A stretch of 37,385 nucleotides of DNA. It comes from a virus. The notes beneath the pieces were generated by a model. The model was given only the letters and a program-made list of their open reading frames with translations. It was not told the origin of the DNA and did not search any database. Below are positions 1 to 37,385 of the stretch, one piece after another. The stretch is from the IMG/VR virus record IMGVR_UViG_3300035698_015494, positions 1-37,385 of that record. One strand, written 5' to 3'. A program made the translations under genes and the position numbers. Each line of letters opens with the position of its first letter. Position 1 is the stretch's first letter.

Positions 1-721
1 ATTCGCTTAATCCACGGTTCCAGATACGGAAGGAATATAGCGCACCTCCAAAGGGTAATTCTGCTGGCAGATTAGAAACACTCGGCCTTGCACCAATATG
101 TAAATCCGTATCTAAAATAGTTCTCAGGACTCCTGCCCTGTTTGTCCCGTTCGTGCCATCAGAAACACCATTTACATATAATCGAGCACCACCATCTTCT
201 CCGGGCACGTCGCTACTAACCCACCGCCCAACGATATGATACACATTACCGTCTACCATTGCCGTTGTATTGCTCACCGTCGAATAGTTTGCAGGATCTG
301 TGTAAATCAAAAATCCAGGATCGCCGCTTGATTCTAAGTTAAGGAAAAACCGATTATGGTTATCCGATTCTCCATCCTCAGCAACCATCTGATCACCAGG
401 AGTGTCTCTATAAAGAAGCCATGTTTCTACGTTAATGCCACCACGACCACCGAGAGTCGGCGCATCATCTAATCGTACCGATGCACCATGATCGGCCCAG
501 TTCGCAGCGAAATCCAATCCATAGCCACCGAGAGAAGTGGTATAAACAGGAGCACTTACATCTTCAATAAGGATCTGACCGAGACCTTGTGGCCCAACAT
601 CATCCACCACCGGAGCAAACTCACTACCATCTGCACCATTAAATGCAAAAGAATGTAAAAGTCCCTGCACCAGTGGATGAGATCGATTAAGTTGTGTTCC
701 GAGTGGTGGCTTGTTGAGCAT
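1..721 (-). CDS. LamG/ConA-like virion protein, 3' end cut by window edge
   Basis: An open frame starts at an ATG at 721 and runs off the left edge without a stop; about 240 residues are visible. The middle reads like a laminin-G/concanavalin-type lectin sandwich: a GLDFAAN-type strand near the start, NVETWLLYRD, RLYVNGV and a final LYSFRIWNRGLSE strand. The last two are the usual 'YvNGv' and 'v.iynraLs' signatures of the LamG_3 family. Such domains in phages sit in tail fibres or decoration proteins and bind glycans. It starts 8 nt after the stop of the secreted protein gene upstream, with no clear Shine-Dalgarno site, so translation may be coupled. A receptor-binding or surface role is inferred. 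Confidence 0.8.
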   Translation of the reverse strand, partial: MLNKPPLGTQLNRSHPLVQGLLHSFAFNGADGSEFAPVVDDVGPQGLGQILIEDVSAPVYTTSLGGYGLDFAANWADHGASVRLDDAPTLGGRGGINVETWLLYRDTPGDQMVAEDGESDNHNRFFLNLESSGDPGFLIYTDPANYSTVSNTTAMVDGNVYHIVGRWVSSDVPGEDGGARLYVNGVSDGTNGTNRAGVLRTILDTDLHIGARPSVSNLPAELPFGGALYSFRIWNRGLSE

Positions 722-729
722 TGTCCAGC

Positions 730-1182
730 CTACGGACTGACCGGATACAAGTTCGTAGGGTTGGCGGGGAATAATTCCCCTGTCACTAAGTACGCAAAAC
801 GTAACGTAGGGTTTATGGAGGCCGGATCGTTAGACCACGCAATCGAAGATTCTTCGATCACTCCCTCGGCGGTTTCACCAACTGCGCTCACACCGACGTA
901 ATAATATCCACGCGACAAAGACGAAAGATCAACAGTCCCTTCCGGCAGTGCCACCGATGCAATAAATATCGCATCGTCAATTCCCGGCGAAAGCGCATAA
1001 TAAATATTATACGTAATCGTATCTGTTGGCAGTATAGGCGTACCGTTAATATCGGTCACGACCTCCTGCCACTGAATGATCTGCGGGATCATCCCGCTAT
1101 AAACTATGTCCACGTCTACCGGTTGTGCACATGCAGCGAAGGCTACCAGTGCAAATAGAATCCCTATTAAAAACTTCTTCAT
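730..1182 (-). CDS. Secreted protein with signal peptide and fibronectin-III-like domain
   Basis: This encodes 150 residues. The N-terminus MKKFLIGILFALVAFAACAQ is a classical signal peptide: a positive start, a hydrophobic core and a cleavage region ending AAC-AQ. The FAAC end could be a relaxed lipobox, or signal peptidase I could cut after ACA. The mature part resembles one fibronectin type III domain (paired strands such as TITYNIYYAL, then SRGYYYVGVSAVGE and SSIAWSND). A strong site, AAAGGAGATAGAT, precedes the ATG. Export is unusual for a gene placed among virion genes; it could be a host-surface lipoprotein, a superinfection-exclusion factor or a virion-attached protein. Function is unknown. 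Confidence 0.75.
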   Translation of the reverse strand: MKKFLIGILFALVAFAACAQPVDVDIVYSGMIPQIIQWQEVVTDINGTPILPTDTITYNIYYALSPGIDDAIFIASVALPEGTVDLSSLSRGYYYVGVSAVGETAEGVIEESSIAWSNDPASINPTLRFAYLVTGELFPANPTNLYPVSP

Positions 1183-1193
1183 ATCTATCTCCT

Positions 1194-1637
1194 TTAAAAC
1201 TCGAAATTCACGCCGCTACTTTCATCAACGGCATCATTCACTACTGATAAAACCGAGACAACTCGACAATGTTTATCGATATCGAAACTGGCCTGATCGC
1301 TCGGCCAATTGGTATTATCATCCGACTCTTCAAGAAACAATTCAAAAACACCATCTGCCGCTGCCAAGTCATGAATGATTTCAAGATACCCTTTGATACC
1401 CCAGTACACATTTGTTGTATTATCAACAACCGTGCCTTCTACTTCTCCGGCATCAGCAATTGTTTCACCCGCACCGAATCCTAAATCTTCGGTAATGGTA
1501 GTGAAGTATGTTAATACACCGCTTACCAGTTTCCATGGAGTCATCCGAATAACAATCCGTGCCGCATCATCATATGTCATTGTCTGGCCGGTAGAATTAC
1601 GACCCCTCAACCGCCAATATTTTGCCAACATTTTCAT
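1194..1637 (-). CDS. Small virion-associated protein (hypothetical)
   Basis: This encodes 147 residues, with no signal peptide or membrane segment. The C-terminal half (FELFLEESDDNTNWPSD, then a final NFEF) resembles beta-rich phage structural proteins from fibre and decoration regions, in which a strand with ES.DN..WPSD is common. A second Met lies two codons in (ATG at 1631), and the GGAGG of the upstream gene's 3' end could serve either start. The start overlaps the stop of the 59-residue membrane gene as ATGA. A structural role is inferred from pattern and position only. Confidence 0.7.
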   Translation of the reverse strand: MKMLAKYWRLRGRNSTGQTMTYDDAARIVIRMTPWKLVSGVLTYFTTITEDLGFGAGETIADAGEVEGTVVDNTTNVYWGIKGYLEIIHDLAAADGVFELFLEESDDNTNWPSDQASFDIDKHCRVVSVLSVVNDAVDESSGVNFEF

Positions 1638-1813
1638 TCAACCTCCGGCTTCGATATTTTAATACCGAACAATGGTGCAACCACACCTATGATCGTCATC
1701 ACCATCATCAACCAATCAGGAGTCACTTCAGTAACCCCCAATACCACCCCTGCAAGAACCGACACTGCACCACTAAGCCCGAGTCCCCACGCTTTCACTT
1801 GTCTTGCTGTCAT
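1634..1813 (-). CDS. Small two-helix membrane protein, holin-like
   Basis: This short gene encodes 59 residues (MTARQVKAWGLGLSGAVSVL at the start, GIKISKPEVE at the end). Two hydrophobic stretches, about residues 11-28 and 35-50, are separated by a short TEVTPDW turn, and the C-terminus is polar. That layout fits small class II holins or membrane anchors. The ATG at 1813 has a strong site (AAGGAGAAGGAA) just after the intrinsic terminator, and the stop overlaps the next gene's start as ATGA. Another holin-like gene lies at 4418-4651, so this could be a second holin, an antiholin or a fibre-gene accessory. The coding call is strong; the function is a guess. Confidence 0.7.
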   Translation of the reverse strand: MTARQVKAWGLGLSGAVSVLAGVVLGVTEVTPDWLMMVMTIIGVVAPLFGIKISKPEVE

Positions 1814-1823
1814 TTCCTTCTCC

Positions 1824-1868
1824 TTAAAAAAATAAAGCCAGCTTCACGAATAAATGTGAGGCTGGCTT
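1824..1868 (-). terminator. Intrinsic (Rho-independent) terminator
   Basis: Bases 1835-1847 and 1856-1868 form a 13-bp inverted repeat with one G-T pair and an 8-nt loop. Read on the minus strand, the hairpin is followed at once by a tract of T broken by one A (1826-1834). This is the clearest terminator in the window. It would end, or weaken, the long leftward late transcript before the last four genes. It lies inside the 3' end of the small ORF at 1824-2051. Confidence 0.85.
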
Positions 1869-2051
1869 GGAATCAACAAGTAATTTTTCGAATCGATATA
1901 TAGTTGGCGCGCGCGGTGCGTGCTGCATCCTCACGGCTTCCTTTGTGGCCGACAAAAACAATCCGGCATACCGAGGGAGCGCAGCGCGTTCCAATTCCGG
2001 TAGGTCGTTTTGTTCCGTGGTTACTGTCGGTTCGTGTATAACGCCGCTCAT
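1824..2051 (-). CDS. Hypothetical 75-residue protein whose 3' end overlaps a terminator
   Basis: The ATG at 2051 overlaps the methyltransferase stop as ATGA, which is this genome's usual coupling and the main support for the gene. The product has no recognisable domain. Its last 15 or so residues (ending LFVKLALFF) are encoded by the terminator hairpin and T tract, and the TAA stop sits at the end of that tract. This may be a genuine short gene with an embedded terminator, or the terminal part may be a chance extension. It could also be untranslated leader before the terminator. Confidence 0.45.
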   Translation of the reverse strand: MSGVIHEPTVTTEQNDLPELERAALPRYAGLFLSATKEAVRMQHAPRAPTIYRFEKLLVDSKPASHLFVKLALFF

Positions 2052-2698
2052 GTTTTTATAAACGCTCCTATACTTCCTCTCTCATCATACGCCGTGGTAA
2101 ACAATTTTGCAAAGCCCATCTCAATTATTTCTTCCTCTGTGAAAAAACACTTGTGTTCCTCGAGAGGATTCCCGGCCACCGCTCCTTGCTCATACCAGAA
2201 CAACGGCGTTGAAATAATAACCGGCGCCGGAAGCCATTCCAGTATTACGCGCGCATCTGATTTATGGAAATGCTCAATCACGTCCATGAATAACGTAAGG
2301 TCGCAATGTACATCAATGTGTCCGTCAATAAAGTCTTCGATAGACATATGGATAGCTGAGTAGTAATTGTTCAGCACGTGCATTGAAGTCAAATATTTCA
2401 AGCACCCGTCCACGCCGATCATTTCGAACCCTGGATCAATTGATTTTAACAGTTGCCCATACGCGCCCGACCCGCAGCCCAAATCTAAAATGACCGTGGC
2501 TTCTAAGTTTTCCGCAATGTATGCACACACAAAATCTCTGACTTTCGCACACGAAACGCCGACAGTGTAAACATACATTTGCTCGTTGCCGTCGTCCTTC
2601 TCTACGCTCTCGCCAATGGTGCGCACTGCATCCGGCGATTGCCCGACGATCCCTTCGGCTGGAATAACAATTGATTTCGGATCTGGTTGTACTGTCAT
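2048..2698 (-). CDS. SAM-dependent methyltransferase (class I)
   Basis: This encodes 216 residues from the ATG at 2698, which overlaps the upstream glycosyltransferase stop as ATGA; a longer in-frame start inside that gene is unlikely. Class I motif I is clear (VILDLGCGSGAYGQLL, about residues 69-84), followed by the acidic strand-2 residue in EMIGVDG and a DLTLFMDVIEHFHK motif typical of Methyltransf_11/23 small-molecule and sugar methylases. No DNA methylase DPPY or NPPY motif is present. Next to a GT-A enzyme, methylation of a glycan or nucleotide-sugar product is a fair inference; the substrate is unknown. Confidence 0.8.
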   Translation of the reverse strand: MTVQPDPKSIVIPAEGIVGQSPDAVRTIGESVEKDDGNEQMYVYTVGVSCAKVRDFVCAYIAENLEATVILDLGCGSGAYGQLLKSIDPGFEMIGVDGCLKYLTSMHVLNNYYSAIHMSIEDFIDGHIDVHCDLTLFMDVIEHFHKSDARVILEWLPAPVIISTPLFWYEQGAVAGNPLEEHKCFFTEEEIIEMGFAKLFTTAYDERGSIGAFIKT

Positions 2699-3381
2699 AC
2701 CATTATCATCTTTTCGTGGCCGACTCGGACTCCGGGGTGAAGGTAAATCTTGTATCCGTATTCCTCGCGCACGCGCAAGCACCATCCAATATCCTCTGAG
2801 GGAAAAGTCATTACCTTATTTACGGTTTGCGTCATAGGCCGGAACCACGGATACGACATCGATTCAAATACACCCTCTTTAACGCAAACAAAACCGAAAC
2901 CTGTGAAGTCGATTTCGATTAAACCCTGCTCGTCTACTTCCATTTCTGTAATGGTGTCCATCCACAAGAACTCGGCTTTCCCCGGCTCACGGATATAGCC
3001 GACGTTTGATTGTGCGCGCCGGACGATTTCGCCGTTTTCGTTTTTACCGGCTTTCAATCCGATTGCAGTACTGCCGCAGATTATATCCACGTCCTTCTCT
3101 ACTAACATGCGGACTTGTCTCGGTCGCCACACTTGATCGCCGTCGATCCAAAACAAATAGTCGTAGCCGCCCAACTTAGAAAACGGGATAGCTTTGTCTG
3201 TATTGTTTTCTTCCGTGTCGTCCCTCAGTATCAGGTTCCTCATGAGGTAGACGTTCGACGACCACATTCGTTTGAGATAGACTTCAACGCCGCTGCGCTC
3301 CAAGAATATCAACGTGTCAGTCCACGCTTGCAAAAAATTACCCGAGTACTCCCTCCCGGGAATACAAAAAATTATTCTCAT
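2695..3381 (-). CDS. GT-A fold glycosyltransferase
   Basis: This encodes 228 residues starting MRIIFCIPG. The ATG at 3381 has an AGGAGG site 7 nt upstream; the longer in-frame start at 3447 would overlap the previous gene. The DxD-type motif is in YDYLFWIDGDQVW (about residues 74-85), and a later GHEK near the C-terminus may supply the metal-binding His. This matches compact phage GT2-like enzymes that transfer a sugar from a nucleotide-sugar donor. It is coupled to the methyltransferase by ATGA, suggesting a two-step modification. Acceptor and donor are not visible from sequence. Confidence 0.8.
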   Translation of the reverse strand: MRIIFCIPGREYSGNFLQAWTDTLIFLERSGVEVYLKRMWSSNVYLMRNLILRDDTEENNTDKAIPFSKLGGYDYLFWIDGDQVWRPRQVRMLVEKDVDIICGSTAIGLKAGKNENGEIVRRAQSNVGYIREPGKAEFLWMDTITEMEVDEQGLIEIDFTGFGFVCVKEGVFESMSYPWFRPMTQTVNKVMTFPSEDIGWCLRVREEYGYKIYLHPGVRVGHEKMIMV

Positions 3382-3407
3382 ACCATTTCCTCCTATGAGA
3401 TTAAAAA

Positions 3408-3830
3408 TTAAGCCTGTGCGATTGTAAGAATGCCGGATGCGTCCCACGTAATGGTGAAATCGCCACCGGAACTTGCCTTGTCCGCTGCAAAGTCAATACA
3501 GGCTATCAAGTCGTTCGCGGCCAACGTACTGTCGTATAGAACCGCATAGTACGCCGTGATAGAACTCGTTTCCCATGTAATGTTCGGACCGTCGAGCGCA
3601 GCAAGATCGTTCGCATCGTCCTGCGTCACTGTTGCCGGTGTCAGCTGTTCGCCACCCGCAGTATACGCCGTCCCTGAAACCTCGTTGCCTGAAACTTGAG
3701 ACCACTGCGTATGATCTGCGTCAGGTGAGTACGCGCTCGACACCAAAGCCACACGAATGTCGTCGGCTTCCCAATCGATAATTTTATTCGCGAGGTTTGC
3801 GAAGAACTTATTATAAATTACGCTTGCCAT
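3408..3830 (-). CDS. Small virion structural protein
   Basis: This encodes 140 residues. It follows a pattern frequent in phage structural genes: an N-terminal IRVALVSSAYSPD strand, then GTAYTAGGEQL, then W-E-x-S-x-I-TAYYAVLYD, and a final GGDFTITWDASGILTI strand. Proteins with this series of motifs are usually annotated as minor tail or decoration proteins. A strong site (GAGGAGAAAAAT) precedes the ATG. It is the first gene after a 56-bp gap containing a possible promoter, so it may begin its own transcript with the glycosyltransferase and methyltransferase downstream. Confidence 0.75.
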   Translation of the reverse strand: MASVIYNKFFANLANKIIDWEADDIRVALVSSAYSPDADHTQWSQVSGNEVSGTAYTAGGEQLTPATVTQDDANDLAALDGPNITWETSSITAYYAVLYDSTLAANDLIACIDFAADKASSGGDFTITWDASGILTIAQA

Positions 3831-3855
3831 ATTTTTCTCCTCTTAGAGATCTGCC

Positions 3856-3884
3856 AGTGTACCATAACGTGGTGCACGTTCCAA
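3856..3884 (-). promoter_or_regulatory. Possible sigma-70-type promoter with embedded palindrome
   Basis: The 56-bp gap 3831-3886 is one of the few real intergenic spaces. On the minus strand it holds TTGGAA (3879-3884; 4 of 6 matches to TTGACA), a 17-bp spacer and TACACT (3856-3861; 4 of 6 to TATAAT), then about 20 bp of leader before the Shine-Dalgarno site. The spacer holds a perfect 6-bp inverted repeat, AACGTG-CAC-CACGTT (3866-3880), which could be an operator. The matches are modest, so this is a candidate. Confidence 0.35.
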
Positions 3885-3886
3885 TA

Positions 3887-4264
3887 TCATCGAACAAGTA
3901 GTCCGATTATGAATGTTAGGATAGGAACGACAATCAACGCAACGTCCTGCCAGGAATGTTTCCTTTGCAGTTCAACGAATGCGTCCTCCCATCCTTGCGC
4001 ACGCACTTCAAGCCCCGCGATTTCTACCAGCAATATCTTGCCGGCTTCTGCGACCGCCTCTTCTGCTGTGCGAACAATTTCCTCATCCGCTATTTCCACT
4101 ATCGTCGAAAGGTAATTCACTACTCGCGCTTTCGAGCATGGATCGCACACGATCAGCGAATCGATTTCTTCCGGCGTCAATAGCTCCCCGAATATCGCCG
4201 TCGGTATCGACAGTATGAACAATATCAACAGCGTCCATTTGATTAAGCTCTTCAAGCCGTACAC
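3887..4264 (-). CDS. Membrane protein of the lysis region, overlaps preceding gene
   Basis: This encodes 125 residues from a GTG at 4264; GGAGG with a 6-nt spacer supports this start. An N-terminal hydrophobic segment (about 9-26, TLLILFILSIPTAIFGELL) could be a signal anchor. A long acidic helical middle follows (EIADEEIVRTAEEAVAEAGK), and a C-terminal membrane segment (about 106-124) closes the protein. It overlaps the 112-residue gene by 182 bp in another frame. Together with the amidase and holin-like gene upstream this suggests a lysis accessory or spanin-like role, but the C-terminal membrane helix is not typical of either spanin subunit. Confidence 0.65.
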   Translation of the reverse strand: MYGLKSLIKWTLLILFILSIPTAIFGELLTPEEIDSLIVCDPCSKARVVNYLSTIVEIADEEIVRTAEEAVAEAGKILLVEIAGLEVRAQGWEDAFVELQRKHSWQDVALIVVPILTFIIGLLVR

Positions 4265-4421
4265 TCATGGCCTCCTTTACCGCGGACTCAAGTTCTTCCG
4301 CAACGCCTTCGTGGGTGCGCTTCCCTTGCTTTTTTACAGACAGGTAAACGTACACTGCGGCAAGCAACGCCAAGAGGCCGAACACTGGCAACAGTTTCCA
4401 AAACGTTTTCCCTTTGCTCAT
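4083..4421 (-). CDS. Small protein with N-terminal membrane anchor, spanin-like layout
   Basis: This encodes 112 residues. After MSKGKTFWK comes a single membrane segment (about 10-28, LLPVFGLLALLAAVYVYLSV), then a basic patch and a helical, charged tail (EGVAEELESAVKEAMSVRLEELNQ). One N-terminal anchor with a periplasmic-type coiled segment is the layout of an inner-membrane spanin (Rz-like). The start overlaps the holin-like gene stop as ATGA. The second half is also read in another frame by the next gene, as seen in many Rz/Rz1 pairs. No outer-membrane lipoprotein partner is evident, so the spanin role is only an inference. Confidence 0.6.
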   Translation of the reverse strand: MSKGKTFWKLLPVFGLLALLAAVYVYLSVKKQGKRTHEGVAEELESAVKEAMSVRLEELNQMDAVDIVHTVDTDGDIRGAIDAGRNRFADRVRSMLESASSELPFDDSGNSG

Positions 4422-4651
4422 TTCCGGATCTCGCTAATATACTTTAACGCTTCTCGGCCAAAGATTACTACCAGCGCGATTACCATCCACGCCCAACTCT
4501 CAAGCGTGCCGCGCATCATGAGCCATGTCGCTACAACAAAGATGAGCATTTTCACGCCGACGATTTTCGACACCAGCCCTAACATCCGTTTCGGAATCCC
4601 TTGCAGGATTTCCTTATAACTCATCACGTGCCATTTCGGTTCCGGTTCCAT
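4418..4651 (-). CDS. Holin-like small membrane protein
   Basis: This encodes 77 residues from the ATG at 4651, chosen because GGAGGAATAATT sits directly upstream; longer in-frame starts lie inside the amidase. Two hydrophobic segments are visible: about 32-46 (VKMLIFVVATWLMM) and 52-66 (WAWMVIALVVIFG). The N-terminus is amphipathic and basic, and the tail is charged (REALKYISEIRK). Size, two helices and position 2 nt after the endolysin fit a class II holin that would release or activate the amidase. A general membrane anchor cannot be excluded. Confidence 0.7.
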   Translation of the reverse strand: MEPEPKWHVMSYKEILQGIPKRMLGLVSKIVGVKMLIFVVATWLMMRGTLESWAWMVIALVVIFGREALKYISEIRK

Positions 4652-4653
4652 AA

Positions 4654-5229
4654 TTATTCCTCCAACAACGAAATATTTCGCATCGTGGTTTGAAAGCGTA
4701 ACCACTTTCCCCTGTTCGCCACAAACCACTTCGGACAATCCTTCCCCGTTACATCGTAATGCCGAAACGTGTCGTCCACTCCCAATGTAAACATGCGCAG
4801 CAATTCCCATCCCAACAGTGCAGCCGACCGAAACGTTTCCGGTGTGAACCTTCCCGTCCAGTCGGGGTGACACATTTCAATTCCTATTGTGCAGTTGTTT
4901 GGCGAACTGTTTTCCGAAGTATACCTACCGAAACGCCTTTGCGCTTCTCCCGTATATGTTTTCGCTCCGCAGTGATACGCGACTTCTTCCCACGGTATAA
5001 GCTGCAACACTTCCCCGCCCAAACCAATTACCGCATGGGCAGATGCGTACCGATCGGGCTTGTCGTCTGTATCGTCCTGCTCGTCGAGTAATTCAAAGTA
5101 CCGAGCGTTGGCATCATGCGTGGTGCCGGGATTCGCTACCCAGTGAAACACGATACCTAATGTATCTGTGCGCTTGCGCCCCGGCCGGGAAAAAGGATTA
5201 ATCGGTATGATTCGTTTTTCTATTTCCAT
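4654..5229 (-). CDS. N-acetylmuramoyl-L-alanine amidase (endolysin, Amidase_2)
   Basis: This encodes 191 residues from the ATG at 5229. It is a single-domain zinc amidase that cuts the MurNAc-L-Ala bond of peptidoglycan. Family residues are in place: the first zinc His in GIVFHW (H29), YASAHAVIG, AYHCG, then CTIGIEMCHPD with the conserved Glu region. The second zinc pair is RHYDVTGKDCP (H157 and C165), with the same spacing as in T7 lysozyme. No signal peptide or separate cell-wall-binding domain is present, so release probably needs a holin such as the one immediately downstream. The start overlaps the previous gene by about 30 bp. Confidence 0.9.
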   Translation of the reverse strand: MEIEKRIIPINPFSRPGRKRTDTLGIVFHWVANPGTTHDANARYFELLDEQDDTDDKPDRYASAHAVIGLGGEVLQLIPWEEVAYHCGAKTYTGEAQRRFGRYTSENSSPNNCTIGIEMCHPDWTGRFTPETFRSAALLGWELLRMFTLGVDDTFRHYDVTGKDCPKWFVANRGKWLRFQTTMRNISLLEE

Positions 5230-5674
5230 CACCTGTTCCTATTTTGCGTTCCAGCAGTGCATCTATCCTACCCAGGCCTCCACCGATTCTAACCGATCCC
5301 GGTAGCAACGTACCAGACGCGGTAAGAGTAGGAGTGTGGCGCACTGTCGACCCCGTAAGTTTTGTGGCTTGCTTTTGCCGATGCAGATTGAACGCCGTGA
5401 GCACAGTACCGCTCAATGTAACGGTTGCGCTTTCCCTCACTTCTCCCGCACCAGCACCAGACGCAGTGAACTCAACAGTCGCATGCACTTCTACACTTGA
5501 CGCCGGAGCTTTGAAATACACATTGCCTTTCGCTCCCGCTGCCAATTGGAACACGTGCTCCGAACGGTAATGGCTACCTTCGTGCGTTTCGTAATGCAGC
5601 GTGTCTATTGTCACCAAGTACTGCGTTACCTCATCGTACCCCAAATCATAAATCGATTTTATCTGCTCTCCCAT
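5198..5674 (-). CDS. Beta-rich virion-associated protein (hypothetical)
   Basis: This encodes 158 residues with no membrane segment. The middle and end (ATVEFTASG, RESATVTLSGTVLTAFNLHR, HTPTLTASGTLLPGSVRIGGG) resemble a group of small phage structural proteins near fibre genes, which carry a 'G-T-x-(L/V)-x-x-x-N-x-x-R' strand followed by 'P-T-x-T-x-x-G-T'. A strong AGGAGG site lies 6 nt before the ATG. It sits between the membrane coil protein and the amidase. A minor tail or decoration role is suggested but unproven. Confidence 0.7.
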   Translation of the reverse strand: MGEQIKSIYDLGYDEVTQYLVTIDTLHYETHEGSHYRSEHVFQLAAGAKGNVYFKAPASSVEVHATVEFTASGAGAGEVRESATVTLSGTVLTAFNLHRQKQATKLTGSTVRHTPTLTASGTLLPGSVRIGGGLGRIDALLERKIGTGDGNRKTNHTD

Positions 5675-5684
5675 CGTGCGCCTC

Positions 5685-6047
5685 CTATGGCGCGAGATCT
5701 AATATGTACTCATTAACCAGTTTTAGAATCCACAGCATGAGCGAAAACGATATTCCGGTTACGGTAATGAACACACCGAAGAACCAGAAAAATAATTTCA
5801 CAAGCAATTCCATCCGGTGAGTCAGTCCATTATTCACAGTCTCGCGCAGTTTCATTACCGCGTCCGTCTGTTCTCCAATTCTCTCGTCGGTAGTATCCAA
5901 TCGCTTATTAACTTCCGCACGGTGTTCTTTTATCTGCGTATCAACCTTGTCGAAGTTGCCTTTGCAGAACTCAAGGTAGGTAGGACTCAACTGTATGCCA
6001 CTCCCTGCGCGCTCAGTGCTTTGTTTTTGTGCTGTGGACTTTGCCAT
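5685..6047 (-). CDS. Coiled-coil protein with C-terminal membrane segment, XhlA-like
   Basis: This encodes 120 residues from the ATG at 6047 (AAGGA site 6 nt upstream); an upstream in-frame start would lie deep in the tail gene. Residues about 25-70 form a charged helix (FDKVDTQIKEHRAEVNKRLD), followed by a C-terminal hydrophobic stretch (LFFWFFGVFITVTGISFSLM). This order of coil then one membrane helix is that of XhlA-type proteins found with holins and endolysins, and its position just before the lysis genes agrees. A tail-tip or membrane-docking role is an alternative. Confidence 0.65.
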   Translation of the reverse strand: MAKSTAQKQSTERAGSGIQLSPTYLEFCKGNFDKVDTQIKEHRAEVNKRLDTTDERIGEQTDAVMKLRETVNNGLTHRMELLVKLFFWFFGVFITVTGISFSLMLWILKLVNEYILDLAP

Positions 6048-6049
6048 AA

Positions 6050-7333
6050 TTATTCCTTGTAGAAAACTCCAACCAAACCGCGATTGAACGCAGTCGACGT
6101 CCAATTATAATTCGCATCCCAAATATTATAATACGCAACGACAGAAGTCCCGGACGCCCTGACCTTCCCCTCTCCTGACCAAAGATCGGAAAGCTCGTAC
6201 ATCCAAGAGTTTCCGTCATCGATCGAAATTACAACCGTCGCGTATATGATGTCTGCCGCATCGATTCCTACGTCAACTGTAATTGTTCCGGTAGCATATG
6301 ATCCAGGTACGGGGTGAAGATTGAGCGCGCCGATTTCTACGACTTTCGTTTTTATCCCACCCTGCCGTGTGTAGACAGTATTCAAATTGGCTTGGAGTTT
6401 GTTTACCGCTTGCGCTTCCATCGAGCCTCCAGCGACAACCTCGGATACAGTGCTGAATCCAGAAACCGATTTCTTTTCCCAAACAATAACGCCTACCCGG
6501 GTGCCAGCTGCATTGAAATCCGTTCCGTCGAATACTCCTACAGCTGTTCTTTCAAGAATAATATTGTCGGCATCACAGTACCCGCTCAGTTCGCCATTGT
6601 ACCCACCAAAATATCGGACAGTCCCGCCGTCATTGAGAATCGAAATATCAACGGCACCTATTTCTATGAGCGTTGCGCTGTGCGGTATAGACTTCGAAGC
6701 GTCTGCGTCCATATCCCATCCGCTAATTTCTATCAGTCGCGGTTCGAGATTGTACGTCCCGCCTTGCCCTTGCATAAACTCCAATGCCGACGTGCCGCTG
6801 CGAAGCGTATTGAAATACGAAGCCCTTGTAATGGTTCCCGTTTGTACTGTGCTCGGAATCCCTTGAACTGTTTTCATCAACACGCCGCCAGCCGGTATCC
6901 TCACGCTGGAAGTACTCGTGTAATCGTTCCAGAAACCGTATGCATCGTTTTCAATCATAAACCGACCGAAAGAATCTGCGGTACGGATTAGATTGATCCT
7001 TGCTGGCATATATGTTTTGAAAGCCGGTTCGTCACTCCAACTACCAGCACCGTTCAAAACAGAATGCATAAGGCCGACTGTACCGGCGTCATTAACCATG
7101 AAACCAAACGTGCGCACAGTACCAGAAAAACTCGGCAACGTGCCGACGGAGTTCGTGCAACTCATGTATCTATATGTAGCATCCTGCACGTTCCAATACC
7201 CAGGCTTTATTTCGTACACCGACCTGTCAGATAAATGATCGGTGAGTAATTCTGAGATATTGTTTTGAATAAGGCCAACGCTTGAGACTGTAGTATCGCC
7301 ACCCGTTATGACAGAAGTAAAATCCAGCGCCAT
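6050..7333 (-). CDS. Tail tip or fibre protein (hypothetical structural)
   Basis: This encodes 427 residues. The preferred start is the ATG at 7333 (GAGG 8 nt upstream), forming a TAATG overlap with the previous stop; an ATG three codons earlier is possible. The sequence is rich in Gly, Ser, Thr and beta-strand patterns and has no membrane segment. I do not recognise a family. It is the last large gene of the tail-tip run, before the lysis genes, a common location for receptor-binding or fibre proteins. The C-terminal half has regular strand-like segments (ITVDVGIDAADIIYATVVIS), suggesting a domain of its own. Confidence 0.75.
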   Translation of the reverse strand: MALDFTSVITGGDTTVSSVGLIQNNISELLTDHLSDRSVYEIKPGYWNVQDATYRYMSCTNSVGTLPSFSGTVRTFGFMVNDAGTVGLMHSVLNGAGSWSDEPAFKTYMPARINLIRTADSFGRFMIENDAYGFWNDYTSTSSVRIPAGGVLMKTVQGIPSTVQTGTITRASYFNTLRSGTSALEFMQGQGGTYNLEPRLIEISGWDMDADASKSIPHSATLIEIGAVDISILNDGGTVRYFGGYNGELSGYCDADNIILERTAVGVFDGTDFNAAGTRVGVIVWEKKSVSGFSTVSEVVAGGSMEAQAVNKLQANLNTVYTRQGGIKTKVVEIGALNLHPVPGSYATGTITVDVGIDAADIIYATVVISIDDGNSWMYELSDLWSGEGKVRASGTSVVAYYNIWDANYNWTSTAFNRGLVGVFYKE

Positions 7334-8568
7334 TACCACCACCTCGATTTGTGCACAGGACTTCCGTCAAGAGGATCAATAACGCCGTCGTCGTCCGTCC
7401 AAAATCCCCATGTTTCCAGCGCGTATTTTTTTTGATCTGCAGTCCAAGAATTATCCCACACCGTCACTACACCGCCGCCAAGGTAGGAAGGAAACGTTAC
7501 CGCATCACTTGTCCATTTCCCGACAACAGCACCTATGCCTTTCAAGTCGTCAGCGCGCACGGTAATTTTATTCGTGTTGTAATCTTTCGCGAGATCGTTA
7601 ATCTCCATTACTCGAGAGTCCAGCCACGGAATATTCTCGGAATCGTCTGATCGTTTAAACGACAATCGGAACCGGTCGCCAATGTTATGTGCAGCGAGTT
7701 CCAACTTGTGAATGAACTCTACGTTTGCAGTCGGACTTTCGTATATCAGATTCATACGCGACAGCCACAAGTCCACGCCTGCTGAATTTGTCAATAACGT
7801 TTGCACGCTGCGGCTTCGCCCTATGCCATATACCCGCTCCGTCTTCGTCGTGCTTCGTTGCGAGTATCGATATGCACTTGAATACCAATCCTTTTGCCAG
7901 CCGCACCGTACGGTTTTCCGAATCGGGTCGAGGTCCGATCTAATGTATACGTCCTTGATATTCAAGTCGCTGACTTCTGTTAGGTCGTCGCCAAATGTCG
8001 GTTCCCAAATTGTGACTGAATGCAGCCCGTTATTATTCACAAAGAACGTACCCATGCAGGATTTCATCACAAGGCCGATTTCCGTAAGTGCCGGCGAAAA
8101 GTCGTTTATCACTTCGCCGACTTCGTACAGTGAAGCCGCGGCCAACGCCGTGCTGCGCGCGGTCATATCCCATTCCCATTCTACTACTCCGACCAACGCC
8201 GCTATTTCCCGCGTCACGTCAATCGGATTATTCACGCAAATTGTTCCGCTCATGTACCCTTGCATGTCTGCAGTCACAGTATCGCCGGGTGTAAATGTAG
8301 CAGTGGCAAGCGTGAACGTTGCGTCAGTAAGATTGTCGTTGGAGTGAGGGACAAAGATTCCGTTCACATATACTTTGCTCACAGAACCGATAGGGTGCAC
8401 TTCCGTATCCGCAAGCTTGAACGTATAGCTGGAAGTCGAAGTCTGCGAATCCAAGCACGTTGCCGGGACTGCTTTCAATTCGCCCCACGTTAAAGGAATC
8501 CCGCGCCCCACGTCAACGCTTGAGATATTCGGATAATCGGACAAAAGGAACGTGTTGATAGGCAGCAT
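7333..8568 (-). CDS. Tail protein, probable baseplate/tail-tip component
   Basis: This encodes 411 residues from the ATG at 8568; a TTG three codons upstream is an alternative. A hub- or tip-like layout is suggested by an N-terminal strand-rich part (SYTFKLADTE, VSKVYVNGIFVPH), a helical middle (ALAAASLYEVGEVINDFSPA) and a beta-rich half (GDRFRLSFKRSDD, NKITVRADDLKG) like those in tail-tip proteins of siphophages. No enzymatic motif is seen. It lies between the LamG tail protein and the putative fibre gene. The family is not certain; tail location is well supported by gene order. Confidence 0.7.
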   Translation of the reverse strand: MLPINTFLLSDYPNISSVDVGRGIPLTWGELKAVPATCLDSQTSTSSYTFKLADTEVHPIGSVSKVYVNGIFVPHSNDNLTDATFTLATATFTPGDTVTADMQGYMSGTICVNNPIDVTREIAALVGVVEWEWDMTARSTALAAASLYEVGEVINDFSPALTEIGLVMKSCMGTFFVNNNGLHSVTIWEPTFGDDLTEVSDLNIKDVYIRSDLDPIRKTVRCGWQKDWYSSAYRYSQRSTTKTERVYGIGRSRSVQTLLTNSAGVDLWLSRMNLIYESPTANVEFIHKLELAAHNIGDRFRLSFKRSDDSENIPWLDSRVMEINDLAKDYNTNKITVRADDLKGIGAVVGKWTSDAVTFPSYLGGGVVTVWDNSWTADQKKYALETWGFWTDDDGVIDPLDGSPVHKSRWW

Positions 8569-8580
8569 GGTTTTCAACCG

Positions 8581-9819
8581 CTACTTTGAATCCTGGAACC
8601 GGAAGCGGATCGTTGACATCCGCATTTCCTTACCTTGGATTATTCCTTCAAACTGTTTGGCATATTCGGAGTACGCCAAATCGTCGCCGCCCAACTTGAT
8701 AGTGACCTTCTTGTTTTCCCACGCCCACGAATTGTATCGGTTATCAAACCATCCGTCGTTTTGCAGCTCGACCGAGCCGCCGCTCACGATTGAAATTCCC
8801 CAGAACATATCCGACTTCTGTTGCCGGATCACCGGAATACTTTTTACTGTCGGTTCATAATAGTTCTCGTTGAATACAAGCGAATCCGTTGAGTGATAGA
8901 TTCGGTAATGCCCTACGACTGTTTTGCCGTAAATGGTTCCGCTTGTCGGATACACATACAACCATCCGTTTTCATACACCCACATTCCCGGCCCAATTGA
9001 ACTAGGAGGGATTGCCGTTCCTTTTTCCTCATCAACGATGCTTTGAATTACGGTTTGGCTGAGCGCCGTATTGCAAATCTGCACTTCGTCGATTAAGCCT
9101 GTGAAATTATATGCCGCAGCGGCAGCCGCACCTATCCTTGCAATATCGAAAGTGTAAGACGATGAAGCCTTGGCTGCGGTGTCGATTTGTAGAACGCCGT
9201 TTATATAAAGCCGAACCGTTGTTCCGTCGTACGTTCCCGCAATGTGCACCCACTGATTCGTTGGGCACGTGTCATCGGCTTCTGCTATAAACGCACCGCC
9301 GTCTACAAGATACATAGCAGGCTTACCGCTGGCTTGGAACAGAAGTGTTGCGCCTCCGCTTGACGCTGTTTCCTCTGTTTCGCATATGATTTCATAGGCA
9401 CTGCGCGCCGATGTGATGTACACCCACGCAGCAATCGTAACCGCTGTCAACGTTTCGCCGGATGCGACAACCGAAATATGATCTCCGGAATCACCCGAGT
9501 CATAGCACCGATTGATTTTGCCAGCAGCATACGCCACGTCGCCGTTTTCTACTCCGTCATATCCGTTGCCCGAATCATCGTCCGCGGTGTCTTCAAACCG
9601 GTACAGTGCAACCAAAGAAGCGGCACCGGGGCCGCGATCGTTTAATAATGCATAGCCGTCTTCTTCAACGCTCAGCACGTGCACAGTTCCGATATTTGTT
9701 TTGTAGTAGGAACCTTCAACCGTCCAGTCTTCAAGCAATTCTGACGGCTCGATCTCCACCAGTGATATTTTTTTGCTGCTTGGCTTTGTGAGTAATTCGG
9801 AGAAGGTTGTCGTACTCAC
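8581..9819 (-). CDS. Tail protein with inserted LamG/ConA-like lectin domain
   Basis: This encodes 412 residues from a GTG at 9819, coupled to the previous gene as GTGA. Residues about 65-265 form a LamG_3-type domain: LVALYRFEDTADDDSGNGYD, then VTIAAWVYI, NQWVHIAGTYDGTTVRLYINGV and FTGLIDEVQICNTALS. These are the canonical order of strands in laminin-G/concanavalin-like lectins. The flanking N- and C-terminal parts look like an ordinary siphophage tail-tip protein (a WENKKVTIKLGGDDL strand near the end), so the lectin appears inserted in a tail scaffold. It probably binds host-surface glycans. Confidence 0.8.
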   Translation of the reverse strand: MSTTTFSELLTKPSSKKISLVEIEPSELLEDWTVEGSYYKTNIGTVHVLSVEEDGYALLNDRGPGAASLVALYRFEDTADDDSGNGYDGVENGDVAYAAGKINRCYDSGDSGDHISVVASGETLTAVTIAAWVYITSARSAYEIICETEETASSGGATLLFQASGKPAMYLVDGGAFIAEADDTCPTNQWVHIAGTYDGTTVRLYINGVLQIDTAAKASSSYTFDIARIGAAAAAAYNFTGLIDEVQICNTALSQTVIQSIVDEEKGTAIPPSSIGPGMWVYENGWLYVYPTSGTIYGKTVVGHYRIYHSTDSLVFNENYYEPTVKSIPVIRQQKSDMFWGISIVSGGSVELQNDGWFDNRYNSWAWENKKVTIKLGGDDLAYSEYAKQFEGIIQGKEMRMSTIRFRFQDSK

Positions 9820-10943
9820 TTTTGTTCTCGCAATTTCAAATCACTGATGCGGAACATTGGAGTATTGCGTATCCGCACCCACCGAAACGACTCAACGAAA
9901 TAAACATACTTCGTACTCGCTCCGAGGTTGTGGTCGAACGACACATAGAACGGTTGGTGTACGCCGACTTTATCAAACATTGCTTCGTACCCGTCCAACG
10001 TTGTCGGGTTGTAATACTCACTCACGATCTGTGGGCGTACAGTCCATTCTTTTATCGAGTTTTTTTTGTCGAAGTACGTGGTACCGGCGCGTGATATAAA
10101 ATGCTCCGTCCGCTGTCGGTCGTAATGTGCTGAGTAGCTTATCGTATTCGATTGCCGGAACTCAGGTTCGAAATAATCCCCGGCCCACACGCGCCCTACC
10201 TCTCCATAACTCTGCGTCCGGTTGTAATAATGCAACACAAAGGCACGCACGCTGACCGATGCAAGCTCCAATGCAATGCGTGTTGACGTTTGATTGTAGG
10301 TGATCGTATTGCTATACACGGCATTGTCGGAACTGCTCGTCGGGTATACGTCAAAATTATCCATGTCGCTCGACTGCGCAACGGCGCGCAGCACGACAAC
10401 GGTTCCGCTTTGGAAATTAGTTCCGTCGATAATGAAAGTCGTTACCGACGAAGTAGAACTCAAGTCTACGAAAAGGCTGTGGCACATTCCTTGCACTGTT
10501 GCGCCCGTATAATCCGACGAGCCTGTGTATGTCGTTTTCGGTTCGAAGCCAAGCAGTACGTTGATAAAACTATCCGACGAATACGACCATGACAGTTGGA
10601 ACGTTCCCGACGCTCTGCCGATTGTGAACTTCTGCGTGGTGTCGCTGTACGAGCACACATGGTTAGTAGCAGTCCCTTCGACATCGAGCGCGGTTTCAAT
10701 TACACTTGCCAATCCCGATCCGGTATACGTGCCGGAAGCAATCGCTGCGGTGTATTCGGCGCCGTCCTCAAAGACCAAAGTGTTATTGTGCGCGTGCACG
10801 GTAAATCCCTTAGACGTTCGCCACACCTTACCGAGAATATCGTCCTGCACGTTTATTGCCGGAAGCGTTTCCACTTGATCGCTGTAGAAATATATGCCGC
10901 CAGCGTCAACAAGATTTTCGTATGCAAAATGTAACATGCTCAT
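9816..10943 (-). CDS. Distal tail protein, downstream of tape measure
   Basis: This encodes 375 residues, starting ATGA-coupled with the tape measure stop and preceded by a GAGG site. As the first gene after the tape measure it occupies the place of the distal tail (Dit-like) protein or tail-tip initiator. The sequence is strand-rich with many Ser and Thr; the C-terminal part (ISRAGTTYFDKKNSIKEWTV and later PFYVSFDHN, KYVYFVESFRW) resembles the ring-forming part of such proteins. No galectin-type or other binding domain is obvious. The identification relies mostly on order. Confidence 0.7.
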   Translation of the reverse strand: MSMLHFAYENLVDAGGIYFYSDQVETLPAINVQDDILGKVWRTSKGFTVHAHNNTLVFEDGAEYTAAIASGTYTGSGLASVIETALDVEGTATNHVCSYSDTTQKFTIGRASGTFQLSWSYSSDSFINVLLGFEPKTTYTGSSDYTGATVQGMCHSLFVDLSSTSSVTTFIIDGTNFQSGTVVVLRAVAQSSDMDNFDVYPTSSSDNAVYSNTITYNQTSTRIALELASVSVRAFVLHYYNRTQSYGEVGRVWAGDYFEPEFRQSNTISYSAHYDRQRTEHFISRAGTTYFDKKNSIKEWTVRPQIVSEYYNPTTLDGYEAMFDKVGVHQPFYVSFDHNLGASTKYVYFVESFRWVRIRNTPMFRISDLKLREQK

Positions 10944-13900
10944 AAGTCTGACCTCGTTGCTTGCGGATCAAGTGCTAACGTGCCGTCCGCTGCCGATTGC
11001 TCGACAAACTCAACAACGACTTCCCCTACTTTTCTGTAGTCAAGAATTACCGGAGCAACAACAGGTTCGTATACCGCTGCCGCGGAAGGATCACTTGCCG
11101 ATGCGTCTCCTGGCATACTGCCGTACACGAGTGGAACTAAATTACTATCCACATCACTTACCGCAGTGCCGTACTTGTCTATGATTTCTCCAAGCTCCGA
11201 ACCATACCACCGCTGAACATCATCGACAGGAATACCCGCACTAAGGTATTCTGCTTTTTTCTCATCCAGCAACATCGTGTAATATGCCTCGGGGTCTGAT
11301 GCTCGTAAGAAATCGCGCGCCGTTTTTTTCTGCAACTCTTCCGCTGCGATGTCGGCGTCGGATTTTTCCGGAGTTTGTCGCCCCGGGCCTGACCCCGGTA
11401 CATAACCAAACTCGGCATAGACTAAATCTTTCTGCTCAAACCACCATTTTTTCAACATGTCCTGGTCAAGCTTGTTTGATAGTTTGAGAGTCAGATATTC
11501 CCGTTCGAGATTGTCTAACGCTCTCCCCATAGGTGATAGCTGGTAATCATATGCGAACTGCTCCGCGACCGACCGGGGTGGAAGTTTTAATCCCTCACCC
11601 GTCCCGTTCTCGTTATTTTCCTTTTCCATTCTTTCTGCTGCTATCTTTTGTTTCTCGGTCATGTACGCATTTGCCAACGCGACAAGTCCCGACGCAACGA
11701 TCAATCCGATACCGAGAATCGGATTCGTACCGATAACCATAAGGCCAGCTTGAAGAAGTAATTGCGGCAACGCATCTGCAACAGCGCGCAGCACAGATTT
11801 GAGCCCTGCTCGAAACGTGTCACTCGCATCGCCGCCCCTCGCCAACGCGATTCCTATTTGTTCAAACGCAGGGATAATTGAATTAACCAACACGTCGACA
11901 AGTTCGTCTTTCATCGCCTGTGCGGCTTGCGCGGCGTAGGTCATTTCGTCGTTGGCCCACTTCTCAGTCAGCTTAGTTTTTTCAGTCGATACCCACTCCT
12001 GCACGTCGACCAAATCCACACCAGCGTTTACGAATGCAACGCCGCGCGCGTACAAATCATCCAGTTCAAGGTTGTGCGCATCGTTGCGAAGCGTTGTCAA
12101 ATCTTCGGAAACTATCCCGTCTTTCCTAAACTGCTCCTCCAATGTCGCCCTGTGTTCAGTATCCCATTCTTTGAGATTCGCAAGTCTGGTTGTCAGCGTT
12201 GTATTATCTTCGGTCCGAGATACTTGGCCAAAGTTCATCACGTCTGCCTTCATGTTGTCGTATCGCGTTTGCCATTCGTCGCCGCCGCCGATTGTAAGGT
12301 CGCCATCCATTTCTTTGGCCAGACGCTCGTACTCATCTAACAGAAGCCCGTTGTAAAACTTCGTAACCACAAGCTTGTCAGCACCCAATTTGTCGGCTTC
12401 AATTAAGTCGTCGGCGTACTGACGCCTTATATCCGCAATGCGACTATCGTTTTCGGTATCGAGGTCAAGAGTGAATTGCTTTTCAAACACCAACAAATCT
12501 TCTAACGCTTTCTCGCCGTCTGCAACCTTTTGATCTGCTACCCGTTTGTTTTCTGCTTTCAGCAATAAGGCATAATACGCATGTATCTGCACAGTATCCG
12601 CGCCAAGCTTGCGCGCGCGTTCCAAGTCCTCTGCGTAATCTGCCTTGATTGACTGCAATCGTGTTTCCTGCTCCCGGCGCAACAGCATAGTGAACTCTTT
12701 TTCAAACGCTTTCCGAGTCGTGCGCTTTTCGTTTTCCGCTTCCAGTTGCTTCGCTATTGCCTCCCAATACGCTTCCGCTTCCTTCGACATTTTGTCGAGT
12801 GCTTTCCTATGATCCTCGTCCTTCTTTTTACTGCGCTCCTTGGCAATGGCTTCCAGTTCTTCTTCTGTTGCGCCTAACGCTTCCAGCCGTGCAATGAGAT
12901 CCTGGATAGTGTTGTCGGTTATTTCGTATGGCTCGTCGATTTGATCTACCGGTATCGCAAGCAAGGTACGTATCGCTTCCTTCAACACGTCCTTCTTGGA
13001 AGCAATACTGTCGAAACTTTCGCCTATTGCGGTAGCAAGATTTTCTTCTTCCTCAATCTCTGCTTCTTGCGCGGTAATGGTTTCGTATATACTGTCCCGC
13101 CATTCCTTCCATGATTTTACTGACAAATCAACGCCGTCGCTATTGTCGCCCGACGCATCAGTATTCGCATCGAGTGCGACCGTGCTGTCTTCCAGGCCAG
13201 CTATCGTATCGTCAATCATGTCTACGACTTCTGAGTACCGGCCGATTTTAGCTGCCAGCACAGGGAGGGATCGTTTGTGCCTGTCGATTTCTTCCTGCGT
13301 CATTTGCACCACGCGCCCTTGCGCATCCGTGTACGTTGCAAGTCCCTGCGCTGCGCGTTGCGCGAATTCAAGATCCTCAATCCAGTAGTTCATCTCTTCC
13401 ACACGTTGAGCGCGCAGCAATGCCAGCCGGTCTTTCATCACATCATTCTGACCTTCGTATGCCGTCGTGATGTCGACTATACGTGTTTTGGTAGCAAGCA
13501 TGACTTCGGCGTTCTTCGTCGCAAGTTCAAGGTTTTCCTTTTCGGTTTTCTTGTACTTCACATACCTTGCGATAAATACAGTTATCGCCGCAGTGGCCGC
13601 AACGATAGCAAGGATAGGATTCCCGACCGTCAATAGTTTAAGAGCAAGCTGTACTGCCTTAATCGCTTTCGCAACCTTGTCGGCAACGAGCAACGCCGCG
13701 AATCCTGCAGCCAGCGGAATCAACACGTCCTTCAACGCTCCAATTTGTTGTATCAAGTTCTTTGCCGCGTCGAATGCGTTTTTAAAAAAATCAGCTATCT
13801 TCTCGCCGTTCTGATCCAGCCAATGCCTCAGCTGCGCCATAATATCTTTAATCGCCGGCATCAGTCGGTTTCCGATCTCAATACTCACAGCGGAAAACGT

Positions 13901-14905
13901 TGCCTTCAACCGATCCCACGTCTTCATAAACGTGACGGACATTTTGTTGTATGCGTCGGCAGCGGGTGTGCCTTCGTTCATTAACTCGTTGACTTCTGTA
14001 AACTGCTCGGCGAATCCGTTCGCGCCGATCATGATACCTTGCAGCGCGCGAACGTTCGGAAACAATCTGGTCAAAACGTCAGGAGGCAACCCCTCGAATT
14101 GTTCCATCACAGCGTTGAGGCCTATCCCCTTGATCGCTGCCGCGTCCAACTGTATCCCTAACTCCTTTGCAAGCCTCGTGGAGTCCTCAGTGGGCTTGAG
14201 CATCGATACAAGCGCAGCACGTATAAATGTCATCGAGCGGTCGGTGCTGATACCGCTCTTGGTCATTTGCGCAATCCACGTCGACAAGTCCTCGAAACTC
14301 AATCCGGCATTCGCCGCCAACGTTGCAACGGTACCGATACTCGGTGCCAATTGCGTCATTGTCGTCTTGCCTTCTTTGACAGTGGTAAAAAAGAAATCGG
14401 ACACCCGGGCGGCGTCCGTTGCTTCAAGCTTATATGCATTAAGGACCGTGGTAACCGCGTCGGTCGCAACCGCGGCGTCAACCAATCCTGCTGTTGCAAG
14501 TTTTGCGGATTCTTCCAACACACCAAGCGCGCCTTCCGCATCGATGCCCGCCGACAGTATGTCGTACAGCGATCGGGTAAGAGCAGTGGTGCTCTCGCCA
14601 TATTGCTTTGACATGCTGATAAGTGCTTTCTCGTATTTCGCCATGAGTGGTAGCGTGTCTTTATCAAGCATGGTCGAGACTTCGGCCAGCTGCTTCTGGT
14701 ACTTTGCAGCGTCGGCCGTCCCTTTGACCATCGCCACGCCGATTGCCAGTACTGCGCGCTTCGCAAACTTCCCAATCGTTTTCCACGCTTTGTCGGAAAA
14801 CTTTGAAAACCTACTCGTCGCTATCTGCGCGCCCGTTATAGCAGAATCGAATTGAGTCTTATCGAGAAGGAGCATCGCAACTAATTCGCCTACTTTGAGA
14901 GCCAT
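10940..14905 (-). CDS. Tail tape measure protein
   Basis: This encodes 1321 residues, by far the longest gene; its length sets tail length. The N-terminal third matches the phage tape-measure family: GQY/YGESTTALTRSLYDILSAG-type helices, then GLSFEDLSTWIAQMTKSG and FPNVRALQGIMIGANG. Hydrophobic segments lie near residues 385-450 and 1045-1080, as expected for DNA-ejection pores. Coiled-coil regions with degenerate internal repeats fill residues about 600-1260. An AGAGGA site precedes the ATG, which overlaps the chaperone ORF end. At the canonical 1.5 A per residue the tail would be roughly 200 nm (a rule-of-thumb estimate). Confidence 0.95.
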   Translation of the reverse strand: MALKVGELVAMLLLDKTQFDSAITGAQIATSRFSKFSDKAWKTIGKFAKRAVLAIGVAMVKGTADAAKYQKQLAEVSTMLDKDTLPLMAKYEKALISMSKQYGESTTALTRSLYDILSAGIDAEGALGVLEESAKLATAGLVDAAVATDAVTTVLNAYKLEATDAARVSDFFFTTVKEGKTTMTQLAPSIGTVATLAANAGLSFEDLSTWIAQMTKSGISTDRSMTFIRAALVSMLKPTEDSTRLAKELGIQLDAAAIKGIGLNAVMEQFEGLPPDVLTRLFPNVRALQGIMIGANGFAEQFTEVNELMNEGTPAADAYNKMSVTFMKTWDRLKATFSAVSIEIGNRLMPAIKDIMAQLRHWLDQNGEKIADFFKNAFDAAKNLIQQIGALKDVLIPLAAGFAALLVADKVAKAIKAVQLALKLLTVGNPILAIVAATAAITVFIARYVKYKKTEKENLELATKNAEVMLATKTRIVDITTAYEGQNDVMKDRLALLRAQRVEEMNYWIEDLEFAQRAAQGLATYTDAQGRVVQMTQEEIDRHKRSLPVLAAKIGRYSEVVDMIDDTIAGLEDSTVALDANTDASGDNSDGVDLSVKSWKEWRDSIYETITAQEAEIEEEENLATAIGESFDSIASKKDVLKEAIRTLLAIPVDQIDEPYEITDNTIQDLIARLEALGATEEELEAIAKERSKKKDEDHRKALDKMSKEAEAYWEAIAKQLEAENEKRTTRKAFEKEFTMLLRREQETRLQSIKADYAEDLERARKLGADTVQIHAYYALLLKAENKRVADQKVADGEKALEDLLVFEKQFTLDLDTENDSRIADIRRQYADDLIEADKLGADKLVVTKFYNGLLLDEYERLAKEMDGDLTIGGGDEWQTRYDNMKADVMNFGQVSRTEDNTTLTTRLANLKEWDTEHRATLEEQFRKDGIVSEDLTTLRNDAHNLELDDLYARGVAFVNAGVDLVDVQEWVSTEKTKLTEKWANDEMTYAAQAAQAMKDELVDVLVNSIIPAFEQIGIALARGGDASDTFRAGLKSVLRAVADALPQLLLQAGLMVIGTNPILGIGLIVASGLVALANAYMTEKQKIAAERMEKENNENGTGEGLKLPPRSVAEQFAYDYQLSPMGRALDNLEREYLTLKLSNKLDQDMLKKWWFEQKDLVYAEFGYVPGSGPGRQTPEKSDADIAAEELQKKTARDFLRASDPEAYYTMLLDEKKAEYLSAGIPVDDVQRWYGSELGEIIDKYGTAVSDVDSNLVPLVYGSMPGDASASDPSAAAVYEPVVAPVILDYRKVGEVVVEFVEQSAADGTLALDPQATRSDL

Positions 14906-15225
14906 CCGTAATCCTCTAATTTACCGAGCAAGGTATCCTCGGCGTTCGTGCTACCGGCATTGATCTTCTGCCACTTCATGCCGAGCTTTTTCGAGACTGC
15001 TGCTTCTAATCGCTGTATGTGAATATGTGGTGTAGGGTGCTTTTCCCATAGTGCTAATAGTTCCGATACTTGACGCCACGAAAGTTCCTCCCGAATACCT
15101 TCAACAGTGTAGCCGGGATACGCGCACATCATAAGATGATACGCATGCATTTCTTCTAACTTAGGTGAAGCACTTCCTGTTGGAATATCTCCGTCAGTCC
15201 GGATTTGAAAAAAGGGAGCAGCCAC
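14890..15225 (-). CDS. Tail assembly chaperone, T-like frameshift extension (GT)
   Basis: This open frame overlaps the end of the G-like gene in the -1 frame and is best read as the T part of a G-T fusion. The slippery site at 15207-15216 would make a product of about 237 residues (132 from G, 105 from T). The listed GTG start has no Shine-Dalgarno site, which supports translation only by frameshift. The helical sequence (LEEMHAYHLMMCAYPGYTVE and WRQVSELLALWEKHP) fits the T domain that contacts the tape measure. The stop overlaps the tape measure start by about 15 bp. Confidence 0.75.
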   Translation of the reverse strand: MAAPFFQIRTDGDIPTGSASPKLEEMHAYHLMMCAYPGYTVEGIREELSWRQVSELLALWEKHPTPHIHIQRLEAAVSKKLGMKWQKINAGSTNAEDTLLGKLEDYGWLSK

Positions 15226-15602
15226 CCGAGTGAGTTCAACTCCGCTATCGCTGTCAATACCTCTATCAGTTCACGGATGGTAATGTTGTCGCGCAACCAC
15301 TCCGCATTTATCTCGGCATAACTTTCGTTCCGGTATTCAAACGTGTAATTCCAAATGGTCGCAAGCTCATTGAAAACCAAGTCGCCATACTTACTCAGCA
15401 GCGTCGTGATCTCCATCTCTTTGATGTCCTGCGCTCCGCTCTCCGTCTTCACTTTGTCCACTACCGCTACGAGTTTCATTGCCCAATTCTGTGCTCTGCC
15501 TATCGCCATTTCGTTCAGGACGAACTTCCGCCGACCGATCTCGATACTCATTGCAGATGCGCTCAATTTCTGAATAATCTCGCTTCCTGAATCCTTTGCC
15601 AT
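15156..15602 (-). CDS. Tail assembly chaperone, G-like
   Basis: This encodes 148 residues. It sits immediately before the tape measure and is soluble and mostly helical, as expected for the G protein that binds the tape measure during tail assembly. ATG follows an A7 run and a distant AGAGG. Its 5' 212 bp overlaps the reading frame of the DUF115-like gene. Near its end the codons CTC CCT TTT TTC provide a -1 slip site leading to the T-like frame. Identification rests on position, size and the frameshift rather than on sequence family. Confidence 0.8.
   Translation of the reverse strand: MAKDSGSEIIQKLSASAMSIEIGRRKFVLNEMAIGRAQNWAMKLVAVVDKVKTESGAQDIKEMEITTLLSKYGDLVFNELATIWNYTFEYRNESYAEINAEWLRDNITIRELIEVLTAIAELNSLGWLLPFFKSGLTEIFQQEVLHLS
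15207..15216 (-). promoter_or_regulatory. -1 programmed ribosomal frameshift site (G to GT)
   Basis: On the minus strand the bases CCCTTTTTTC are read in the G frame as C CCT TTT TTC. They contain two overlapping canonical slippery heptamers, C-CCT-TTT and T-TTT-TTC, both in the zero frame. A -1 slip moves ribosomes to the codons CAA ATC CGG of the T-like frame, open to 14890. A G-to-GT shift at this place, just before the tape measure, is conserved in siphophages. I did not identify a downstream pseudoknot. Confidence 0.75.
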
Positions 15603-16689
15603 GTTTTTTTACTACCTCTTCAAAGTCTAATTTTGGGAACTCAGTTATAATGCCGTCGCTGCAATCGTACATCTGCGGCTTGTCGAGTTTGTAAATACTA
15701 AGCAGTGCAACCTTATACTCAATCTGTTCCTCTGTAGTTTTTATGCCGTTGTCAGACACGTGGATCGTTCGCCCTATGTCACCGAGGGCAGGAGATTCTT
15801 TGTGCGTCCACTCCCCGTCGACCATAGAGTGTGATGCGCAGCGGTAAACGTCGTTTGTAAAACCAAAGTCCAGCCCGACTGTAAACAACGGCCCATAGCC
15901 AAGATGGTGTGCTACCTGTACAGCGTTATTCGCAACACAGCCCGCGTTGAGCACTGAGGTACGCACGTAAGGAAACATAATAGGAGTCCAGTGTTCGAAG
16001 AACTCGTTTCCGTATAGTTGATCCTTAACTTCCACGACAGCGTTGACCATGGTCTTTTTGAATTGTCGATCGATAAAGTCGTCCTTAAAAGCCATTGCCG
16101 CGTCCATCTTCTGATCCGGTTCGGCTGCAATGCGCACGAACTCCTGAAAATCAGGGTCCATTTCCTGTACTGTGCTATCCCAACCTTCCCGAATCTTATC
16201 CTCCACCAGCTGCAAATCAACCTGTGATAAATGCATCATCGTGAAGTAAAGCTTTTCCCCGATCCAATTGTTAACGACTTTCTCGCTGATCCCTGGATGA
16301 GTAACGAGCGTTGAACCTGTCCAATCAAATCCTGCCAGCCACGAATCCCAAAGACCAGGATGCGCATCATACGCGCACACATATTCAGGCTTGTGTCCGT
16401 GGTATGCGCACGTTTGGGCCATGCTCTCTGACGTGAAAATCGGCCCGTCCCAATCTTTCAGGAACGGAGCCGCTTTGTCGAATGAAGGACCGGCACCCAC
16501 GATGACTGCCGGTCCTTTCTTGGTATCCTTATTATACGACAGGGAATAATGCTTCTTGCCTTCGACAAGAAACTCCCTACGGAATGTGCTGAAATTGCAG
16601 CACGAGTTCCACACCCACCTCGGTAGCCAAGCTTTGAGGACTCCGGTATTACGTTCACGATGCGTTTGAGTGAGGTACTCGCCATTCAT
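15391..16689 (-). CDS. DUF115/MptE-like (Maf-like) protein
   Basis: This open frame has 432 codons starting MNGEYLTQ (AAGGAG site 9 nt upstream). Residues about 59-110 carry the DUF115 hallmark: PAVIVGAGPSFDKAAPFL, then FTSESMAQTCAYHGHKPEYV and a CAYDAHP strand; later VLNAGCVANNAVQVAHHLGY and FTVGLDFGF fit the same Rossmann-like core. In bacteria this superfamily includes flagellin motility accessory factors (Maf) that transfer nonulosonic sugars and archaeal MptE. In the phage it lies 3 nt after the major tail protein gene, so virion glycosylation is one option. The last 70 residues overlap the chaperone gene and look like a shadow; an A7 slip at 15604-15610 would end the protein at 15563. 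Confidence 0.75.
   Translation of the reverse strand: MNGEYLTQTHRERNTGVLKAWLPRWVWNSCCNFSTFRREFLVEGKKHYSLSYNKDTKKGPAVIVGAGPSFDKAAPFLKDWDGPIFTSESMAQTCAYHGHKPEYVCAYDAHPGLWDSWLAGFDWTGSTLVTHPGISEKVVNNWIGEKLYFTMMHLSQVDLQLVEDKIREGWDSTVQEMDPDFQEFVRIAAEPDQKMDAAMAFKDDFIDRQFKKTMVNAVVEVKDQLYGNEFFEHWTPIMFPYVRTSVLNAGCVANNAVQVAHHLGYGPLFTVGLDFGFTNDVYRCASHSMVDGEWTHKESPALGDIGRTIHVSDNGIKTTEEQIEYKVALLSIYKLDKPQMYDCSDGIITEFPKLDFEEVVKKHGKGFRKRDYSEIERICNEYRDRSAEVRPERNGDRQSTELGNETRSGSGQSEDGERSAGHQRDGDHDAAE
15604..15610 (-). promoter_or_regulatory. A7 slippery heptamer at end of DUF115-like gene
   Basis: In the DUF115 frame the codons GTA AAA AAA contain A-AAA-AAA, a canonical slippery heptamer in the zero frame, exactly where the overlap with the chaperone gene begins. 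A -1 slip reads ACA TGG CAA and meets TGA at 15563-15565, giving a product about 56 residues shorter. This may be real slippage, or the run may simply be part of the chaperone leader. Confidence 0.3.
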
Positions 16690-16692
16690 TTC

Positions 16693-17466
16693 TTACGACT
16701 CCTTTGACCAGTCGAATAATTGTTTTCCTGTCGCTCGATCCATTTTGCCAAGAAGGGTGAAAGTCATTGCCGTGCCACCGAAGGCGTCAGCCATGCTTAT
16801 TGCAATGTCACTCGCGCCCGTTTTGCGCGCTCTGTGTGCGTAGAACTGTAAAGCTTTTCCGCTTTGCAGCCGGTGAACAAGTCGAAGCGGCATTTCAAGG
16901 TCTTCCAACCCGCCGCCCGAATACGAAATGTCCACTGTTGCGCTCTGGTTATAGTGCACGAAAACCGTCGCGCCGTCGGTAATAGATCCACCGCTGATCC
17001 GTGCAACGTTCCCCGTTGAGGATGTGGCAGTGAAGTCCGTTCCCTGAACATACGAAGTCGCGTAATCCGAACTCAATACCTCGATGGTACCGGCAACGAA
17101 TCCCGCCCTGTCCAGCGTTATCGCAGCGACCCCGTCAAGTGTTACTTCTTCAAGGAACCGCATGGTAGTGGATCCCGTCGACGTATAGTTCGCGGTCTTT
17201 ATTGTGTCCGCGTCGTCATAGGCATTCGCCTGATCGTATACGTACCGAAGTTGGCCCGGTTTCAGGTCTGCAATAACGACATCGACTTCTGCGGTTTCGC
17301 CCGTTTTATGGCTCAGCACGTTCAGCCCGTTTTCCTCGAGCTTTCCCTGTACGGTGTCTTTGGTATATCGGATTACGGCCTGAGACATGGGCGAACCCAT
17401 TCTCACGTCGCCCCAATAAACTTGGACGGGACCAACAGGAATTGTGTCAGCTACATTTGTGCTCAT
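16693..17466 (-). CDS. Major tail tube protein
   Basis: This encodes 257 residues with AGGAG 9 nt before the ATG, overlapping the tail terminator gene as ATGA. It has the usual layout of a siphophage tube subunit: an early strand (GPVQVYWGDVRMGSP), a long central loop part (ATVFVHYNQSATVDISYSGG) and a C-terminal FTLLGKMDRATGKQLF helix-and-strand end. No Ig-like extra domain is seen. It lies between the tail terminator and the DUF115-like and chaperone genes, the expected place. It would polymerise around the tape measure. Confidence 0.85.
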   Translation of the reverse strand: MSTNVADTIPVGPVQVYWGDVRMGSPMSQAVIRYTKDTVQGKLEENGLNVLSHKTGETAEVDVVIADLKPGQLRYVYDQANAYDDADTIKTANYTSTGSTTMRFLEEVTLDGVAAITLDRAGFVAGTIEVLSSDYATSYVQGTDFTATSSTGNVARISGGSITDGATVFVHYNQSATVDISYSGGGLEDLEMPLRLVHRLQSGKALQFYAHRARKTGASDIAISMADAFGGTAMTFTLLGKMDRATGKQLFDWSKES

Positions 17467-17873
17467 AGAAGCGATCTCCTGTAATGGATTTGAAACTGCA
17501 CTGTTTTTCCAAATGCATTCAAATCATCGTCAATTATATCTTGAGGCTCGTCGTTTAAAACGGCCACCCAACCTACGGTCGTCGATGGATTCTGATGGAG
17601 CAGTTTGATAATGCGCGTGCATATATCTTCGTATGCTCCATCCTTTGACCATATTGCAAACCGCAGCATGACAACGGAAACCAGAAGCCCTCGATCATGC
17701 TCCTTGTTGTTTGTCCCCGGTGCCAGTGTGAAAACTACCTCAGGCAAAGTCGGCCTAACAGGTGGCTTAATATAAAACGTGCGAAAGGGATATTCTTCTG
17801 GCCTTCCGATCAAACGCAAGTACTCGCTGTCTGTCGTCAGGATATTAAAAATGTCCTCTTTTACTGTACTCAT
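17463..17873 (-). CDS. Tail terminator / tail completion protein
   Basis: This encodes 136 residues, ATGA-coupled on both sides. The start MSTVKEDIFNILTTDSE, a central LPEVVFTLAPG strand, then VMLRFAIWSKD and the final VQFQIHYRR match the layout of DUF3168/gp17-like tail terminators, which cap the tail tube and join it to the neck. Position directly upstream of the major tail protein agrees. The match is by pattern only. Confidence 0.75.
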   Translation of the reverse strand: MSTVKEDIFNILTTDSEYLRLIGRPEEYPFRTFYIKPPVRPTLPEVVFTLAPGTNNKEHDRGLLVSVVMLRFAIWSKDGAYEDICTRIIKLLHQNPSTTVGWVAVLNDEPQDIIDDDLNAFGKTVQFQIHYRRSLL

Positions 17874-18301
17874 ACCGGCCTGTTCAGCGCTCGATGAATA
17901 GCGACTGCCATTGTCATGAACCCTGCCTCTTTAGTTTCTTTTATCGCCGGCTCAAAAAATGGATACGCACGAGAGTTCGGCCCGCCGATCTCTACCTTGA
18001 TTGCATAATCCACGTCCGGCCCGCCCGCTCGGACTTCACCACTAATCTTCGTCACTGACGCCTTTACTTCTCCCGGCCTCATGCTGCCTACCAGTTCCCC
18101 AGTATGCTGATAAAAGCGCGGGTCAGAATGTGCCGCGGCCTCAGACGGGCTTATCGACCCCGCCCACGTGTGATTCGCTTTCGCGTGCGTCACTACGAGG
18201 TTTTGCCACATTTCCATTCCGGTTATCGTGTCCTTCGTCACGAACGTTTGTACTTTTTGAAGGTTTGCGATTAGTGTTTTTTCGCCCTGCAAGTTTTTCA
18301 A
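17870..18301 (-). CDS. HK97 gp10-like neck / tail completion protein
   Basis: This encodes about 140 residues. The start is uncertain: TTG codons at 18301 and 18292 follow an AGGAG, of which the second has the better spacing. The central part (PRFYQHTGELVGSM) is the G-x-L-x-x-S-(I/M) motif of gp10-like proteins; VDYAIKVEIGGPNSRAYPFFEPAI carries the 'Y-A...v-e-f-G....a-x-P-F-l-x-P-A' ending of that family. It would connect the head connector to the tail terminator. It overlaps the preceding 87-codon frame by about 160 bp. Confidence 0.85.
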   Translation of the reverse strand: MKNLQGEKTLIANLQKVQTFVTKDTITGMEMWQNLVVTHAKANHTWAGSISPSEAAAHSDPRFYQHTGELVGSMRPGEVKASVTKISGEVRAGGPDVDYAIKVEIGGPNSRAYPFFEPAIKETKEAGFMTMAVAIHRALNRPV

Positions 18302-18404
18302 GCTCCTCTATCGACCAAAAACGGTGGAGGTAAGTTAGACCCTTACGCCCAGCCGCTTTCGCTGCATCGATATGGTATTCGGTCAACCGTCCTGGTAAAC
18401 TCAT
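18141..18404 (-). CDS. Hypothetical 87-residue protein overlapping gp10-like gene
   Basis: The ATG at 18404 overlaps the upstream connector gene's stop as ATGA. The first 45 or so residues (MSLPGRLTEYHIDAAKAAGR, then LTYLHRFWSIEELEKLAG) look like a genuine basic helical protein. The rest, which overlaps gp10 in another frame, is low complexity and may be chance extension. An A-AAA-AAC heptamer occurs near the start of the overlap, but a -1 slip there leads to a stop two codons later. Probably a small neck-region protein; function unknown. Confidence 0.45.
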   Translation of the reverse strand: MSLPGRLTEYHIDAAKAAGRKGLTYLHRFWSIEELEKLAGRKNTNRKPSKSTNVRDEGHDNRNGNVAKPRSDARESESHVGGVDKPV

Positions 18405-18808
18405 TGTCGTCTATTCTCCACAAGTTTTGCTACCACCCGACGATGGTCTTCGTAAGGATTGATTTGGAGCACATGGTAATAATCCTGATCGGATACGTCT
18501 GCCCAATCGGTAACGCTGCCTTCTAAAATAAAATCTCCGACAGCGATACTCGACGTGTAGGGGAAGTAGCACCGATGAGTCTGCTCCGCGATCTCTCCCT
18601 TTGTTTCTTTCTTGAACCCGCCCGCAGTTGTATTCACTGCGAACAACTGGATAAGCGCCGTTTCAATAAACGTTGACGACCGGAACGGATAAACCGTCCG
18701 GAATTGATCGTACTGCGCAACAGGGCGAAACACCGATACTGATGTCTCGCCACTATCTTGCAAAATAGCCAACGTGTCTGCTCGTCGCAACGCTTCAATA
18801 TCGCTCAC
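18401..18808 (-). CDS. Head-tail connector / stopper protein
   Basis: This encodes 135 residues from a GTG at 18808, coupled as GTGA. It is mainly beta, with segments TSVSVFRPVAQY, ALIQLFAVNTT and CYFPYTSSIAVGDFILEG. The last, a 'GD-x-(I/L)' strand after an Arg/Cys-rich turn, is common in head-closure (stopper) proteins of siphophages, which carry 'y-x-x-x-d-v-x-x-g-D'. Between the small connector and gp10-like genes this is the expected place. Family assignment is tentative. Confidence 0.7.
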   Translation of the reverse strand: MSDIEALRRADTLAILQDSGETSVSVFRPVAQYDQFRTVYPFRSSTFIETALIQLFAVNTTAGGFKKETKGEIAEQTHRCYFPYTSSIAVGDFILEGSVTDWADVSDQDYYHVLQINPYEDHRRVVAKLVENRRQ

Positions 18809-19062
18809 ACGATATCCCCTATGTATTCGGAATTGTCTTCGCCGAACTCAGTTATGTCCAGCGCGTATTCCTCGATAACCTCGGACGGGCTTTTCTCTAA
18901 CAGGTCTTGATAAACCTTTCGCGTCTCCCGCAATTCAGAAAGGATTTGAGATTTCTGTACCGTCTTATCACCAATTTTATAGCTTGCTATCCCTGAGGGA
19001 CTGGCGATGATGGTAGCTATCTGCGTGTCTATCTGTGCGATTATCGAAGCGGGAGTTGCCAT
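18805..19062 (-). CDS. Small helical head-tail joining protein (gpW-like)
   Basis: This encodes 85 residues located immediately after the major capsid protein, with a 3-nt gap. Two predicted helices (ASIIAQIDTQIATIIA and SQILSELRETRKVYQDLLEK) are joined by a SGIASYKIGDKTVQ hairpin, the layout of gpW-like head-completion and connector proteins in which the hairpin contains a Y-x-I/x-D-x-x-V pattern. The C-terminal part is acidic. It would sit between portal and tail. Recognition is by pattern and place. Confidence 0.65.
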   Translation of the reverse strand: MATPASIIAQIDTQIATIIASPSGIASYKIGDKTVQKSQILSELRETRKVYQDLLEKSPSEVIEEYALDITEFGEDNSEYIGDIV

Positions 19063-19065
19063 TTA

Positions 19066-20208
19066 TCAAACACCGCCTGTTGATCTTACGACGTACCGGT
19101 TTGTTACCGCGCCGCATCCCTGGAACAAACGAACCTTATAGGCAAATGCCACGTCGTTGTTGAACTCTTGCTCACTCCCGGGTTTCGCCATCATGGTCTG
19201 CAACGGCCAAACTACAGTTTTCACAAACTGCTTTCTGAAGTCGCCCAACAGCCAGTAAGTCGTAGACAATAGCTGATCGATATACGGCGTAGACAATGGC
19301 GAGATTCTGCCGCTGTAAATGTTCGCAGTCCCTGCGGGTGCAGTTTTCACAATCGACTGACCGCTGCGCACTATTGCGTGCGCTGAGTTCTCCAACGAAA
19401 CTCCGGTAAGGAGCACGTTAGGCGACACGATAATGGGATCGCCCATTTCATCTTGTGCCTGTGAGAACAATTGCATGGCAGAGTCAAGGTCAGTTTCGTC
19501 CGCCAGTGCGTCGGTAATCACGTTGTCGTAGGTGCCGGAAGAAAAAGGATCGTTCGACGTGTCACTATACAACGTGGTCGCCGTCCCTTGAGGTCTCCAT
19601 GCCGCGCGCGTTCCGGTATTCACCAAGCCGAGCACGGCGTCAAAGACTATGCGCTCATTCTTGGCTTTCGCAGCTTCGCCCAACCGCTGTGCACGCACAG
19701 TGATTTGGTTGGTCTGGTCAAATTTGATCATCTCCTCTGTGATGCGGATGATCCGACCCCACTTGATATTTTTAATCCGGTGGTACTTTTCCCCGACAGC
19801 ACCTTCCTGGTAGGGCATGCCCTCTGCAATTTCTTGCAGCGCATAATCCTCAGTGAAGCCGACGATAGTTTCCTCACGATGAGAAGAAGGCATTACGCGC
19901 ACGAGTTGATCGGCTACGCCGTACTCTTTGTCGTATGCTTCCTGCACCATCGAGTTGATTACTGTACCTGTTATGATCGGAAAGGCACTCGATTCCTGTG
20001 CCTCCATGATGTCCTCATCCGCGCCGATAACCTGATCCTCTACAATTCTATCTTTGGCCAAATTGGGGCGCCCCATGGAATCCCAAAGTGTGTGGAGATT
20101 GATTTGCTCGGTAATCACGTCACCCTTGTTGATGGCGTTAATCATGAAACGGGTGAATTTCTTTTCCCCGTATTTACGGTAAAGGTTCCGCATTGAATCT
20201 CTGTTCAT
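19066..20208 (-). CDS. Major capsid protein (HK97 fold)
   Basis: This encodes 380 residues. Position between decoration protein and neck genes, length and features fit an HK97-fold capsid: an N-terminal arm followed by FPIITGTVINSMVQEAYDKE, a long spine helix region (VRAQRLGEAAKAKNERIVFD), a domain with DPIIVSPNVLLTGVSLE, and a C-terminal stretch (FNNDVAFAYKVRLFQGCGAV), which is the usual 'f-x-x-x-v-a-x-r-x-x-x-r' ending. An AGGGG-type site precedes the ATG. No large insertion domain is apparent. Confidence 0.9.
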   Translation of the reverse strand: MNRDSMRNLYRKYGEKKFTRFMINAINKGDVITEQINLHTLWDSMGRPNLAKDRIVEDQVIGADEDIMEAQESSAFPIITGTVINSMVQEAYDKEYGVADQLVRVMPSSHREETIVGFTEDYALQEIAEGMPYQEGAVGEKYHRIKNIKWGRIIRITEEMIKFDQTNQITVRAQRLGEAAKAKNERIVFDAVLGLVNTGTRAAWRPQGTATTLYSDTSNDPFSSGTYDNVITDALADETDLDSAMQLFSQAQDEMGDPIIVSPNVLLTGVSLENSAHAIVRSGQSIVKTAPAGTANIYSGRISPLSTPYIDQLLSTTYWLLGDFRKQFVKTVVWPLQTMMAKPGSEQEFNNDVAFAYKVRLFQGCGAVTNRYVVRSTGGV

Positions 20209-20221
20209 ATTCTTTTACCCC

Positions 20222-20671
20222 TTAGCTTGCTGAGATCTGACGGCCCATTCTGCCCTGACCGAATGCGACAAGAACAGTGGTCCCAGTTGAGTCCATGTCT
20301 TCCACACATACAGCCACAACATTTGTGCCGGTAGTAAGAGGGTTGGTCACGGAATATTCTACCAGCGTTTGCGCTGCGCCTATCACGAATGCGTCGCCTA
20401 CATAATGTAAGCCACTCGCGCAGGTCATTGCAAATACTGTGCCGTGTCCAATTTCGAGAATATGTAGTGGGGTGGCTGTCAAGTCGGTGGTGCGAGATTT
20501 CGTCAGCGAAACGCCGATCAAATCTATGGCATCACCGGAAGCGTCGACTGCCTGTACCTTGCCACTGGACGTATACTCCACCATGTCACCGAGTGCGATT
20601 GCGACGGTGCCGGTCTTTTTTACAAGCCGGTGTACCTGAGGACCATACCTGTAGCGATATTTATCTGCCAC
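20222..20671 (-). CDS. Capsid decoration protein (DUF2190-like)
   Basis: This encodes 149 residues from a GTG at 20671, with an AAGGAG site 7 nt upstream. Sequence pattern: GTVAIALGDMVEYTSSGKVQ, then IDLIGVSLT and TPLHILEIGHGTVFAM, close to the beta-barrel capsid-decoration family that has 'v-x-x-G-d-x-V-x-x-x-g' and 'x-i-G-V-a'. It is located directly before the capsid gene, as in many phages with gpD-type cementing proteins. It probably binds three-fold sites on the expanded head. Confidence 0.75.
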   Translation of the reverse strand: MADKYRYRYGPQVHRLVKKTGTVAIALGDMVEYTSSGKVQAVDASGDAIDLIGVSLTKSRTTDLTATPLHILEIGHGTVFAMTCASGLHYVGDAFVIGAAQTLVEYSVTNPLTTGTNVVAVCVEDMDSTGTTVLVAFGQGRMGRQISAS

Positions 20672-20698
20672 GTTGTTACTCCTTGAATAGTGCGGTTA

Positions 20699-21184
20699 TT
20701 ATTCCGCAGATTTACGAGTCGGGAGGGCTTCGGAAAACTCTTTCTCGGCGTCCGCGTCCGGCGTGTCGTCGCCGTCGTGCTTGGATTCGTCGAGATCGGT
20801 TTCAGTACCCATATGTTTCACGCCGCCTTTCTGTGATTCGACAAGCTTTTTCCTGTCATCGACTAAGACCTTCATACCATCTTTGTCGTCACACTTTCGC
20901 AGTGATTCTTTGAATGCATCGGTCACGTACTTCGCATCGAGCTTACTATCGGCAATCGATTCCGACACGAGTACCTCATGCTGTGCAGCTGCTTCCTTGA
21001 CAGCGTTTTCGTCCACTGTCTTTTTGAGACCGGAGTTCTCAGTGGTGAGCTTGTCAATCTGCTCCTGCAGCTGCTTCGTGGTGTCCACTTTTGCCAAGTC
21101 GGCTTTTACCGCTTCGCTGATAGTGGCAATGAGATCGGGTCTGCTTTCGGTAAGCATGGTGAGAGTAATTTCTTTCGGGTCCAT
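20699..21184 (-). CDS. Nested scaffold protein (internal in-frame start)
   Basis: An ATG at 21184, codon 348 of the protease-scaffold frame, has a perfect GGAGG ACGAA site just upstream, better than the site of the full gene. It would give a 161-residue protein MDPKEITLTML... that is helical and coiled-coil (QLQEQIDKLTTENSGLKKTV) with an acidic tail. This is a C/Nu3-type arrangement as in lambda, where scaffold is made in excess from an internal start. It should bind the inside of the procapsid. Expression from this start is inferred. Confidence 0.55.
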   Translation of the reverse strand: MDPKEITLTMLTESRPDLIATISEAVKADLAKVDTTKQLQEQIDKLTTENSGLKKTVDENAVKEAAAQHEVLVSESIADSKLDAKYVTDAFKESLRKCDDKDGMKVLVDDRKKLVESQKGGVKHMGTETDLDESKHDGDDTPDADAEKEFSEALPTRKSAE

Positions 21185-22225
21185 TTCGTCCTCCGTGGTG
21201 TCGTCGTCCACAACGTCTGTCATGGATTCAAATAGATTTTTAGTAGCAGCGGGGGAGGTAACCAAATCCACGGATGCCAGTTCCCTCACGTCCTCGACTA
21301 CTTCCTCTTGAGAAGCCTTGTCGAACATGAGATCGCCGGTTGCGTGAATGCTGTTGCCAATTTTATCTGACATTTGCTCGACTAAAGGCTCAAGCCAAAC
21401 GCCATGATGCTTGAGGTAATGGAGGTCGCCCCGCACGACTGCCGCCTCATCAAGCCGACCGCCGCTGTAGTAACCAAGTATATCCTTGATTGAGCGAACG
21501 CCGTCACGGTCCTTGACTTCGCTTTTGGTCGGATGATCGATATATGATTTCGCACTGTTAAGCATACGCGCGACAGCTTCCAGTGCTCGTGTTGAGTATC
21601 GTCTCTGCTTGCTGCCGCCCAACATTGTGTTCTTGGATAGGGGGCGTAACACCGCGACGTTTTTGACAATACAGTTTTCTTTGTCGAGTTCTGCCCCGGC
21701 AAATTGTGTACCGACGGAGCTTTCCTCGAGATTGATATTCGGTCGGTTCATCACTTGCTCCTTGTACTGCCCAATCTTGTATTTTTTGAGCAGCTTCTTA
21801 ATCTTGGAACGGATTTGTGCCGGGATGGTTTTGTTCTTCCCGCTTGCTGCGCCAATCATTGCAAGTTGTATCGCACGCAACGCACCTAAGTTCACGGCAC
21901 CAGCTTGCTTGAACATTTTCGTATCAGGATCAATGCCGCCTGTCCCTTCCCGATAAGGAAGGTACCACGTAGTAGGATCGTCAGAATCTTCTACCCATAA
22001 ATACGCTTGGCGCGGCAAATGCTCACGGTCGATCATCGACCACGGCGAGTCGGACGTTTCTTCGGAAAGGAGCTTACCTACTTCCGATTCCAGCCAGACA
22101 GCATATTGAGTATTCCGCTGCATGTTGCGATCCGAGGTGTCTACTGTGTGTGCTTTTTTTCGGACGGATTCCAAGATCAAAGGATCTACGGTGTCCGAGA
22201 TACGAAATGTTTCAGTCCGATCCAT
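20699..22225 (-). CDS. Head maturation protease fused to scaffold domain
   Basis: This encodes 508 residues. Residues about 70-150 contain the AYLWVEDSDDPTTWYLPY and AAS-type small domain common in Mu/phage protease genes. Residues 160-330 are protease-like: NVAVLRPLSKN, RYSTRALEAVARML, HPTKSEV and ELASVDLVTSPAATKNLFES, with the 'D-x-V-x-x-P-A' end used by prohead proteases. From residue 350 comes an acidic helical scaffold part (TTKQLQEQIDKLTTENSGLKK) with an acidic tail. Whether a catalytic His/Ser set is intact is not clear by eye. It would shape the procapsid, then process it. Start ATG has a weak site. Confidence 0.8.
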   Translation of the reverse strand: MDRTETFRISDTVDPLILESVRKKAHTVDTSDRNMQRNTQYAVWLESEVGKLLSEETSDSPWSMIDREHLPRQAYLWVEDSDDPTTWYLPYREGTGGIDPDTKMFKQAGAVNLGALRAIQLAMIGAASGKNKTIPAQIRSKIKKLLKKYKIGQYKEQVMNRPNINLEESSVGTQFAGAELDKENCIVKNVAVLRPLSKNTMLGGSKQRRYSTRALEAVARMLNSAKSYIDHPTKSEVKDRDGVRSIKDILGYYSGGRLDEAAVVRGDLHYLKHHGVWLEPLVEQMSDKIGNSIHATGDLMFDKASQEEVVEDVRELASVDLVTSPAATKNLFESMTDVVDDDTTEDEMDPKEITLTMLTESRPDLIATISEAVKADLAKVDTTKQLQEQIDKLTTENSGLKKTVDENAVKEAAAQHEVLVSESIADSKLDAKYVTDAFKESLRKCDDKDGMKVLVDDRKKLVESQKGGVKHMGTETDLDESKHDGDDTPDADAEKEFSEALPTRKSAE

Positions 22226-22234
22226 AGATCGACT

Positions 22235-22660
22235 TTACCAGCTTTTTACAAGATGACCATTTTCTTTAATGGTTATCCGGCCACCATAACGGATAGGACG
22301 ATGAGTTTTCTCGTCTTCCTCAAGCGCACCGTACTCTTTCACAAGATACTTTTGTGCGACTTTGTAGAACTTCACTACCTCGGCTTTTCTGTTCTCGCGC
22401 GCTTTCAACAATGCCTTGTTCAAGGTTTGTCTGCGCTCTTTCTTCTCGTCAACTCCGATGAGCAATTCGTCCAGCTGTTGCATCTTCGCCTGTACGGCTT
22501 CAATGCCCGCCTGACTCTTCCCATACCTATTTGCCAAGTCTGCCCCTATTTCTGGCAGCGTCGTTCCTCCGTCGAGTGATAGACGTCGTTCAATTGCATC
22601 AATTTGCGCCTGAACTAATCCAGCACCGCTCTTTTCTACTGCTGTGCTTTCTTCTGACAT
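22235..22660 (-). CDS. Hypothetical helical protein
   Basis: This encodes 141 residues and is well supported as a gene: CAAGGAGAATATCAGC precedes the ATG. It is mostly helical, with EAVQAKMQQLDELLIGVDEK and KKERRQTLNKALLKARENRK suggesting coiled coil. It has no membrane segment or enzymatic motif. Placed between the head morphogenesis protein and the protease, it could be a minor head protein or assembly factor. I do not recognise a family. Confidence 0.65.
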   Translation of the reverse strand: MSEESTAVEKSGAGLVQAQIDAIERRLSLDGGTTLPEIGADLANRYGKSQAGIEAVQAKMQQLDELLIGVDEKKERRQTLNKALLKARENRKAEVVKFYKVAQKYLVKEYGALEEDEKTHRPIRYGGRITIKENGHLVKSW

Positions 22661-22709
22661 GCTGATATTCTCCTTGAAAATAAAGCTTACGCCTCAGTAT
22701 CGTTCAATG

Positions 22710-23648
22710 TCAAGGCGACCACCCGGGCATCAACTCTGGTTTTGCAATCAATCCCGTATAACAAAGGCACTGCGGGTGCGGTGTGATCGGCACACTGTCG
22801 GCAGGATATACGCCTTCACCCAATCCAAACATATCCGTTTCCGCAATGTCGTCGCACTCGTCACAGCAATGGTGAGCCGGTACCAAATACCATTTGACGC
22901 CTTGCACCCAACTACGTTCTTGCGCATATTCCGCAGTCGCCATTCTGTACGCGCCGTTCACTTCCGTGCGCAACATGCGCTGAACGTTTTTCTGTGCCGA
23001 TCGATATACGCCACGCCCAGGAGGATTCTCTTGGAAAAACGTTCTCCATTTCGTTGTTCGCATATCAACATCGGGTGATATTAAAAACCGTTTCGCACCA
23101 GCTGCTATTTTGTTCGACGAGTCGTCCCGCAAATATGAGTTGACAACAAACCGCTTCATCCTGTCTAAGGTTGCGCGCTGCATGTTCCACACTCGGTCCG
23201 ACAACTCGATTCCGTCAGGCCCCGTCAATAGTGCTTTCACTGCGCGGTGATGCAATCGGCCAAAAGAAATCGGCGTCAGTGCAGTGCGGTACTGCCCCGG
23301 CAACATGCCCTTGAATACCTGAGCTTGGAATACTGTACTCCTTAAAGAAGCGTCAAACGCATCACCTACTGTGCGCTCTAACGTGCGAGTAACATCGCGC
23401 GACAGTTGGGCCATTTGCGCCTCTATATCTCGCATCAGACGCGTGAGCTTTCCCGTCTCGTCGCCATGCATGAGGATACTGTTAGCTATACGCCCCGCTC
23501 CCCTTTTGTAACGAGTGTACAGATGCATGTCCGTTACATTCTGCATCCTGCGTAATCGTTGCCGACCCTGCCAGGAACGGTGCGCGACTTCTTTGCGGAT
23601 TTGTTCTGCTGTGCGTATTTCAAACTCGACGAGATCGATTGTACTCAC
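22710..23648 (-). CDS. Head morphogenesis protein (Mu F / SPP1 gp7-like)
   Basis: This encodes 312 residues from a GTG at 23648, overlapping the portal stop as GTGA. The C-terminal part is diagnostic: a helix rich in Arg and Lys (RSAQKNVQRMLRTEVNGAY), then HHCCDECDDIA, and ITPHPQCLCYT, the P-H-P-x-C-x-C motif of Mu F-like head proteins. These proteins bind the portal and are carried in the procapsid, and some have an ADP-ribosyltransferase-like fold. Length is normal. Gene order portal, morphogenesis, protease is standard. Confidence 0.85.
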   Translation of the reverse strand: MSTIDLVEFEIRTAEQIRKEVAHRSWQGRQRLRRMQNVTDMHLYTRYKRGAGRIANSILMHGDETGKLTRLMRDIEAQMAQLSRDVTRTLERTVGDAFDASLRSTVFQAQVFKGMLPGQYRTALTPISFGRLHHRAVKALLTGPDGIELSDRVWNMQRATLDRMKRFVVNSYLRDDSSNKIAAGAKRFLISPDVDMRTTKWRTFFQENPPGRGVYRSAQKNVQRMLRTEVNGAYRMATAEYAQERSWVQGVKWYLVPAHHCCDECDDIAETDMFGLGEGVYPADSVPITPHPQCLCYTGLIAKPELMPGWSP

Positions 23649-25150
23649 GATTTCGTTTTGCCTTTATCCTCTACCGCGGTACCGTCGGTCTCGTCGTCAA
23701 TTACATCCTGATCGTCCTCGGCAGTATCCAACCCCAACTCGTTTTCCGCTTCCAGTTCTTTCCGTAGCAATTCCTGTTCCTCTTCGTAGTCATAGTCCAG
23801 CCGAGACGTCGCGGTCCGAGACGACACCCACCCTTGGTTGTGTTGTATAACCAACGCTTCCGTTTCTGCCTTAATATCCCTATGCACTATCTCCGGAAAA
23901 ATAATCGTGCAGTCACTTGATAACGCATGTGAGACAGGTACTTCGGTCTCGATGGTTTCGCCCGTAGTAGGATCTATGCCTTGAATTATTTCTACGTCGA
24001 ATATGTATTCAGGTAGCCGCCCCGCTTGTATTCCTGTTTCGATGAGCTTGGCGTAAATTGCTTTGAACGCTGTTTCAAAAAAGTCCTGCCAGTCTTCAAA
24101 CTCCATCGTGCCTGGGGCTTCCGCAATCAGCGTGGACGCGTAATTAGCGTTGGAGGCGTCGGACGTTACCATAAACTCCGGCATACCAACACCGGCGGCA
24201 ACAGTAAGGAGCAGGGAGCGCCCGTCTTGCTGTGCGTCGGAGGCCTGTAGGTTCGGTGTCTTAAACTCGTAGTCAACGCCTTGATTTGCAATGTACGCGC
24301 TCACGCCTTTCGGCACTTTTTGTATCGCCGTGTCGTTGGCTGCTTTCTTTCGCGTGGTGTGCGTGTTGGCCGCAACGGCTTGAACATCAGCTGCGCCACC
24401 AGTGATCTTCTTCACCATTGCAACAGTTGTCCGAATAATGTTGAGCTTCATCCGCTGATCGAGCCAGCGCGCGTAATAGGCCAAGTGCTTGGATACAGTT
24501 TCCAAATACGACCGACCCCGCTTCACGTCACTGTCGACGAGTATCTTTATGTGCAGCACTTCTTCGGCAGGAATGCGTTCTTCCTTGTACCAATATGCCA
24601 ACACGTCCTCGATGTCGTCCCTGCTTGTCTCGATCCCCTTGGATGCGTTGCCTATTGTTTTGCGGGCGTTTTTAGAATCCGGCTTTTGTATTGCTTCTGG
24701 CTGCAGAAACCTCAGTATCAGGATACCGTCTTTCACGAAGTAGCGAACAAAGCATTCACCGTCGCGCATTGCGCGCAGTACGATTTCCTTTTTCCTCAAC
24801 TCCATTTTGTTCGCTTTCCAAAACGTATCCAGCAATTCTTGCACTTCCGGCAATTCCTCATCCGGCACAATAGTGAAGCCGCGGCCAACAGTGTACTTCT
24901 GTACGAGTCGTAGAATATTTTTCCCGTGCGGGTTCTTGTAGAAAAACTGCCGCGCTTGCTCCCTCATAGTCTGCTGGTCTTGATCCGACAGTGCCTTGCC
25001 TAATCCGTTCGGGTCAATAAGCGACCACTGACTTTCGTCACTGTCGCCCAACGCCGGATCTATTGCCGCTTCCAATAAGGACTTTGTCTTTCCTAACTGG
25101 ATGATCTGGATTTGCTTTTCTATGCGCCGCGCTTTTATTCCTTCAAACAT
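23645..25150 (-). CDS. Portal protein
   Basis: This encodes 501 residues, the size of HK97/SPP1-type portals. Features include an N-terminal clip/wing part (REQARQFFYKNPHGKNILRL), a central WYKEERIPAEEVLHIKI segment followed by RGRSYLETVSKHLAYYARW, a helix-rich stem region, and MPEFMVTSDASNANYAS, typical of portal proteins ('g-v-p-p-x-x-l-g-x...n-a-s'). An acidic Glu-rich C-terminus follows. The twelve-fold ring it forms would carry the terminase and the head-tail connector. The start overlaps the previous small gene by 8 bp. Confidence 0.9.
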   Translation of the reverse strand: MFEGIKARRIEKQIQIIQLGKTKSLLEAAIDPALGDSDESQWSLIDPNGLGKALSDQDQQTMREQARQFFYKNPHGKNILRLVQKYTVGRGFTIVPDEELPEVQELLDTFWKANKMELRKKEIVLRAMRDGECFVRYFVKDGILILRFLQPEAIQKPDSKNARKTIGNASKGIETSRDDIEDVLAYWYKEERIPAEEVLHIKILVDSDVKRGRSYLETVSKHLAYYARWLDQRMKLNIIRTTVAMVKKITGGAADVQAVAANTHTTRKKAANDTAIQKVPKGVSAYIANQGVDYEFKTPNLQASDAQQDGRSLLLTVAAGVGMPEFMVTSDASNANYASTLIAEAPGTMEFEDWQDFFETAFKAIYAKLIETGIQAGRLPEYIFDVEIIQGIDPTTGETIETEVPVSHALSSDCTIIFPEIVHRDIKAETEALVIQHNQGWVSSRTATSRLDYDYEEEQELLRKELEAENELGLDTAEDDQDVIDDETDGTAVEDKGKTKS

Positions 25151-25493
25151 CGCTCACGTCTCCCCTCTTTACTGCAACGCGCAACAGAAGGTTGATTTGT
25201 TCCACGTTAGGCTCGGAACCGTCTTCCAAGTATCGCACTCGTTCGCCCATGTATGCGTTTACAGCGTCTCTATCCAACTTCCACGTATTATCCGAAGAAG
25301 TCAAAAGGAACATTTTAAGGAACGGGAGCCGATGCAGGACGTCGACCATCAACTCCCATTCAACGACATTCGCACCTACCGGCTCGTACTGCGCGTGGAA
25401 ATCTTCTGTTGTCAAAAACAGATCGCCGACCATGTAGCCGCTGTCTACTTCTTTTGCGTCAACCGGAAGGGCGTGTTTTAATCGGTATGTCAT
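25143..25493 (-). CDS. Small hypothetical protein of a three-member phage family
   Basis: This encodes 116 residues. Its C-terminal half, HRLPFLKMFLLTS to LLLRVAVKRGDV, has the same layout as the two small proteins at 27740-28018 and 28019-28312: 'LP(F/W)L-x-x-FL', an acidic middle, an N-x-Y/M-x-x-x-x-V region, then 'N-x-L/V-L-x-V-a-x-x-R-G-D/E-V/I'. A strong AGGAG site lies 9 nt before the ATG at 25493. The function is unknown. It sits just before the portal gene, so a head-assembly or regulatory role is possible. Confidence 0.65.
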   Translation of the reverse strand: MTYRLKHALPVDAKEVDSGYMVGDLFLTTEDFHAQYEPVGANVVEWELMVDVLHRLPFLKMFLLTSSDNTWKLDRDAVNAYMGERVRYLEDGSEPNVEQINLLLRVAVKRGDVSDV

Positions 25494-25734
25494 GGAAAAT
25501 AACTCCTGTTAAGTACACCGCTTCGCTAAGGGTGTGATTTGCTTCAAGTGTTTTAATGAGTGATTCCCGTACTGCGTTGTTGGCAATTCGGATTGCGTCA
25601 GCTTCGCACGTCGGGCTTCCTCCTTTCTTCATGCACTGCGCAAGCGCGTGGTTAGCAATTGAAACCCATTGCTGTTTTCGTGCTGGCATTAATCTTGTGT
25701 TGTATTTGGAAACGTCGGCTACAGTCCAAGGCAT
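25459..25734 (-). CDS. Small protein, 'PWT-x-ADV' phage family
   Basis: This encodes 91 residues from the ATG at 25734, chosen because AAGGAG sits 6 nt upstream. The start (MPWTVADVSKYNTRLMPARK) followed by QWVSIANHALAQCM and CEADAIRIANNAV is a pattern I recall from phage head proteins, where 'PWT-x-x-D-V.....Q-W-V-x-V-A-N-x-x-L' and 'C-x-x-x-A-I-R-x-A-N' are the fixed parts, often as the N-terminus of larger protease or head proteins. Here it stands alone. Function unknown; probably helical. Confidence 0.65.
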   Translation of the reverse strand: MPWTVADVSKYNTRLMPARKQQWVSIANHALAQCMKKGGSPTCEADAIRIANNAVRESLIKTLEANHTLSEAVYLTGVIFHDIPIKTRPSG

Positions 25735-25874
25735 TACGATCTCCTTGATATACGCAACTCGAAACATAGAAACTCAAACCGGAGGATGAGTCGACCCTTT
25801 GCCCAATGACTATAACTTATTCCAATGCCGAGTACCAGCGTGTCTGTTCTCCACACGTGCGCAGTCCATTTCAT
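25734..25874 (-). CDS. Short gene of 46 codons bridging two genes
   Basis: This short frame fills what would otherwise be a 136-bp gap. It starts MKWTAHVWRTDTLVLGIGIS and ends in RLILRFEFLCFELRISRRS. Its ATG overlaps the glycosyltransferase stop as ATGA, and its TAA overlaps the next gene's ATG as TAATG, so both ends use this genome's coupling style. A 'LILRFE-x-L-x-F-x-x-x-I' strand is common in tiny phage proteins. No Shine-Dalgarno site is visible. Function is unknown. Confidence 0.5.
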   Translation of the reverse strand: MKWTAHVWRTDTLVLGIGISYSHWAKGRLILRFEFLCFELRISRRS

Positions 25875-26692
25875 TTAGGCACCACTAATTTGTTAGGATG
25901 TTTGAAATATGTTTCGTTGAACAGGCGGCGATCAAGATGCTGCTTTTTATTCAACGCCAATCCTTCGCCTCCCCACTTGTCGACCATTTGCGCAAACGCT
26001 GCAAGATTTTGCGACAGTCGCACTCCCTTGTTCACGTTCCCCATTAGCACGCTATCCGCATCCGCTGTGCCTAACACTATATTCCGCAGCTTATACGCAC
26101 CGAACCCGTTGACCGTTAAGTTTAGAGCAAACTCATAATCTTCTGCCATTGTAAACGACTCATCGAAATACAATCCTACTTTTCTGCGCAAAAAGAACAG
26201 AGCAGTACGTGCTTCCGAATACCGTTTGAACACAAGATTTTCCCGGTACTGTTGCGCGTTGTCTGTGTATTCTTTTGTGAATGGTTCCTGCCGGGGATCA
26301 ATCGGATAGAACGCATCAACGTCCTTCATGCGGCTTGAACACTTTTGCAACAGATTAAATACCGACTGTCCGTCCATGTGGTCACGCAAGTAGGAGTCGT
26401 CATCGAGGAACAGGCCCCAGTCGTCTTCCCCCGCATAAAAAGTCTGCAGCAATACATTCCGCGCAGGCCCCGGCAGCAAAATCTTATGGCCGAGCGGGGT
26501 GTGATGATATACGATCCGTTTGTCCTTTACATAGTCGAGTGCCGTATATCCTTGCGCTAAAACGTGGATCACGGATTGCTTAGGGAGATACTTTAACAAC
26601 CACGAAAGCTGCTTGCCGTGCCACTTGAACCGCTTGGCGCGTATTTCCAACGTGCTTCCCGGGTACGAAATAATGTACGCAGACAGGTTCAT
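25871..26692 (-). CDS. GT-A fold glycosyltransferase (phage GT2-like)
   Basis: This encodes 273 residues, ATGA-coupled to the zinc-ribbon gene. It has the GT-A features of a short phage glycosyltransferase: an early GPARNVLLQTFYAGEDDWG, then LFLDDDSYL (D97-D99, the DxD metal motif), and MAEDYEFALNL (about 181-191), the 'ED-x-x' catalytic region of GT2 enzymes. Position between terminase and head genes is unusual, though such enzymes are scattered in phage late regions. It could glycosylate a capsid protein, DNA or a cell-surface glycan; donor and acceptor are not visible. Confidence 0.8.
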   Translation of the reverse strand: MNLSAYIISYPGSTLEIRAKRFKWHGKQLSWLLKYLPKQSVIHVLAQGYTALDYVKDKRIVYHHTPLGHKILLPGPARNVLLQTFYAGEDDWGLFLDDDSYLRDHMDGQSVFNLLQKCSSRMKDVDAFYPIDPRQEPFTKEYTDNAQQYRENLVFKRYSEARTALFFLRRKVGLYFDESFTMAEDYEFALNLTVNGFGAYKLRNIVLGTADADSVLMGNVNKGVRLSQNLAAFAQMVDKWGGEGLALNKKQHLDRRLFNETYFKHPNKLVVPK

Positions 26693-27009
26693 CCGTGGTT
26701 CCTCATCCTCCGATCACGTGCCAATTCGTTTGCCCTTTGTAGTTTCCCTGTGACAAAAGACCCTTTGCAGTCAGGGCAATACAAAAGTGAAATGATGTAC
26801 TGGTATCCGTTTTCCATTTCCACTTTCAGTTTGTATTGCATCTCCGCATGGCATTGAGGGCAATGGTCTGGTTCCATTTTGTATAGATCTCCTGATGGGT
26901 GAAAAGGCCAATTTGTATGTCTAAGGAATTGCGCCGTTTGTTGTTGCTGGTACGCGCGCTTTATTTCTTCGAAGTTCTTCGGATCTGGTCCGGCAATTTT
27001 CTTAGACAC
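26689..27009 (-). CDS. Zinc-ribbon protein
   Basis: This encodes 106 residues from a GTG at 27009, overlapping the previous gene by 8 bp. An alternative ATG at 26877 has a good AGGAG site and would give 62 residues. CPQC near the centre and CPDC about 27 residues later form a four-Cys zinc ribbon separated by a strand-rich linker (YKLKVEMENGYQYIISLLY). The N-terminal extension has KNFEEIKRAYQQQQ. Such small zinc ribbons often bind nucleic acid or protein partners. No specific role can be given. Confidence 0.65.
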   Translation of the reverse strand: MSKKIAGPDPKNFEEIKRAYQQQQTAQFLRHTNWPFHPSGDLYKMEPDHCPQCHAEMQYKLKVEMENGYQYIISLLYCPDCKGSFVTGKLQRANELARDRRMRNHG

Positions 27010-27574
27010 GGTTAGTATATTCGTCGTGCACTGCGACGAGTTCTTTCACGTCGGTGTGCTCCGATATGACAAGCGGCACGCCCCTTTTGTCTCTCACCCA
27101 CATGAGGAAATGCGGTACGCTTTCTTCCGTGCGTTTGTTGCGAACTTTTGACAACGCTAATGATTGTTTCAAGGTCTCTACTTTCAACAGCAAAGCGGCA
27201 ACCAGCAAAGCGGCAACGCTATAACGCGCAGCTTCGTTCTCCTCTACCAGTTCCGCAACCTGACCCAGTGACGCTTTCTTTTCCGTTTGCAGTCTTTCAG
27301 TTGCTTCCTGAAACGATCGCGCTCTGTTTGCCACGTCGTCGTCGTCAGCCCTGCGGCCAGGACTGCGCTGCTCTTGCGGCCGCAGTGCGTCGCTTCCATC
27401 AGCCGGCGGCTGAACGTCGGAACCTTCGACCACTCCCGCTTGCCTTGCGGCCTCCACTGCCGTCGCTTCCATGATTGCTGGTTGCGCGGCCACTTCCGCT
27501 GATTCGATAATTGCGCCTTCTTCGCCTTTGTTGTTCGTCTCGTCCATGTTCACATTCGTGTCTGCGTCACTCAT
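27002..27574 (-). CDS. Hypothetical protein with acidic N-terminus and hydrophobic/coil segment
   Basis: This encodes 190 residues. The first half is acidic and low in complexity (MDETNNKGEEGAIIESAEV). A hydrophobic segment, YSVAALLVAALLLKVETL, could be one membrane helix or a buried coil, and is partly built by a 15-bp tandem repeat in the DNA at 27189-27218. The end contains VPHFLMWVRDKRGVPLVISE. The ATG overlaps the end of the small zinc-ribbon gene, so its start may be coupled. I do not recognise a family. Confidence 0.55.
   Translation of the reverse strand: MSDADTNVNMDETNNKGEEGAIIESAEVAAQPAIMEATAVEAARQAGVVEGSDVQPPADGSDALRPQEQRSPGRRADDDDVANRARSFQEATERLQTEKKASLGQVAELVEENEAARYSVAALLVAALLLKVETLKQSLALSKVRNKRTEESVPHFLMWVRDKRGVPLVISEHTDVKELVAVHDEYTNRV
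27189..27218. repeat. Two-copy 15-bp tandem repeat
   Basis: The unit AGCAAAGCGGCAACC is repeated, the second copy changing only its last base. It lies inside the gene at 27002-27574 and encodes a repeated VAALL pair, so it looks like a local duplication by replication slippage. Confidence 0.8.
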
Positions 27575-27740
27575 GCCCTTGCTCTTGTTCTTTTATTTCA
27601 ACACCCGTTACTCGGGTAGCCGATTCCTTTAGCTTGTCCGCGCACTCTTTACACACCACGTATTCGATAGGCTTCACGCCCATGCAGCGGCAGTCAGCAA
27701 CCACACGTTCGCACTCCCTACACACTACTTTTTTGTGCAT
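27567..27740 (-). CDS. Small zinc-ribbon protein (57 residues)
   Basis: This short gene was found by reading the minus strand. Cys residues occur as CREC (7 and 10), CRC (17 and 19) and CKEC (30 and 33), the spacing of a compact zinc ribbon. The C-terminus is charged (LKESATRVTGVEIKEQEQGH). The ATG at 27740 overlaps the previous stop as TAATG, and the end overlaps the next gene's start as ATGAGTGA. Function is unknown; it may bind nucleic acid. Confidence 0.65.
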   Translation of the reverse strand: MHKKVVCRECERVVADCRCMGVKPIEYVVCKECADKLKESATRVTGVEIKEQEQGHE

Positions 27741-28018
27741 TATACTTCTCCCCTCTCATGACCTACTTTCAATAATGCGTTCACTAAGTCTACGTCGACG
27801 TAACACCCTCTCGTCAACCACTCGGCCCCTACATATCTGTTGACGTAATAGGATTCAAACATCGGCTGGATGCATGCGTCAAAATCATCTATGCCTCCCG
27901 CGAATAAAAACTGCCGAAGCCACGGCAACCGCTCAATGCTGCTTGCGATGTCCTCGCCTTTAGTCACTGTTGGCGCGCCGGTCACGTGCGACAAGTCCGG
28001 TATGTGCATCTCTGCCAT
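27740..28018 (-). CDS. Small hypothetical protein, paralogue of next gene upstream
   Basis: This encodes 92 residues. The C-terminal 65 residues align with the gene at 28019-28312: LPWLRQFLFAGGIDDFDACI against IPFLERFLIGGESADDFDRF, then a Y-x-x-x-Y/N region and a final VDLVNALLKVGHERGEV against PNIVNKVLMVAYERGDI. Both are adjacent in tandem. Function is unknown; they follow the large terminase and could be packaging-associated. No signal or membrane segment. Confidence 0.7.
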   Translation of the reverse strand: MAEMHIPDLSHVTGAPTVTKGEDIASSIERLPWLRQFLFAGGIDDFDACIQPMFESYYVNRYVGAEWLTRGCYVDVDLVNALLKVGHERGEV

Positions 28019-28312
28019 TCAAATATCCCCCCGCTCATATGCGACCATGAGCACTTTGTTGACGATGTTCGGGTCTGCAAATCTTCCGCTTGCTTTCACG
28101 AACTTATATCCAAGGTAAATGTTTATTGTATCACCACAAAATAATGGATTTACAAACCTATCAAAATCATCTGCGCTTTCGCCTCCTATTAGGAATCTCT
28201 CGAGGAACGGTATCGCGGTAACGGCGTCCGCAACCGGCGTGTTCAACATCACTTGCGGCACGCTTGGGTAAATATGTTTCCGGCCTTGCTCGTCTATAAA
28301 TGTTTCGCTCAT
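28019..28312 (-). CDS. Small hypothetical protein, paralogue family member
   Basis: This encodes 97 residues and overlaps the large terminase stop as ATGA. Its first 30 residues (MSETFIDEQGRKHIYPSVPQ) are unlike its paralogue, while the rest shares the family pattern with 27740-28018 and, more distantly, with 25143-25493. The shared part may fold as a small helical domain, since the final N-x-V/L-L-x-x-x-x-x-R-G-D/E repeats in all three. No known family is recognised. Confidence 0.7.
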   Translation of the reverse strand: MSETFIDEQGRKHIYPSVPQVMLNTPVADAVTAIPFLERFLIGGESADDFDRFVNPLFCGDTINIYLGYKFVKASGRFADPNIVNKVLMVAYERGDI

Positions 28313-29790
28313 ATCTCAACTCCTTCGTTGACTTCTTCTTCTGTGTAAAATATCTCAGCTGCTTCATCTACGGGAAAGTCGAACACCGTATACACAAACG
28401 AATCGCCCTTGTCCGGCGACCGCTGCAAACGTTTCTTGTATTCCTCTTTCCGTTCGACAAGTATCTTGCCACTGGAATGCGTTTTGTATTTGATACCGGC
28501 AAGGTCGCCGATCAATTCGTCGTCGTCAGGAATGCTAAGAATCCCGCCCTCTTTGTACTGTCGGAAGAACAGATTCCGCGCATAGAACCACAGCTGCGCG
28601 CGCAAGTTATAAAACTCCATCTCATCTGTTTCGTAAGCCTTTGCAGCACTGTTGATTCCGACAGTCGGTTGCCCGAGTTCTACCAGCCGGTCGAACACTC
28701 CCGCCCCAACACCGATCATGTCTACTTGTACTGGCGTATCCTTGCCCGCTATCGTGCGTGCTTTCCCTACCGTTTCCATTGTACCCACTTTGCCCCACGT
28801 ATCCTGACGGGGCACTATGCCGTTCTCGTACTTAGTCATCACGCATTGGTCGTCACCCATACGTGCAACGTCCAGCCCATAACGCTTTTCCACTTCCGGC
28901 CGGAACACGTCGGGCGCGTTTATTGCACTCTCTATCCACGCCAAAGGAATTACGTTGTCAACGCCGGTCGTGCTGAACATGCCCCACACTTTCGTTTCTA
29001 CCATGTCGGGATTCGATTCGCCCCAGTCGTCAATGCGATCAAGCATCCACGCCTCAGTCGTTACCTGTATTTTTGCCTCAAGTTCCTCGGGCCACTCCTT
29101 ACCCGTTTCCGGCTTGCCGTGTTTCATCAGTAGTTTATTCTGGTGGATTGCGTATTGAGGAAACTTGCTCGGATCTACAAAGGGCGAGTCCATTGCGCTG
29201 AACCGGAAGCACTTCCATCCTTTCCGGCGCCCCTCGTGATGCAGTCGGTACGGGCTTTGCTGATCGGCTCCGTCAGTCGTACTGATCTCAAGTATTTTAG
29301 CAAAGCCACCAGTGAGCGATCCCTCGATGGAATCGTATACCCATTGCGGGATCCCCTTTGCCTCATCGACAATCCACAAAATGTACGGAGCGTGAAAGCC
29401 TTCCAGGTTCGGCGCGCGGTCAGTACTGAATCCGATCATGTACCAGTCCGGTTCTACCTTTACGTCCATAGTCAGGCAGCGTCCATATAAATCTTTGTTC
29501 TTGCTGTACAGTGCACGAATCTCTTTCCAGAGCAGTGCTTCGACAAGTCGGTTGGTAGGTGCCGTGCTAACGACAATGCTGCGCGGGAAAGCGTTTAGGA
29601 AGGTAACGGCTATAGCGGCAGCTGTCATGGTTTTGCCGATACCGTGGCACGCGCGCACAGACGTTCTCTGATTATCCCAAACAGATTGTATCACCATGCG
29701 CATTCCCGACCACGTTAAGACGCCCAGCTTGTTTTCAATCCACTGAATCGGATTTTTCAACGGCTGAATGAGTTCCGTTTCCGTTACCAT
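28309..29790 (-). CDS. Terminase large subunit
   Basis: This encodes 493 residues. It is the motor that packages DNA: an ATPase domain with a Walker-A variant RACHGIGKT (about 46-54), Walker B ILWIVDEAKG (catalytic Glu at 143) and a coupling ISTTDG (170-174). It also has a C-terminal RNase-H-like nuclease with YGLDVARMGDD (Asp 307), PVQVDMIGVG (Asp 357) and a last acidic site in DKGDSF near 470. The ATG at 29790 has AGGAG 10 nt upstream and overlaps the small terminase gene by 56 bp. Length is standard. Confidence 0.9.
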   Translation of the reverse strand: MVTETELIQPLKNPIQWIENKLGVLTWSGMRMVIQSVWDNQRTSVRACHGIGKTMTAAAIAVTFLNAFPRSIVVSTAPTNRLVEALLWKEIRALYSKNKDLYGRCLTMDVKVEPDWYMIGFSTDRAPNLEGFHAPYILWIVDEAKGIPQWVYDSIEGSLTGGFAKILEISTTDGADQQSPYRLHHEGRRKGWKCFRFSAMDSPFVDPSKFPQYAIHQNKLLMKHGKPETGKEWPEELEAKIQVTTEAWMLDRIDDWGESNPDMVETKVWGMFSTTGVDNVIPLAWIESAINAPDVFRPEVEKRYGLDVARMGDDQCVMTKYENGIVPRQDTWGKVGTMETVGKARTIAGKDTPVQVDMIGVGAGVFDRLVELGQPTVGINSAAKAYETDEMEFYNLRAQLWFYARNLFFRQYKEGGILSIPDDDELIGDLAGIKYKTHSSGKILVERKEEYKKRLQRSPDKGDSFVYTVFDFPVDEAAEIFYTEEEVNEGVEI

Positions 29791-30307
29791 TCTTCATCAT
29801 CTCCTGCAATTCTTTGTTCACTACTTCCTGCCACTTATCGATTGCAGCTACAGATAATCCGCTTGCGCCAACTTCAACTTCGCCCTCGTGCTGTTGCACG
29901 TGCGCATCACGCCATTCTGTACTGCGCCGGTTCTTTAACCAGAATATCTGCGCTGTTGTATTGCCGGGAACGTGCTTCACTACAGTTTTGACCGGGATCA
30001 TTTCCGTAACCACGTGCATAGCATCGCCTTCGCCGACAGTATGCTCCACGCGCTCAAAGGTTACTTCCCTATACTCATAGCCTTCTGCGCGTTTGAGCAG
30101 TGCTGCTTCTACGCGGTCGTTGACCGGAGCGCAGCCGTCCTGCCACTTCTCATAGAGTTCAGGGTATTTTGCTTTCCACCGTGAGAATGTCGGATGCGAA
30201 ATGCCGAGTGACTTTGCGATCTCGGTTTCTGTTAAACCTTTAGTGGCTAAATCGCGGACTTTGTTCGGCGTCTTAGCGGGATCATATTTGGTCTTCCTGC
30301 CTGCCAT
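29735..30307 (-). CDS. Terminase small subunit
   Basis: This encodes 190 residues. The N-terminus has a helix-turn-helix typical of small terminases: LATKGLTETEIAKSLGISHP, then TFSRWKAKYPELYEKWQDG, a pattern shared with 'transposase-like' homeodomain terminases. The middle, VEAALLKRAEGYEY, and later NTTAQIFWLKNR, with the conserved 'W/F-L-K-N-R' motif, confirm the family. It would recognise the packaging site and feed DNA to the large subunit encoded next. The ATG is directly preceded by a modest GGAATAACAA. Confidence 0.9.
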   Translation of the reverse strand: MAGRKTKYDPAKTPNKVRDLATKGLTETEIAKSLGISHPTFSRWKAKYPELYEKWQDGCAPVNDRVEAALLKRAEGYEYREVTFERVEHTVGEGDAMHVVTEMIPVKTVVKHVPGNTTAQIFWLKNRRSTEWRDAHVQQHEGEVEVGASGLSVAAIDKWQEVVNKELQEMMKNGNGNGTHSAVEKSDSVD

Positions 30308-30348
30308 TTGTTATTCCTAAATGCCGCGGCCAGTTTCGCGGCAATAGT

Positions 30349-30975
30349 CTATTTCGTTTCGGCTACGAACTCAGCGTTGACATGCTTCCTCGTGAGAAAC
30401 AAGAACACCGGAGTGTCGAGAGCAGCAATAGCCAGCTTGACCAAGTACTGCGATAAAATCATCCAGAGAATATTAGGAACGTTGCCGACGAATGCCAGCG
30501 TAATGAACAGGGCCGTGTCGAATAGCTGTGATGTCATGGTCGATAAATTATTCCTCAACCATTTCTTTTTACCACCTGTACGCTTTCCGATCTTATGGAA
30601 AAACCACACGTCCCATGACTGCGACACGTAATACGCAAACATAGACGCCATGACTATTCGGATATTGTTGCCGAGTAGAATGTCGTATGCGTTGGATACT
30701 TCCGTGGCGAAGGGTGCAGCGGGAATGATCTTTGCAATCAAAATCATAAGCGCGGCAACCACTGTGCAAATGAATCCGGTTAGAACCAAATGTCCTGCTT
30801 CCTTCTTTCCGTACAATTCGCTCATGAGATCAGTCATAAGAAAAGTGATGGCGTAAAAAAGAAACGCGCCGGGAAGTATAAGCCCAAAGACTTGTACCAC
30901 TTTCCCCGCCACGACATTGGAAACTATTAACGCCGTAATGAATATCGATACGATAAACATTTTTTTCAGTTTCAT
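30349..30975 (-). CDS. YhhQ-family queuosine precursor transporter
   Basis: This encodes 208 residues from the ATG at 30975 (AAGGAG 9 nt upstream); a start 33 bp earlier is weaker. It is a multi-pass membrane protein with about six helices. Family signatures are clear: ALIVSNVVAGKV, AITFLMTDLMSELYGKKEA, VSQSWDVWFFHKIGKRTGGK and WLRNNLSTMTSQLFDT. YhhQ proteins (PF02592) import the queuosine precursors preQ0 and preQ1. In a phage operon next to T-fold and TGT-like genes this strongly suggests salvage of 7-deazaguanine from the environment or host medium. Substrate specificity is inferred. Confidence 0.9.
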   Translation of the reverse strand: MKLKKMFIVSIFITALIVSNVVAGKVVQVFGLILPGAFLFYAITFLMTDLMSELYGKKEAGHLVLTGFICTVVAALMILIAKIIPAAPFATEVSNAYDILLGNNIRIVMASMFAYYVSQSWDVWFFHKIGKRTGGKKKWLRNNLSTMTSQLFDTALFITLAFVGNVPNILWMILSQYLVKLAIAALDTPVFLFLTRKHVNAEFVAETK

Positions 30976-31012
30976 ATGTGAAAACTCCTTATTGCGCAGA
31001 ACTGGCACTGCG

Positions 31013-31330
31013 TCACAAAACTACTATACAAGATACAGGCGGGTGAGAGAAAGTCGTAGCCTTTACCTCAACGCATAGGCCCGACGGTTCGCATGCGAGT
31101 TTAACCATTTCCATAACAGCTTGGCAAAAAGTCTCGATGATCCACTGCTCACTGTCGGCAAGCTCGACCAACTCCTTGTGTAGATCCGTATAGTCCGGCA
31201 CGCGGGAGACCGGACGCATTTTGATAATCAGCTTCATTTTAAACGGCTGCTGCCCTACACTGCAAAACGCCATGAGCTTGTCCTCATATGTGATTTCGTT
31301 AATCGGGAAAAGTATCGGTATCGTTTTCAT
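31013..31330 (-). CDS. T-fold protein, QueF-like
   Basis: This encodes 105 residues, TAATG-coupled to the ParB-like gene. It aligns by eye with the single-domain QueF/QueF-like group: FCSVGQQPFKMKLII matches the CPVTGQPDFA strand, PDYTDLHKELVELADS the substrate-side helix, WIIETFCQAVMEMV the HE...N helix and VEVKATTFSHPPVSC the final strand. The Cys is retained, but the Asp of the QueF motif has no clear partner. QueF reduces preQ0 to preQ1 and archaeal QueF-like makes archaeosine. The T-fold is also used by FolB, so the reaction is uncertain. Context with YhhQ favours 7-deazaguanine chemistry. Confidence 0.6.
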   Translation of the reverse strand: MKTIPILFPINEITYEDKLMAFCSVGQQPFKMKLIIKMRPVSRVPDYTDLHKELVELADSEQWIIETFCQAVMEMVKLACEPSGLCVEVKATTFSHPPVSCIVVL

Positions 31331-31929
31331 TATTCGTCTCCTATGTTGTATTGCGCTTGTCTCATCCCTTCGCTCAGCACAGGGTCAAAGCCGTTCTTTT
31401 TCAAGAACTTGTTTCCTACTTCGGGATCGGTAGCAACTATCACAATCTTGTACGTGCCGCGCTTTGCCTCAAACGTCACGATCTCATTGCTCTGCCAATC
31501 GTATGCGAGAAGGGCTTGCATATCCTTTAGCTGCTCCTCGGTGTACGGCATTGTCTCCGCGAGTTCTTCTAACGGGAATTGTTTCATTATGCCTTCGACC
31601 AGTTGCGCCAGCTTTATATGGTCAGATTCAAAGCGTGTTTCGTTTGTCTCGATTGCAAGCCGCTCTGCTGCGCGTTGCGTAATCTTCCCCACGTTGTAAC
31701 ACATTGCGGTATCCATTTTGAGATTCCGGAATGCATCCAGCCGGTGATTCCCGTTCACTACCTCATACTTGCCGCGCGCCATTTCGCGGACAATGATATT
31801 CTCCACTTGTCCGTTGCGCTTGATATTACGTTGCAGCACTGCCGTAAGGCGTTCGTCGTCCTGCTTGTAATTCCATTTCGCTTTCACCAGTTCTTTTACT
31901 TTGACATTAAGCCAAGCAGATTGCGCCAT
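31330..31929 (-). CDS. ParB/Sulfiredoxin-domain protein, possible DpdB-like
   Basis: This encodes 199 residues starting MAQSAWLNV, from the ATG at 31929; GGAGG lies 9 nt upstream, and the earlier ATG at 31938 is too close to it. The ParB-like nuclease fold shows as LTAVLQRNIKRNGQVENIIV, then KYEVVNGNHRLDAFRNL (about 55-71), where VVNGNHR is the nucleotide-handling motif. A helical C-terminal part follows (LEELAETMPYTEEQLKDMQA). Stand-alone ParB domains are frequent in phages, but in the bacterial Dpd system DpdB carries this fold and works with DpdA; proximity to a DpdA-like gene makes that role plausible. Confidence 0.75.
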   Translation of the reverse strand: MAQSAWLNVKVKELVKAKWNYKQDDERLTAVLQRNIKRNGQVENIIVREMARGKYEVVNGNHRLDAFRNLKMDTAMCYNVGKITQRAAERLAIETNETRFESDHIKLAQLVEGIMKQFPLEELAETMPYTEEQLKDMQALLAYDWQSNEIVTFEAKRGTYKIVIVATDPEVGNKFLKKNGFDPVLSEGMRQAQYNIGDE

Positions 31930-32236
31930 TTTCCCCATCCTCCAATACTTCGCACGATGTAAGACTAAATAATTCTACCAGCTGCCGCGCCATTGTCTCG
32001 CAGCTTGCATCCGACGCGAACGCTGTCATGCACGTGCAATGCGCTACCATCCCGCTTTTGAAGTCCTGGATTTCTACTTCCCTGCTCTCGCGCTCCACTT
32101 GTTTGCACGCGCGCACATGGAACTCGTGTCGGTGCCGGTTGCGTAGGTAGCTATACCGTTCCGGTGCTTCCGGCCAATTATGAAACGCAACGAATCTAAA
32201 CTTGACTACAACAAACATTTCCATTTCTGTGTTCAT
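31907..32236 (-). CDS. T-fold protein, QueD/PTPS-like
   Basis: This encodes 109 residues from the ATG at 32236, ATGA-coupled to the GT-B gene. It resembles the 6-carboxy/6-pyruvoyl-tetrahydropterin synthase fold: FVAFHNW and RNRHRHEFHV give the three zinc-type histidines (one, then H-x-H), SCETMARQLVELF matches the T-a-E-n-l-A helix, and EVLEDGENGA matches the last strand. The usual catalytic Cys four residues before H-x-H is absent. So it may be a QueD-related enzyme with altered chemistry or a binding protein. Evidence is pattern-level. Confidence 0.5.
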   Translation of the reverse strand: MNTEMEMFVVVKFRFVAFHNWPEAPERYSYLRNRHRHEFHVRACKQVERESREVEIQDFKSGMVAHCTCMTAFASDASCETMARQLVELFSLTSCEVLEDGENGAICLA

Positions 32237-33225
32237 ATCAACTCCACTATGTTGCTCACGTCCGGCGTATATTTTTTCGTCACCGGCATTACTTCTTTGT
32301 TCAAGTACGAGTGTATCAGCTGCACTGCTTCGTCCAGGTCGTTGTATAGCGTAAACGACAGTGTCTCGGGATAGCTCAATCGATTCGGTGCCACCGCATA
32401 ACAGCCGGCGTTCACTCCCTCTTGCATTGCGATACCAAACGTTTCCTGCAACGCAGAGGAAAAGACAACGCGCGAGGTTTTCAACAGGTCGTAATACTGT
32501 GCCTTTGATGTGCACACGTTTTTTGTCGTTACGAAATTGGCAGTGTCGTCAGGGAACCTGCAGACGTACTTCTGTCTCACTAAATCAAAGATTTCTGGTT
32601 GCTTTTCTGGTGCCAGCCGGTGAGGGAAGACAACAGTGCGCGGCCGCATATTGTACGGCGGTAATTCGTTACTGTCGAACGTCACGCAAGGGAAATCCAC
32701 AACAGTAATATTCATCCTGACGGTGTCTAATCCCAATGCTTTCCCTATTAGCAATTTGTGGAAAACAGTTGCGACAAAGACTTCATCCATCGCCATTAGC
32801 CATCCCGCTTCAAAAGACCGCGCCCAGTCCATGCACCCTTGCGCGGTAAGGTGGTCGTGGGGATCCCACGTACCAGCATGCATTATGCCTTTCACTACAA
32901 TGTCGATCCCGGCAACGTCCCGCAAGTAAAACAGCATTTCCATTCCCGGGAACCATGCGTCCATAAAAAACACGGTCCACTTCACGTCGGGTTCTGCTTT
33001 TATCCACCGCATGATATCCGACAGCTGTTGCGATTTGAACACGTTGGTTTCTATCGCATCCAAGAACTCGCCTGTGTGAATCTCGTATGCGTGTTCCATT
33101 ACTTCGCGTCCGGCAATTAAGAAATTGGTAAACGTTTCGTCCAGTGCTGCCAGGAACCATACATACCACTGCGCGCTATATCGTTCCTCTATCGGTTCAA
33201 TCGGTACGAATATCAGTCTTTCCAT
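32233..33225 (-). CDS. GT-B fold glycosyltransferase (GT4-like)
   Basis: This encodes 330 residues from the ATG at 33225 (AGAGG 7 nt upstream). The C-terminal donor domain shows the GT4 pattern: RTVVFPHRLAPEKQPEIFDLV, then SRVVFSSALQETFGIAMQEG with the E-x-F-G-(I/L)-x-x-x-E motif, and AGCYAVAPNRLSYPE. The N-terminal acceptor domain is less typical. It overlaps the DpdA-like gene by 13 bp and the QueD-like gene by ATGA, so it is embedded in the deazaguanine cassette. It may glycosylate a base, a phage protein or a host glycan; which is not known. Confidence 0.8.
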   Translation of the reverse strand: MERLIFVPIEPIEERYSAQWYVWFLAALDETFTNFLIAGREVMEHAYEIHTGEFLDAIETNVFKSQQLSDIMRWIKAEPDVKWTVFFMDAWFPGMEMLFYLRDVAGIDIVVKGIMHAGTWDPHDHLTAQGCMDWARSFEAGWLMAMDEVFVATVFHKLLIGKALGLDTVRMNITVVDFPCVTFDSNELPPYNMRPRTVVFPHRLAPEKQPEIFDLVRQKYVCRFPDDTANFVTTKNVCTSKAQYYDLLKTSRVVFSSALQETFGIAMQEGVNAGCYAVAPNRLSYPETLSFTLYNDLDEAVQLIHSYLNKEVMPVTKKYTPDVSNIVELI

Positions 33226-34097
33226 TTTATTCCTCTCGCTTCCCATAGTTTTGTTAGATACGTTTCCATTTTCAAGTACTCCTGAATCTGATCCTCCCCC
33301 TTTTTATTTTCGATTTTATTTCCTTTCACAGCCCGTCGCATATGGTCAGGTAGTTTCCAGCGCAGCGAGCTTGCCAATTCCTGTTCGGGTGTCATCGTGG
33401 GAGCCACAGCACACGTGATGCTCGTGCCCGTCCACCGGAACACGCGCCCGAATCTATACGATAGTGTCCAGCTGGAACTATCCACAGAGTAAAACGGCAA
33501 ATCGTGTAACATCTTCACGCGCGTGAATGCGAAGCCGTGCACTTTGCACTTCCGCTCGTATGCATACTTAATAAGCTTGCGATACGGGAGCGGTGCACAG
33601 TTCATGCGCAGCCCTTCCAGTGCTACATACTGCGCGGGTGAGGTGTTTACCATGTGCTGGTACTGTTTCCACGTGTCGCCAGTGTGATAAACAAGAATGC
33701 ATTTATCCATTAGCCCTGACGATCTTAGCCGCGCGCGCCATTTCCGGAACACGTCTTTAGGTACCAACTCCTGCAAATCCAGTTCGACAAAATAGTCGTA
33801 GTAGTCATACCATTCTCTCAGCCACAGAATGTATTCGTTGAAATATGTTTCGGGGTCAGGTGCTTCTCCCTCTTTGTCTTGATACGTCGCAACGCCTGTG
33901 AGTCCGTAGAATCCAAAGAAGCTGTGCGCCCCACTGTCAATTGTGATTGTCCCTTTGTGTTTTATCTCTTTGAGGTGTCGCAACGCTTGCTCGGTTATTT
34001 TGCGGTAATGATACGTAAGGAACAGGTCGAGCGTTGCCGGTATATCAAGCCTATAGTTGCGGTACTGCTTTTCGTAAGTGGCGAAGAACAGTTTCAC
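33213..34097 (-). CDS. TGT/DpdA-like transglycosylase
   Basis: This encodes 294 residues from a GTG at 34097. It belongs by pattern to the tRNA-guanine transglycosylase superfamily as found in phages. TITIDSGAHSFF (D54 in DSGA) corresponds to the active-site DSGG loop; FVELDLQEL (104-112) and VHGFAFTRVKML (187-197) are barrel strands; and FYSVDSSSW (D206) matches the second catalytic Asp region. The CxCxxC zinc site of bacterial TGT is not seen. DpdA members insert 7-deazaguanine bases into DNA by swapping out guanine. YhhQ, T-fold and ParB-like genes nearby support that role. tRNA modification remains an alternative. Confidence 0.75.
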   Translation of the reverse strand: MKLFFATYEKQYRNYRLDIPATLDLFLTYHYRKITEQALRHLKEIKHKGTITIDSGAHSFFGFYGLTGVATYQDKEGEAPDPETYFNEYILWLREWYDYYDYFVELDLQELVPKDVFRKWRARLRSSGLMDKCILVYHTGDTWKQYQHMVNTSPAQYVALEGLRMNCAPLPYRKLIKYAYERKCKVHGFAFTRVKMLHDLPFYSVDSSSWTLSYRFGRVFRWTGTSITCAVAPTMTPEQELASSLRWKLPDHMRRAVKGNKIENKKGEDQIQEYLKMETYLTKLWEARGIKWKD

Positions 34098-34119
34098 AGG
34101 CTTTGGTGCCTTATAATTA

Positions 34120-34857
34120 TCATTTCAACGATACACGATCAGGCGTTATTGCCGCGTAGGCTTCATATATCTGCTCGTACGTTTCCGGCATTCCCCCGCA
34201 ATGGTTGCAGATCAATTCGGCCATTGCCATTTCCAAGGGCCAGTCAATGCTTGTCTTAATTGGCGTGGTCAGATACGACAGCAAGTCTTCAACGTCGACG
34301 AACACTGGAGGATACGGGTTTGGGATTCCCCGTACTGTAGATATTACCCATCCGCATTCCGCATAATCGCGTTTGTCTTCCGCGCTTGCGTTGTTATAAG
34401 TGTTCGCTACCCACTGCCAATGCTCCGCGCGCAGCGTCGACGATGCCATGTTGCCGCCCACAGGACAGGCAGGAGGTTTTATTGCCATGGCTACGGTATC
34501 AGGATGCGCCCTCGCCGCGCTCACAATGCGCTGCCCTACCCTTACGTCAAAGAAAGGAGAGTCGCCGCTCAGCGGTAGCATGTGAGTACAGTTTGCAAAT
34601 CGATAGGTGTGCAGCATCCGTTCGTGGACGAGCAGAGGGTGTCCTCTGTAAACCATTGCTCCGTGCTCGTGTCCTATCACCGCAGTGATGTCGTCGGCAG
34701 GGAGCCAAGTCGTCGCGAGTACTACTTCATCAACGCCACACCGTTTTGCTTTGTCGATTATATGCCCGAGCATTGTCTTGCCGCCAAACTTCACTGCTAT
34801 TTTGCCGGGGTACCTGATACTGTCGAACCGTGCGGGAATCGCTGCGCTTACTCTCAT
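34120..34857 (-). CDS. CMP-sugar synthetase-like cytidylyltransferase
   Basis: This encodes 245 residues from the ATG at 34857, which overlaps the upstream stop as ATGA and has AAAGGAG 11 nt upstream; a start 33 bp earlier is weaker. It is a nucleotidyltransferase of the SpsF/NeuA/KdsB group: AAIPARFDSIRYPGK (5-19) is the CTP-binding loop, VDEVVLATT follows, and LPLSGDSPFFD (94-104) carries the metal Asp. These enzymes join CTP to a sugar acid such as KDO or a nonulosonic acid. The sugar cannot be read from sequence. It could supply donors to the glycosyltransferases or DUF115 protein of this phage. Confidence 0.8.
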   Translation of the reverse strand: MRVSAAIPARFDSIRYPGKIAVKFGGKTMLGHIIDKAKRCGVDEVVLATTWLPADDITAVIGHEHGAMVYRGHPLLVHERMLHTYRFANCTHMLPLSGDSPFFDVRVGQRIVSAARAHPDTVAMAIKPPACPVGGNMASSTLRAEHWQWVANTYNNASAEDKRDYAECGWVISTVRGIPNPYPPVFVDVEDLLSYLTTPIKTSIDWPLEMAMAELICNHCGGMPETYEQIYEAYAAITPDRVSLK

Positions 34858-35357
34858 TTTGATTTCTGTCTCCTTTGCCTGTATTTCCAACTGAACAGAT
34901 AGTACTTGATGCGGCTATGCTTCCCTATGTATCCGCACTTCGCAATGCGCCACAACGCCAGTGCCAAATATGCCATTGCTTCGGTCGCAGTGGGTTTCAT
35001 CAGGTTATGAACAACGTTTATTCCTATTCCGTCAAACTGTATAATCGAGAGGACAGGGCAGGCTTTCGCATGCACACGTTCATCGAATGCGCCTTCCATT
35101 GCGAGGTACTTGTGGAAATAGTTTGTTATTCGTGCGTACCGATATTGCGGATCGTTATGGTACCGGTTCCGTTCTGCATCGTTGTCCGAGTACTCCGAGT
35201 CCATGCGCTTATCAAGTGCGACGACAAAATCATGCACGACTTTCTTTCCGTCCAACGTTCCCTGCTCCCTGCCTTCCCGTACTCGCGTCTCGTGATACCA
35301 TGCTTCGTCTACTGCGCACGCACTCAACTCCGCTGCAATTTTTTTATTCTTATTCAT
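34854..35357 (-). CDS. Hypothetical protein
   Basis: This encodes 167 residues; the ATG at 35357 overlaps the previous gene by 8 bp. The N-terminal half is charged and helical (AWYHETRVREGREQGTLDGK), followed by YRYARITNYFHKYLAMEGAF and TATEAMAYLALALWRIA, possibly a buried helix. The C-terminus is very basic (SWKYRQRRQKSK). No known domain is recognised; it could be a nucleic-acid-associated protein. Confidence 0.6.
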   Translation of the reverse strand: MNKNKKIAAELSACAVDEAWYHETRVREGREQGTLDGKKVVHDFVVALDKRMDSEYSDNDAERNRYHNDPQYRYARITNYFHKYLAMEGAFDERVHAKACPVLSIIQFDGIGINVVHNLMKPTATEAMAYLALALWRIAKCGYIGKHSRIKYYLFSWKYRQRRQKSK

Positions 35358-35595
35358 CCATTATCCCCCGTAACCTTTCAATATTGTTTTTTAACGTTGC
35401 CACTTCCTTATCGAGAAAAGCCAGCCGCTCCATCCCTGCGCGTTCGCTTTCCGACAGTGCATCCAGTAATTCACGAAACTGCCGCTGCACGCGCTCACAC
35501 CGGACCGCTACCGCCGTATCGCGTTCGTGCAAACAGAACATCATCATTTCGTGTATTTCATTTCCAAGCCCTCGTGTTGTCTCAAGTACCGTCAT
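35350..35595 (-). CDS. Hypothetical coiled-coil protein
   Basis: This encodes 81 residues from the ATG at 35595, which forms an ATGA overlap with the permease stop and has GGAGG 9 nt upstream; a TTG start slightly earlier is less likely. It is helical throughout, with RQFRELLDALSESERAGMER and DKEVATLKNNIERL giving a probable coiled coil. The N-terminal MTVLETTRG and a Met-rich EIHEMMMF are notable. No family is recognised. Confidence 0.6.
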   Translation of the reverse strand: MTVLETTRGLGNEIHEMMMFCLHERDTAVAVRCERVQRQFRELLDALSESERAGMERLAFLDKEVATLKNNIERLRGIMDE

Positions 35596-36491
35596 TCCTT
35601 TAACCCTCCACTCCAAAGACCTTTGACTAAAAATCTGTGTCCTACAGTAAATACAACTACCATCGGCAGGAGCATGAAAGTACTCCCGGCAAGCGTCAAT
35701 CCGTAATTGTTTTCAAACCATTCGCGCATTTTGTTTTGTGCATCGTCGTAGATGATTTGTTGTATCCCGAGCGGCAGCGTGAACTTTTCTTCACTGAACA
35801 GTATGAACAACGGCCATTGGAAATTGTTCCACTGCCCCATGAATGTCATTATTACCATCGTGATTATTGCCGGTGAGGATAATGGCAGCACGATACGGAA
35901 GAACTTCGTGAGTTCTCCCGCGCCGTCGATCTCGGCAATGAGCAAATACTCATCCGGCAACTTGTCGACAAACTGTCTGTAGAAAAACAAGAACGTCATA
36001 TTCAACATGCCGGGAAGTATTATCCCCCACGCCGTATCAATCAGGCCGAAGTTTTTAATCACAACGAACAGCGGTATCAACGTCGCCGTGCCGGGAATCA
36101 TCAACGACGCCATAAGCGTCCAGAAGATTATTTCCTTTCCCGGTATCGGTTTTTTTGCAATGCCGTATCCTGCCATTGCCGTTATGAGCGCAACGATAAC
36201 GCAGCTTGTAATCGCAATCACCGCACTGTTGCGCGTCCATCGTAATATCGGGTAATAAAACAACGATCTGAAATTCGCCAACGTATACTCAGTCGGAATA
36301 AGTTTGGGCGGCATCATGTTCAACCCTTGATCAGTGCGCACACTGCCAAGCACCATCCAAATCATCGGCATGAGAAGCAGCGCAGCGAATACGACAACGA
36401 GAATGTAGGCAATCATTTTCACGAAACGGTTTCCTTGCACGCCACGCACGTTTCCCCGTTCATCATGATTTGTCCCTTCCCATTGCTGCAT
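35592..36491 (-). CDS. ABC transporter permease, carbohydrate type (MalG/UgpE-like)
   Basis: This encodes 299 residues from an ATG at 36491 (GGAG 6 nt upstream); an ATG 30 bp earlier is possible. It is a binding-protein-dependent permease of the MalG class. Six membrane segments are visible, starting with IAYILVVVFAALLLMPMIWM. The loop DEYLLIAEIDGAGELTKFFR continuing to IVLPL is the EAA motif (E-x-A-x-x-D-G-A, then the conserved I-x-L-P) that docks on the ATPase. Later VIMTFMGQWNNFQWPLFIL and a C-terminal TVGHRFLVKGLWSGGLK are family features. It pairs with the MalF-like gene upstream. No ATPase or binding-protein gene is in the window. Confidence 0.9.
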   Translation of the reverse strand: MQQWEGTNHDERGNVRGVQGNRFVKMIAYILVVVFAALLLMPMIWMVLGSVRTDQGLNMMPPKLIPTEYTLANFRSLFYYPILRWTRNSAVIAITSCVIVALITAMAGYGIAKKPIPGKEIIFWTLMASLMIPGTATLIPLFVVIKNFGLIDTAWGIILPGMLNMTFLFFYRQFVDKLPDEYLLIAEIDGAGELTKFFRIVLPLSSPAIITMVIMTFMGQWNNFQWPLFILFSEEKFTLPLGIQQIIYDDAQNKMREWFENNYGLTLAGSTFMLLPMVVVFTVGHRFLVKGLWSGGLKE

Positions 36492-36786
36492 CCATTTCTC
36501 CGTCCAGTTCGTGCCTAACATGCGCAGCTTCGCGGAGTTCGGGGTGCGCTTTTAGGTAGGTACTCTTTCTCTGTCTTTTGCCGTACCGCTCCCTTGCTTG
36601 ATAGTTTTCAAGGTTCTCGGTAAAGATTCGTTCGGCCCAATCCATTAGCGTTCCCCCTCCGTCGAATGCGCTTTGAGGCATCCATACTTGTTCTCCGTTT
36701 TCTGTCTCGAGGAAAAACGCTCGCTCTGTTTCTCGAATGACTTTTAATTCTGTTTCATGATCGCCATTGTCCGATATCCCTATCAT
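36463..36786 (-). CDS. Small hypothetical protein between two ABC permease genes
   Basis: This encodes 107 residues, ATGA-coupled to the MalF-like gene with GGAGG 8 nt upstream. The N-terminal half looks like a small beta domain (ETELKVIRETERAFFLETEN, then GEQVWMPQSAF), a pattern common in phage accessory proteins where 'v-W-l-P-k-S' follows a strand pair. The C-terminal half is charged and helical. It has no transport features, so an apparent phage-type gene interrupts the transporter genes. Function is unknown. Confidence 0.65.
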   Translation of the reverse strand: MIGISDNGDHETELKVIRETERAFFLETENGEQVWMPQSAFDGGGTLMDWAERIFTENLENYQARERYGKRQRKSTYLKAHPELREAAHVRHELDGEMDAAMGRDKS

Positions 36787-37385
36787 TTAAAAATCCTCCG
36801 TTGAATTAATGACAGTGTTAAGGTAACGACCAGCAAAAAGATCCCGATTGCCGCCGCGTATCCCCACCGTCCGAATATTATTGCGTTCTCGTACATTTGC
36901 AGCGCAAGCGTTGTCGTTCCGTGATTCGGCCCGCCCCCGGCCATCACATACGGATATACCCACGTCTGCAAATACGCAATCGTTCTGATAATCGTAATGA
37001 ACATTATCATCGGTACCACTAACGGTATCGATACGAACCGGATCTCTTGCCATACTGTGCAGCCGTCTACCGTCGCTGCGTCATATAGTTCTTTGTCGAT
37101 TGCCAGCAACCGTGCCATGTAAAATAGTATCGCCGCCCCGGCGCCGGAAAAGAGCAGCATGATTTCCACTGCCCATATTGCAGACGGGTTTTGCCCAAAC
37201 CACGGTATCTGCTTTCCGATAATCCAGTTGAGTATTCCCTCTGTCGGATGAAATATCCATTTCCACACTGCTGCGATTATGACTCCCGCTGTTAGTTCGG
37301 GAAGGTAAAACGCAAACTGCACATAGTACCGGAAGCCCCTGCCGGTACTCACGGCAAGGATACTAACGAACAACGGCACCAGTGC
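36783..37385 (-). CDS. ABC transporter permease, carbohydrate type (MalF/UgpA-like), 5' end outside window
   Basis: The frame stays open to the right edge, so the true start lies outside; about 200 residues are visible. It has at least four membrane segments. The EAA loop is DKELYDAATVDGCTVWQEIR continuing to FVSIPLV (the motif's D-G and I-x-x-P), the ATPase docking site of the MalF class. Other family features are FAFYLPELTAGVIIAAVWKW, WVYPYVMAGGGPNHGTTTLA and a final TLSLIQRRIF. It should form a heterodimeric channel with the MalG-like protein encoded at 35592-36491. The substrate is a sugar or glycerol-phosphate type compound by family, not proven. Confidence 0.9.
   Translation of the reverse strand, partial: ALVPLFVSILAVSTGRGFRYYVQFAFYLPELTAGVIIAAVWKWIFHPTEGILNWIIGKQIPWFGQNPSAIWAVEIMLLFSGAGAAILFYMARLLAIDKELYDAATVDGCTVWQEIRFVSIPLVVPMIMFITIIRTIAYLQTWVYPYVMAGGGPNHGTTTLALQMYENAIIFGRWGYAAAIGIFLLVVTLTLSLIQRRIFK

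Follow-up and report, generated by a model that had tools for sequence, protein, structure and literature searches.

A viral gene cassette best read as the import-fed branch of a probably glycosylated 7-deazaguanine modification system

The window, a linear viral fragment of 37 kb (37,385 nucleotides) to which alone the gene absences reported for it refer, contains seven coupled genes, best read as the importing branch of a probably glycosylated system that lacks QueC, in which a YhhQ transporter and a small QueF-Like T-fold protein (QFL) replace de novo precursor synthesis. It is fairly probable that these genes form a phage DNA-hypermodification cassette fed by an imported 7-deazaguanine base and following the full route, including the addition of a sugar by a glycosyltransferase (GT). 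The genes are identifiable and tightly coupled, and the GT is conserved with QueD2 (a paralogue of QueD) and DpdA. Across related loci, GT and QueD2 make up a widespread phage module, QueD2 excludes QueC, and FolE, QueD and QueE are replaced by YhhQ, usually together with QFL.

The seven genes lie on the minus strand and overlap or abut each other; starting at the cytidylyltransferase gene and ending at yhhQ, the gaps are +22, -13, -4, -32, -1 and +4. These gaps confirm what a sequence-only reading had described as one tightly coupled run encoding YhhQ, a QueF-like, a QueD-like, a ParB-domain and a DpdA-like protein; that reading omitted the GT gene (32233-33225) within the run and the cytidylyltransferase gene (34120-34890). 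The transporter (30349-30975) is indeed of the YhhQ type: it matches PF02592 (E=1e-48) and the queuosine precursor transporter family TIGR00697 (E=3e-43, 147.8 bits for a curated cut-off of 50.95). Its reading frame is open from 31008, and the ATG at 30975 is preceded by the Shine-Dalgarno sequence AAGGAG. The characterised substrate of YhhQ, established for the E. coli protein, is preQ0 (cited in PMC6884629).

The gene at 33213-34097, which has a GTG start, encodes a DpdA-type DNA guanine transglycosylase of 294 amino acids. The TGT/DpdA-like similarity proposed for it was found, both with phrog_887 (E=3e-24) and with the DpdA of phage 9g (hhalign 99.4%, E=1e-21). Residues D54 (in DSGA) and D206 (in VDS) are invariant across 16 relatives, and we take this pair to be equivalent to the catalytic Asp pair of TGT. 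A scan of IMG/VR with the single DpdA sequence returned no relatives, and a profile search of the PDB gave no useful match. The ParB-N domain protein (31330-31938), also recognised from the sequence, matches PF02195 (ParB_N, E=5e-6) and phrog_723 (E=2e-20). Its gene neighbours dpdA in the window, and L004, L006-L011 and L013-L015 also have ParB at the module. ParB is a usual neighbour of DpdA among the loci seen.

QFL (31013-31330, 105 amino acids) could be recognised through its homologues. Taken alone, the single sequence has no match in Pfam, NCBIfam or PHROGs, its resemblance to the QueF of Dp-1 received no support in a shuffle test, and its AlphaFold model, built without an alignment, has a pLDDT of 37. 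Homologues occur in L119, L121, L128 and L144, each adjoining yhhQ, and a profile built with them matches the archaeosine synthase QueF-Like (PDB 5jyx, E=1e-7), with FolE T-folds as the second-ranked matches; it is through this profile that the suggestion of a QueF-like T-fold protein is borne out. Cys23 and Glu66 are conserved, and the thioimide Cys aligns with that of 5jyx. In QueF and QueF-L, this conserved Cys makes a thioimide with preQ0 (PMC5485725). The general acid/base Asp of the two enzymes, seven residues after the Cys, is absent (F, C, F, C and Y in five QFL members). QFL is therefore filed neither as a preQ0 reductase nor as an archaeosine synthase, and its activity may differ.

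For the QueD-like gene, a mechanical ORF of 202 amino acids was replaced by the real one (31907-32236, 109 amino acids). The structure model of this protein, QueD2, has a pLDDT of 92.8, and Foldseek ranks E. coli QueD (4ntk, TM 0.76) first among its PDB matches; hhalign against QueD gives E=2e-9. The Zn triad H19, H35 and H37 is invariant, as is E99. The expectation of a QueD-like T-fold thus holds for the fold and the Zn triad. The protein is no CPH4 synthase: all 22 QueD2 members have Leu where QueD has its catalytic Cys, four residues ahead of the HxH motif. QueD2 is accordingly classed as a paralogue with the QueD fold and not as QueD itself. DpdL is reportedly a CDG decarboxylase, a result attributed to Cui et al. 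in 2023; if QueD2 were a CDG decarboxylase too, its product would be without an obvious group for a glycosyltransferase.

The absence of queC, queE and folE, first remarked for the run itself, extends to the entire 37-kb fragment: a Pfam search detected no FolE or QueC, and family profiles detected no FolE, QueE or canonical QueD in its six frames. Among 100 QueD2 clusters, FolE, QueD and/or QueE are present in 81 of the 93 that have no YhhQ, versus none of the seven that have it (p=3e-6, or p=9e-5 when the two ascertained cases, the window and L144, are left out). QFL is found in five of these seven YhhQ-containing clusters and in no other locus examined. FolE was found neither in the whole records of L119, L121, L128, L134 and L144 nor in the complete genome of Faecalibacterium phage Roos. 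No QueC above cut-off was detected among the QueD2-containing records searched whole, and QueD2 occurs in none of 13 QueC-containing records. Lacking QueC, the relatives with de novo synthesis appear to go no further than CDG. The set GT, QueD2, DpdA, QFL and YhhQ recurs in L121 and L144, where it equals that of the window minus ParB, and the window is thus not the sole combination of GT and YhhQ, as had been considered.

The exclusion between YhhQ and FolE/QueD/QueE, together with the Roos genome, strengthens the idea of import, tailoring by T-fold proteins and insertion by DpdA. This core of the sequence-only reading is the best-supported one, with three amendments: the QueD-like protein is no CPH4 synthase, the GT had been missed, and an earlier study had described phages having DpdA and YhhQ but no preQ0 genes and had proposed uptake (Hutinet 2019, PMC6884629).

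The reading frame of the GT gene is open from 33246, and the profile-supported start is the ATG at 33225. The protein is of the GT4 type (GT-B): PF00534 is matched by 18 of 25 family members (best 8e-12), and the GT4 signature motifs R210/K215 and E268..E276 (EX7E) are conserved. It has 30 relatives in IMG/VR, most of them adjoining DpdA, QueD2 and ParB. The same family is present in 69 of the 100 QueD2 clusters, often with its gene adjoining or overlapping that of QueD2 or DpdA. The phages concerned are unrelated and differ greatly in genome size (up to 469 kb). Only five loci were seen to have it and lack QueD2, several of these being incomplete. It is also found in the 7-deazaguanine cassettes of ACP17, PAC2, Phosso, BUCT-ZZ01 and X1. 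Its presence in the cassette makes a glycosylated base likely, and the gene association points to a DNA base as the putative acceptor. No GT was found in the loci of phiST and Roos, and it is therefore not obligatory.

The cytidylyltransferase (KdsB/SpsF-like; PF02348, E=7e-14) probably belongs to the cassette as well. A homologue lies at the same place in the sister contig L041, beside ParB-DpdA-YhhQ-terS-terL; a scan of IMG/VR with the single sequence returned no relatives. The enzyme may be linked to the sugar of the GT, but L041 has it without a GT, and CMP-sugars rarely serve as GT4 donors.

In the route that we infer from these genes, from the imported substrate and the order of the steps to the product of QFL, the sugar, the acceptor position, the chemistry and the DNA target, YhhQ would import preQ0 (or a relative) from the surroundings of the cell, and Cys23 of QFL would attack the preQ0 nitrile to give the form needed by the pathway. 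QueD2, a Zn T-fold protein without the Cys of CPH4 synthase, may then process the base at the stage that belongs to QueC elsewhere among phages; DpdA and its ParB partner would swap the processed base for guanine in phage DNA, and the GT would add a sugar after insertion. The likely benefit of the modified DNA would be protection from restriction enzymes. A more specific version, a reasonable possibility short of probable, is a salvage-fed branch in which YhhQ and an altered QueF-Like enzyme (Cys kept, Asp lost) replace three enzymes and the GT finishes the base; this enzyme perhaps returns preQ0 towards the level of the carboxylate by hydrolysing its nitrile.

The matching of substrates counts against this model, since preQ0 is the molecule for which E. 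coli YhhQ is known and the de novo relatives appear to end at CDG. The imported molecule could accordingly be CDG or another acid-level base, with another role for QFL, as the loss of the catalytic Asp would allow; YhhQ is also paired with the CDG-consuming QueC in L046, L048, L049 and L050, loci that have no FolE or QueE (nor is FolE in the records of L046 and L050). We consider CDG import somewhat improbable, given the characterised substrate of YhhQ and the retention, in a protein present only in YhhQ-containing loci, of the Cys that attacks the nitrile. It is decidedly unlikely that de novo genes lie beyond the sequenced fragment and that YhhQ merely supplements synthesis, with no dependence on import. 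The window is indeed incomplete, and one YhhQ phage (L040) also has FolE, QueD, QueE and QueC, but in QueD2 phages FolE, QueD and QueE are usually within a few kb of QueD2, and both the 0/7 count and the FolE-free records, Roos included, go against this explanation.

The GT and the cytidylyltransferase might also act on host-surface or virion glycans and be in the cassette by chance: surface-modifying sugar genes are common in phages, and in L041, a 12-kb fragment, the cytidylyltransferase has no adjoining glycosyltransferase. The recurrence of one GT family with QueD2 in unrelated phages, and its rarity elsewhere, make this unlikely. That the cassette modifies tRNA or boosts host queuosine instead of acting on phage DNA is very improbable, even if the PHROG label of the DpdA family is queuine tRNA-ribosyltransferase and the catalysis is common to TGT and DpdA. 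Indeed, the window has no match to Pfam TGT whereas all 14 control genomes do, the partner is a ParB, a usual neighbour of DpdA in the loci seen, and the closest characterised relative compared, the DpdA of 9g, was shown to modify DNA (PMC6884629).

In phages 9g, CAjan, Rosebush and nt-1, DpdA likewise puts a 7-deazaguanine into phage DNA (PMC6884629). The phages of that study make preQ0 with FolE-QueD-QueE-QueC or have DpdA alone, unlike the window; YhhQ is present in some, and for those with only DpdA uptake was proposed. QueD2 was not found in 9g, CAjan, nt-1 or Dp-1. Cellulophaga phage phiST and Chryseobacterium phage MA9V-3 resemble the window in having QueD2 and a DpdA-like protein without QueC, but they make the precursor via FolE/QueD/QueE, and YhhQ, QFL and the GT were not found at the loci examined. 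Roos (PP479939), a complete cultured genome without de novo genes, shares ParB-QueD2-DpdA-YhhQ with the window; it differs in that GT and QFL were not found, and its genes are annotated as hypothetical. The archaeosine synthase QueF-Like (5jyx/5k0p; PMC5485725) shares with QFL the single-domain T-fold and the thioimide-forming Cys, but in the five phage proteins F, C or Y takes the place of its conserved Asp, and it serves archaeal tRNA modification whereas QFL accompanies YhhQ and DpdA in phages. No description of the GT module or of the YhhQ/QueF-Like swap was found in the literature examined.

If the preferred reading is true, sugar-bearing 7-deazaguanines would join the known phage DNA hypermodifications, through a module that several cultured phages (ACP17, PA5oct-type phages, Xanthomonas X1) share with dozens of viral loci. 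With YhhQ and QFL in place of FolE/QueD/QueE, both the cargo of phage YhhQ and the dependence of phages on micronutrient bases from the environment would become testable. A functional context would also emerge for QueD2 and for the family of small QueF-Like proteins, including the question of whether QueD2 takes the substrate of QueC.

The window, a linear virus record from IMG/VR, spans 37,385 bases and includes genes for terminase, portal, head protease and tape measure. Its minus strand carries, in order, a cytidylyltransferase, the DNA guanine transglycosylase DpdA (33213-34097), a GT4-type glycosyltransferase (GT, 32233-33225), the QueD-fold paralogue QueD2, ParB, a small QueF-Like protein (QFL, 31013-31330) and the transporter YhhQ (30349-30975), then the terminase genes. 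The sequence-only reading described a tightly coupled run, and rightly so, since the successive gaps from cytidylyltransferase to YhhQ are +22, -13, -4, -32, -1 and +4 bases. Its gene list omitted the GT, which is located between dpdA and the QueD-like gene; the latter actually extends over 31907-32236 and its ATG overlaps the GT stop. Two ABC sugar-transporter permeases (MalF/MalG- or UgpA/UgpE-like; 35592-36521 and 36783-37385, minus strand), separated by a small ORF (36463-36786), lie just upstream of the cassette; for the second permease, a scan turned up no closely related viral protein. They could supply sugar or be host-derived. A 273-aa protein among the structural genes (25871-26692, minus strand) looks glycosyltransferase-like by eye, with no family match.

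The gene identities, like the associations described below, are shown by the analysis. YhhQ matches PF02592 (E=1e-48) and, above cut-off, TIGR00697 (E=3e-43), and ParB matches PF02195. DpdA has no Pfam TGT match; it matches phrog_887 (E=3e-24), as do 16/16 aligned relatives, and aligns with phage 9g DpdA (hhalign 99.4%, E=1e-21). The GT matches weakly as a single sequence, while 18 of 25 family members match PF00534; the family conserves R210/K215 and E268...E276, the usual GT4 donor motifs. The predicted structure of QueD2 (pLDDT 92.8) has E. coli QueD as its best PDB match. The zinc histidines never vary, nor does the Glu that anchors the base, but Leu occupies the place of the catalytic Cys in 22/22 sequences.

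The GT-QueD2 module is widespread. An IMG/VR search with the GT gave 30 loci, many of which unite DpdA, GT, QueD2 and ParB with FolE, true QueD and QueE. The same pair occurs in 7-deazaguanine cassettes of the cultured phages ACP17, vB_Pa-PAC2 (a PA5oct relative), Phosso, BUCT-ZZ01 and Xanthomonas X1. Scanning with a QueD2 profile confirmed more than 460 relatives; the loci of the best 80 were fetched, and clustering the QueD2 set at 80% identity gave 100 clusters, with GT in 69 and DpdA in 69. QueD2 domains also occur in ORFs of about 300 aa (L055:8452-9333, L063:8977-9933, L064:8917-9885), and a BFVD match is annotated as an AAA domain protein; this suggests a fusion to a kinase-like domain, and some phages may use a route at the nucleotide level. 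The GT-less cassettes of loci L119, L128, L134 and L054 pair QueD2 with another, highly divergent DpdA/TGT-like family of about 270 aa, whose hhalign match to the family in the window is negligible. Contig L052 (JAKOQC010000017.1), from a bacterial genome bin, has QueE-GT-QueD2-DpdA and is probably a prophage or a binned phage.

QueC and QueD2 were never found together. QueC is present at 0/100 QueD2 clusters and above cut-off in none of the QueD2-positive records searched whole, and QueD2 is present in 0/13 QueC-positive records, including 9g, CAjan, nt-1 and Dp-1. QueD2 therefore probably acts at the branch point of QueC, on CDG or its successor. Cellulophaga phage phiST carries QueD2, and Cui et al. 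(2023) reportedly named a CDG decarboxylase of Cellulophaga phages DpdL; QueD2 may be DpdL.

YhhQ is present in seven of the QueD2 clusters, namely the window, L119, L121, L128, L134, L144 and phage Roos. None of the seven has FolE, QueD or QueE, against at least one of these in 81 of the 93 YhhQ-free clusters (Fisher p=3e-6; p=9e-5 without the window, the index case, and L144, found via QFL). This comparison includes many fragmentary records and clusters that are not fully independent, and its scans for QueD and QueE covered loci of at most 18 kb, plus the whole records of the window and Roos. In all seven, FolE is missing over the entire record, which bears out for the window the earlier remark that no folE was in view. 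It is thus likely that YhhQ substitutes for synthesis. Loci L046, L048, L049 and L050 have DpdA-QueC-YhhQ cassettes, and FolE, QueD and QueE were not found at these loci; because YhhQ is paired there with a CDG-consuming enzyme, CDG is a possible cargo of phage YhhQ.

Sister contig L041, which shares its terminase with the window (549 bits), has at the same site cytidylyltransferase-ParB-DpdA-DUF-YhhQ, but neither GT nor QueD2, and Fusobacterium phage phiFN37 has ParB-DpdA-hypothetical-YhhQ. Thus, the window looks like a plain import cassette that received a GT-QueD2-DpdA-ParB module by exchange. A small conserved protein directly follows DpdA in plain import cassettes (L041:4551-4955, which is phrog_5935; L001:9805-10236; L046:5773-6228) and is not found in the window.

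QFL matched nothing as a single sequence. A scan of the fetched loci revealed homologues directly upstream of yhhQ in L119, L121 and L128, and an additional scan another after yhhQ in L144; QFL thus occurs in five of the seven YhhQ-positive clusters and in no other locus examined. The four-sequence profile matches the archaeosine synthase QueF-Like (PDB 5jyx, E=1e-7; E=4e-7 with five sequences), which upholds the homology proposed from sequence, and the thioimide-forming Cys is aligned. QueF and QueF-L share a conserved aspartic acid general acid/base (PMC5485725), but this site, seven residues after the Cys, is F, C, F, C and Y in the five phage proteins. QFL is therefore a QueF-Like homologue whose chemistry is probably altered.

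The association of phage DpdA with YhhQ is already published, with uptake as a suggestion (PMC6884629). In a literature search whose scope left out most subscription journals and Cui 2023, we found no paper linking a glycosyltransferase to phage 7-deazaguanine and no description of the YhhQ/QueF-Like swap.

We infer the substrates, the order of the steps, the sugar and the DNA target as follows. YhhQ would import the precursor, QFL would carry out nitrile chemistry, with an even chance that its substrate is preQ0, and QueD2 would perform a zinc T-fold step. DpdA, with ParB, would exchange the base, very probably in DNA, and the GT would then glycosylate, with the base itself as its somewhat more likely than not target. 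If QueD2 solely removed the carboxylate, the GT would have no obvious acceptor on C7. The run in the window contains no radical-SAM gene. Loci L004, L005, L006, L011, L017 and L021 have extra ones, with proteins inside GT-QueD2 cassettes at L004:6245-7174, L006:6484-7989 and L021:6628-8004; in these phages, the additional enzymes may add an acceptor and possibly tailor C7 before glycosylation.
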